Source: Alphaproteobacteria bacterium (GTDB taxonomy: Bacteria; Pseudomonadota; Alphaproteobacteria; JANQMY01). From it: a stretch of 44,675 nucleotides of DNA. This document shows positions 1 to 44,675 of this stretch, piece by piece. The stretch covers positions 1 to 44,675 of the forward strand of contig JANQMY010000294.1 of the NCBI GenBank assembly GCA_028279895.1, read 5' to 3'. A program made the position numbers and the translations under genes. The notes below the pieces were generated by a model. That model saw only the letters and a program-made list of their open reading frames with translations, had not been told where the DNA came from and did not search any database. Position 1 is the stretch's first letter. Each line of letters opens with the position of its first letter.

Positions 1-431
1 CAGGGGATGCGCAGATGATGCAGCTCTTGGGCATCCCCTGACAGGCCGCGCTCATTGAACATTGTGCCCAAAACACCCTTAGCAAAGCCCTCAGGGTCCG
101 CATCGAATACGGCCAAATTCTGATCCGGGTCTCCAAACTCACCCGCCGCCACTCTGGCCCTCAACGCCTGGCGTCCCTCACGCCTTTTTTGGCTTTGAAG
201 AATGGTATCGCGGAACAAGCCCCTTCGGAGACGGGAGTCCGCTCTCTGGCTGGCGAACTGCGCAGCACCTCCCAATACCTCACCGAAGGTTTTGGGTTTG
301 GTGTCAAAGCCCGAATTCGCCAATAGGCCGATGGAAAGATCCATCAGCGGCTTGTTGATGTTTCCCAGGAGCCCTCTGCTCTGCTGGCCTTGCTCGTTAT
401 TGCCGAGAAGATTAGCCAGAAGCCCAACCAT
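1..431 (-). CDS. Partial virion-associated hypothetical protein (runs off left edge)
   Basis: Open frame from ATG at 431 (TGATG overlap with upstream gene): MVGLLANLLGNNEQGQQSRGLLGNINKPLMDLSIGLLANSGF...DADPEGFAKGVLGTMFNERGLSGDAQELHHL; no stop before base 1. Confidence 0.7.
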   Translation of the reverse strand, partial: MVGLLANLLGNNEQGQQSRGLLGNINKPLMDLSIGLLANSGFDTKPKTFGEVLGGAAQFASQRADSRLRRGLFRDTILQSQKRREGRQALRARVAAGEFGDPDQNLAVFDADPEGFAKGVLGTMFNERGLSGDAQELHHLRIP

Positions 432-1441
432 CAAGCGTCCCTGAAATTCCGGTTACGCGGTGGAGCGATCAAAGGTTTCTGCCCTTCGGTATCCGGGGGC
501 GGACGGCGCCTCGGTGGTAAAGGAGGCAGGGCCGGAGATATCAGCGGCTTCTCATTTCCCTGTGCCGGTTGAACACCGCCCGGACTGTTCATGTTCTTAA
601 AGCGGTCGGCCTGCGCCGCCTCCACCAGTTTCTCGAACTCAAGCTTGGTCAAGGTAAGCTGCGCCTCCGGGGCAAAGTCGATCCCCGTTTCAAATATGCG
701 CTCAAAGGCCCTCCTGGATGCCTCCTGTGCCAAGACCTCCACTTCGGTCCCGGTGAGCCCCGGCAGGCCGCGCCGGTCGATTTCGTCGGCAAACATCCTC
801 CCCAAACCACTAATCGCCGCACGGTTTGACAGGCGGGGATTGTTCAGAACATCCAAGACATTTGCATCGTTCAAACGCGGGCCACCCAAGGCGTCACTCA
901 CTTTGCTCTGCGCACCCCGAATCCGCTCCAAGAGCGCGTCCATGATGCTCGGCGCCTGGGCTTCCGCTTCCGAGATATTTGACGACAGGAGTCCCGGCGC
1001 GGTAGGCGCGGCCTGGGGCACGAAATCAGGCTGGCCGAATTGAATATCACCCCGGGGAGGATTGGGGTTTAGGCGGGGACCGAATAAAACATCGCCTATG
1101 CCGCTCTGCCCGGCTGCCTGGCGGATCAAATCCGCCATGGATTGGCTGCGTTGTAAGTCCGCGATGACGGGGTCGGGTTGCTGTAGGGGGACTAGTGACG
1201 CCATTCTAAGCGCTCCTGCATTGGCTTCTCTTTCCTTAGGCGGGGATGAACGCGGGACAATCATACCCGGATCGACTGTCGGATCGTGAAATGGGACTCT
1301 AAAAGGGTCGAAGATCCCCGGGTCGGGTTTGGTGGGGATATTCTCCCCCAACCTTTTCTTTGGTTGGTTTCTTGCCGGGCCGACCTTGCGCCGTCTTTGT
1401 CTTTTACGTAACTCCGGGTCTATGAGCGGCTTTTCAGTCAC
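431..1441 (-). CDS. Hypothetical virion protein
   Basis: 336-aa ORF in the contiguous minus-strand late operon, overlaps neighbours by a few nt. Confidence 0.75.
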   Translation of the reverse strand: MTEKPLIDPELRKRQRRRKVGPARNQPKKRLGENIPTKPDPGIFDPFRVPFHDPTVDPGMIVPRSSPPKEREANAGALRMASLVPLQQPDPVIADLQRSQSMADLIRQAAGQSGIGDVLFGPRLNPNPPRGDIQFGQPDFVPQAAPTAPGLLSSNISEAEAQAPSIMDALLERIRGAQSKVSDALGGPRLNDANVLDVLNNPRLSNRAAISGLGRMFADEIDRRGLPGLTGTEVEVLAQEASRRAFERIFETGIDFAPEAQLTLTKLEFEKLVEAAQADRFKNMNSPGGVQPAQGNEKPLISPALPPLPPRRRPPPDTEGQKPLIAPPRNRNFRDA

Positions 1442-1832
1442 GCCGCAACGCTTCTAGCAGGGCCAACAACTCGTCTTCTCTCTGCGCCGATCTCAACCCC
1501 AGGGCAGCCTGGCCCAATAGTTCCCCCGTGCTGACAGGCGTCGTAGAGGGCTGCGAATTCGCCAGTAGTTGGAGGCTCATTTGCGTCAAGGGGTTGTTCA
1601 AGCGGTCGCCCAGCGTGCTGAGAATGCCGGGCATGGCGTTTGCCGGTATCCCGGCGGGTTGCGCCTTCGGCAAGGGCGGTGGTGTCGGTGGGGCTACGGC
1701 TTGTGGTCTTTGATTGGCTTGTCCAAAAGCGATCTTCTCAAAGGGCAGTTTATTTTTCTCCTGCCCCAACAACCCTCCTAAGAGGCCGCCAAGACCCCCG
1801 CCTTCAAACAACCCCCCTAACAATCCTGGCAT
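1434..1832 (-). CDS. Hypothetical virion protein with Gly/Leu-rich N-terminus
   Basis: 132-aa ORF, MPGLLGGLFEGGGLGGLLGGLLG start, operon context. Confidence 0.7.
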   Translation of the reverse strand: MPGLLGGLFEGGGLGGLLGGLLGQEKNKLPFEKIAFGQANQRPQAVAPPTPPPLPKAQPAGIPANAMPGILSTLGDRLNNPLTQMSLQLLANSQPSTTPVSTGELLGQAALGLRSAQREDELLALLEALRRD

Positions 1833-2905
1833 AGGGATTCCAGTTTCGCTTCAAGAACTTGGTTTTTCTCGGTAAGCTCCTGCACCGCTTTCATCAGTAC
1901 GCCGACAGCATCCACCGTCATGACATACTTTCCATTGCCGATGCCGAGTTTTTCTTTCAGGTCCTCCGCCATCGGCCCCAGATGCTTCTCTCCTTCACCC
2001 AGATAGGTGTACCTGCTTAGATCAAGCTCAGAGATCACACTCAGAACATCCGGCGCTGGTTCAAAATTCTCCTTTAACGTCCGGCTAGACATGAAGATAG
2101 ACCCCAACAGCCCGATACCGCCCAAGATACTCCCCGCCTTATTCGAATGGAGCGGTTGAGAGGTGGTGGTGCCCAAGAGCGCACTCGCGGGAACCGTCCC
2201 CTGCGCCGCCGCCACAAGTCTCTCGAATTTCGAAACATCCCCCTGGCGCTCCCGCTCGGCCTGCGCCTGTCTCTGCGCGCCAAAGCCGGAGAGCGCGCCT
2301 GGCGCTGCGAGAGCGAGTTCCGGCAAGGCCCCCGCCGCCGTCAACTGCCGTCCGCGCTCCGTATTCGACAGACCCGCTAGGGTATTTGCTGCTGCGAGCT
2401 GATTACTGCGTTCCCCGGCGAACTGCCTTGCGAAGGCATCCGACGCCGCTTGACCGATGGCCGTCCTTGCCAGCCCCGAATTCAACGTGCCCCCGGCACC
2501 GAACCGGGACAGCACATTCGCATTGGCCCTGCGCGTGGCCTCGTCCACCGCCGCGTTAAACCCCGGCGATCCAAAGAGAAAGTCCCCTGACGCCGTTCCC
2601 CTCAGAGTGTCCAGGGCTGTTTCGTCTATGGTGTCATCCAGAGACTGTCCTTGGGCAGCGCGTAAAAATGTATTCTCAGCCGTGGGGAAGAACCCGCCTT
2701 CACCCAAGGCTCTCGCGGCACCCAAGTCAATCCCCTGGGTTTGGAGCGGATCGAAGGGCTGGATAAGATCTTTTCTAACCGCATGGGAAAGCTGCGACAG
2801 CGCATCGCTGCCAATGCCGAATTGCCTTCGGACAAAAGGCTCTATGGTCGGCGGGATGTTGGTGGTTTGCGTGACGGTCTGTGACCTCTGGCTGCCCTTA
2901 CCCAT
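1817..2905 (-). CDS. Virion protein with C-terminal peptidase S74 intramolecular chaperone domain
   Basis: C-terminus SSRTLKENFEPAPDVLSVISELDLSRYTYLGEGEKHLGPMAEDLKEKLGIG...AVQELTEKNQVLEAKL is a classic S74/endosialidase chaperone pattern. Confidence 0.85.
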   Translation of the reverse strand: MGKGSQRSQTVTQTTNIPPTIEPFVRRQFGIGSDALSQLSHAVRKDLIQPFDPLQTQGIDLGAARALGEGGFFPTAENTFLRAAQGQSLDDTIDETALDTLRGTASGDFLFGSPGFNAAVDEATRRANANVLSRFGAGGTLNSGLARTAIGQAASDAFARQFAGERSNQLAAANTLAGLSNTERGRQLTAAGALPELALAAPGALSGFGAQRQAQAERERQGDVSKFERLVAAAQGTVPASALLGTTTSQPLHSNKAGSILGGIGLLGSIFMSSRTLKENFEPAPDVLSVISELDLSRYTYLGEGEKHLGPMAEDLKEKLGIGNGKYVMTVDAVGVLMKAVQELTEKNQVLEAKLESLCQDC

Positions 2906-3392
2906 CGGGCGCTTCCATAATGTATGCCTTGACCTTCCAGCCGCGTTTCTTCAGCTTTTTCATCATGCCCGCTCTGGAACTTGACTCAATGCAATCATAT
3001 CCTAGTTTTTCTTTGTACTGAATGAGAACTTTCTCCAATTGATCGACCCATTGATCGAAGCCGCCCCCCGCCAGGAAATTTAGAAACAAGACCTTGTTTG
3101 CGGGGTTTTTCTGCAGTTCATAACCCAATACCCCGACAATCTCGTCACCCTTGACAATGACCATGAGCGCCTGCTGCCCCAGAAGTAGCGACGAATAGAT
3201 ATCGTCGATTTCTACCCGGTCCCCTTGAGCATGCTTTAGCGCCTGCTGGACCATGGGCTCCACTTCCGGCCAGACATAGGGAACCTGCTCTCGGTCTACC
3301 CTACGTACTGATAATTGCGTTGTCTCTGTATCTGAGCCAGTTGGTTCCGTCGCTGTAGGCTGGGGTTTTTCCGCCAACATCGTCTGTGACAA
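2898..3392 (-). CDS. GNAT-fold acetyltransferase-like protein (T7 gp13-like internal virion protein candidate)
   Basis: GNAT-like layout (IVGVLGYEL...; C-terminal MMKKLKKRGWK); start uncertain because of a 92-nt overlap with the next ORF. Confidence 0.6.
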   Translation of the reverse strand: MSQTMLAEKPQPTATEPTGSDTETTQLSVRRVDREQVPYVWPEVEPMVQQALKHAQGDRVEIDDIYSSLLLGQQALMVIVKGDEIVGVLGYELQKNPANKVLFLNFLAGGGFDQWVDQLEKVLIQYKEKLGYDCIESSSRAGMMKKLKKRGWKVKAYIMEAPDG

Positions 3393-3585
3393 AAATATGT
3401 CCTCCTTCGTAGTCAGAGGCGTTCGGGGCCGTCGCGACCGTGTATTTCGGGGGAAGCAGCGCCCCTGAGGTCATCTGACGGCTGCCGTCCAGCGTCACCG
3501 CTTGATTGGCTGCTTTTGCCAGCTCGCGCCGGTGCTCCGCTTCATTGGCATTCTGCTCTTTAACGACGGGAAACGGTTTTCTCAC
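3301..3585 (-). CDS. Hypothetical virion protein
   Basis: GTG start at 3585 overlaps the upstream TGA by 4 nt (GTGA); GGHIFVTDDVGGKTPAYSDGTNWLRYRD resembles phage structural proteins. Confidence 0.65.
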   Translation of the reverse strand: MRKPFPVVKEQNANEAEHRRELAKAANQAVTLDGSRQMTSGALLPPKYTVATAPNASDYEGGHIFVTDDVGGKTPAYSDGTNWLRYRDNAIIST

Positions 3586-5048
3586 CGCCGCGCCCCCTGA
3601 ACAATATCCTCGCGGTCGTACTGTACGCCGATGGCTTCGGTCCAATCCCCGGATATGGTCGAACGAAACCGGTGATACCTTGCGTTCGTCCGGGGCCTGT
3701 ACTGGCCGGACACGTTCTTCGTTAAAGCACTCCCCACGGTAACCGCATCCGCTTGATCGTTCCGTGTAATGACCTGCGGGGAAACGCTCCCCCCATCCAC
3801 CAGGACCCGGAAACCGTTCACCTTCGACTTATGACCCTCGAAGAATTCCGTCTCCTGGGTGTCGATCTCCGCCGTCATGGGGCTCCCATCGAAGAACCCG
3901 TCCTTGAAGTCGGTTCCGAAGACGGCGAATTGCGGCGCGTCACCCTTCCATCGTTCGGAGTCAAAAGACACCGTGATGGTTTCCAGCGTTCCCTCAGAGT
4001 CAAGATCCTCTAGGGTGAATGCCGACCCCCCAGCCCGCCAGATCAACTCCACGTCAATCTCGATAAGAGACCATCTTTGAAGATTGTAGTCATAGACCAG
4101 GATCTTATTCGGTCTGCCGTCCGTGTTCCCCGCCCCCGGATACGCCCAATAGACCCGGCCCGCCTTCGGATCGACCACGGAGGAAATCCGAATCCTATTC
4201 GCCGCGTCCAAATCGTTCCGGGCAAACGTGTCTACTTTATTCGCGCCTATCGGGAGCGCTTGCGTTCCCCCTCCGAGAATCTGGTAAAATCCTTGTTCCG
4301 TCCACGTATAAATTCGATCCCCCCACTGGGCGACGGCCCCCGACGCCAGGGCTCCTACTTCCGGGAGGGTTCTGTCGAACTGAAACCATTCCGGCGAAGA
4401 TACTTGTGTCATCCGGTGAATGGCCGTCTCCGAAACGATGAGACCGAATTCCCCACCGATAACCCGTTGAATCCTCCCTCCTGTTTGGAGGTCCACGAAA
4501 TCCGCACCCGTCTCCTGGCTCACCGTGTAATCGGTTTCATCGTTGATCGCCGACCGCCTGACTCTGGAAGACTGGGCATCGTCCGTGGTGTCGAAGGTGT
4601 TCGCGAAGACCAAAAAGTCCCCCACCACACCCACATGCTTCGCCCGGAAGTCCGTGCTTAGGTTACTGAATGTTGCCGCGCCAAGCGTGACCTGCTGGGG
4701 GAAATCCGAGAAGTTCGTGGAGATGACCTTGTTCTTCCATTGAACCATCTCAATGATTTCTTCGGTGTCGGTGTTATACCCCCCTGCTATGGATCTGTCC
4801 GTCCAGGTGGTCCCTACTCTTTCATAGAGCTTGCTCGTATCCCCGGCGAACTGCCTGACGATGCCGTCGTTATCTCGTACCGTAATCGCACCCCGGGGGC
4901 GCGTGTCCAGGGCGGTGCTCTGGGCTGTAAAGGCTCCAATGGGCTTGTAACTGTTTAATCCCGGCAAAGCGTTCTTGACACTGACGAGCCCCGGACTGCC
5001 CAAAGGTGCCGTGTCCGGGAGCCATTCGCTAAACGGCAGGACCGTCAA
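3582..5048 (-). CDS. Tail accessory / DNA stabilization protein (P22 gp10-like)
   Basis: 488-aa ORF with beta-propeller-like repeats, MTVLPFSEWLPDTAPLGSPGLVSVKNALPGLNSYKPIGAF. Confidence 0.7.
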   Translation of the reverse strand: MTVLPFSEWLPDTAPLGSPGLVSVKNALPGLNSYKPIGAFTAQSTALDTRPRGAITVRDNDGIVRQFAGDTSKLYERVGTTWTDRSIAGGYNTDTEEIIEMVQWKNKVISTNFSDFPQQVTLGAATFSNLSTDFRAKHVGVVGDFLVFANTFDTTDDAQSSRVRRSAINDETDYTVSQETGADFVDLQTGGRIQRVIGGEFGLIVSETAIHRMTQVSSPEWFQFDRTLPEVGALASGAVAQWGDRIYTWTEQGFYQILGGGTQALPIGANKVDTFARNDLDAANRIRISSVVDPKAGRVYWAYPGAGNTDGRPNKILVYDYNLQRWSLIEIDVELIWRAGGSAFTLEDLDSEGTLETITVSFDSERWKGDAPQFAVFGTDFKDGFFDGSPMTAEIDTQETEFFEGHKSKVNGFRVLVDGGSVSPQVITRNDQADAVTVGSALTKNVSGQYRPRTNARYHRFRSTISGDWTEAIGVQYDREDIVQGARR

Positions 5049-5662
5049 GGGACGTACCCTGTTAATCTCGCCGCAGGAGCCTGGCCCCTTCTCTGCCTGC
5101 GGTCGGCCTTATGGAGGGACTCCTTTAGGCTCTCATACATGGTGTTCCACAGTTGGAGTCGGTCGTCGTCGAAAAACTCACTGGCGAAGGTCAACGCCCC
5201 GTATAGATAGAGGCCCGGCGCCCTGGCGAGAATTTCATTGGAGGTGTTCGAATCCGACAGCGCCGTGGGGAATTTGTAGTAGATGAGTTTCGCCGTGTAG
5301 GTCTGCTCCGGGGGCCGGTCCACTTCCAGTGTGTCGTTGATCGTAAAGTAACCTGGTTGACCCGACGTACTACGGTTGTAGAGGCTCATGGCCTCAGGAC
5401 TGGCATACTCCAATTGAGCCACGGGAGTCGTTTGAAGTTCAACTAAAATGACTTGTGAAAAATCGGTCGGGAGCGTGGTGTTTCTGCCGGATATGGAGAA
5501 TGAAGTATTCCTGACGATCAACTCACGAATCCGCACCTCGTCCTTGTGACGTTCCTCCGCAAGATCAATGAACGTATCGATATCGTCATCGTAGGTACTC
5601 GCGTCCTCTCTCAACCTTGACGCAATCGCGGTCTTGAGATTGGCGTAGCTATCCAGCGCCAT
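5045..5662 (-). CDS. Phage head-tail adaptor protein
   Basis: 205 aa; SYANLKTAIASRLREDASTYDDDIDTFIDLAEERHKDEVRIRELI is typical of phage adaptor proteins. Confidence 0.75.
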   Translation of the reverse strand: MALDSYANLKTAIASRLREDASTYDDDIDTFIDLAEERHKDEVRIRELIVRNTSFSISGRNTTLPTDFSQVILVELQTTPVAQLEYASPEAMSLYNRSTSGQPGYFTINDTLEVDRPPEQTYTAKLIYYKFPTALSDSNTSNEILARAPGLYLYGALTFASEFFDDDRLQLWNTMYESLKESLHKADRRQRRGQAPAARLTGYVP

Positions 5663-6024
5663 TACTTAAACGTCACCACCGTCGGCTTGGTTCTGAAGGC
5701 CCGAAACATGGGATCGTTCATAAGTATGTTCCATAGATGCTTGGCATAGTCGGACTTACCCACCATGAACACCCCCCAGGGGATCTGGTGGATTTTGCAA
5801 AACTCCTCCACAACGTTGTCGGGAAACTCCGCGACCTCGTGGAAGGTTTCCTGGGTTCCGTAAGACTTAGACGCAGAGTTATATTTTTCCGCGTTTTGCC
5901 TGATCAGCGGCTCCACATCCTGGACGGTTTCCGAGGTATACAGAGTTTCCCCATAATCCCCCGTATGTACCCAGTCGTACCTGACACGCCCGCCGATGTC
6001 CTCGGCATGAGCAAGTTTTTTCAT
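5662..6024 (-). CDS. Hypothetical virion-region protein
   Basis: 120-aa ORF in operon. Confidence 0.65.
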   Translation of the reverse strand: MKKLAHAEDIGGRVRYDWVHTGDYGETLYTSETVQDVEPLIRQNAEKYNSASKSYGTQETFHEVAEFPDNVVEEFCKIHQIPWGVFMVGKSDYAKHLWNILMNDPMFRAFRTKPTVVTFK

Positions 6025-6296
6025 TAGTCCAACTCGGTAACGTGGAGGGTGCCGCTTGTAGTGGTGGCGCGGACGGCGCTAACTTTCTCACCGGGGTTGA
6101 CGGTCAACTCTATCGCTTCGTCCGCCGCGATGTAGGGATCGTCCGTATCTGCCGTGGGTGACGCCCCGATGGCAATATGCGCGGCGCTCGTGGTCGTCAC
6201 CAGCACCTTAAACACACCGCTCCCAATAGCGTTGGTGATGACTCCCGCCGTGTCCGTATACGCGACATTTTGATGCGTCCCGAATCGTACCGACAT
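6024..6296 (-). CDS. Hypothetical structural protein
   Basis: 90-aa beta-rich ORF, operon context. Confidence 0.65.
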   Translation of the reverse strand: MSVRFGTHQNVAYTDTAGVITNAIGSGVFKVLVTTTSAAHIAIGASPTADTDDPYIAADEAIELTVNPGEKVSAVRATTTSGTLHVTELD

Positions 6297-6652
6297 TAGG
6301 TCGGCTCCACGATTGCCGTGATAAACGCTGGTATGGTGTTCGTGGAGGCCCCGTTGGTTTCAATCTCTATCGGGACATTGTTGTCACCTTCCGCCGAAGT
6401 TAAATCCAGCGTATCGATGTCGCCCGCCGCCGATCCTGATGCGGTAATCGTAATGGTTCCGACAGAGACCCCGTTAATTTTCACGGTCAACACTGCGTCC
6501 GCCGTGGCTATGGTGCCGTTCAATGCGGACTGGACTTTGAGCGCCCTGTACCTGAACGGTACGGGGATAAAGATCTGCCCCGCCGTTGACACGTCCGTAA
6601 TTGTCCCGTTTAGCGGCACCTGGTTGTTTGAAAGCTGTTCTGGATAAGCCAT
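6296..6652 (-). CDS. Hypothetical structural/decoration-like protein
   Basis: Internal ATG (MAYPEQLSNNQVPL) at 6652; operon context. Confidence 0.65.
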   Translation of the reverse strand: MAYPEQLSNNQVPLNGTITDVSTAGQIFIPVPFRYRALKVQSALNGTIATADAVLTVKINGVSVGTITITASGSAAGDIDTLDLTSAEGDNNVPIEIETNGASTNTIPAFITAIVEPT

Positions 6653-6662
6653 GTGTTTCTCC

Positions 6663-6692
6663 AAAAAAAAGGCGGCTCCGAAGAACCGCCTT
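6663..6692 (-). terminator. Rho-independent terminator
   Basis: Minus strand AAGGCGGTTCTTCGGAGCCGCCTTTTTTTT: 7-bp stem followed by a T tract. Confidence 0.85.
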
Positions 6693-6712
6693 AAATTGAT
6701 CTAACGGGTGGG

Positions 6713-7177
6713 TTACGAGACCGCCGCCGAGAACGGATCGGCTTCGACACCCGAAGACACGAGTGTGCCCGTCACGATGAACTTGCCCGATGCGGCATCA
6801 ATCAGCTTCAAATAGGAGCCGCTGATACCGCCTTTCGTGGTGCCGTTCATGGTGATGGTATCGTCCGACGCCCCAGCGGAAATCGACACGCCCGCGATGT
6901 CGGTAGACAAAGCCACGGCACCATTGATTACATCCGTCGCATTGGCGACTTGAACGATGTAATCATTCGACGTGACCGTGGTCCCGACCGCTATAGAATA
7001 AACGTTTCCGGTTCCGGTTGCCGCAGGGAGCGTTACGGTAATCCCCGCGGCCCGGTTAAGGACGCATAGGGCGCCAGCATGCGTGTCCGCATCCAGCGTT
7101 GCAGTCGCAGCCGTCAAACTAACCTGGCTGCCCTCACCCGCCATAAAGCGGCGTGCTTCGTGTGTGTAGAGTGGCAT
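6713..7177 (-). CDS. Head decoration-like protein
   Basis: 154 aa immediately downstream of the capsid gene; MPLYTHEARRFMAGEGSQVSLTAATATLDADTHAGALCVLNRAAGITVTLPAATGTG. Confidence 0.65.
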   Translation of the reverse strand: MPLYTHEARRFMAGEGSQVSLTAATATLDADTHAGALCVLNRAAGITVTLPAATGTGNVYSIAVGTTVTSNDYIVQVANATDVINGAVALSTDIAGVSISAGASDDTITMNGTTKGGISGSYLKLIDAASGKFIVTGTLVSSGVEADPFSAAVS

Positions 7178-7188
7178 GATTTATCTCC

Positions 7189-8133
7189 TTACGAGGTTGT
7201 CAGATCGGCAACGATGCCGCTGGCCGCTTCGTTGGTGCACTCGATGGTCCACTCTAGCGCAACAACCCTGGCTTCCGAATGACCGGTTTTCGCCAGATCG
7301 AAAGAATGGAAGTCTTGGAGAAGACCTTTCTTCCACTTGTCCATTTCCAAGATCAAACTATCCCGTGCACGTTGGAACCGGTTGGGGATCAACTTTAGTG
7401 TCCCGTAGTCGGACTCATAAACCTTGAAGGTCGATTTGAGTTTGTCTACGGATGCTTGTTGCTGGACCACCTTCCCGTCAGAAAACCCTGACGCGATTTG
7501 GCGGTTAAAGCCCCCCATCATCATCACATCGGGGAAGCCACCCGAGTTGAAGCACTGCAACATGACATTCTTCACCTGGGACTCTTTAAACGCCCTTTGA
7601 GTACCGTCCGTCCGGGCGTTTGTTCCATCCCCTGTCGGGTCCGCTCCCGACGCACCGAAGTCGGTGTTGGTGGTGATCCACGCCGGGACACCCGCGGCCT
7701 CCGGCGCGGTGCTGTCGTCACCGGTCACCTTGGGTTTGTTCAAAAGACACGCTGTCTCGACATCACGTCTTAGCTCGACAGCGCGTTTCACTTCCATTTG
7801 ATAGGTAAGTTCATCCGCGCGCCCTGCTGTCGTCACCGCCCGCGCTCTACTCGATACCCTCACATGCTTATGCGACAGTTGAGGGACGTTGTTGAGACGG
7901 GTGGTCGGGGTTGCCGCCGACGGCGTTACGTCGTCACCCTCTATAACGGCGTTGTTGGCCGCCGCTGCAAGCGAGTCAGTTTGGTGCTCATGAAGTGTAC
8001 TGGTCACCTTGACCGAGCCGACCATGTTCCAGAACGGCGTCTCGGCGGGGGTGATCATTGAAATTTTATCAGCCAGGTCCTCTCGGATGCCTACCTGATC
8101 ATTCGTTGCAAATGTGTTGGTTGGTTGAGGCAT
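7189..8133 (-). CDS. Major capsid protein (SU10/DUF5309-like)
   Basis: MPQPTNTFATNDQVGIREDLADKISMITPAETPFWNMVGS...HEHQTDSLAAA: typical N-terminus of the SU10-type capsid family. Confidence 0.85.
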   Translation of the reverse strand: MPQPTNTFATNDQVGIREDLADKISMITPAETPFWNMVGSVKVTSTLHEHQTDSLAAAANNAVIEGDDVTPSAATPTTRLNNVPQLSHKHVRVSSRARAVTTAGRADELTYQMEVKRAVELRRDVETACLLNKPKVTGDDSTAPEAAGVPAWITTNTDFGASGADPTGDGTNARTDGTQRAFKESQVKNVMLQCFNSGGFPDVMMMGGFNRQIASGFSDGKVVQQQASVDKLKSTFKVYESDYGTLKLIPNRFQRARDSLILEMDKWKKGLLQDFHSFDLAKTGHSEARVVALEWTIECTNEAASGIVADLTTS

Positions 8134-9215
8134 TATGTTGCTCCGCGCTCAGCCGCAAGCAAAGCCGCTACATCCTCTATGGACCCGCTCTTTTCAGCGC
8201 GTTTCCTGAGGCCAGCGATTTTGTCTTGGGCCTGTTTCTGTGAAGACTTCGGCGCACCCGGCTTCAAAACGCGGGGGGCCGTCGCCACTTTCTTTTTCGC
8301 GGCAGACATTTGTTGCTGGCTGTCATCCCAAAGCTTCGCCTTACGGGCCATTACCACCAGTTTCGCACTGGTGACGTTGGCCACGTCGTCTTGCGGAAAC
8401 CCCATCTTGTTGACGAGATAGTCCGAAAGTTCCGACTTCTCTTTTTCCTGGACGGACGCATCCTTCCATTCGGGCACAAGCTCCAATAGTTGGGCTTGCT
8501 CTGCCTTGAGAACTTCTTGCAGTTGGGAATCGGCCTGCGCGCTGTTTTGCTGCTTCAGGCTTTCCAGGTGTTGACCGGCGGTCGCTCTAAGATTGTCGAT
8601 TTCGTTTTTGCGGGTCTGGAGCTCTAGATACTTCTCCGCCCACAAACCGGGATCGTTCTCTTTGAGATCGTTCCAATCGATACCTTGGAAATCCCTCAAA
8701 ACCATCTGCTCGCCATAGGCCGCTAATTGTTCGACCTGGGCGGCGGTGGCTTCGATGTTTTCAGCACGCTTTGTAAGTTCAGCAACAATTTCACCGGTCT
8801 TTTCCTTTTGATGGGAAAGCTCGGCTTCTGCCGCTTGTCCTAGTTGATAAGACGAGCGCAACTCGCCTAACGGCACTTGGGAGGTCTCCCCGTTTACCGT
8901 CACGTCGAACTGCAACGAATCCGCCCACTGAGTGTCGAGTTCGTTCGTCTCTAGAAAATCGCTCCATTTCGTGGAGGCGGGTTCGCCCTGGTCCTCGTCG
9001 GTCTGGGTTTCACCAACGTCTTCCTGGACTTCGGTTTCTTGCGAAACCGCGTCGCTGTCGATCTGGGTTTCATCGGCAGCGCTCTCATCGACAGTCTGGG
9101 TTTCACTGTCGCTAGAACTGGGTCCGTGATAGTTCGCGCCATACATCTCGGTTAAGACTTTGTCTGCGTCAAAATCACGGGGTTCAGAGTTGGGCTGGGT
9201 GTCCTGTTTTTCCAT
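8133..9215 (-). CDS. Scaffolding protein
   Basis: Acidic N-terminus plus long coiled coil, directly upstream of the capsid gene; ATG at 9215. Confidence 0.75.
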   Translation of the reverse strand: MEKQDTQPNSEPRDFDADKVLTEMYGANYHGPSSSDSETQTVDESAADETQIDSDAVSQETEVQEDVGETQTDEDQGEPASTKWSDFLETNELDTQWADSLQFDVTVNGETSQVPLGELRSSYQLGQAAEAELSHQKEKTGEIVAELTKRAENIEATAAQVEQLAAYGEQMVLRDFQGIDWNDLKENDPGLWAEKYLELQTRKNEIDNLRATAGQHLESLKQQNSAQADSQLQEVLKAEQAQLLELVPEWKDASVQEKEKSELSDYLVNKMGFPQDDVANVTSAKLVVMARKAKLWDDSQQQMSAAKKKVATAPRVLKPGAPKSSQKQAQDKIAGLRKRAEKSGSIEDVAALLAAERGAT

Positions 9216-9471
9216 TTGGCTTTCCTGTGAGTACAAGCTGCGCCTTATCGCCATCGGCAATGAAGGCGGTTAACGTCTCGCGGAACGTCTTCGACAACTG
9301 CATGAGTTGGAAAAGCTGCTCGCGTTCCTCCGCAGACCCCTGCGGGTCCTGCCAGCGGCGGAACATGTGCTGTTCCATGCGGTCGAGCGCTTCGTTTAAA
9401 AGTGGATCTTCTTGAAGTTTCTTGGCTTTGAGGGCTTTGCGTTCGCGGGCTTTGGCTTCGCGTTCGTTCAT
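9184..9471 (-). CDS. Hypothetical protein between scaffold and portal
   Basis: 95-aa Lys/Arg-rich N-terminus ORF, overlaps both neighbours. Confidence 0.65.
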   Translation of the reverse strand: MNEREAKARERKALKAKKLQEDPLLNEALDRMEQHMFRRWQDPQGSAEEREQLFQLMQLSKTFRETLTAFIADGDKAQLVLTGKPNGKTGHPAQL

Positions 9472-11513
9472 GCCCTGCCGACCCCGGGTATGTCCCTGCC
9501 GCTTGTCACTTCGATGTCTGTGTAATCTTTCTCTAGGTTAGCCATCGCGACTTCAAACGCGTTCATGACTTTTTCCCTCTCAAGAGCAAGCTTCTCATCG
9601 GCTTGCTTGTCCTGGAGCATTACCTTCATGCGGTCTGTGGCTGCCCTCATTTCACCAACCGCGCTGTTTTGCTGTTCGATCTGCAAGGCCATCTGCTGCA
9701 TTTGAAGTTGAGCTTGGGCCAACTGAGCTTCCGCGCCGCCTTGTTGCGGCGCCTCGTCAACCGGCGTGAAATACCGCGCCGGTTCTTCGTTGGCGTTCCG
9801 CACCATCGCCGAGACGGTGTTGAAGGCGTTTTGCGGTTGGACCATCCCCGCAAACCGTTCGTCGCCGATAAGCTCTTTTTGTTTTTCCCAAATCGCCTCT
9901 AACAGGACGTGTTTCTGCTCCTTTGTCCCAATGCCTATGCCTATGTTGATGGTGACGTTTTCTCTACTCGCCCACTGTGTGGGGTCCACCTCGACAACCT
10001 TCCCCCGCAGCCGGAGGATTTCCGCTTTCTTGGGGTGCTTTAAAACCAGCTCATGCATGTGCAAAAACAACGTCCTGAAACCAGTTTCCGCATAGGTCCG
10101 ACCCCGGAGTTCTATCTTCGCCCGCGACATATCCAGCGACTGGGTTAAAACGCTCTGTTGGATGTTCTTAAGCTGATCGGGCGTTAACCCCTCGCTGTCC
10201 GCCTGGACTCCGGTACGGTCCTTTTTGGCCTTCTCGATCAGGTCCAGAAAGGTGAACACCTTGTCCGCCGTAAACGGAACGGTAAGCGGTGTGTAGGAAT
10301 CCCCCACCGGACGCGACGTGGTGACGAGCCTGCCGATATTGGTGGTGAGAATTTCATCCACCGTGTCCTCGGTCATGCCCTGGTCCCACATCAGGTGACC
10401 GGGCTTATTGGCGTGGTACAGGTTATCCAGCCCCTGGCGGGTAATGGTGGATGACAGGATTTGCAGATCCATCACCTTTTCCGCCTGGGCACGGCCAAAG
10501 TGCTTATGGGGCAGAGGTTGCGACGAAATCACATGAAACGGCTGTCTATCAGCAGGCTGATTGTCTAGGAGTTCGCTTCCTGCGGTGAAAACCTGTCTAA
10601 GTTCCGACTTCCCGTTTCCGTGGTAATCGACGCGGATATACGCTTCCCGCAGGAGGATCTTATCTTCGGCATCCTGGACCGCCCGGTCGTCTCTCTCGTC
10701 ATCGCGGTCGTACCTGGAAAGCTTTTCGTCCGAACTAAAATCCATATTGTGCGTGGGCAGATCTTTAACCTTCTCCTTATCGAAGCCCATCTCGATCAGT
10801 TCTGTTCGGGTCACCTCTCTTTCATGGCCCACCATCCTGGCTCGGCTGGGGTCCAGGTGCCTCGCATCCGCGGAGATCCGGTATTCCTCCGGGGGGACGT
10901 TGTCCACGGTGATTTCGTTCTTCTGGAACGTTCGTTTAATCCTGACGTCGAACGTCACCGGAGTCGGTGCGAGTTGGAGGACATTTTCCCCAAAGGCTTC
11001 CTCGCGTTCGGTGAGCTGGTCGATCTCCACCTCATCCGGCGCGACGATGTTCAGAAGCTCCACTTCCGTCAAGCCGCTATAGGTCTCGTAGCGGGTTATA
11101 GTCTTGGTGTCATACCAGCATTTAACGATGCCGTTTTTCTGTAGTTCGGCGTCGAATATCCAGTTATACAGAACGATATAACCGTCGTTCTTCTTCCAGA
11201 ACAAATGCTGGATATAATCAGACTGCTGATTGACGAATTCCTCGTCTTCCTCGCCCACCGGATCGAAGCTCAGAAAGTTCTCTCTCGTGGAGAACATCCG
11301 CATGTAGTACGGCATGACGGAATCGTGGCAGTCGGACACCTCCGAGGTAACGAATTGGCTCTGGCCTTCTATTTCGGTGCCGTATTTCTTGGATAAATAG
11401 TAGTCATAGGCCGCCGCGCGTTCCGTCGCGATCTCCCCTCCGGGCTTGCCAAGTGCGTTGTTGAACTCGTGATCCACCAACGCTACGAGTTCACCATCGC
11501 TCATTTTCGGCAT
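9468..11513 (-). CDS. Portal protein (P22-like)
   Basis: 681 aa, SQFVTSEVSDCHDSVMPYYMRMFSTRENFLSFDPVGEEDEEFVNQQSDYIQHLFWKKNDGY...; position between terminase and scaffold. Confidence 0.9.
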   Translation of the reverse strand: MPKMSDGELVALVDHEFNNALGKPGGEIATERAAAYDYYLSKKYGTEIEGQSQFVTSEVSDCHDSVMPYYMRMFSTRENFLSFDPVGEEDEEFVNQQSDYIQHLFWKKNDGYIVLYNWIFDAELQKNGIVKCWYDTKTITRYETYSGLTEVELLNIVAPDEVEIDQLTEREEAFGENVLQLAPTPVTFDVRIKRTFQKNEITVDNVPPEEYRISADARHLDPSRARMVGHEREVTRTELIEMGFDKEKVKDLPTHNMDFSSDEKLSRYDRDDERDDRAVQDAEDKILLREAYIRVDYHGNGKSELRQVFTAGSELLDNQPADRQPFHVISSQPLPHKHFGRAQAEKVMDLQILSSTITRQGLDNLYHANKPGHLMWDQGMTEDTVDEILTTNIGRLVTTSRPVGDSYTPLTVPFTADKVFTFLDLIEKAKKDRTGVQADSEGLTPDQLKNIQQSVLTQSLDMSRAKIELRGRTYAETGFRTLFLHMHELVLKHPKKAEILRLRGKVVEVDPTQWASRENVTINIGIGIGTKEQKHVLLEAIWEKQKELIGDERFAGMVQPQNAFNTVSAMVRNANEEPARYFTPVDEAPQQGGAEAQLAQAQLQMQQMALQIEQQNSAVGEMRAATDRMKVMLQDKQADEKLALEREKVMNAFEVAMANLEKDYTDIEVTSGRDIPGVGRA

Positions 11514-12040
11514 TAGACGATGGCGACCTCTTGGTATTTCTTCTGCGCTCTCTTTTTCTTTCTAAGAGACCGGGACCAACTCAGCATGGCGATGGCGTGA
11601 CGCATGGCGGACAAATAAGGATGCGCATCAAGAGGGACCTTCCCATCCACCCTTCTTGCCGTTCCCACTTCCGTCTTGACCTGTTGCAGCCTGCTATTGA
11701 TCACAAACCGATCCGTTTTGATTCGTGTGTTGATTTCTCTCGAAAGAACATCGGCAAGTTCCTCGGTCTCCTTTGTAGGCTCCGCGGTCATGTTGCAGCC
11801 GCGGTCCAAGAGCTTGTCCGCGATTTCCTTTGCCTTGTGCTCCCAGGCGATGGGTATCCACCGGCCCAAAGCTGTCAGACCTTCTGCGATGATTGGAAAG
11901 TCCTGGGTCTCGAATTCCGCGGCGTTATACAAATAGATCGTGTCCGCCTGTTTATCGTGGGCCATCCACACCGCCGTAATGCGTCCGCTTTGGTCCACAT
12001 GTATCGCGGCGATGCGTTTCCAGGTTTCTTCGATGTTCAT
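11513..12040 (-). CDS. Hypothetical protein
   Basis: 175-aa ORF with tight junctions to neighbours. Confidence 0.65.
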   Translation of the reverse strand: MNIEETWKRIAAIHVDQSGRITAVWMAHDKQADTIYLYNAAEFETQDFPIIAEGLTALGRWIPIAWEHKAKEIADKLLDRGCNMTAEPTKETEELADVLSREINTRIKTDRFVINSRLQQVKTEVGTARRVDGKVPLDAHPYLSAMRHAIAMLSWSRSLRKKKRAQKKYQEVAIV

Positions 12041-13410
12041 CTTCTGAGCCGTGCGGGCATCCTCGCCGTAGGGTGTTGGATTTTCTGCCAGGGTTTACGT
12101 CTGTCTCTGGGCTGGCCTCCAGTGTCCACAAGCACTGTCGGCGCTGTTACAGATGATGCCACCCTGCTGGCCGGTACCAAGACTTCCGTGAACTGAGTCA
12201 CAATGGTCGGCGCGGTGACGCTTGACTGGGCCGCCACGGCGGGCACCGAAACATTCACGCCTGTCGCGATTACCGGGACGGTGATTGCGGAGGATGCCCT
12301 GCTTGCGGGGACATTGATAAACACCCCGCCTTGCGTTTCCACCGCCGCCCGCGACCAAAACGACGCGTTCGCATTTTCGCAGTTGTAAATGGTCGAGATG
12401 TCGTTTGCGGTGAGCGCGTCGCCCAGCACCCTGACGTGGTCTATGTCGCCCTCGACAGCTCTTAGGGAGTCCGCAACCGCGTTGTTCGGATGGGCTCCTA
12501 TGCCGAACTGTTGACTCGACTGCTGTAAAGAGCCGGTATTCGTTTCGCTCTTTCTCTCGACCGCGTTGACGTAGAGCTTCTGTGTTGTGCCGTCCCAGGT
12601 TCCACTGAGGAAGTTCCACGCCGCCGTGGTCATGGTGCTGGCGGGTTCGATACTGGTCCCCGTTGTCCCGCCCGCCGTAACCCTTAGAGCAGCGGAGTAA
12701 TTCCCACCCCCTACGGGAAGATACCCTAGAAAATAGTCGTCGCTTGTCGCCACATTGGGCTTTGAGACAACCCGTGCAAAAAATCCCCCATGGCTGGTGG
12801 CTGACGGTTTTGCCCATGCCAACAGCGTAAGCGCTGTCAGCCCCTCGAAATCCGTCCCATGGGGGACCGAAATCCAATCCGGCTCGGCCTTCTGAAAACT
12901 CCGCGCGTCAGCGATTTGACCTGTGGAACTGACGGGCGTGTTTTGCTCTGTGCCGTCGTTACTGTTGCCGGACTGGTCTTCTACATTCCCCGAACCCGAT
13001 GTGGTGTCTTCATCGTCCAGAGTTAAATGAAGAAGGATGTTTTCCGTATTCCACGTATTCTCTATGCCATAGGTGGCATCATCCGCGTGGTCACTAGCAC
13101 CGGAATTGCCCCAATAAAGATACAGATCAATATTAGAGCTTGCAGAAATGTCTTCATGATAGACATAGACAACTCCCGTTTCGCCCGACGTGTCTACGTT
13201 TCTCACGCCTCTCGCGACTTCGGTTGTTTCGTCGGCTTTCGTAACGCGGACATCCGCGCCGGTACTCTGCAAATTGCCCCAAAAAGCCGTCTCGCTTGCG
13301 AAATGCGCGTTTAAATCGATGGCTAGGCAATATGGGTACGCACTATCAACCTGAGCCGACTGAGAGGTAATCTTGGCCCTGTGCGACCAGGATGCATTGT
13401 ACCAGGCCAT
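12037..13410 (-). CDS. LamG / concanavalin A-like domain protein with DUF2341-like N-terminus
   Basis: MAWYNASWSHRAKITSQSAQVDSAYPYCLAIDL (DUF2341-like); LTALTLLAWAKPSATSHGGFFARVVSKP and AWNFLSGTWDGTTQKLYVNAVERKS (LamG-like). Confidence 0.8.
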   Translation of the reverse strand: MAWYNASWSHRAKITSQSAQVDSAYPYCLAIDLNAHFASETAFWGNLQSTGADVRVTKADETTEVARGVRNVDTSGETGVVYVYHEDISASSNIDLYLYWGNSGASDHADDATYGIENTWNTENILLHLTLDDEDTTSGSGNVEDQSGNSNDGTEQNTPVSSTGQIADARSFQKAEPDWISVPHGTDFEGLTALTLLAWAKPSATSHGGFFARVVSKPNVATSDDYFLGYLPVGGGNYSAALRVTAGGTTGTSIEPASTMTTAAWNFLSGTWDGTTQKLYVNAVERKSETNTGSLQQSSQQFGIGAHPNNAVADSLRAVEGDIDHVRVLGDALTANDISTIYNCENANASFWSRAAVETQGGVFINVPASRASSAITVPVIATGVNVSVPAVAAQSSVTAPTIVTQFTEVLVPASRVASSVTAPTVLVDTGGQPRDRRKPWQKIQHPTARMPARLRR

Positions 13411-13829
13411 TAGACATTATCGTTGTCTTCAAAGCCGGACGCGTCGAACGTGACCTTGAAATCCGTGCCGACCCCTGCTGTTTCAGATCCGCCGAAATCG
13501 ATATGCCAGAGGACCTTGTTGTCCGAACTCTGATAGATGATGCCTTGCGTGGCCGGGCCAATACTTCCGCCTGTCGCCGTGACTGAGATATCCGTGAAGT
13601 CCCCACGGGCGTCGTCGGTGTCTACCGTTGTGACTGCGTAAGTGGCCGTCTCTCCACCCGCTGTCCAACCGTTCCCCGACACTTCCGACCCCGCCAGGCT
13701 CGCTGTCGTCGTGTGCGTTCCATCGAAGGGCGTGGAGCTACGCAGCATAAATTTGAAGTTCGCTATGCTCAGCTCTTGGTTTTTTTCGAGCTTGCGCGTG
13801 TGGTTATAGCGAGAGACCGTTACCGCCAC
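13410..13829 (-). CDS. Hypothetical structural protein
   Basis: 139-aa ORF, operon context. Confidence 0.65.
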   Translation of the reverse strand: MAVTVSRYNHTRKLEKNQELSIANFKFMLRSSTPFDGTHTTTASLAGSEVSGNGWTAGGETATYAVTTVDTDDARGDFTDISVTATGGSIGPATQGIIYQSSDNKVLWHIDFGGSETAGVGTDFKVTFDASGFEDNDNV

Positions 13830-15377
13830 TTAGAAACTCATCTCCGCAAAGACTTTGTCCGGTTTCACGTCGAATACCTTCTTCTGGTTCATTTCCGCCG
13901 CGGCGAGGCTTGCCGCCATGACTAAGGCCACCATGCCGTCAATCCGGCCATAGCTTTTCTTTTTCGTCAGTTTCCGATTGCCCGCGGGGTCCATCTCGAC
14001 AACCGCATTGGCTGCGCACATCTGGAGCACCGGGTGATTTCCGTGGCGCACCTTCTCGTTAAGGAACATCGTCTCTGTCTCGCGAAGCGCCGGAGACATG
14101 GACTGATACCCTTGGCCGAACTCCACAAAGCGATCGTCTATGAACCCTTCGGATAGCCCGGCCTCGATTAGCCAGGGCCTCAGATGCTTCATATTCCAAC
14201 GGTCGAACGCGACCCGCCGGATGTCGTATTGCCCGAAGGCGTCGGCTATCTTCTTGGCCACATAGGCGTATTCGACCGACCGGCCCGGCGTGGTCTTCAG
14301 AAATCCTTGCTTGGCCCACAGATCGTAACTCTGATGATCCTGCCTCGCCTTATCAGCTAACCCTTCCTCGGGAAGCCAGAATATGGGCCGGACATGGAGC
14401 ACTCCTTGCACAGGACTCACCAGCACGAACGCCGTCAGGTCGTTCGACACCGACAAGTCGAGCCCTCCATAGACCGGCCCAAGCTCGGAAGGCTCGCCCC
14501 CGCAAGCCTTCCAAACCGACGCCGAGATAAACGGGCTATGAACTTGCACCCGCTGGTTCAGTACGAGATTCCGATAGGACGCTTCGCGTGACGGTATCCG
14601 CCGCGCCGCTTCCGCCATGTCCAGGATTTCCTTCGTATCCTGGAAGTCTCCGAAAGCCGGATTGGCCTGTTTTATCGTTTCTACGTCGAACGGATCGGCG
14701 TTTTCGTCCGCCGTGTACAGGAATACGTGCGTGCGCGGGTCTTCTTCCTTCAGCGCGTCATCAATCAGCACCGAAAGCAAATCATTCGCGGTCGGTGCCT
14801 GCGTGGAGATGATCACACTCAGTGGGCTGACCTGCGCGCCGGTCGAGGTCTCCAATGCCTCGTAAAGCGGATGATCCTGCCCCTTCACCTGTCCTAATTC
14901 GTCGTGAACGATCAGAACCGGATTAAGCCCAAACGCGGTCGGCGCGTCCGCACTTAACGCCTGGTACATCGTCCCGTAGTAAGCGCAATGGAGCTGCTTG
15001 ACCGTCTCCCGGATCGTAATCAGATCCGATAGCTCTTGATCGAGCCGTATAATCTTGGCCGCGATCTTAAACAAGAGCGCTGCCTGCTCTCGTGACATCG
15101 CGGATGAATAAAGTTCCGAGTTAACTCGAACTTCCGGCCCCACAAGATGCAAAAGCAGGATGCACGCACACAGTGTCGTTTTAGCGTTCTTCCGGCCAAA
15201 CGAGACAATCACCCGGCGCGTGTCTTTCGCGTAAATCGCGATCAGAATCTTACGCTGCCACGGCCTCAACTTGATCGGCTGGCCTACATCCGGGCCTTCC
15301 GGTACCCGGCAATACGTCTCAATCCATCTGATGTTGCGTTTCGCACGAGCTATCGTGCGTTGCGCTGGTGATCCCAC
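13830..15377 (-). CDS. Terminase large subunit
   Basis: Walker A-like VSFGRKNAKTT, Walker B-like LIVHDELGQ, nuclease-domain YGGLDLSVSNDLTAFVLV. Confidence 0.93.
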   Translation of the reverse strand: MGSPAQRTIARAKRNIRWIETYCRVPEGPDVGQPIKLRPWQRKILIAIYAKDTRRVIVSFGRKNAKTTLCACILLLHLVGPEVRVNSELYSSAMSREQAALLFKIAAKIIRLDQELSDLITIRETVKQLHCAYYGTMYQALSADAPTAFGLNPVLIVHDELGQVKGQDHPLYEALETSTGAQVSPLSVIISTQAPTANDLLSVLIDDALKEEDPRTHVFLYTADENADPFDVETIKQANPAFGDFQDTKEILDMAEAARRIPSREASYRNLVLNQRVQVHSPFISASVWKACGGEPSELGPVYGGLDLSVSNDLTAFVLVSPVQGVLHVRPIFWLPEEGLADKARQDHQSYDLWAKQGFLKTTPGRSVEYAYVAKKIADAFGQYDIRRVAFDRWNMKHLRPWLIEAGLSEGFIDDRFVEFGQGYQSMSPALRETETMFLNEKVRHGNHPVLQMCAANAVVEMDPAGNRKLTKKKSYGRIDGMVALVMAASLAAAEMNQKKVFDVKPDKVFAEMSF

Positions 15378-15796
15378 GAGGGACCGCTACCCTTATTCCT
15401 GTTTGTCCGCTTATCCACCGTTGCCTGGTTTGTAATGCGCAGTTTCGTGGATAACGACGCGATGGCCCGCGACTGTTCTTCTTCGGAACGCGACAAATCC
15501 CGGTAAAGCTTCAAATCAATGTCCACTTTTCCGTCTTCACCCGGCTTTTGGGCTTCCATATCCTGCAACAACGCCGCAAAACGGCGCGCACGCGTGATAT
15601 GACGGCATAATTGTGCCAAAACCGGCCATGTTTCCTTCGGAAACCAGTCAGCAGGCAGACTATCAGTGATCTTGTGCCATTCTTCGGCCTGTTCATCGGT
15701 CAATTCTGCCGGGGCACAAGGCCTTTTCAACGGAATGACGTTGTTTTCGGCCAAATGTGCCACTTCAGCAGCCGATTGACGGCCTCTGTCACCCAT
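15350..15796 (-). CDS. Terminase small subunit (P27 family)
   Basis: AELTDEQAEEWHKITDSLPADWFPKETWPVLAQLCRHITRARRF; adjacent to terL. Confidence 0.8.
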   Translation of the reverse strand: MGDRGRQSAAEVAHLAENNVIPLKRPCAPAELTDEQAEEWHKITDSLPADWFPKETWPVLAQLCRHITRARRFAALLQDMEAQKPGEDGKVDIDLKLYRDLSRSEEEQSRAIASLSTKLRITNQATVDKRTNRNKGSGPSWDHQRNAR

Positions 15797-15880
15797 TTTT
15801 TCGAAATTTCCTCGGTTTTACTAAATTTCAGGCGGTTTATGGGAAGGAAGGCCCCGTGCCGCTCCCCCAACGCTCACTCG

Positions 15881-16189
15881 CTAATTTCTACCCCCCTCCC
15901 CACCCCTCAAGGGGCCAGGAGAAAGATCAATGACTGTGAGAGGCTGAGGCCTAGGTGTGTACACGTAGCTTACGCTTTGCTTGGCTGCCTTTTGCAACGC
16001 AATGTGATGGTAGTGCGTACTGACTTGCGCGAGGTGTGGCTGTTCATCGTCTCTTTCAATCATCGCATTGAAGATGGTCTCGACAACCTGTTCATAAGTA
16101 TTGTGCTCGTACTCCATGTCCATCAACGCATTTACACCCGCGTCTATCATGAGCTGGGTTGGGTATTTGTCGTCAATCATTGGTTCCAA
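15881..16189 (-). CDS. Hypothetical protein
   Basis: 102-aa ORF between the HNH and terS genes. Confidence 0.5.
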   Translation of the reverse strand: MEPMIDDKYPTQLMIDAGVNALMDMEYEHNTYEQVVETIFNAMIERDDEQPHLAQVSTHYHHIALQKAAKQSVSYVYTPRPQPLTVIDLSPGPLRGGEGGRN

Positions 16190-16497
16190 TGGTGCTCATC
16201 GCTTAACGGCCACCCTGATTCATCGCATCCCTTGAGAAAACCTGCGCCGCCCTTCTCTTGGCTCTGCTTGAAGCGATCGTGGCACTGTTTCGTCATGCTT
16301 CTGAGATTCTTCTTGGCCCAGAACAGCATAAGCTCACCTTCGTGCTTGGTGATGTGATCGACAACGTCAGCCTCAGCAGACTTGTCCTCGCCCTTGTGAT
16401 GCGGGCACTGACAATACGGGTCTTTACGTAGCTTCCACGCTCTTAGCTCTTTCCAGCGCTTGGTTCTGTAGAGTCGGTGGTAGTCTGGTCTTTCCAT
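16177..16497 (-). CDS. HNH endonuclease
   Basis: MERPDYHRLYRTKRWKELRAWKLRKDPYCQCPHHKGE..ADVVDHITKHEG...KNLRSMTKQCHDRFKQ; adjacent to terminase genes. Confidence 0.88.
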   Translation of the reverse strand: MERPDYHRLYRTKRWKELRAWKLRKDPYCQCPHHKGEDKSAEADVVDHITKHEGELMLFWAKKNLRSMTKQCHDRFKQSQEKGGAGFLKGCDESGWPLSDEHHWNQ

Positions 16498-16634
16498 TTG
16501 CGTAACAGAGGCGTCTCTACCGGGCTCAACGACCCGTCTCTGATTGCCACTTCCAGCCAACGAATTGGCTCCCAATGCACAGTAACGGTCACGCTGCCAG
16601 AGCCGTCCGTCTTGCGTGTCGCTTTAGCTTCCAT
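16443..16634 (-). CDS. Small hypothetical protein
   Basis: 63-aa ORF; overlaps the HNH start by about 55 nt, so uncertain. Confidence 0.4.
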   Translation of the reverse strand: MEAKATRKTDGSGSVTVTVHWEPIRWLEVAIRDGSLSPVETPLLRKWKDQTTTDSTEPSAGKS

Positions 16635-16675
16635 CTGATTAGATCGATTCAGTGCTCATATCATCACCTTGAATC

Positions 16676-16707
16676 AAAAAGCCCGGCCCCATTCTCATGG
16701 TCCGGGC
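16676..16707 (-). terminator. Rho-independent terminator
   Basis: Minus strand GCCCGGACCATGAGAATGGGGCCGGGCTTTTT: GCCCGG/CCGGGC with inner CCAT/ATGG stem and T5. Confidence 0.85.
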
Positions 16708-16755
16708 GCAATGGTGTACGTTATGTATTTCTTGTAAATCTCGGACCCCATTTTG

Positions 16756-17052
16756 TCAAGCTATCCATGCGCGTCTTTGAGCCTCAACGAACCTCTCGCC
16801 AAACGGCACCGGCTTGAGTACCGTCACCAGGTGACCTTGCTTAAAAACGTACTGCGCTCGCTTTGTTCTCACCGTACACGTTCCTGTCATTACCCTCTCC
16901 CATAGCCCCTCGTGACCGCGCCGCTTTCTCAGATCCTTGACCACCTGCGGGCGCACACGGCGCGACCTAACATCTTCGATACGCTCTCTATACCGAGTGA
17001 TGGCGTGCTGCGTTACCTGGAAATGTTGAATGGCATAGTCCTTTGACTTCAC
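16756..17052 (-). CDS. Hypothetical protein
   Basis: 98-aa ORF, HFQVTQHAITRYRERIEDV motif common in small phage proteins. Confidence 0.65.
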   Translation of the reverse strand: MKSKDYAIQHFQVTQHAITRYRERIEDVRSRRVRPQVVKDLRKRRGHEGLWERVMTGTCTVRTKRAQYVFKQGHLVTVLKPVPFGERFVEAQRRAWIA

Positions 17053-17663
17053 ACCCAGCCTGCCTTCCTCGCATACAGATCAAGACCCTCTATCAGCCAA
17101 TCAATCACCTTTGGCCGTCTGCATCGGTGACGGTTTGCGATATCTCGCGCCGCATGACCGTCCACGACAACAGAAATCACAACATCTAGTATCGGGGGAG
17201 CCATGTTGTTTTCACTTCTCGCTATGAACACACCCCGCCGATCGCGCAGTTCATCAACCCAGGGCCAATATCTGTTGATGTAGGCGTCTGAAAGGCTTGC
17301 GGGCCACCTTTCCGGCTCGTTTGTGTGTCCTAGACGCTCCCACCTATGAGGTTTGATCAGCATAGACCCTGTAATGGCGATGTAGACCCGCTCTATTTCG
17401 TCCGCTGCCCGCTCATGTTGTTTGTTCAACCGCCCAGTCCGCAGGAGACGTTCAATAGTACCCTCACGTAAGCGCGCTTTGGTCTGTTCTGTTGTTGGGT
17501 CTTGGGGGGCGCGTAGCTTTAATGCTTCCTCTTTAGCGACTTTCAACCCGTCCGCGTGGTTGCGGGCTATGGTGCGCTGTCTTAGCCATTCCAAGTGTTG
17601 GCGGCGCTTGGAGGCGATGAGGGGGGAAAGTGTTTCTTCTGTTTGATGGTCTATTTGAGACAT
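17049..17663 (-). CDS. Hypothetical protein
   Basis: 204-aa ORF; C-terminal ARDIANRHRCRRPKVIDWLIEGLDLYARKAGW looks HTH-like. Confidence 0.65.
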   Translation of the reverse strand: MSQIDHQTEETLSPLIASKRRQHLEWLRQRTIARNHADGLKVAKEEALKLRAPQDPTTEQTKARLREGTIERLLRTGRLNKQHERAADEIERVYIAITGSMLIKPHRWERLGHTNEPERWPASLSDAYINRYWPWVDELRDRRGVFIARSENNMAPPILDVVISVVVDGHAARDIANRHRCRRPKVIDWLIEGLDLYARKAGWV

Positions 17664-17938
17664 CTAAACCATGCCGGATATTGTGACATAGTATAAAAAT
17701 ATCCCGATACGGCGATAGCTATTCCTGCTAACAGCGTTATGCTCCCCCACCCAATTAAACAAGTTAGCTCGCTTGCGTTTATCATTAACACCTCGCATAT
17801 TCTAGAACATAAGGGCTGACTAATCAGCCGACTGAGCAACATATATACATTTGCCGAGATGGCACAAAAATTCAAAGCCACTAAAGCCCAGAACCGCGCT
17901 TCCAAGCGTTGGCGGCGGCGGTTAGCCCAGATCATCAA
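17651..17938 (-). CDS. Small membrane protein, two predicted TM segments
   Basis: Hydrophobic segments FWALVALNFCAISANVYMLLS and LTCLIGWGSITLLAGIAIAVSGYF. Confidence 0.55.
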   Translation of the reverse strand: MMIWANRRRQRLEARFWALVALNFCAISANVYMLLSRLISQPLCSRICEVLMINASELTCLIGWGSITLLAGIAIAVSGYFYTMSQYPAWFRCLK

Positions 17939-18149
17939 TTATACCTCTAACGCCAGCCAACAACGCCCGCGCCTGGTCTAAATGTATTTCGTCCGCCATG
18001 GTGCAATCGAATATAGGTCTCTTACCCAACCGGTTATTTTCGGATTTTGTGTGAGTTTTTCTAAAAAGCTTTAAACTATCTGCGGCTTCTTTCAGGTCCG
18101 CCTCTAGTCGCATAAGTCTAGCTTCTGGAAAGTTTTCCGCGTTCTTCAT
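17922..18149 (-). CDS. Hypothetical protein
   Basis: 75-aa ORF, operon context. Confidence 0.5.
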   Translation of the reverse strand: MKNAENFPEARLMRLEADLKEAADSLKLFRKTHTKSENNRLGKRPIFDCTMADEIHLDQARALLAGVRGIIDDLG

Positions 18150-18177
18150 GTTACGCCTTGTTGTTGCGTCATTGCGT

Positions 18178-18501
18178 TCACACCGGCATCACTGTATCTG
18201 ACAACCACTCAAACCAACTTCGCCGCGGCGGCGCTGGGCGCACAAACTTTTCGTTAAACTCTTTTCGAGCCTGTGACCGTATCATCCCCTCTGCCAACTC
18301 TACATCCGGGTCGTCTTTCCCCACACCACGCTCATATCTGGCGATTTCTGCGCTATCCCTCAGTATGGCCGCTCTCTGTCCATCTCTGTCGTTCCGAAAA
18401 TAATCCACGCGGTTCAACCGTTTGATTGCCGCGTCATATGCTCTATTGCGCTCAACGTTCTGTATATGGACTGGTTTGGGACCGGGATACGCGGGGTTCA
18501 T
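18178..18501 (-). CDS. Hypothetical protein, N-terminal MNPAYPGPKPVHIQNVER
   Basis: ATG at 18501 chosen because the start motif is shared with the adjacent 18503-18745 gene. Confidence 0.65.
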   Translation of the reverse strand: MNPAYPGPKPVHIQNVERNRAYDAAIKRLNRVDYFRNDRDGQRAAILRDSAEIARYERGVGKDDPDVELAEGMIRSQARKEFNEKFVRPAPPRRSWFEWLSDTVMPV

Positions 18502-18502
18502 A

Positions 18503-18745
18503 TTACCTCTGCAACAAGCGCATAGTGTGCACAAATAAATTCGCTTTCGCCTCCGGCGTCGTGAGTTTGTCACGCTCCTTTTCGTATTCAGATATAATAA
18601 ATTCGCCCTCCCGCTCCTTCATTTCTGCGACCCTCGCGTGGGCTTTGAGCATTCTATCGACACTGCGATGCCGCTTGCGCTGATCTTCCGTACGCTCAAC
18701 GTTGAGTATGTGAATCGGTTTGGGGCCTGGGTATGCTGGGTTCAT
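18503..18745 (-). CDS. Hypothetical protein, N-terminal MNPAYPGPKPIHILNVER
   Basis: 80-aa ORF paralogous at its N-terminus to the downstream gene. Confidence 0.65.
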   Translation of the reverse strand: MNPAYPGPKPIHILNVERTEDQRKRHRSVDRMLKAHARVAEMKEREGEFIISEYEKERDKLTTPEAKANLFVHTMRLLQR

Positions 18746-18754
18746 TTAGGGAAC

Positions 18755-19030
18755 CTACGGTTCGGCGCGTCTGCGCGCCTGATCAGGTTGTCCGAGTTCA
18801 TCATTCCGTCCATACCAAGCGGACCGGAAGACCACCGCTTGGTCGAAAGCCTTGAGACAATCTTGAAGGTAGCGGGCCAAGATAAAGTCGGGTGTGTTGC
18901 TTACGTTTTCAGCGCAATGCTTGTTCAAAATGCTGCCAATATCTCGCCGCAGCTCCAGTTCGCGGTCTTCCCGGCTTTGCTCCACTGGTCGCGCCGTCTC
19001 TTCTTCAGGCACTACGAGCTTCCAGGGCAT
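18755..19030 (-). CDS. Hypothetical protein
   Basis: 91-aa ORF. Confidence 0.55.
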   Translation of the reverse strand: MPWKLVVPEEETARPVEQSREDRELELRRDIGSILNKHCAENVSNTPDFILARYLQDCLKAFDQAVVFRSAWYGRNDELGQPDQARRRAEP

Positions 19031-19055
19031 TACACACCTCCATACAGGGATAGGG

Positions 19056-19397
19056 TCATAGTTTTCTGCACCTCCACCCAGCGCCTTCTGGGTGCCGGTA
19101 ATATGCGCACCAATAGAGTATCCGCTCTTTGGTCAAAATAATCCCGCTGAGTCTATTGCGAAGTTCGCCCTCATGAATCTCATAACCCCGCTCATAAAGT
19201 TCACCAAGCGTGGGGAGCGCCATAATCTCCTGCCGGTACAAAGCCCGTCTTTCCCACTGATATGACACTGTGTTCGCCACAAGCGAGACAGCAATCACCA
19301 AAGCAAGGGGCACGACCAGCAACAGTAAGGGCAAGACCCAACGTGTCGGTAACACCCATGAGAAAAAACTGAGCGCCGCGCCGATCACTCTCCCCAC
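19056..19397 (-). CDS. Membrane protein
   Basis: ORF with TM segment WVLPLLLLVVPLALVIAVSLVANTV. Confidence 0.6.
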   Translation of the reverse strand: MGRVIGAALSFFSWVLPTRWVLPLLLLVVPLALVIAVSLVANTVSYQWERRALYRQEIMALPTLGELYERGYEIHEGELRNRLSGIILTKERILYWCAYYRHPEGAGWRCRKL

Positions 19398-20464
19398 CCT
19401 CCTATCATCGGCTTAGTGCTGTCTTGTTTGGTGAAGGCGTTGGAGATGGCATCAGCAACTCTCGTGCCATCTTTTTGCGCCTTTAGATGTTCACCGACCG
19501 CTTGCATGTTCTGTTTCTTGATGAGTGCCCAACCGCGTTCTTTGTAAGCATCGGGCTCGCTAGGCAAATCTTCATCATCGACGACATCACACAAAACTGG
19601 CCTGTCGCTTCGCTCCGGCGCGTCTACGCGCCTGATATTGAGTGGCTTAAGCTTTGCAAACCACCTACCATCAGGCCTCAGGGTATAATCACCAGGCCTT
19701 GTAGGCGCCTTCGAAAGCACCCTATCAATCAGCTCTTGGGGGGACATGTTGGCGATCGCTTTATTAAATTCCAAATTTACGATGCACTTCTTGAGCACTT
19801 CACATGCTGCAGCGTTCCATTTCTTGTGCTCTGCCGCCATGGCCGCAATATCAATTTCATCTTCCGGCTCAGGCCTACCAGACACTTCTGCTGCTTTGGC
19901 TTTGCAGGCTTCGACTAATTGCCCGAGACTAGAAATTGGCAGCAAACGCCCTAAACCCTTCATGGAGCGGGTCCAGCCTTTCGTGTTGCTCAACTCATAC
20001 CCCCAAAGCGTATCGCTGGCCTCATCCACACGATAGTATTTGCCGTTAGCCCACCACTTCACAGCATCTTCAGAAGGCGGTACTTCTGGTGTTTCCTCCA
20101 ACTTTTCATATAAATTGATAAACTCATCCCCTTCTTGACGGGATTGGAGGTAGTCGAAGATTTCTTGTTCGTCGATGTCATAATCGTAAACACGCGGCTT
20201 TTTGCACGGCAACCAGTGAGCGGGATCTTCGTCCGGCCAATAATCCCAAAGTACCTGGTCAATCGTCTTGCACCAAAACTTGCGCTGATCACGAGCACAG
20301 CACCAAACCTCAGCCCCTTCCGGCCTTTCACTACCGTTAGGGTCTTTGTCCCATATCTCTACTCCTGAGGGGGTTGTGTGGAGGAGCAATGCGGCTGGCT
20401 CGAGGTTTTCTACGAGCCACATAGTTTGTTCGTTTGTCATTTCCGGAAACTGAAGTTTTCCCAT
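19385..20464 (-). CDS. Hypothetical protein
   Basis: 359-aa ORF upstream of the membrane protein gene. Confidence 0.75.
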   Translation of the reverse strand: MGKLQFPEMTNEQTMWLVENLEPAALLLHTTPSGVEIWDKDPNGSERPEGAEVWCCARDQRKFWCKTIDQVLWDYWPDEDPAHWLPCKKPRVYDYDIDEQEIFDYLQSRQEGDEFINLYEKLEETPEVPPSEDAVKWWANGKYYRVDEASDTLWGYELSNTKGWTRSMKGLGRLLPISSLGQLVEACKAKAAEVSGRPEPEDEIDIAAMAAEHKKWNAAACEVLKKCIVNLEFNKAIANMSPQELIDRVLSKAPTRPGDYTLRPDGRWFAKLKPLNIRRVDAPERSDRPVLCDVVDDEDLPSEPDAYKERGWALIKKQNMQAVGEHLKAQKDGTRVADAISNAFTKQDSTKPMIGGWGE

Positions 20465-20487
20465 ATCACTATCCTTCCGTACTCGTA

Positions 20488-21915
20488 TTATATCACAAGT
20501 TCCTCTGGAATACTCTCGAATTTCGTCAATTGCTTGTTATACTGAAAGTTCACTTTCCCCGGTTTGCCGGACCAATCGAACCGCACTTTCTTCGAATCCA
20601 CTTCGATCACGTTCTTCCCGATGTCAGGTCTCCAAACGACTATTCCGTGATCGGCCTTGTTGTACCAATTGGCACTGCCGGAAATGTCATAGAGGTTGGG
20701 TTTGTGCATGCCGTGCTGCCCGCCGCCCATCTTCACCGGATGCGCCACCACAACCGTCATGACCTCGTAAGACCGTCCGAACCTTTTTAGTTCCCGTATG
20801 GCACGGCCCACGTATTCGGTTTCCGACTCCCCATGGCGACGTTTGTGTTCGATCTCGTTCCACGGGTCCACCACCAAAATGTTGGAGCCGTAACGAATGA
20901 CCGAATCCGCCGCGCGGTCGATCAACCAATCCAAATCCCCGTCCTCGTCCAGCTCCCTGGGGTCCTGGTACAGGAATGAAAAGCGGTCGTTGATCCACTT
21001 GTCCGCGTCCGTGCCACCATGCTGCTTTCTCAGGAACGGCCTTAAGTCTCTCATGGGGTTGTTCTCAAACGATGCAAACGTGGCGTTCAACCCGTGCGCC
21101 TTCACCAGGTTACACACCATGGCGTTTGTCCATGTACTCTTGCCGTGGTTCGGAATTCCCGTGATGACGATGAACTCCCCCAGAAAGGGCGTGAAGAATT
21201 CATCCATCTCGACCCATCCCGTGGAGAACGTCTTGGCCTCCGGTACTTCGGGGAAGTCGCTCATGCGATGCAATCCCTTGACCGGATAGGGCCTGGCCTG
21301 ATTCAGGACACGGACAACCTCGTCTTGACCGTAAGTAACCAGGACGTCGTTCAAGTCCTTACAGTTCTCCGGATACTCGATAAACAAACACCGAACCGCT
21401 CCGAGTCTTCGAACCAACTCCGCCGCCAGCGCCCGCCCCGGCCCGTCATCGTCCACCGCGAGGATAATCCTCTTGACCTTGCTCAACGCCTCCCAGTTGT
21501 TCCAAATAAACTTGAACTTGTCGTCATGGTTCGGATCTATCTCTCCCTCTAAGGCTTGGGGCGGCGCACCGTCCGGCACCGACACGGTGAGGGGAAAGCC
21601 GCATTCAATGGCCGTTAAGGCGTCAAACTCGCCTTCGGTGATGATCAACTTCGCCGCCCCGTCCTCCAGAAGCGGATCTTTCAACGCGTCCGCATTCCAG
21701 AAAGTTTTCTTCGCCCCCGCGTCCTGCCAAAACCGTTTATCCGGCGCGCGGTGTTTCCGGTTGACGATCTCACCTCCTTCCGTGAACGGAAACACCACCG
21801 CACTACCAGTTGGCTTTAGCCGTTCGGTGTAAATTCCGAACTTCACCGCCGTTTCGGGATCTATCCCCCGCTCCTGAAACCTTTTGGCGTGGGCCTCGCT
21901 TAGCATAGTACCCAC
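20488..21915 (-). CDS. DNA primase/helicase: TOPRIM plus DnaB-type helicase (T7 gp4-like, lacking zinc domain)
   Basis: TOPRIM: LIITEGEFDALTAIE, ILAVDDDGPGRALA; helicase: ITGIPNHGKSTWTNAMVCNL Walker A, NILVVDPWNEIEH Walker B. Start GTG 21915 or ATG 21906. Confidence 0.88.
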   Translation of the reverse strand: MGTMLSEAHAKRFQERGIDPETAVKFGIYTERLKPTGSAVVFPFTEGGEIVNRKHRAPDKRFWQDAGAKKTFWNADALKDPLLEDGAAKLIITEGEFDALTAIECGFPLTVSVPDGAPPQALEGEIDPNHDDKFKFIWNNWEALSKVKRIILAVDDDGPGRALAAELVRRLGAVRCLFIEYPENCKDLNDVLVTYGQDEVVRVLNQARPYPVKGLHRMSDFPEVPEAKTFSTGWVEMDEFFTPFLGEFIVITGIPNHGKSTWTNAMVCNLVKAHGLNATFASFENNPMRDLRPFLRKQHGGTDADKWINDRFSFLYQDPRELDEDGDLDWLIDRAADSVIRYGSNILVVDPWNEIEHKRRHGESETEYVGRAIRELKRFGRSYEVMTVVVAHPVKMGGGQHGMHKPNLYDISGSANWYNKADHGIVVWRPDIGKNVIEVDSKKVRFDWSGKPGKVNFQYNKQLTKFESIPEELVI

Positions 21916-22099
21916 CGCCCCTGTAGCCGCAGTGATGGCAGTACCACGTCACACCTTCGTCCGAGATCTTCACGGCGAGGCAGCGTTCGCGTTTTTTCTT
22001 TCGAGTGTGTGAGCATTGGGGGCACTGGGTTTTCTTGTTGCCTTGTGTTGCAGTGGTTTTTATTCCGGCTTCTGACAAAATCTCTGTGGCGGTGCGCAT
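21803..22099 (-). CDS. Primase zinc-binding domain in a separate frame
   Basis: TQCPQCSHTRKKKRERCLAVKISDEGVTWYCHHCGYRGG: CPxC...CxxC zinc ribbon of T7-like primases. Confidence 0.8.
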   Translation of the reverse strand: MRTATEILSEAGIKTTATQGNKKTQCPQCSHTRKKKRERCLAVKISDEGVTWYCHHCGYRGGGYYAKRGPRQKVSGAGDRSRNGGEVRNLHRTAKANW

Positions 22100-22828
22100 C
22101 TAACCGGGACCGAGGTTTTCACGCTGGATGCGAACAATTTTGTTTTCTGCTTGCCCCTTCCGCTTCTCGGTGTAGGCCCTGGCGCGCACGTACCAAGTTC
22201 GCCATGATGCGGACCAATCGGCTGAGGTTTTCGCGTTGATGACGTGGTGGTCTCGGAACAATTGCGCTTGTTCCTGAGCGTCTATGTCTGGTCGCCCGTG
22301 CTTGGTCCAGTAAGCTATCGCCTTAGCACTGTCGTCTCGTGTCGGGCAGTCATCTGGCAAACTTGTTTTTCTGGCTTTTTTGCCTATAGGTTCATTGGTA
22401 GGTTCTATTGGTGGTTCATTGGTAGGTTCTATTATTAAGGAGTCATCCTCATTGACACCCGGTGACACTGACGATGACTCCGGGGGCAATCCTGAATGAC
22501 ACTCTCCGCTCTCCCTAATTACTACGGTGTCATCCTCATTGACTGCGGTGAACCTAAGGTTCAAACGGTAGAAATTTGATACTTGCCCCCCGCCTTCGGC
22601 CTGGCGGTGCTCAACCGAAATAAGTTGATAATCGGCGAGGTCCTTAATCGCGACATTGACTTTCTGGCGTGTCAGGCCGCAGCGCTTTGCGATGGTCCTT
22701 TGTGACGGCCAGCATTCAAGGTCTGTGTTCGTGCTATCCGCTAACGCCACCAAGACAAATTTCGTAGCACACGGTAACTCTTGCTCAAATGCCCAGTTAA
22801 GCGCTTTAATCGACACCACCGACTCCAT
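22100..22828 (-). CDS. HTH-domain replication initiator-like protein (lambda O-like position)
   Basis: MESVVSIKALNWAFEQELPCATKFVLVALADSTNTDLECWPSQRTIAKRCGLTRQKVNVAIKDLADYQLI: winged HTH of phage replication proteins; ATG at 22828. Confidence 0.75.
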   Translation of the reverse strand: MESVVSIKALNWAFEQELPCATKFVLVALADSTNTDLECWPSQRTIAKRCGLTRQKVNVAIKDLADYQLISVEHRQAEGGGQVSNFYRLNLRFTAVNEDDTVVIRESGECHSGLPPESSSVSPGVNEDDSLIIEPTNEPPIEPTNEPIGKKARKTSLPDDCPTRDDSAKAIAYWTKHGRPDIDAQEQAQLFRDHHVINAKTSADWSASWRTWYVRARAYTEKRKGQAENKIVRIQRENLGPG

Positions 22829-23096
22829 TATTTTGTGCGACGGAGACATACGTAGTGACATCGTCGAGAGCATCCCGCGCCCGTTTCACGGCTGTCAGTG
22901 ACGCGCCCAGTGCGTCTCTCTGCAACATCGAAGCGGCTTCAGCGGTTACAACTTCATATGTGGAGAATTTGCCGCTACAACCCATACACCTCCGCCGCCG
23001 GTGGACAGCCGGGCAATCAAACACCGTGGTGCGGCGGGAGTCGTAAACTCTGGTTTCAACATGACCGCACATCGGGCAATCGATCGACCTACTCAT
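22806..23096 (-). CDS. NrdR-like zinc ribbon protein (lacking ATP-cone)
   Basis: CPMCGHVETRVYDSRRTTVFDCPAVHRRRRCMGCSGKFSTYEVV matches the NrdR N-terminal pattern CPxCG..T.V.DSR....RRRR.C..C..rFtTyE; only 96 aa. Confidence 0.65.
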   Translation of the reverse strand: MSRSIDCPMCGHVETRVYDSRRTTVFDCPAVHRRRRCMGCSGKFSTYEVVTAEAASMLQRDALGASLTAVKRARDALDDVTTYVSVAQNNGVGGVD

Positions 23097-23617
23097 GCCG
23101 ACGCTCTTTCGAAGTGTTCAAGGCAATAGGAGCCGTGGAAACGCTCACGTCCGCATGCTTTCCACTCCGGCTTTTCTCCGATGATCCACCGGCATTGCGT
23201 TTTGTTGTCTGGCAATGGCCCAGCACATAAAGGCTCCAGGTCTTCTTTTGAGGATTCAGGTCGCTTGGCGCATTTGCGCTCACGAGGAAGACTTACACCC
23301 GACGTTTGCAGCACCAACCCCAATGCCCGCGCCCTTTTATGGACGGCGAGCGGCGTGCGGTTCATGTACCGCGCTGCTTGGGCCGGTGTCCTTCCCGCCC
23401 CCGCGAGTTTTCTTAGCTTGTCGTCGTCCTGGTCGGTCCACGGATCATTGGATCTGGACCCAAACGAGATACGCAATCTCTGAGCACGCCCGGAAACCGC
23501 TCCGACACTCAGCCCTATGGTGTCCGCCGCCGCGCGGGCGCTCATTCCCTGCGCGGCTAAAGACGCGACTTTTTCATCCAGGTCTTTCGTCCATATAGTG
23601 TCATGTCTTGACGGCAT
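23093..23617 (-). CDS. GcrA-like regulator with two HTH repeats
   Basis: WTKDLDEKVASLAAQGMSARAAADTIGLSVGAVSGRAQRLRI and WTDQDDDKLRKLAGAGRTPAQAARYMNRTPLAVHKRARALGL; C-terminal CRWIIGEKPEWKACGRERFHGSYCLEH resembles the GcrA C-terminal motif. Confidence 0.72.
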   Translation of the reverse strand: MPSRHDTIWTKDLDEKVASLAAQGMSARAAADTIGLSVGAVSGRAQRLRISFGSRSNDPWTDQDDDKLRKLAGAGRTPAQAARYMNRTPLAVHKRARALGLVLQTSGVSLPRERKCAKRPESSKEDLEPLCAGPLPDNKTQCRWIIGEKPEWKACGRERFHGSYCLEHFERASA

Positions 23618-23693
23618 GGGGGCTCCTCTTATTGTCTGCCGCTGTTTCGTTCCCTCGTGGGAGTCATCCGGGGAGGTGCAAGGGATCTAGGCT

Positions 23694-23813
23694 TCAACGC
23701 TTCGACGTTTCGCGGCGCTCCTGTGGGGTCTTCAAATGTCGGTCCCTGTATCGTTTCCACTTCATGGCCCACCGCCCGACCCGGTCAAACAAGCGGCTCA
23801 GCAACCAATCCAC
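23694..23813 (-). CDS. Possible 39-aa basic small protein (GTG start)
   Basis: VDWLLSRLFDRVGRWAMKWKRYRDRHLKTPQERRETSKR*; fills the gap between two genes, below the ORF-track cutoff. Confidence 0.35.
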   Translation of the reverse strand: MDWLLSRLFDRVGRWAMKWKRYRDRHLKTPQERRETSKR

Positions 23814-24162
23814 GCGTTTTATGAGTCTCTGTTTCAACGGGGGCTTCATTTTTGTCTGTCTTCGCAAGATTGAGATAGAAGATGGCGCGGTCGAGATATT
23901 GGGCGGACGTCAGATTGTGCTTGCCCGCCCGGTAGCACGGCTCATAGACCGCCTCCACAAATCCCGGCGGGAAATACGCCGCCATCCGGTCGAAGTGCCG
24001 GTTGTTGGGAAACTGTTCGTTATACAGCCAGCCGATCACCGTACGCGGGGCAGCATCGAACGCTCGTGCGCACCTTTTCACAGTATCCGTGGGAAATTCT
24101 TGTCTCAGTATACTGACAAGAACCTCGCACTTCTCCGTATTAATCGACCCTTCGTCACACAT
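23785..24162 (-). CDS. HTH-type regulatory-like protein, first gene of the left operon
   Basis: MCDEGSINTEKCEVLVSILRQEFPTDTVKRCARAFDAAPRTVIGWLYNEQFP; preceded by GGGAG. Confidence 0.6.
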   Translation of the reverse strand: MCDEGSINTEKCEVLVSILRQEFPTDTVKRCARAFDAAPRTVIGWLYNEQFPNNRHFDRMAAYFPPGFVEAVYEPCYRAGKHNLTSAQYLDRAIFYLNLAKTDKNEAPVETETHKTRGLVAEPLV

Positions 24163-24186
24163 TACAAACTCCCATAATAATTTTAC

Positions 24187-24211
24187 GTGGAATTGCAGGT
24201 TGCAGTTCCAC
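24187..24211. repeat. 25-bp near-perfect inverted repeat upstream of the left operon
   Basis: GTGGAAtTGCAggtTGCAgTTCCAC. Confidence 0.85.
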
Positions 24212-24258
24212 AACTATGTACACGTGAAGCTATGGGGGCTTCGCAGCATGAAACTCTC

Positions 24259-24299
24259 GGGGCCGGTCTCGGTGTCTCCGCACTCCCGGCCCCCTTTTT
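24259..24299 (+). terminator. Rho-independent terminator, plus strand
   Basis: GGGGCCGG (24259-24266) / CCGGCCCC (24286-24293) then TTTTT (24295-24299). Confidence 0.75.
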
Positions 24300-24535
24300 C
24301 TGAAAGGAGATTTGTTTGGAATAATTCTTAGCGGGCTCTGCTAGACACCATGCGTCAACATGGTTGTCTAACGAGCGTCCGATAGCGGCATAACCGCCTT
24401 CAGCACGGCGAACGGATTTCGCGCGAGCATGAGAAACTTTGCGTGAATTTGAGATTCGTAATTGCTGGAGGGAGCCTTCAATGATAGGCTGTAAGAAAAG
24501 TGTCGCACAACGGGAAATCTGGTCATGCATCGAGA

Positions 24536-24781
24536 TCAACCTTCGTTGGCGCTCGTTGTTGACAACAACTGCTCAGCCGACAAGGCAACGCCGCGCTCTT
24601 CTGCCAATTGTAAAATGCGTAAAAGGTGCCGTCGCGGGACGCCGCGCTTGGGCCACTTACCGACCGTGCCGGGTTTTACCTTTAACTCTACCGCAAGCAC
24701 TTCCTCGCCGCGGACTTCGCGCGTCACTGTTTCTTCACCGGCAAAAGCTGCGATTACATCTGATGGGGTCGTGTATTTCAT
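24536..24781 (-). CDS. Cro/YdaS-like HTH regulator
   Basis: MKYTTPSDVIAAFAGEETVTREVRGEEVLAVELKVKPGTVGKWPKRGVPRRHLLRILQLAEERGV; divergent from the CI-like gene. Confidence 0.65.
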   Translation of the reverse strand: MKYTTPSDVIAAFAGEETVTREVRGEEVLAVELKVKPGTVGKWPKRGVPRRHLLRILQLAEERGVALSAEQLLSTTSANEG

Positions 24782-24788
24782 GGCGGGT

Positions 24789-24817
24789 ATCATGGGGACA
24801 TTTTGTACCCATGTCAA
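24789..24817 (-). promoter_or_regulatory. Leftward promoter with 17-bp operator in its spacer
   Basis: Minus strand TTGACA-17-CATGAT; the spacer is almost the dyad GGGTACAAAATGTCCCC. Confidence 0.6.
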
Positions 24818-24866
24818 TTGCTTTTTGTATACCGCACACCCTTCCCGTGAAGTCGTGCTGCCTCCA

Positions 24867-25292
24867 ATGTTTACGTCCGCGAAACTGTTGGGGACGGAAA
24901 TAGTGGCGACCGGGCAAAACAATGCGCCGACCGATAAAGTTGAGTGGAATGAGCTTTTTATAAAGCGCCTGGAATTCCTTTTAAACGAAATGGGCTGGAC
25001 GCCCTCTCAACTCGGAACGGCCATGTATCCTGGAGCGGCAAAGCGTGACGATCAGCCAAAAGCGGTCACGCATTGGTTTAGGGAGAATAGACGATCTGCG
25101 CCCGCTGGCGGATTGGCGCTTGCCGCGAGGACGATTGGGGTAAGCATTTCCTACATCATGGGGGAGACCGACGATCTTGAGTCGTGCGTCAAAGAGGGCG
25201 GGCTTTTCGCGTTCTACAGACTGCAAAAGCAGCATGACGAGCTGCAACAAAAAATAGAAAGCGAAGCCAAACCGCGTAAGAAAACGGGATAA
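24867..25292 (+). CDS. CI-like XRE/HTH repressor without peptidase domain
   Basis: VEWNELFIKRLEFLLNEMGWTPSQLGTAMYPG...KAVTHWFRENRRSAPAGGLALAARTIGVSISYIMGE; ATG at 24867 preferred, since the upstream extension is antisense to the Cro-like gene. Confidence 0.7.
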   Translation: MFTSAKLLGTEIVATGQNNAPTDKVEWNELFIKRLEFLLNEMGWTPSQLGTAMYPGAAKRDDQPKAVTHWFRENRRSAPAGGLALAARTIGVSISYIMGETDDLESCVKEGGLFAFYRLQKQHDELQQKIESEAKPRKKTG

Positions 25293-25306
25293 ACTTTTTC
25301 GTTACT

Positions 25307-25350
25307 GAGGACGTTTTGTCCTTGATATTGGTTACATTTTGTAGCACATT
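25307..25350 (+). promoter_or_regulatory. Rightward early promoter region with two operator-like dyads
   Basis: AGGACgttttGTCCT at 25308-25322 and GGTTACATTTTGTAGCA at 25330-25346; TTGATA (25322)-17-CACATT (25345). Confidence 0.5.
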
Positions 25351-25373
25351 GGGGTCTCTACAGGAGACACCCC

Positions 25374-25607
25374 ATGGCCCTTGCAGAACAAATCCCCCTC
25401 GAAGAACCGCTCCAAAAGTTCTGGGCGTTCACCAATCTAGGCGACATCCAAGAGATTGAAGCCGTCAGCATTGACGAGGCCTACGCGCTTGCGTGGGAGC
25501 GTTTCAAGAATGGCTACGGGGTGACGCGCGTGAGTGTTCGGGAAAAGGATCCCCTCGAAAGTCAGTCTGCGTGGTGTGAGAAAACGGCATGTAGTACGGG
25601 CCGGTAG
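25374..25607 (+). CDS. Early hypothetical protein
   Basis: First gene after the operator region, AGGAG upstream. Confidence 0.7.
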   Translation: MALAEQIPLEEPLQKFWAFTNLGDIQEIEAVSIDEAYALAWERFKNGYGVTRVSVREKDPLESQSAWCEKTACSTGR

Positions 25608-25678
25608 AGGAAGGGCGGTAGCGCACAGGCTCCTGTTGGGGCGTGTGTCGCTGCTGCCAACTTATAAAAGGAAGACTC

Positions 25679-26026
25679 ATGTTCATAGACGAAAAACAAA
25701 AGCACACCACCGAAGAAGACCAGATTACTCGTAATAGACGAGCGTGGATCGCGGAGCTGCGCGCTGGGCACCGGCAATGTCGATACGGCTTACATAAGAT
25801 AGTCAGCCACTGGGTATTCTGGACGAGAGACGCCTATTGCGCATTAGGTCTTGCCGCTCATACGGCTGGATTCGCGCTCCATAACACCCATGCCGACCCG
25901 ATTGACAGAGTGATGGGCTGGTTAGGCGTGGGGGTGGCCACCACCGAGGAGATTTATCGGATGAATGATCGCGGCGCCACCTTCCCGCAGATCGCCGACC
26001 ACTTCGAAAAGGAGTGGGGTCTGTGA
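25679..26026 (+). CDS. Early hypothetical protein
   Basis: MFIDEKQKHTTEEDQITRNRRAWIAEL; AGGAAG upstream. Confidence 0.7.
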   Translation: MFIDEKQKHTTEEDQITRNRRAWIAELRAGHRQCRYGLHKIVSHWVFWTRDAYCALGLAAHTAGFALHNTHADPIDRVMGWLGVGVATTEEIYRMNDRGATFPQIADHFEKEWGL

Positions 26027-26328
26027 AACTCGATGACCTCCAAAAGCTGCGCGTCGAGTTGGGCAAGGCTCACGATATTGCGAATGAGATTGTTAAAGAG
26101 CAAAACCTCTTTAAACGCATCGCCCTGATCTGTCGGCTTTGCGCGATGCACGGAGACATGACCTACACCCTGGACCGGATCATCATCGCCAATGGCGGGT
26201 CGCCAGGCCAACTCCTCGAACCGATTGAAAGGCCGTGGGCTGACAAAGTGTCAGAACCGCCGAATGTGAAGCCGGTCACCTTCTCCCCCGAAGCTGAAGC
26301 CACAATCATAGAGCTGTTCAAGAAATGA
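26023..26328 (+). CDS. Hypothetical protein
   Basis: GTGA overlap start at 26023. Confidence 0.65.
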   Translation: MKLDDLQKLRVELGKAHDIANEIVKEQNLFKRIALICRLCAMHGDMTYTLDRIIIANGGSPGQLLEPIERPWADKVSEPPNVKPVTFSPEAEATIIELFKK

Positions 26329-26990
26329 GAGTTGACGCGCCCCGTACAGGATCTGCTGATCATCCGCCAAGCGTGCCAACATACACACCACAGAGCATGC
26401 ACGGAAAGCCAGAGTTGGCTGCTGCGCTCGGCAAAGCGCAAGGCATGTATGGCGGGGCGGCCAAAAGCGGCGAGAACAAACATCTCGGCAACCGGTACAC
26501 GGAACTGTCCGACGTGTGCGACGCCTTAAGAGAGCCATTCGCACAAAATGGACTGTCACACTCCCAGACCTTCGGCATGGCCGGAGACAATCTGGTCATG
26601 ACCACCTGGCTGATGCACGAAAGCGGCCAATCGATATCCAGCGAAATGAAGCTCGCCATCAAAGAACAGAAGGGCATGAACTTCTATCAGACCCTTGGCA
26701 GCGCCATTACCTATTTAAGACGCTACTGTCTCCTGGCCATATCCGGTCTCGCGCCTGCGGATGATGATGACGGCATCGCCACTGGTCCCAAGCTGCCGAC
26801 GGTCGCGGAGATCCGCGAGCTGGATAAGAAAGTGCGCGCCGCCGTGGCTTCGGCAAGCCCGCACACCATCGATACGGTCGTCCGCGAGCATCAAAGCGAC
26901 TTGTGGCTCATCCAGGCCAAGAAACCGGAATGGCACAGTGAAATCATGGAAGAGGTGACAAAAGTTCAGACCGGCGAGGGGTTGAGATAA
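26325..26990 (+). CDS. erf: ERF-family single-strand annealing protein
   Basis: PELAAALGKAQGMYGGAAKSGENKHLGNRYTELSDVCDALREPFAQNGLSHSQTF...NFYQTLGSAITYLRRYCLLAISGLAPADDDDG. Confidence 0.9.
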   Translation: MRVDAPRTGSADHPPSVPTYTPQSMHGKPELAAALGKAQGMYGGAAKSGENKHLGNRYTELSDVCDALREPFAQNGLSHSQTFGMAGDNLVMTTWLMHESGQSISSEMKLAIKEQKGMNFYQTLGSAITYLRRYCLLAISGLAPADDDDGIATGPKLPTVAEIRELDKKVRAAVASASPHTIDTVVREHQSDLWLIQAKKPEWHSEIMEEVTKVQTGEGLR

Positions 26991-27418
26991 TGCACCGAAT
27001 TCGACCCCACACCAAAGTGCGCCAGCGCCTCCCCCGCATAAAGGACCGGGACTATCTGGACTTCATCCGGTCCCTGCCCTGCGTAATCTGTGGGGCCAAG
27101 TCGGAAGCCGCCCATGTCCGGTATTCAAGCGCGGAGTACGGCAAAACCGATACCGGCGCGGCCAAGAAACCCGATGATCGTTGGTGTGTCCCTCTCTGTT
27201 CGGAGCACCACACACAATCCAACGACGCCCAACATCAAAGAGGCGAGCGGGTCTGGTGGGAACTGCACGGGGTCAACCCGCTGGAACTATGCTTAAACCT
27301 TAGCGCAATCCGGGATTCCGACACCCCCGATGCGGTCTCTGTCGCAAGCATGGTCATCTACAACACCCGATTTACCAGCGCATTTAGGTCCGTTCAATCC
27401 GAGGAAGCCAATGACTGA
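26990..27418 (+). CDS. HNH nuclease, DUF968/YbcO-like
   Basis: LDFIRSLPCVICGAKSEAAHVRY...DDRWCVPLCSEHHTQSNDAQHQRGERVWWELHGVNPLELC. Confidence 0.82.
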   Translation: MHRIRPHTKVRQRLPRIKDRDYLDFIRSLPCVICGAKSEAAHVRYSSAEYGKTDTGAAKKPDDRWCVPLCSEHHTQSNDAQHQRGERVWWELHGVNPLELCLNLSAIRDSDTPDAVSVASMVIYNTRFTSAFRSVQSEEAND

Positions 27419-27800
27419 GACCGAACAACTGAAACTCAAGAACAAAATGTTGGACGAATGCGATCATGTGATCGGTGGATGGTGGGGCAACAAGATTCAG
27501 TACTTCGGTGACGCCAGCATCAGCGGCAAGCCGGAAGAGATAGCAGACATTAAAAAGAGGCTGGTTGGCTGGCTCCCACATAACAATCGGATTGAACCGG
27601 GTCATCTTGTGTTCGGTGAGTACGAACGCTCTTTCGTGCTGTTTGAGATTGTAAAAGTTGACTGGAAATCAAACCCAAGTGACATGTTTTTTGCTGATGC
27701 GCGCGTGCACAAGATGATCACCAAAGAAGACGGCGACACGATCTTTGAGCGCGACTCAACTCCCGTTCGTCAACAGTGTTTTTTTGCAGGCTGGTTTTGA
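27411..27800 (+). CDS. Hypothetical protein
   Basis: MTETEQLKLKNKMLDECD; start overlaps the upstream gene. Confidence 0.65.
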   Translation: MTETEQLKLKNKMLDECDHVIGGWWGNKIQYFGDASISGKPEEIADIKKRLVGWLPHNNRIEPGHLVFGEYERSFVLFEIVKVDWKSNPSDMFFADARVHKMITKEDGDTIFERDSTPVRQQCFFAGWF

Positions 27801-28201
27801 TGACCAAGACTGAAACCCTAGACGGCTGCTGCGCCATGTGCGGGCAGTCTCTCAAAGGCAAGGAGCGCTCCGCAGCCCAGCACAATTGGTATTGGGCGCT
27901 TGTGCGGAAGGTTGCGGAAAATTCCGACCGTTTCGAAACACCCCAACAGCTACACTCCGCCCTCAAACCATTTCTCGGCTACGGCGAATGGGTGCCCTCC
28001 ATTGAGGGCAGTACAATGGAATTCGCCCCGAAGTCTATCACCAAAATGAAGCACCTGGAGTTTAACCAGTACTGCCGGGATACGGTGGACGCGATCCAAA
28101 AATACATCATTCCGGGCATCGATAAAGCGGCGCTGGTCGCGGAGATCGAAGCGTTTTACATCGATGAGCGGAACCCGCCCTTGGAAAAGGTGGTGCGGTG
28201 A
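27800..28201 (+). CDS. Hypothetical protein
   Basis: MTKTETLDGCCAMCGQSLKGKE; overlapping junctions. Confidence 0.65.
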   Translation: MTKTETLDGCCAMCGQSLKGKERSAAQHNWYWALVRKVAENSDRFETPQQLHSALKPFLGYGEWVPSIEGSTMEFAPKSITKMKHLEFNQYCRDTVDAIQKYIIPGIDKAALVAEIEAFYIDERNPPLEKVVR

Positions 28202-28551
28202 TGTCTCGCGAAGATTGGGAAGTATTTGAAGAGATACGCCGCGAGCGCCAAGAAAAGCGTGCGGAACGGCGCGCAGAGTGGCGGAAACAGATTGAAGAAT
28301 TAGTAGCGCCCCGCACTGGATTAATGGCGGGCTTTACTCAGATGAATGCTGTTGCGCGATCGGCACGGCGCGCGTTGTTCGATGGAAGCGGTTGGACGCG
28401 CCATACAGATGCCCACTATTCGCGGACTTTATTGGGCGACCGTCTCGACTATTGGCCCGGCCCCTGCAAATGGCGCTGGCGCGGCACGACCATGACGGGC
28501 GACGTAAATCAATTCATTGAAGCCCGTGAACATCAGGGAGCTGACAAATGA
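28201..28551 (+). CDS. Hypothetical protein
   Basis: MSREDWEVFEEIRRERQEKRAERR; TGATG junction. Confidence 0.65.
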   Translation: MSREDWEVFEEIRRERQEKRAERRAEWRKQIEELVAPRTGLMAGFTQMNAVARSARRALFDGSGWTRHTDAHYSRTLLGDRLDYWPGPCKWRWRGTTMTGDVNQFIEAREHQGADK

Positions 28552-28754
28552 CAGACCAAGCACAAGAAATAGAGCGTCTTAAAGCTGAGAATAAGCGGCT
28601 GGCTTCTTCGAGACGGCAGGCGGCTGAACTTCTATCACAAGCTTATGACCGATTGGACGTGTATGACTGCAATTGGGCCGGTTTAGACCTTTTGAATGGC
28701 TGGCTCTCTGAAAACCTCGACGCATTCATGAGAACAGGAGCAAAAAATGACTGA
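28548..28754 (+). CDS. Small coiled-coil protein A
   Basis: AQEIERLKAENKRLASSRRQAAELL. Confidence 0.65.
   Translation: MTDQAQEIERLKAENKRLASSRRQAAELLSQAYDRLDVYDCNWAGLDLLNGWLSENLDAFMRTGAKND
28563..28590 (+). repeat. 28-bp direct repeat copy 1
   Basis: caagaaatagagcgtcttaaagctgaga, identical to 28795-28822. Confidence 0.95.
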
Positions 28755-29190
28755 GCTTGTTGACAGTTTGCTCGAACAAAACGAACGCAAAGATCAAGAA
28801 ATAGAGCGTCTTAAAGCTGAGATTGAAGACCTCAAACACGATATCTCTGAGTACATAAAGATAGCGAGTAATGAGGCTGGAGAGGTTGAACGGCTGGAAA
28901 TGTTCAATCGCTCTTTGATGAAAGCGCTGCCTATTGAAAAGCTTCAGGATTTTACCAGCACACCATTTTCTGACGAGGTAGCACAACACAAAGCAGAACA
29001 AGAAGCACTGGCCCGTTTCGAGACGCTGCTGTCGGTCTGTGAAAATGAGTTTGGGTACGATGACGACATACTCGATGATGGGCCGGTAATGCTCGGCTCC
29101 GGCCCTGAGTGCCAGATCACTTTCAAGCTGTTGCGCGACTGCCGCACCGCTCTCGACGCCTTAAAGCCCACAGACAAGGAGGGTAAGTGA
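28747..29190 (+). CDS. Small coiled-coil protein B
   Basis: KDQEIERLKAEIEDLKHDI. Confidence 0.7.
   Translation: MTELVDSLLEQNERKDQEIERLKAEIEDLKHDISEYIKIASNEAGEVERLEMFNRSLMKALPIEKLQDFTSTPFSDEVAQHKAEQEALARFETLLSVCENEFGYDDDILDDGPVMLGSGPECQITFKLLRDCRTALDALKPTDKEGK
28795..28822 (+). repeat. 28-bp direct repeat copy 2
   Basis: caagaaatagagcgtcttaaagctgaga. Confidence 0.95.
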
Positions 29191-29400
29191 ATGGAACCCC
29201 TTAGCAGGCGAGATTACAACCGTGGCTTGGAGATCGCTCGTGATCTGACAGCATTGAAGGCCGAACTCGGCAGCATTGGTTTAATCAAGACCATGCACGC
29301 GCTGGACGTAGCCACCAAAGAGATCGGTTGGGAACTTGACGAGCGCAGTCCGCACTATTCAGCCATGACCCCAGCTTTTAATCAGGACTCAGACAAATGA
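29191..29400 (+). CDS. Hypothetical protein
   Basis: 69 aa, ends NQDSDK. Confidence 0.65.
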   Translation: MEPLSRRDYNRGLEIARDLTALKAELGSIGLIKTMHALDVATKEIGWELDERSPHYSAMTPAFNQDSDK

Positions 29401-29654
29401 CGAGCTTAGAAGCGGCCAAAGAGCCGGTCCGTTCAATTCTCGAAACACATTATGGTTTTGATCACGTCATGTTGCAGGCGCTGACCGAAGAAGAACGCGA
29501 CGCCGTCGTCACAACGATCGCAGCCGCCGCAATCCGTGCGTATCTTGAGGCTGAAGGGCGGGGCCTCATGCCGCTGAGCCGAAGCATGCAATACAAGTGG
29601 ATCAGCGATTTCTTGTTGCAACGCGCCGAAGAACTCAAGGACTCAGACAAATGA
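29397..29654 (+). CDS. Hypothetical protein
   Basis: 85 aa, ATGA overlap, ends KDSDK. Confidence 0.65.
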   Translation: MTSLEAAKEPVRSILETHYGFDHVMLQALTEEERDAVVTTIAAAAIRAYLEAEGRGLMPLSRSMQYKWISDFLLQRAEELKDSDK

Positions 29655-29734
29655 CTGACATTTTACTCTGGACGTTGGTTCTTGTTTTGATCTGTGTCGA
29701 GATTGTTCGCTTTTGGAGGGCTTACACAGGATGA
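29651..29734 (+). CDS. 27-aa single-TM peptide
   Basis: MTDILLWTLVLVLICVEIVRFWRAYTG*; ATGA overlaps at both ends; below the ORF-track cutoff. Confidence 0.55.
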   Translation: MTDILLWTLVLVLICVEIVRFWRAYTG

Positions 29735-29937
29735 CTGATTGGAATTCAGATATGAGCGCCGCACCGCGTGATGGGACCAGAATCCTCTTGGTAGGCGACC
29801 CAGATAATCCCCTGACGGTTGTTGTGGGCAAGCAATACCAAGACATCGTCACACCAGGCTGTTGGGACACGGAATATGGCGACTGGTGGCCCACCCACTG
29901 GATGCCCCTACCAACCCCACCAGAGGCAAAGCAATGA
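29731..29937 (+). CDS. DUF551-like protein
   Basis: MTDWNSDMSAAPRDGTRILL...WWPTHWMPLPTPP. Confidence 0.6.
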   Translation: MTDWNSDMSAAPRDGTRILLVGDPDNPLTVVVGKQYQDIVTPGCWDTEYGDWWPTHWMPLPTPPEAKQ

Positions 29938-30173
29938 CTGACACCAAACTCGAAGAATTGCGCCCCGTCGTCGAGAGTATTTCAGAGTCCGTCGAGAAAA
30001 TCCGTCAGACGGGCAGCTCCGAAAAAGCCTTGCTGGTGCTAATCCAGAACGCTTCACCACCAGTGCTTGGCCGGTGGGACAAGCCCCGCAAGCCCAATCA
30101 AAAAGAGATCAAAGCCGTTCTTGGCGGCATGGAAGCTTTGGAGGATTTTGTATTCGGTGACGATCATGACTGA
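29934..30173 (+). CDS. Hypothetical protein
   Basis: MTDTKLEELRPVVESISESVEKIRQTG; ATGA junction. Confidence 0.6.
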   Translation: MTDTKLEELRPVVESISESVEKIRQTGSSEKALLVLIQNASPPVLGRWDKPRKPNQKEIKAVLGGMEALEDFVFGDDHD

Positions 30174-30501
30174 ACGCATTGGTGTTGTAGAAATGTATGC
30201 TGCCTATAACGGCAAAGGCGAGATATCAGGCCCGTTTGCAAAGAAGTTCGATGCTGAGGCCGCGCGTTCGTTCACCGGCACCGTCAAGCGCGTATTCGTT
30301 ATTCCTGTTGATGAGTGTGAAGAGATGCACGGCGTGGTGAACTCATCTGGCCATATACGGTCTGCACAAGAACACAGAATTGAGGCGGTCGATGACGCAG
30401 CTCTGTTTACAGCTTCCTGTGAAGACCACAAAGACCACCCTGAACACACCGTCGAACCCGTCCTTGTCTTCCGTGGTCGAAAGGAGTCCGGCAATGGCTG
30501 A
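30166..30501 (+). CDS. Hypothetical protein
   Basis: MTERIGVVEMYAAYNGKGEISGPF; overlap with upstream gene. Confidence 0.6.
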   Translation: MTERIGVVEMYAAYNGKGEISGPFAKKFDAEAARSFTGTVKRVFVIPVDECEEMHGVVNSSGHIRSAQEHRIEAVDDAALFTASCEDHKDHPEHTVEPVLVFRGRKESGNG

Positions 30502-30865
30502 TAGGCTGGACGAATTCATTGATGCTTTTGAAAAGGAACTTCTTAATCTGATAAAGATCTATAAAAGTTGGCCTACTGATAAACATCAGATTTTTGGTAC
30601 AGTACTCAAAGATGTCCGGCATTCAGTGCTTTTTGCCAAATCCGCCCTCGCAGATCCCGCGCCGCTAGAGCCTGACAAGCCGCACCCACACGCGGTTTGG
30701 GATGAGCCACGTAACGCGTGGTTTCGTTGGAATGAGCTTGGTCTATTGCGTCATCGGCGGCCTGGCGAAGAGAGAAGAAACCCGCTCTGGATTTGTTGCG
30801 CGATTAAAGACCCCGACCTCATAGCACGCTGCCATGCTGCTGCGCGGGAGGGTGATGATGGCTGA
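30494..30865 (+). CDS. Hypothetical protein
   Basis: MADRLDEFIDAFEKELLNLIKIYKSWP. Confidence 0.6.
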   Translation: MADRLDEFIDAFEKELLNLIKIYKSWPTDKHQIFGTVLKDVRHSVLFAKSALADPAPLEPDKPHPHAVWDEPRNAWFRWNELGLLRHRRPGEERRNPLWICCAIKDPDLIARCHAAAREGDDG

Positions 30866-31034
30866 GCACTGTCCCGACTGTGGCTTCAATACAGATGAGT
30901 TCGTCGAGGGCCGGTGCCCGACGTGCCATTTCGAGCAGCAGTCTACGCTGGACGAATACAACGTTCGTGAAGATTGGTGGCGCGGCCTTTCAGAAGATGG
31001 GCGTTCTGCGCAGATCCAATGGGCAATGCGATGA
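30858..31034 (+). CDS. Small zinc-ribbon protein
   Basis: MAEHCPDCGFNTDEFVEGRCPTCHFEQQ: CPxC/CPxC pairs. Confidence 0.65.
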   Translation: MAEHCPDCGFNTDEFVEGRCPTCHFEQQSTLDEYNVREDWWRGLSEDGRSAQIQWAMR

Positions 31035-31177
31035 CTGATACGTGTGCGAATTGTCGTTTTTGGTACACAGATGAGCGTGTGGAGTCGCAAGCTGTGCAAC
31101 GTGCTTGGAAAAAAGCTGACTTAGCTGCTTTTCGCCGTACCCACAAACCAAAGGAGCCACGCGATGAAGCTGAGTGA
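31031..31177 (+). CDS. Small Cys-containing protein
   Basis: MTDTCANCRFWYTDERVESQ; ATGA junction. Confidence 0.55.
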   Translation: MTDTCANCRFWYTDERVESQAVQRAWKKADLAAFRRTHKPKEPRDEAE

Positions 31178-31373
31178 TGAGCAAGAGACGTTTTTGCGCG
31201 GTCTACCGCACCAATATTTTGAGACGGTCCGCACCGAAGACTATCGGGCGGCCAACGCAGCGAAACTGCGGCACGACGGCCTGATATCTGTACGTAGCAA
31301 GACAGCCTACAAAGGATACGTCCGGGTTCGGAAAACCAGCGCCGGTCGTGCGGCATTGAAGGAGACGGATTGA
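31164..31373 (+). CDS. Hypothetical protein
   Basis: 69 aa, winged-helix-like pattern. Confidence 0.6.
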   Translation: MKLSDEQETFLRGLPHQYFETVRTEDYRAANAAKLRHDGLISVRSKTAYKGYVRVRKTSAGRAALKETD

Positions 31374-31519
31374 GTTTATGGGCTGGCAGCACGGAAAGCA
31401 GACGCGCAGGTTTCGTTGATGGTGCGGACGGTAAGATGGACCCGACCGGAGATAACCGCTTACCAGCCGGGGTAGCGTCCGGCCCAGCCCGCCACATTAG
31501 GAGAGAACGATATGAGTAG
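31370..31519 (+). CDS. Possible 49-aa protein with TTG start
   Basis: AAGGAGACGG then TTGA overlap; LSLWAGSTESRRAGFVDGADGKMDPTGDNRLPAGVASGPARHIRRERYE*. Confidence 0.45.
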   Translation: MSLWAGSTESRRAGFVDGADGKMDPTGDNRLPAGVASGPARHIRRERYE

Positions 31520-31805
31520 TTGGAAGTCTGTTGTTGAGGATCACGTCGTTTACGTTCTGGAAGCGGATAAAGACTTTCCCGACGGCGTGATCTGTCAGCT
31601 TATCGGTCCAATTAAAGACCCAAACGTCAAGAGACGCGCCGCAAAGATCTCCCAAGCCCCTGTAATGGCGAAGGCCTTGCAGAAGATCGATGATCAAGTG
31701 AGCGAAGTGTACCAGGGCGTCATCACCGAGTTGGACGGTATGGACAATATTCGTGAGATAGCCCGTCAAGCTCTTGCTGGCTTGGAGCCGTCAGATGGAA
31801 GTTAA
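31512..31805 (+). CDS. Hypothetical protein
   Basis: 97-aa ORF, AGGAGA upstream. Confidence 0.65.
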   Translation: MSSWKSVVEDHVVYVLEADKDFPDGVICQLIGPIKDPNVKRRAAKISQAPVMAKALQKIDDQVSEVYQGVITELDGMDNIREIARQALAGLEPSDGS

Positions 31806-31992
31806 GCCGGGGTTCTATTGGGCCAAGTGGAACGGCTTCGTCTCCATAGCCGAAATCGTGCTCCTTGAGCATGCTGACGCCGATCAAGTTAAGGTGGGTG
31901 AATACTACTATCATTTGTCAGCAGGCGAAGAAGACGAAGAAGCTGGTTATGAACTCATCTCCCCCATAGAGCCACCAAAGGAAACAGAGTGA
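31795..31992 (+). CDS. Hypothetical protein
   Basis: MEVKPGFYWAKWNGFVSIAEIVLLEH. Confidence 0.6.
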   Translation: MEVKPGFYWAKWNGFVSIAEIVLLEHADADQVKVGEYYYHLSAGEEDEEAGYELISPIEPPKETE

Positions 31993-32246
31993 TGTCTGAG
32001 GAATACCCTGGCTATGTTGTCGTGCAGCCTGGAGAGGAAATCGAACCTTGGTGGCCGTGGATTGATTGCTGGTCATGCTTTGGAGAGGGCGAGCACGCTG
32101 ACTGCTTTGAAGAGTTTGCGTGCATCGACCCAGAAAGTGGGTGCGACTCCTGCTTGACACGTTGCGACATCTGCAAGGGCGCTGGCGGCTGGTTCATGAA
32201 ACCTGCCGAAGACGTCCCACAACAAGCGGCTAAAGGAGACGGTTGA
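31992..32246 (+). CDS. Cys-rich small protein (DnaJ zinc-finger-like CxxCxGxG)
   Basis: CWSCFGEGEHADC...CDSCLTRCDICKGAGGW. Confidence 0.6.
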   Translation: MSEEYPGYVVVQPGEEIEPWWPWIDCWSCFGEGEHADCFEEFACIDPESGCDSCLTRCDICKGAGGWFMKPAEDVPQQAAKGDG

Positions 32247-32455
32247 TGTCTATCGCCACTTGCTGCGCTTGTGGAGGGTTCGTCGATACCGATTTCGACA
32301 GTGACGGCGTTTGGTCTGTCAAGCAGCCACCCAGCAACTCCTACATGTGCTGGCCTTGTGCCGGCGGTGTCGCTGAAATGCTTAGGATCGATGAGGTCGA
32401 ATCACAAGTCGTCATTGAGCAGATATTTGAGGAGCACAATCATGGATGTCATTGA
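32246..32455 (+). CDS. Small Cys-rich protein
   Basis: MSIATCCACGGFVDTDFDSDGVW...CWPCAGG. Confidence 0.6.
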   Translation: MSIATCCACGGFVDTDFDSDGVWSVKQPPSNSYMCWPCAGGVAEMLRIDEVESQVVIEQIFEEHNHGCH

Positions 32456-32732
32456 ACACAGACACTCAGGTGAGCTTTGCACGACACAGCACGGCAACCC
32501 AATCATCCATGACGGCCACCTGTGCGAGGGCGCGAACCTTACACTAGTTAGCGGTGAAAACTTTTGCCTTTGGCATAGGTGCGGTTCGGCTGATGTTCCC
32601 GCCGACACGGCCTACGAAGGCAGCATTGAAGAAGTGACGTGTCCAGACTGTTTGGCTGTTTGGAACAAGGAAAAGCAACACAACATACTAATGAATGCGC
32701 AGCAGGATAAACTAACAAGTGAGCATGTGTGA
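32442..32732 (+). CDS. Small Cys/His-rich protein
   Basis: MDVIEHRHSGELCTTQHGNPIIHDGHLC...VTCPDCLAVW. Confidence 0.6.
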   Translation: MDVIEHRHSGELCTTQHGNPIIHDGHLCEGANLTLVSGENFCLWHRCGSADVPADTAYEGSIEEVTCPDCLAVWNKEKQHNILMNAQQDKLTSEHV

Positions 32733-33028
32733 TGAAATTCAACGTTGAGAACATCCCCGCTGAGCTGATGGAAGACGCCCCGCGTGTTGGTGACGTCTAT
32801 CCGGCCAAAGGCGGCGCTGTCACATCAGCTTGGATTGTGATGGCCGTCCGCAATAACAACGCGCATCTGATCGGCGTCAATAAAGAGGGGCAGATCACCT
32901 CAACGACCAGTTACGGCGTCCACACGCTTAGCTCTCGTGATCGAATTGGGTTTTGTCCAGAGCTTCTTGATATGGACCTGACACTTCAAATCGATCCGTC
33001 ATCCCTTCGATACGGGCAACCAAGATAG
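32732..33028 (+). CDS. Hypothetical protein
   Basis: MKFNVENIPAELMEDAPRVGDVYPAKGG. Confidence 0.65.
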   Translation: MKFNVENIPAELMEDAPRVGDVYPAKGGAVTSAWIVMAVRNNNAHLIGVNKEGQITSTTSYGVHTLSSRDRIGFCPELLDMDLTLQIDPSSLRYGQPR

Positions 33029-33047
33029 CGGCTAAAGGAGAGTAGTT

Positions 33048-33248
33048 GTGTCTCAGGTTACGCGTGAACAGGACGTTGCGGATAAACTGGCAATACTTAG
33101 CGCGTTCGGCCCGTTTACGAAGCGCTGCAAAGGTGGTCGCCTAATCGCAGACGGCTACATGTGCATCCATTGCGGTGCTGATCCTGATCACGAATGTCGT
33201 TGGGCAGGTGTTAAAGAAACGCCTGCCACTGAACAAAACAGTGAGTGA
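33048..33248 (+). CDS. Small Cys-containing protein (GTG start)
   Basis: AAAGGAGA upstream, CKGG...CIHCGADPDHEC. Confidence 0.6.
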   Translation: MSQVTREQDVADKLAILSAFGPFTKRCKGGRLIADGYMCIHCGADPDHECRWAGVKETPATEQNSE

Positions 33249-33260
33249 AGGAGAGGAATT

Positions 33261-33524
33261 TTGTCTAACGACAAGTTAGCCGCCCTAATTTTTGCACCAA
33301 CCCGAATGATTGCGTTTGGCTCTTGGGCGATGTGCCTGCTCGCAATTGGTGTCTTGATTTGGGGGTGCTTCGACCGACACTACGTGATGATCGTTCCGTC
33401 TTTTTACACGGCGATTATATCATCTCTTCTTGGGCTCGCTGCGGTTCGAGTGCTTTACGACGCTGGCAGAGAAACAAGCGTGGAAAAAGCTGGCCGTCGC
33501 GCGAGAGATCTACTGAGGCAGTGA
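33261..33524 (+). CDS. Two-TM membrane protein (TTG start)
   Basis: MIAFGSWAMCLLAIGVLIWGCF and YVMIVPSFYTAIISSLLGLAAVRVLY; GGAGAGG upstream. Confidence 0.6.
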   Translation: MSNDKLAALIFAPTRMIAFGSWAMCLLAIGVLIWGCFDRHYVMIVPSFYTAIISSLLGLAAVRVLYDAGRETSVEKAGRRARDLLRQ

Positions 33525-33532
33525 GTGATTGA

Positions 33533-33733
33533 ATGAGTGAGCCGCGCGTCCGCAAGCTGAGAATCACCAAGACAGATTATGATCTGGCTGCGGGCTTCCT
33601 GCGTGATATGGGCGCGACGGTTGCGTATGTCGATTTAGAGCCCGGAAAAGCACTAATCGTCACGACTGAGGGCAAAGGTTTGACACTGCCCCGTGAAGGT
33701 GTGGAAGATATCTGGAGCAAAACAGCCGTATGA
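33533..33733 (+). CDS. Hypothetical protein
   Basis: 66 aa, ATGA overlap with integrase. Confidence 0.55.
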   Translation: MSEPRVRKLRITKTDYDLAAGFLRDMGATVAYVDLEPGKALIVTTEGKGLTLPREGVEDIWSKTAV

Positions 33734-34851
33734 GCGCTCCTATGAAAATCGACCTACCACACATCCTTCGCGATAAGGACCGGCACGGTAATGAACGCCT
33801 GTACTACCGCCGCCGCAAGGGCGATAAGAAAATCCGGTTGCGGGAGGATCCTGGCACACAAGCCTTTCTGGCCGAATACGACAGAGCGCGTGCCCGGTCT
33901 CTGAAGGTGAGCGGACCCAGGGCCCAACCAACACTCAAGGGCAGTTTTCGTGAGCTTTGCCTTGACTATTTCGACTCCGCTGAATTCCGGCGCTTAGCGA
34001 AATCGACACGAAAAGCCCGTCAGCGGATCCTGGAAAGCTGCCTTGATGAGCCCATCCACCCTGACGCAACCGTTACCTATTCGGATTTTCCGGTTCATCG
34101 CCTTGACGTTCAAGCCATCACGGTATTGAGGGACCGCAAGCAAAGTCTACGGGAGGCCGCGAACGGTCGGGTGAAGGCCCTGCGCGTCCTTTTTAACTGG
34201 GCGATCCAGAAAGGCCGGGCACAGATTAATGTTGCCAAGCAGGTGGAAAAATTCGGCGGCACATCGGACGGGTACCATACTTGGACCGAAGCGGAGTTTG
34301 CGCAATACCGCGCCACACACCCCATCGGCACCAAGCCGCGCTTAGCGTTCGAGCTTCTGTACCATGTCGGTTGCCGGAGATCCGATGTTGTCAGGCTGGG
34401 ACGCCCGCACATCTCCAATGGATGGATCCGGTTCACGTCCTATAAAGGCCGGAACAGAAAGCCGATCAAGGTTGAACAACCGATGAGCACCAAACTTGAG
34501 GCCGTGATTGCTGCGTCAGAAACCGGTGACATGACTTTTTTACAAACTGAATACGGACGTGCTTTTTCGGCGGAGGGCTTTGGCAATCGGTTTAAGGCTT
34601 GGTGCGAGAAGGCTGGTCTACCCCACTGCTCGGCACATGGTGTCCGCAAGGGCCGCGCGACTATCGAAGCAGAGAACGGCGCGACACCGCATCAGCTTAT
34701 GGCCTGGTTCGGTTGGCTCGATTTGAAAGAGGCTGAGACGTACACCAAGAAAGCGGAGCGTCGGAAGTTGGCCGCAAGTATGGTCGAGGTCCCCACTTTT
34801 CTGGAAAATGGTCCCCACCTTGAAAAAGGAGCAATGAAATCAAATGGTTAG
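33730..34851 (+). CDS. int: Tyrosine site-specific integrase
   Basis: VGCRRSDVVRLG, SAHGVRKGRATIEAENGAT, LMAWFGWLDLKEAETYTKKAER: catalytic R...HxxR...Y pattern. Confidence 0.93.
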   Translation: MSAPMKIDLPHILRDKDRHGNERLYYRRRKGDKKIRLREDPGTQAFLAEYDRARARSLKVSGPRAQPTLKGSFRELCLDYFDSAEFRRLAKSTRKARQRILESCLDEPIHPDATVTYSDFPVHRLDVQAITVLRDRKQSLREAANGRVKALRVLFNWAIQKGRAQINVAKQVEKFGGTSDGYHTWTEAEFAQYRATHPIGTKPRLAFELLYHVGCRRSDVVRLGRPHISNGWIRFTSYKGRNRKPIKVEQPMSTKLEAVIAASETGDMTFLQTEYGRAFSAEGFGNRFKAWCEKAGLPHCSAHGVRKGRATIEAENGATPHQLMAWFGWLDLKEAETYTKKAERRKLAASMVEVPTFLENGPHLEKGAMKSNG

Positions 34852-34859
34852 GAAAGAGA

Positions 34860-34875
34860 TGGCGCTCCCTAGGGG
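34860..34875 (-). other. attP: Candidate attP core matching a tRNA 3' end
   Basis: Minus strand CCCCTAGGGAGCGCCA fits T-stem 3' strand + acceptor 3' strand + discriminator + CCA; 9 nt past the int stop. Confidence 0.6.
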
Positions 34876-34997
34876 AGTGTCACAACCCCAGTTTTCTGCG
34901 CTTAAAAGTCCCCACTTAGGCACTAAAACACCTCTCCAAACACTAGGGATTCTTATCTCTAGTCCCCACCCCTGTTCTGACTGTGGGGGTGCGTGAG

Positions 34998-35219
34998 ATG
35001 GGAGAAGTTATCCGCATTCACCGGGAGTTTGTGCACGACGAACAATTTGAGATCTGGGCCCATGAAATTGTCCAGGCCCTCAACATGAGCGAGATGCTGA
35101 AGGAAAGCCCCAGCTACGATGACGTGGTTGTAATCCACAAGATCGTCAAAGACGAGATCGCACGCGCGTTTGAGACGGTCTTCCCCCAGTCAGACACATC
35201 TCCTAAAGGAGGTGAGTGA
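34998..35219 (+). CDS. Hypothetical protein
   Basis: MGEVIRIHREFVHDEQFEIWAHEIVQALNMSEM. Confidence 0.6.
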   Translation: MGEVIRIHREFVHDEQFEIWAHEIVQALNMSEMLKESPSYDDVVVIHKIVKDEIARAFETVFPQSDTSPKGGE

Positions 35220-35220
35220 G

Positions 35221-35652
35221 ATGGAGGGCCTTCGCCTTGTTTTCAATGACGACTTCGCCGTTGGAGAATGGGTAGCGCGCCGTATCCCTTATATCGGTTC
35301 TGCAAAGGATTGGGGAGCGTTTCGCGCCATTGGTATAGCGAAGGGTGACAAGCCTATTGCCGGGGCCGTGTACAACAACTCGCGCGGCTTCGATATGGAA
35401 ATCAACTTTGCCGCCGATAGTCCGCGCTGGTGCACACGCGGAATGCTACGGGGCATCTTCTCTTACCCGTTCGTACAGTGCGGGTGCACGCGCGTCTCTG
35501 TGGCCACTGCCAAGCGGAATGCGCGCGCCCGGCGTTTCATTGAAGGTCTAGGTTTCAAGCAAGAAGGCTGCATCAGACGGGGCCTAGATGGGAAGCAGGA
35601 CGCCATTCTGTATGGGATGCAGCACGAACAATGCAGGTGGCTGAATGGGTAG
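35221..35652 (+). CDS. GNAT family acetyltransferase
   Basis: IGIAKGDKPIAGAVYNN...TRVSVATAKRNARARRFIEGLGFKQEGCIRRGLDGKQDAILYGM. Confidence 0.82.
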   Translation: MEGLRLVFNDDFAVGEWVARRIPYIGSAKDWGAFRAIGIAKGDKPIAGAVYNNSRGFDMEINFAADSPRWCTRGMLRGIFSYPFVQCGCTRVSVATAKRNARARRFIEGLGFKQEGCIRRGLDGKQDAILYGMQHEQCRWLNG

Positions 35653-35905
35653 AAAACGAATTGGCTCAGATTTACCGCCGCCTAACCCCGATCAGGTTGC
35701 AAGCTTTGATAAGACGGTGCGGATAGAGCTTGCTCGCGAAGTGGCGAAACTGAATGTGATCAATCAGTACACTCCTTTTGGCAACTGTCTATTCCCCGAC
35801 AAGAGAACGGAACAGAGCATTTTTCGAGCCCTCGTCTTGCCAGAGCGAATCCCGGAGCCTCCTACCATGTGCCCGTCCCCTTCTAGACACACAAGGAGAA
35901 GATAG
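35645..35905 (+). CDS. Hypothetical protein
   Basis: 86 aa, overlaps the GNAT stop. Confidence 0.6.
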   Translation: MGRKRIGSDLPPPNPDQVASFDKTVRIELAREVAKLNVINQYTPFGNCLFPDKRTEQSIFRALVLPERIPEPPTMCPSPSRHTRRR

Positions 35906-36238
35906 ATGAGTGATGAACTAAAAACCGTCAAAGACTACGAGTCTCTTGTGAACGAAAACTGGCCTGACGAGAGACCAGAAGTCCACCGAGCAATGGTATG
36001 TCTTTTGGCCGCCGCTGGTGATGTCGGCCCGAGCGTCATCCGCCTTGCCGTGTTCACCGGATACGACCAACGGGAGATAGCGCAGCTATCTAGGAATTGG
36101 CGGAAAAGCAAGATTTGGCAGCGTGAAAAAATCAAACATTCTGGTTGGTTCGACGAAGAGGGCGGAGGTATCGCTTTTCTTATGGATACTATGGTTGGAA
36201 TGGGGTCGCTAGAGCGCGTACCAGGACAAGACAAATGA
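35906..36238 (+). CDS. Hypothetical protein
   Basis: 110 aa, AGGAGA upstream. Confidence 0.65.
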   Translation: MSDELKTVKDYESLVNENWPDERPEVHRAMVCLLAAAGDVGPSVIRLAVFTGYDQREIAQLSRNWRKSKIWQREKIKHSGWFDEEGGGIAFLMDTMVGMGSLERVPGQDK

Positions 36239-36468
36239 CCACATATTACATGCATACACTGGATGGGAAGCCTGCGGCGTGGGATGAAAACCACGGCGGA
36301 TATATCTACGTCATTTCAGAACCGCAACCGACACGGACAACACCTCGCGTTCACGCAACTTCGCTGGGACAAATTCGACGTGAACAACACCATGACGCGA
36401 CACAACGCGCCTTTTCAGCGACCCACCGCAAGTACGGCTATATCCGCTTCACCATAGAGGGGAAGTGA
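36235..36468 (+). CDS. Hypothetical protein
   Basis: MTTYYMHTLDGKPAAWDENHGGYIYV; ATGA junction. Confidence 0.6.
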   Translation: MTTYYMHTLDGKPAAWDENHGGYIYVISEPQPTRTTPRVHATSLGQIRREQHHDATQRAFSATHRKYGYIRFTIEGK

Positions 36469-36677
36469 TGGACCCGCTTGACGACGCCTATAAGTGCGGC
36501 GGATGCGGCCATGAGTTTGACAGCGCCTCCGAACAATTCCCGTACTGCAACAAGTGTTCCTATCCTTGGCCTGCACAAATGAAGGTTAATCCACATATCC
36601 CAGCGGGCTGGCAATGCCCCCGCTGCAACACAGTCTGGAGCCCTGAGGTTAAGAAGTGTGAGAGGTGTACGGAATGA
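36468..36677 (+). CDS. Double zinc-ribbon protein
   Basis: YKCGGCGHEF..CNKC and WQCPRCNTVWSPEVKKCERC. Confidence 0.7.
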   Translation: MDPLDDAYKCGGCGHEFDSASEQFPYCNKCSYPWPAQMKVNPHIPAGWQCPRCNTVWSPEVKKCERCTE

Positions 36678-37012
36678 TTGAGTTGTCTTTTGATCACGGA
36701 CCGTATCCGTCGGAGGCTATGCTTGACGGTGTTAGAGCTATCCAAGATGCGGATGAAGCTCGCCTGTTTATGCTGGAAACACTCGACGAAATTCGCGACC
36801 TGATGCCCTACATGGGCATTACGCGTATCGACCGGGAAAATGATTTCGATAAGCCCATTGCGGAAATCACCCTAACAACGGGTGGTTGGTCTGGTTGCGA
36901 AGATCTTATTGAGGCCATGAACTCCACAGTCGTTATCGGGATGATGTGGCATAGCAAGTGGGAACGTGGTGGCCGGTTTACCTATGAAGTTCCATTGAGG
37001 TGTACGGAATGA
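36674..37012 (+). CDS. Hypothetical protein
   Basis: MIELSFDHGPYPSEAMLDGV; ATGA junction, ends RCTE. Confidence 0.65.
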   Translation: MIELSFDHGPYPSEAMLDGVRAIQDADEARLFMLETLDEIRDLMPYMGITRIDRENDFDKPIAEITLTTGGWSGCEDLIEAMNSTVVIGMMWHSKWERGGRFTYEVPLRCTE

Positions 37013-37272
37013 GACTAACACCAAACGAAAAGGCCGAAATTCAAGCGATCATCGAATTCGGTGGTGAAACCCATCTAATCGACACAGTTCTGGACTCTAG
37101 GGTTCACAGACGTCTGCGCATAGGTGGGTACATAACTGTGCACAAGCCTACGGGCGGTTGGAGCAAGCCCTTTAAGCGCGTGAGGATTACGCCAAAAGCC
37201 GAAAGCGCGCATTCCCGCTTTCGAAAAGATTGGTGCTCAGCAGTTGAATGCGACATAGGGGGCATGGAATGA
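37009..37272 (+). CDS. Hypothetical protein
   Basis: MRLTPNEKAEIQAIIEFGGETH; ATGA junction. Confidence 0.6.
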   Translation: MRLTPNEKAEIQAIIEFGGETHLIDTVLDSRVHRRLRIGGYITVHKPTGGWSKPFKRVRITPKAESAHSRFRKDWCSAVECDIGGME

Positions 37273-37529
37273 AAAACAGTTTAGATGCTGCTATAGACGC
37301 AATGGAGCCGGTGCAAAAGGCGTTCTCTGCAATACCAGCGGGCCATATGAGTCACTACGACCGGAAGCGTCTTGCTGTTGCAGGTCTAATTGCATTCCTT
37401 GAAGCTGAAGAACATGCCAACTTTGAACGGTTTGAACGCTGTGTGACTGTGAGTGAAAATCGCCATCGGCAATTTATGGGCGGCTGGTTTGTGGAGCGTA
37501 TCGCAGAACTGAAAGACGCACTCCCGTAA
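37269..37529 (+). CDS. Hypothetical protein
   Basis: MKNSLDAAIDAMEPVQKAFSAIPAGHMSHYDRK; ATGA junction. Confidence 0.65.
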   Translation: MKNSLDAAIDAMEPVQKAFSAIPAGHMSHYDRKRLAVAGLIAFLEAEEHANFERFERCVTVSENRHRQFMGGWFVERIAELKDALP

Positions 37530-37545
37530 AACTGAGGTGTACGGA

Positions 37546-37899
37546 ATGAAAGTGATTATCGCCGGGTCGCGCAAGCCAGGGTTTAAAGTGTCAGGCGACA
37601 TTTGGGCCATGATGGACGGCCTGAGCACTGTCATAACAGAGGTCGTTTCGGGCAAAGCCAAAGGCGTTGATAAATGGGGTGAAGACTTTGCGAAGTTCAA
37701 GGGCATTCACGTTGAGCCCTTCCCTGCCAATTGGGACTATCACGGCGAAGCTGCTGGCCCAATACGCAATGCAGAAATGGTCAAATACGCCGATGCTCTC
37801 ATAGCCTTCCCTGGTGGAAGTGGAACAGCAGACGTAACCAAGAAAGCCAAGGCAGCAGGTCTACTTGTTATAGAGATTACACCGTCTAGGGAGACGTGA
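37546..37899 (+). CDS. SLOG-family protein (DUF2493/YpsA-related)
   Basis: MKVIIAGSRKP...VVSGKAKGVDKWGEDFAKFKGIHVEPFPANWDYHGEAAGPIRNAEMVKYADALIAFPGGSGTADVTKKAKAAG. Confidence 0.85.
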   Translation: MKVIIAGSRKPGFKVSGDIWAMMDGLSTVITEVVSGKAKGVDKWGEDFAKFKGIHVEPFPANWDYHGEAAGPIRNAEMVKYADALIAFPGGSGTADVTKKAKAAGLLVIEITPSRET

Positions 37900-38082
37900 A
37901 TGATTGGACCAATTGAAGGAATTGGCGGGATAGCGTTTGCCGCCCTAATCGTATGGGCGTTCGTCTATGCCCCGCTTAGTGAGCGCATTGAAGTTCTAGA
38001 GTCCCAATGTATAGAGATCACTCCTTCCCGAACTTCGGACTCTGCGCCGACTTCGTATAAAAATACTTCGGGTCACCGGTAA
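37900..38082 (+). CDS. Small membrane protein
   Basis: GPIEGIGGIAFAALIVWAFVYAPL TM segment. Confidence 0.5.
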   Translation: MIGPIEGIGGIAFAALIVWAFVYAPLSERIEVLESQCIEITPSRTSDSAPTSYKNTSGHR

Positions 38083-38204
38083 TGCTTTCGGCCAGTTTAT
38101 CGATCGCGTCCATGACACTTGAGGGAGCCCTAAAGTTGCGTTATAACGACAGGCCTGTTACCGTTGTGCGCGGATACCGGGAACTCATGACAGACAACAC
38201 GTAA
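38082..38204 (+). CDS. Possible 40-aa protein
   Basis: TAATG overlap with upstream stop; MLSASLSIASMTLEGALKLRYNDRPVTVVRGYRELMTDNT*. Confidence 0.35.
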   Translation: MLSASLSIASMTLEGALKLRYNDRPVTVVRGYRELMTDNT

Positions 38205-38237
38205 AACCAGTTTGCTTATAGGAAACACGAAGGTGAA

Positions 38238-38513
38238 GTGATGGCCGACTGCACGCATGATGAGGCGCACAACGCAACCATCACGGTAAATTTTCTGAAG
38301 GACACGGGCCAATTTTTTGCTGAAATTCGGATTGAGTGCCAGTGTGGCCAGCCGTTTCAGTTTCTGGGCCTGCCGCTTGGGGTTGATCTGAACGGCGCCG
38401 CGATCAGTCCGGATGGGCTTGAGTTACGGGTTGCAATTGCACCGCTTGGGTCGGTTCCACAACCGCTGGACGCGCAACGGTTAAGCCAGGGACACGGCAA
38501 CACCCAAACTTAA
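38238..38513 (+). CDS. Hypothetical protein, last plus-strand early gene
   Basis: 91 aa, GAAGGTGAAGTG upstream. Confidence 0.55.
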   Translation: MMADCTHDEAHNATITVNFLKDTGQFFAEIRIECQCGQPFQFLGLPLGVDLNGAAISPDGLELRVAIAPLGSVPQPLDAQRLSQGHGNTQT

Positions 38514-38618
38514 GACTGCTCCGGACAACAAGCCCCAGAAAATAATTCTCTTCTGCCCCAATTCCAGCATGGCAACCCGGCGCGTAAGTTTAGCGAACTC
38601 GTCGTCTTGCGTTAACAC
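38481..38618 (-). CDS. 45-aa single-TM protein (holin-like candidate), GTG start
   Basis: VLTQDDEFAKLTRRVAMLELGQKRIIFWGLLSGAVLSLGVAVSLA*; AGGGA upstream; below the ORF-track cutoff; overlaps the plus-strand gene end by 33 bp. Confidence 0.5.
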   Translation of the reverse strand: MLTQDDEFAKLTRRVAMLELGQKRIIFWGLLSGAVLSLGVAVSLA

Positions 38619-38626
38619 ATCGTTAA

Positions 38627-38733
38627 TCCCTAACTGGGACCGTCTCACCGCCTGCGGGCGGGCGAGACTGCGAGCGTCCTAGGCGCTCAAGGTGCGTGTT
38701 ACGGCACGCGGTTCGGGGTGCTCCTACACCCCG
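38627..38733. other. Array of five consecutive hairpins
   Basis: TCCC/GGGA, GTCTC-CCGCC/GGCGG-GAGAC, GAGCG/CGCTC, GCGTG/CACGC and CGGGGTG/CACCCCG in 107 bp; no T tract. Confidence 0.7.
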
Positions 38734-38741
38734 GCCCTCGC

Positions 38742-39029
38742 TTATGGTCTGTCCAGAAACGAAGTGAAATAATGTGCGAGCCACCCTAAACCGGCTCCGA
38801 TACCCCCGGATGTGGGAAAGAGAACCCACTGGCGCTGTTCAATCTTGTCCACGCGCTTGATGAGGTTTTTATAGTTTTCGTCGGTCTGCTTTTGATCTTC
38901 AATGTACTGTTCGAGTGTTGTCTGTATTTTCACCACGACGGGGACTTGCTTTTCAAATGCCGTGACGAGTTTGTCTTGGCTCTTTTTCAACGTGTCGATG
39001 TGTACCTGGATCGCGTCCAGATCACTCAC
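38742..39029 (-). CDS. Coiled-coil plus C-terminal TM protein (lysis cassette)
   Basis: GTG at 39029: VSDLDAIQVHIDTLKKSQDKLVTAFEK...LFPTSGGIGAGLGWLAHYFTSFL. Confidence 0.6.
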   Translation of the reverse strand: MSDLDAIQVHIDTLKKSQDKLVTAFEKQVPVVVKIQTTLEQYIEDQKQTDENYKNLIKRVDKIEQRQWVLFPTSGGIGAGLGWLAHYFTSFLDRP

Positions 39030-39201
39030 CGCACAGTCTCTCGTATTTTGTGTTGTGTGCCTCAATCTCGCGCTTAGTATCGATTGTATCGGTGCGGGAG
39101 AAGGTGATTGGCTTGAATATGTCACATTCAGTCACGACGGTAGGGGGATTTTTGCAGGCGCTTATGCAACTCAGCATTAGTAAGATTGTCAATTTCTTCA
39201 T
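39022..39201 (-). CDS. o-spanin-like lipoprotein (Rz1-like), 59 aa
   Basis: MKKLTILLMLSCISACKNPPTVVTECDIFKPITFSRTDTIDTKREIEAHNTKYERLCGE*: signal peptide with lipobox ISAC; out-of-frame overlap with the i-spanin-like gene; just below the 60-aa ORF cutoff. Confidence 0.8.
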   Translation of the reverse strand: MKKLTILLMLSCISACKNPPTVVTECDIFKPITFSRTDTIDTKREIEAHNTKYERLCGE

Positions 39202-39364
39202 CGATCTTCGCCGCCTGTTTTAAACGTCGCAACTGAATGCGAAGCCTCTTGTTTTGTATTTTCAACCGCTCATAATCCCGCGTCCGCCACCGCTGCCGCC
39301 ACGCTACCCAATAGCCGGGAATGGCGGCAAGACTAGCGACGATCGCGAGAATGCTGGCGGTCAC
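39128..39364 (-). CDS. i-spanin-like protein (Rz-like)
   Basis: N-terminal TM MTASILAIVASLAAIPGYWVAW then basic coiled coil RLKIQNKRLRIQLRRLKQAAKIDEEIDNL. Confidence 0.65.
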   Translation of the reverse strand: MTASILAIVASLAAIPGYWVAWRQRWRTRDYERLKIQNKRLRIQLRRLKQAAKIDEEIDNLTNAELHKRLQKSPYRRD

Positions 39365-39858
39365 GGTTCCTGGGGGTCGACGTCCGGCATATCCAATTCA
39401 GACGCCGCCTCGATTACGTCACCTAGTTGTTCAAGCTTGGTGATGAATGCCCGAATGCGCTCGGCGTCGGCTTCCTTGAACCCGGATGCGCGTTCCGCGG
39501 AATCACAGAAAGCCAGCTCAACGCGGATCGTCGCGAGCGCGTTGTTGACGTCTTGAAGATCGCTGTTCTGGATACGCCGAACCGGCTTGGCGGCTGCAAG
39601 CTGGAACGGCCTTGGATGGGAATGCGGCGCATCCAGTTCCGGCTCGCCTGCAAAATGCTCGAACCGGTCCTTAAAATGAGCGACCATCGCCTTGCAGCGC
39701 TTCAAGTCGTGAATGCTGGTTTCGTGCCGGGTCGCTGAAGCGCACGCAGCCGTTTCCTGCATAAAATTGTCAATCCGATCAATAAGGCCTTGAATGTCGC
39801 TGTTGGTTACCGTTTCCGGAAACGCAACACCTTCCATAAAGCCAAGCTCATCAGCCAT
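39361..39858 (-). CDS. Hypothetical protein
   Basis: 165-aa ORF in lysis region. Confidence 0.65.
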   Translation of the reverse strand: MADELGFMEGVAFPETVTNSDIQGLIDRIDNFMQETAACASATRHETSIHDLKRCKAMVAHFKDRFEHFAGEPELDAPHSHPRPFQLAAAKPVRRIQNSDLQDVNNALATIRVELAFCDSAERASGFKEADAERIRAFITKLEQLGDVIEAASELDMPDVDPQEP

Positions 39859-39862
39859 CAGA

Positions 39863-40066
39863 CTACTCCTTCGTAAGCGTTACAGGGGTTTTGGAAACAA
39901 AGCGCAGGATGAGATTCACGACGCCCATAATTGCGCCGATCGCTACTTCCTGCGTTTCCGCGTTCATCACGTCGGTGACGCCGGTCGTTTCGAGTATGAC
40001 GCCCGCGACCATGATGAGATTGGCCCAGATTGTTCGGCTGGCCCAAAATGGTTTGGAATCAGGCAT
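39863..40066 (-). CDS. Holin-like membrane protein
   Basis: MPDSKPFWASRTIWANLIMVAGVILE...AIGAIMGVVNLILRFVSKTPVTLTKE. Confidence 0.75.
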   Translation of the reverse strand: MPDSKPFWASRTIWANLIMVAGVILETTGVTDVMNAETQEVAIGAIMGVVNLILRFVSKTPVTLTKE

Positions 40067-40490
40067 TGAATTTCTCCTTTGCCCAGGGTTTTACATTGAA
40101 TGAGGGGCACGCCTTCTTTACTCCCGGCACGTCCTTGTGCCCGATGATTTGGGCGTCCGGGTCTTTTGCTTTCCAAAGCCGAAGAATGGCCTCTAGGGAC
40201 TTGAATTGTTTCGGGGTAAAGTTGTTCTCTGGTTTCTTGTTGTCATCCACGCCGCCGACAAGACACACGCCCAAGCTTATGGAATTGATGGGCCGGGCAT
40301 GAGCGCCGACGATGTTTTCAGGCCGTCCGTCTTCAATGTCACCGTTGCGCCGAATGACTTTGTGGTACCCTACGTCCGCAAAGCCTTTCTCTAAATGCCA
40401 CTCTCTTATTTCCTCCACGCCGATATCCATGTCCGGCGGTGTCGCTGAGCAATGGACAACGAGATACTTGACTTTTCGGAGTAACGACAT
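40059..40490 (-). CDS. N-acetylmuramoyl-L-alanine amidase endolysin (T7 lysozyme-like)
   Basis: YLVVHCSATPPDMDIGVEEIREWHLEKGFADVGYHKVIRRNGDIEDGRPENIVGAHA...QIIGHKDVPGVKKACPSFNV. Confidence 0.93.
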   Translation of the reverse strand: MSLLRKVKYLVVHCSATPPDMDIGVEEIREWHLEKGFADVGYHKVIRRNGDIEDGRPENIVGAHARPINSISLGVCLVGGVDDNKKPENNFTPKQFKSLEAILRLWKAKDPDAQIIGHKDVPGVKKACPSFNVKPWAKEKFNA

Positions 40491-40491
40491 T

Positions 40492-40878
40492 TCAGAGGCG
40501 GCGGGCCAGCACTGCCACGGCTTTTGTAAGGGTTACGAGCAGCGCCTTCGCGGAGGACAGATCCGTCACATTATCTTCTACCCACTTGGCTGCCTGAGCG
40601 GGGGTACGGCGCACAAGCTGTTTAATTGCTACGTCGTCCTTGGCGGCGCGGGCATCCTGTTCTTCTTTGAGCTTCTCTGCCTGTTCTTTTGCTTCTTCCG
40701 CGTCCAGATCGAACCCCTGAAGCGCTAAAACCGCCGCGGCGCGCTGCTCCTCCGTGGCTTCAGGCTTAAAGTCAATGCGCCATGTGTTTTTGTCTGACTC
40801 GTCTTTCAGTGACACGCCGAATATCGGGCAAACCTTAGCCACACGTTCGGCCAGGCGAGATGCGTTTGTTAGTACCAT
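40492..40878 (-). CDS. Hypothetical protein
   Basis: 128-aa ORF. Confidence 0.65.
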   Translation of the reverse strand: MVLTNASRLAERVAKVCPIFGVSLKDESDKNTWRIDFKPEATEEQRAAAVLALQGFDLDAEEAKEQAEKLKEEQDARAAKDDVAIKQLVRRTPAQAAKWVEDNVTDLSSAKALLVTLTKAVAVLARRL

Positions 40879-42182
40879 ACAACACCTGTAAGTGTGTTTG
40901 AGAAGAGGGCCGGACTTCCGTTGTCCCCATAGAATGTCACCGCGCTAGCGCCAGTGTTTGTTGATTCCAAACCACTAAGATAGTGAAATCCCAAGCCGAC
41001 ATTGCCCGTATATGAGCATGTATGCTGAAAAGTAATGCCCGCCGTTGAAAACGTAAGTGCCATGGTGCCAAGCTCCGCGGACGTCGTGCTATCAAGCCCA
41101 ATCGCGTGTGTACCCGCGTTGTCGGCGGTGTGTGTGACGCTGCCGATGAAATTCGACGTCACTGGCTCCACTTCAAGCCCGCGAACACAACTCACGCGCA
41201 TTGTGGAAGAGTTGTTGGACGCGCGGTGGGTCGTTCCTGAGTAAGTCCATGAGTTATCCGTATCCCCAAGCTGATAGCTGACTGCAACCCGATTTCCTGC
41301 GTTCCAGAGCCCAAACCAAGCCTCACCCCCACCAGACGCAAAGCCGCCGAATTTTGTTTGAGTTTGGCCCGTTGTGCTTGTGGTGCGGATCGTTCCAAGA
41401 TACCGCCGTGTCGTCGCCCCGCTTTTAACAAGCACCCCGTCTTGGCGGGTCAGCGCCGTCGCGCGGGTCGTGTCATTGGTCCACACCAGTGATTCGAGCG
41501 CCAAGGCCCCCGAATTATTGTAGCCGAAAATGTCGAAGTTTGAGTCCGCCGCCAGCCCCGACAGGGAGAGTGATGTTTCGGCCAAGTCGATTGTGGCCCA
41601 AGCGGATGACCCATCGTAAAGCGCAATTTTGTCTCCGGTATACGGCGTATAATACACGGTCGTGGCGGCCGTCACATCGGATGTCAACACCGGCACGCCG
41701 GACGTTAGGGTCAACCGCCCCTCCGCAGCCATGGACCCACCAGAATCACCACCAACAACGATGTGAAACTGATCGTTGGTCACATTGAAGGTAGCGAAAT
41801 AAACGCCGTTAAGCGCTATATCGCCAGCCGCGAGAGCCGAACCGTCAGATTTCTTGATGGTCTTGGCCGTCAATCCATCAACCGCCAATGTGGGGTCCGC
41901 GCCTGTATTGGCCGCATGGGCGCGGAAACATACGAGGCCGATATCAGCTAGGGCGGCGTGCCCATTGCCCCCGGCGTTCCCACTTGTCGCCAAGGTATAG
42001 GCCGTTGCGGACCCGGCTGTGACCAGATTCCCTTGGACGTCTTCATACCACCGCGCTATGGCCCCGAACATGGCCCGCATTGTGTCGTTGACGGCGCTGG
42101 GCAGCATACCCTCAGGCGCACCCCCAGGCGCAGCGGAGGTGTTATTGCCGTCCGTTGTGTTCCATTGCGAAACGTTCGTCAT
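40869..42182 (-). CDS. Tail fiber/spike protein
   Basis: N-terminus VSQWNTTDGNNTSAAPGGAPEGMLPSAVNDTMRAMFGAIARWYED is a common phage tail fiber start. Confidence 0.8.
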   Translation of the reverse strand: MTNVSQWNTTDGNNTSAAPGGAPEGMLPSAVNDTMRAMFGAIARWYEDVQGNLVTAGSATAYTLATSGNAGGNGHAALADIGLVCFRAHAANTGADPTLAVDGLTAKTIKKSDGSALAAGDIALNGVYFATFNVTNDQFHIVVGGDSGGSMAAEGRLTLTSGVPVLTSDVTAATTVYYTPYTGDKIALYDGSSAWATIDLAETSLSLSGLAADSNFDIFGYNNSGALALESLVWTNDTTRATALTRQDGVLVKSGATTRRYLGTIRTTSTTGQTQTKFGGFASGGGEAWFGLWNAGNRVAVSYQLGDTDNSWTYSGTTHRASNNSSTMRVSCVRGLEVEPVTSNFIGSVTHTADNAGTHAIGLDSTTSAELGTMALTFSTAGITFQHTCSYTGNVGLGFHYLSGLESTNTGASAVTFYGDNGSPALFSNTLTGVVWY

Positions 42183-42201
42183 TCAATTACCGTTCGTTGT
42201 C

Positions 42202-42402
42202 ATGACAAAGATAGCTTTTGTATTGGCTACACTTATTGGCTTCATGCTCCTGTTCGGCGTTGACCCCCAGCCACCACTAGTCTTCACGGCGTGGGTGCTT
42301 GGCTGCATAGCGATTTTTTGCAGGCAGTTTTTTGTCGAGGCAAAAGTGCAAAAAATGGAGCGAGAAAGAATTAGACAGGAGCTTGAGACGGAAGGCCGCT
42401 GA
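42202..42402 (+). CDS. Isolated plus-strand small membrane protein (moron candidate)
   Basis: MTKIAFVLATLIGFMLLFGVDPQPPLVFTAWVLGCIAIFCRQFFVEAKVQKMERERIRQELE; no clear RBS. Confidence 0.5.
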   Translation: MTKIAFVLATLIGFMLLFGVDPQPPLVFTAWVLGCIAIFCRQFFVEAKVQKMERERIRQELETEGR

Positions 42403-43936
42403 TTGGCACTTCCTCTGGCGGCTCCTGCTCTAGAGCGCGAAACTTTTCGTCGATCAATCGGCGGAACGCATCGTTCTTTAACAATCGTTCGACTTCCGTG
42501 TTAAGCGCCTTCGGCCCACGTTTTCCTGCCGCCCTCAGTCGTTTTAGGAAGGGCTCCGGCAGGGACTCGGGATTGCTCCCGATCACTTTCATGGATTTGT
42601 AAAGATCAGGGTCACCGTCTTTAAGGGCTCTTGCCGCTGTAATCCCGGCTTGCCAGAAGGCGCCCCTTCTTGAACCGGTGATGATTTCTCCCAACAGCGG
42701 AGAGATGTTCGCGATGTCACCCACATTGCCACCAGGCCTGTTGAGACCCGCTACCCATGCCGATGCCCCAAGCGCCGCTATTGCGCCATACTTTGAGGCC
42801 AAGTCTTGTAAGTTTTCACTGACCGTTTTGTCAGAAAACCCAAACGTGGCAACACCCTCGACAATGGCGGTACCTATAAGTCCCCAACCCACCATTTTTT
42901 GATTGGCGGTTCGACCGATAGACGACCCGGGAAACAGCAAAGCCGAACCTACCGCCTGTGTACCCGCACCAAACGCCATGGCAGAACCGGGATCAATCTC
43001 CATATCCCTCTGCAATGCCGCGAGAAATCCTGCCTCGCTACCCGCCTCAACAGCGCGGACCATACCCTTTGGCAGTTCTTGTTTTATGGCCCTAAAGGCG
43101 GTTGGCAGAAATGCCAGAGGAGACCCTTCCTCCACACCTCGTTTAGCGAGTTCCTTGCCGATAAATGCGGCCCTGTCTCCGCGCTGGAACTTAGCCGCGG
43201 TGTTCGCGGCGACATTCTTTTTCGCGAACGGGGCTCTCACTGCTAAGAGCACCGCAACATCAGCCAGGCCGCGCCCGATCATTGTTGCCGCCGGGAAGTC
43301 CTCCTCATTCGTGAGTGTCGTTTCCAGCATTTCATTTCGAGTTCTCTCGCGGTTTTCCGAGAAGGCCCCAAGATGCTCACCGCCACCAACGAAGTCTCTT
43401 GCGGCTTTGACAAAACTCAGGACGTCCTCAGATCCGCCGATATTCCGGTCTATGACTCCTTGCAGATTGCGGAGCGCCTTTGCTGGCCCCACTTCCCGCT
43501 GCTCTTGAAACCGGTCTCCAACCTCTTGGAAAAACGTCCTATCAGGGTCGTCTTGGAACGGATTAAGCGTCTGAAGCAATCCAGCACCGCCCGCGATAAA
43601 CTCACCCGTTGCACCTGGTATGTTGAGGGTTGAGTCGATAAGGCGATTGCGCCCCTCTCTGAGGGCGACCCCCGCAGAACCTTGTCTCCGCTGCACAGGA
43701 AGCTGCTGACGCAATTGCTCCAACTGCCCCACACGCTTCGTGACTTCATTGTCTAGCCCCAGCATATCCGGCAACGCCCGCTTGCCGACCTTTTCCAGCG
43801 TGTCTAGCGCACTCGGCCTGTCCCGTCCTACCAGTGGCGGGCGGTTATCTAGATTGCCTTTCCCTTGAAACTCCTCCAATCGTTTGCGCTTCTGTTCTAT
43901 GCGCCTAATCTGTTCCTCTTGCTCAGGCGTGGCCAT
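42371..43936 (-). CDS. Large virion/ejection-like protein
   Basis: 521-aa Gly/Ala-rich ORF with hydrophobic stretches in the structural region. Confidence 0.7.
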   Translation of the reverse strand: MATPEQEEQIRRIEQKRKRLEEFQGKGNLDNRPPLVGRDRPSALDTLEKVGKRALPDMLGLDNEVTKRVGQLEQLRQQLPVQRRQGSAGVALREGRNRLIDSTLNIPGATGEFIAGGAGLLQTLNPFQDDPDRTFFQEVGDRFQEQREVGPAKALRNLQGVIDRNIGGSEDVLSFVKAARDFVGGGEHLGAFSENRERTRNEMLETTLTNEEDFPAATMIGRGLADVAVLLAVRAPFAKKNVAANTAAKFQRGDRAAFIGKELAKRGVEEGSPLAFLPTAFRAIKQELPKGMVRAVEAGSEAGFLAALQRDMEIDPGSAMAFGAGTQAVGSALLFPGSSIGRTANQKMVGWGLIGTAIVEGVATFGFSDKTVSENLQDLASKYGAIAALGASAWVAGLNRPGGNVGDIANISPLLGEIITGSRRGAFWQAGITAARALKDGDPDLYKSMKVIGSNPESLPEPFLKRLRAAGKRGPKALNTEVERLLKNDAFRRLIDEKFRALEQEPPEEVPISGLPSQAPV

Positions 43937-44675
43937 TACGGTTGGGCCCCGAGGGATTTAAGCGCTTCATCAAGCGCCTTCTCCATGGCGTCTAGCCTCT
44001 GTTGGGTATCTTCATCAGACTGCGCTGGTGCCTGAGCAGCGGGAGCCGCACCAGATCCAAACCGAGCCGAGTCCCTAAGCCGGAATTGAGCCTGCAATTC
44101 GTCTTCAATGGCCTGTTTGTCCACACCTTCTACACCGAACGTTTCCAGGCCGGAAAGAATGGTCTGAAGGGCAAGTGCCAATTTCTCACTACGTTGTTGT
44201 GGTGTGTCGAATACATTCGGCTTCGCACGCTCTAATGCTTGTTGTGTGGACCGCGTCGCCTCTCCGCTGAAGGATTTGATGTTCTCAACCAGAAACTCGT
44301 CTATCAAAGATTGCAGTTGTAGTTGAGTATTAAGGATAGCGCGTGTGCGCTCATCTATTGGCGCATCGACAAGATCGTCGATTGTCATCTTACCTTGTCT
44401 GGCCAATTGCACAAAACGCTGCGCCTCTGCCGGAAGGCCCTGCTCAATGGGACCCAGCTCCGTCAATCTTCGGGATAACTGGCTCATTCGCAGAACGATT
44501 CCTGTGGTCCGCTGGAAGCCGCCCGAAATCTTCTGCTTATCGAGTTTAAACTGCTCTCCCTTGGACTGAAGGTCTTGCATAAGCTTTTCGATTTCAAGGC
44601 GGGTCTTCATATCATCCAAGCCGCCGCCTTGGCCTGTGGCTTTTACCTTTTGAAACTGCGCAAAGCCTTCCGGCG
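43936..44675 (-). CDS. Virion protein, 5' end runs off right edge
   Basis: Frame remains open to the right edge (PEGFAQFQKVKATGQGGGLDDMKTRLEIEK...). Confidence 0.65.
   Translation of the reverse strand, partial: PEGFAQFQKVKATGQGGGLDDMKTRLEIEKLMQDLQSKGEQFKLDKQKISGGFQRTTGIVLRMSQLSRRLTELGPIEQGLPAEAQRFVQLARQGKMTIDDLVDAPIDERTRAILNTQLQLQSLIDEFLVENIKSFSGEATRSTQQALERAKPNVFDTPQQRSEKLALALQTILSGLETFGVEGVDKQAIEDELQAQFRLRDSARFGSGAAPAAQAPAQSDEDTQQRLDAMEKALDEALKSLGAQP

Follow-up and report, generated by a model that had tools for sequence, protein, structure and literature searches.

In phage lambda, the CI gene has cro on one side and the early recombination operon on the other, the operators are situated in the divergent and in the early promoter, and their spacing is close to the 23 bp found in the locus described here. 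This locus shares the position of the CI-like gene and of its operators with lambda, while it differs by one clear OR site instead of three, by a repressor without the cleavage domain of its lambda counterpart, and by a cro mRNA that is predicted to be leaderless, which in lambda applies to cI.

In the YdaS/PaaR2 switch of CP-933P, as in the present locus, a YdaS-like Cro analogue faces a CI analogue; there, overlapping binding sites repress both promoters, many repeats take the place of the single spaced dyads seen here, and it is the repressor gene paaR2 that is leaderless (PMC8630535). The telomere phage PY54 likewise carries a single dyad between cI and cro, but this operator adjoins cI and is as much as 40 bp away from the cro promoter, instead of lying inside the spacer (PMC4488713). 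The CI/MOR switch of TP901-1 has a repressor composed of an HTH and an oligomerisation region, which would be the point of likeness, and a control by a complex with the partner MOR (PMC4941734, PMC7250872), of which no sign was seen in the DNA analysed here.

Gene order of the phage region

The window, i.e. the whole stretch of DNA that was analysed, comprises positions 1-44675 of contig C454 in a 5.64-Mb genome with an estimated contamination of 9%. It is a temperate phage: the genes for terminase, portal, major head protein and amidase are located on the minus strand, and an integrase (33730-34851) was identified by Pfam and PHROG profile searches. According to the profile searches, a Cro-like gene, a GcrA-like gene, an O-like replication initiator and a primase/helicase follow one another leftward from 24781, and rightward from 24867 the CI-like gene is followed by ERF, an HNH endonuclease, a NinB-like gene and the integrase. 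The repressor and cro genes are divergent, with the replication operon on one flank and recombination on the other; the gene order is that of lambda in mirror image.

The GcrA-like protein of the replication operon (23093-23617, minus strand; Pfam GcrA 2.2e-9, phrog_323 3.5e-17) is a phage version of this type of cell-cycle regulator, and its gene suggests that the host is an alphaproteobacterium. An acetyltransferase-like gene (35170-35652, plus strand; phrog_4470, 1.9e-35) is found 3' of the integrase.

Putative operator sites

The first-pass annotation had described three related dyads, all of which are present, one in the 85-bp divergent gap to the left of the CI-like gene and two in the 81-bp gap to its right. 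The putative operator OR1 (site 1, 24794-24810, GGGGACATTTTGTACCC) shows 6/7 arm pairs and lies within the spacer of the cro promoter. The putative operator OL2 (site 2, 25307-25323, GAGGACGTTTTGTCCTT) shows 5/7 arm pairs and is located 23 bp from the putative OL1 (site 3, 25330-25346, GGTTACATTTTGTAGCA), which lies in the spacer of the early promoter and is identical to site 1 at 13/17 positions.

Taken singly, these dyads are unremarkable, with equally good ones occurring in 432/5000 shuffles for site 1 and in 2156/5000 for site 2. The best pair of sites across both gaps was equalled in 4/400 shuffles. Site 1 together with two matches to it in the opposite gap reached a score of 27, where the shuffles averaged 20.7 (sd 1.0), and this triple was equalled by none of 5000 dinucleotide shuffles and none of 5000 random window pairs. 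With site 1 as the sole query over the 44.7-kb window, the top other 17-mer was site 3, with site 2 tied for the next place. As a set, the three sites are not due to chance.

A previously proposed 17-bp consensus, GGGnACAnnnTGTnCCC, had to be abandoned, as it fits site 1 alone and a genome scan returned a single occurrence in the host genome. The motif common to the sites comprises 15 bp, RGGACAnnnTGTCCY, to which the degenerate site 3 shows the poorest fit. OR1 and OL1 do lie in promoter spacers, but the proposed exact filling does not hold, since site 1 is shifted by 1 nt and site 3 by 2 nt; due to this offset, the operators overlap the edge of the -10. The shared operator sequence at the cro and early promoters is consistent with a lambda-type switch. 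Where lambda in the strict sense has three operators per side, the gaps contain one OR and two OL sites and no further well-scoring one. No second OR site was accepted next to OR1, since identity was 6/17 at a distance of 23 bp and at best 9/17, at 22 bp, and ACATTTTGT at 27442-27450 was dropped as an operator, being inside a reading frame.

Promoters and the predicted leaderless cro mRNA

Two promoters had been proposed, and both hexamer pairs are present with a spacing of 17 bp, while the quality of the early -10 had been overstated. The leftward (cro) promoter TTGACA-17-CATGAT (24789-24817, minus strand; -35 at 24817-24812, -10 at 24794-24789) is the sole sigma70-like match in a 1.5-kb scan of 24200-25700, which alone proves little, since shuffles average 1.0 match. 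The rightward early promoter TTGATA-17-CACATT (25322-25350, plus strand; -35 at 25322-25327, weak -10 at 25345-25350) matches the consensus at 8/12 positions, which is under the cut of the scan. A transcript starting about 7 nt past its -10 would have a short leader, in which a good AGGAG ribosome site precedes the opening gene of the rightward early operon (25374-25607, plus strand). The product of this gene shows a weak resemblance to an RNA polymerase inhibitor family (phrog_1307, E 0.0019). For CI itself, a weak candidate promoter TGTACC-18-TATACC (24804-24833, plus strand; 3/6 and 4/6 matches) was picked by eye, with its -35 within OR1.

The Cro-like gene P0002 (24536-24781, minus strand, 81 aa) is the first of the leftward replication operon. 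The -35 is located at -36 from the ATG at 24781 and the -10 stops 7 nt short of this ATG, ahead of which no ribosome-binding sequence is present; a further-upstream in-frame ATG overlaps the -10. The cro mRNA had been proposed to be leaderless, a prediction that is supported by comparison, as the distance to the -35 recurs in relatives. An ATG 34-38 nt behind a TTGACA-like -35 was found in 14 of 28 repressor loci compared to 179 of 3198 control ORFs, and with an additional intervening dyad the numbers were 10/28 and 21/3198; since each repressor locus contributed several tested ORFs, the contrast per ORF is somewhat smaller than it appears. The 28 loci, which include near-duplicates, were tested automatically on plus-strand ORFs, while in an earlier comparison of promoter distances some ATGs had been picked by eye. 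In the viral contigs L060, L129 and L167, the cro ATG lies 35 nt behind the start of the -35. The idea of a leaderless cro mRNA is biologically ordinary, since the cro and cI mRNAs of PY54 are leaderless by RACE (PMC4488713), paaR2 is leaderless (PMC8630535) and leaderless mRNAs were mapped in Sinorhizobium (PMC3616915).

By profile, P0002 matches phrog_8008 (3.9e-6), phrog_409, phrog_35 and, weakly, YdaS. Homologues occupy the same slot in L041, L044, L052 and L060, and the Cro of L167 matches P22_Cro and PHROGs that are also matched by P0002. Direct searches of viral contigs, phages and plasmids gave nothing usable, and the weak direct matches in genomes were discarded, as they are mostly long frames (~320-800 aa, many ~430 aa) and not small regulators. 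Single-sequence AlphaFold models of P0002 were too poor for use; one out of five reached a pLDDT of 71, without an HTH.

Related switches in independent phage contigs

A search with the helicase yielded 80 relatives, several of which carry a Cro-like gene in the same slot, divergent from the repressor. One of them, L060, which was found via the helicase and not via the operator, encodes a short CI and a Cro that joins the same profile as P0002. Its operator GGGACAATTTGTCCC lies in the spacer of the cro promoter, with a second site 23 bp off and a 23-bp-spaced pair beyond CI. The 15-bp core of OR1 (24795-24809, GGGACATTTTGTACC) is identical to this operator at 13/15 positions. The early promoter of the window aligns without gaps to TTGACG-17-CATACA of L060, covering OL2, which aligns with an OL operator of L060, the -35, OL1 in the spacer and the -10. 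With 28 of 43 positions identical, this is the best position in the L060 locus, and the best in any other locus is 26.

L108 and L109, found with a DNA pattern from L060, likewise have a short CI that is flanked on either side by the same operators. L129, L167, L152, L159 and L115, which have one CI profile in common, were found by the operator-pair pattern. GGACA-N3-TGTCC operators surround a peptidase-less CI of ~92-106 aa in each of these contigs. In L060, L129 and L167, one operator falls within the spacer of the cro promoter, and L129 and L167 moreover resemble the window in having a single OR and two OL sites. The operators of the pair beyond CI are 22-23 bp apart in the short-CI contigs and 23 bp apart in the window; for the five contigs found by the pair pattern, the search itself demanded a spacing of 22-24 bp, and where it was not preset it amounts to 23 bp (L060, L108) and 22 bp (L109). 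The window thus resembles these IMG/VR contigs in its operator motif, the spacer operator, the pair past CI, of which OL1 is degenerate, and the peptidase-less CI. In contrast, their CIs are far closer to one another than to P0001, the CI-like protein of the window, and their operators are nearer to perfect dyads.

The operator pair alone is not diagnostic, since 145 of the 154 listed loci from genomes and viruses have no short-CI gene nearby, and it was rejected as a switch marker. The pattern GGACAN3TGTCC-N9-11-GGACAN3TGTCC (L112-L263) was found in at least 120 genome-contig stretches, mostly without a nearby short-CI gene, and many of the matches listed are in Bradyrhizobium, other rhizobia, Azospirillum, Paracoccus and Prevotella; it is probably used by other regulators or elements. 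Three sites with TTGACANGGGNACANNNTGTNCC in viral contigs were likewise set aside, as no recognisable switch lies alongside. In seven related phages (L041, L044, L022, L066, L056, L057, L063), wholly different dyads are located just upstream of cro, i.e. the operator sequence changes and the layout stays. In an unrelated viral contig (L086:526-548), the promoter spacer between TTGACA and ATAAT is filled by a perfect dyad, GGGGCACACAATGTGCCCC.

The CI-like repressor

The CI-like gene P0001 (24867-25292, plus strand) encodes 141 aa with a weak match to phrog_8 and no Pfam match at E<=1. The absence of a peptidase domain had been noted before and agrees with these data as well as with the ~92-106 aa of the related family; the C-terminal peptidase domain that marks S24 self-cleaving repressors is not found in P0001. 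Searching viral contigs, phages, plasmids and genomes directly for homologues of P0001 yielded no usable match. The single-sequence AlphaFold model (pLDDT 52) was too poor for use, and a fold search with this unreliable model returned no match.

With the HMM of the short-CI family, P0001, scored as the longer frame 24525-25292, was the top ORF of the window, although the match is weak (E 1.1e-4, 16.6 bits). The alignment extends over residues 22-99 and contains an insertion within the HTH region. Since P0001 is the best match of the window to this profile, its membership in the short-CI family is likely, and by sequence comparison the switch appears to work like those of the family.

Proposed mechanism and alternatives

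The locus can be best explained as the immunity region of a temperate phage on the lambda plan, in which the CI-like protein binds OR1, OL1 and OL2, with a probability of about 0.87. The gene order, the homology of Cro and the independent phages all agree with the proposal, made from the letters of the window, of a switch of the lambda type that has its operators in the cro and in the early promoter. The 141-aa protein, probably as a dimer, would bind OR1 in the cro promoter as well as OL1 and OL2 at the early promoter past its own gene. Since OR1 and OL1 lie between -35 and -10, the bound repressor would block RNA polymerase at both lytic promoters. With the lambda-like spacing of OL1 and OL2, cooperative binding may occur, and the overlap of OR1 with the likely CI promoter could allow self-control of CI. 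The Cro-like protein, made from the predicted leaderless mRNA, would probably compete for the same sites and commit the phage to lysis. Due to the missing peptidase domain, induction via RecA self-cleavage appears unlikely, and the release of the prophage would probably depend on an antirepressor or a partner protein, or else on simple dilution. No antirepressor was identified in the subset of window genes searched. The LexA-like pattern GTTC-N7-GTTC has a single match, at 32584, distant from the switch.

The pairs past the CI gene are located where a CI repressor must act, and the motif recurs alongside CI proteins of one profile, while operators differ entirely in relatives whose Cros join the same Cro profile. 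These points render it unlikely that the operators are mainly sites of the Cro protein and that the CI-like protein binds elsewhere or via a partner, even though profile searches support P0002 better than P0001 as an HTH protein, the HTH region of the divergent P0001 is altered, and the Cro of PY54 binds a single operator (PMC4488713). Somewhat less probable still is a role of site 2 as part of a terminator or mRNA hairpin of the CI transcript, which would leave only OR1 and OL1 as operators. A scan for terminator-like structures does include 25306-25324, but its two matches equal the shuffle expectation, no clear T-run follows site 2, and site 2 aligns to a dyad of L060 with the same 23-bp spacing. 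Finally, coincidental repeats without a regulatory role, which the frequency of single dyads of like quality in shuffles might suggest, are hardly credible given 0/5000 for the set and the recurrence in independent phages.

Significance of the switch

The lambda plan itself is well known, and the recurrence of the layout in unrelated phages shows it to be real. As phage operators, the six operator strings had no match in the literature searched, which is weak evidence of novelty, since subscription journals were largely uncovered. Tentatively, the window might belong to an undescribed family of compact phage switches, which is a possibility rather than the expectation. Such a family would combine a non-cleavable repressor of ~90-140 aa, RGGACAnnnTGTCCY in the -35/-10 spacer, an OL pair spaced by 23 bp and a leaderless cro with promoter, operator and start codon in ~40 bp, and induction would be SOS-independent or driven by an antirepressor.

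A repressor without a cleavage domain raises the question of the inducer of such prophages. The sites offer a testable operator code for a phage from a lineage that is sparsely sampled, with two genomes of its order in the collection searched, and they point to a recurring compact design with the operator within the cro promoter spacer and the start codon directly behind. Should a leaderless cro mRNA be the rule in these phages, the lytic regulator could be translated in response to conditions under which such mRNAs are favoured.
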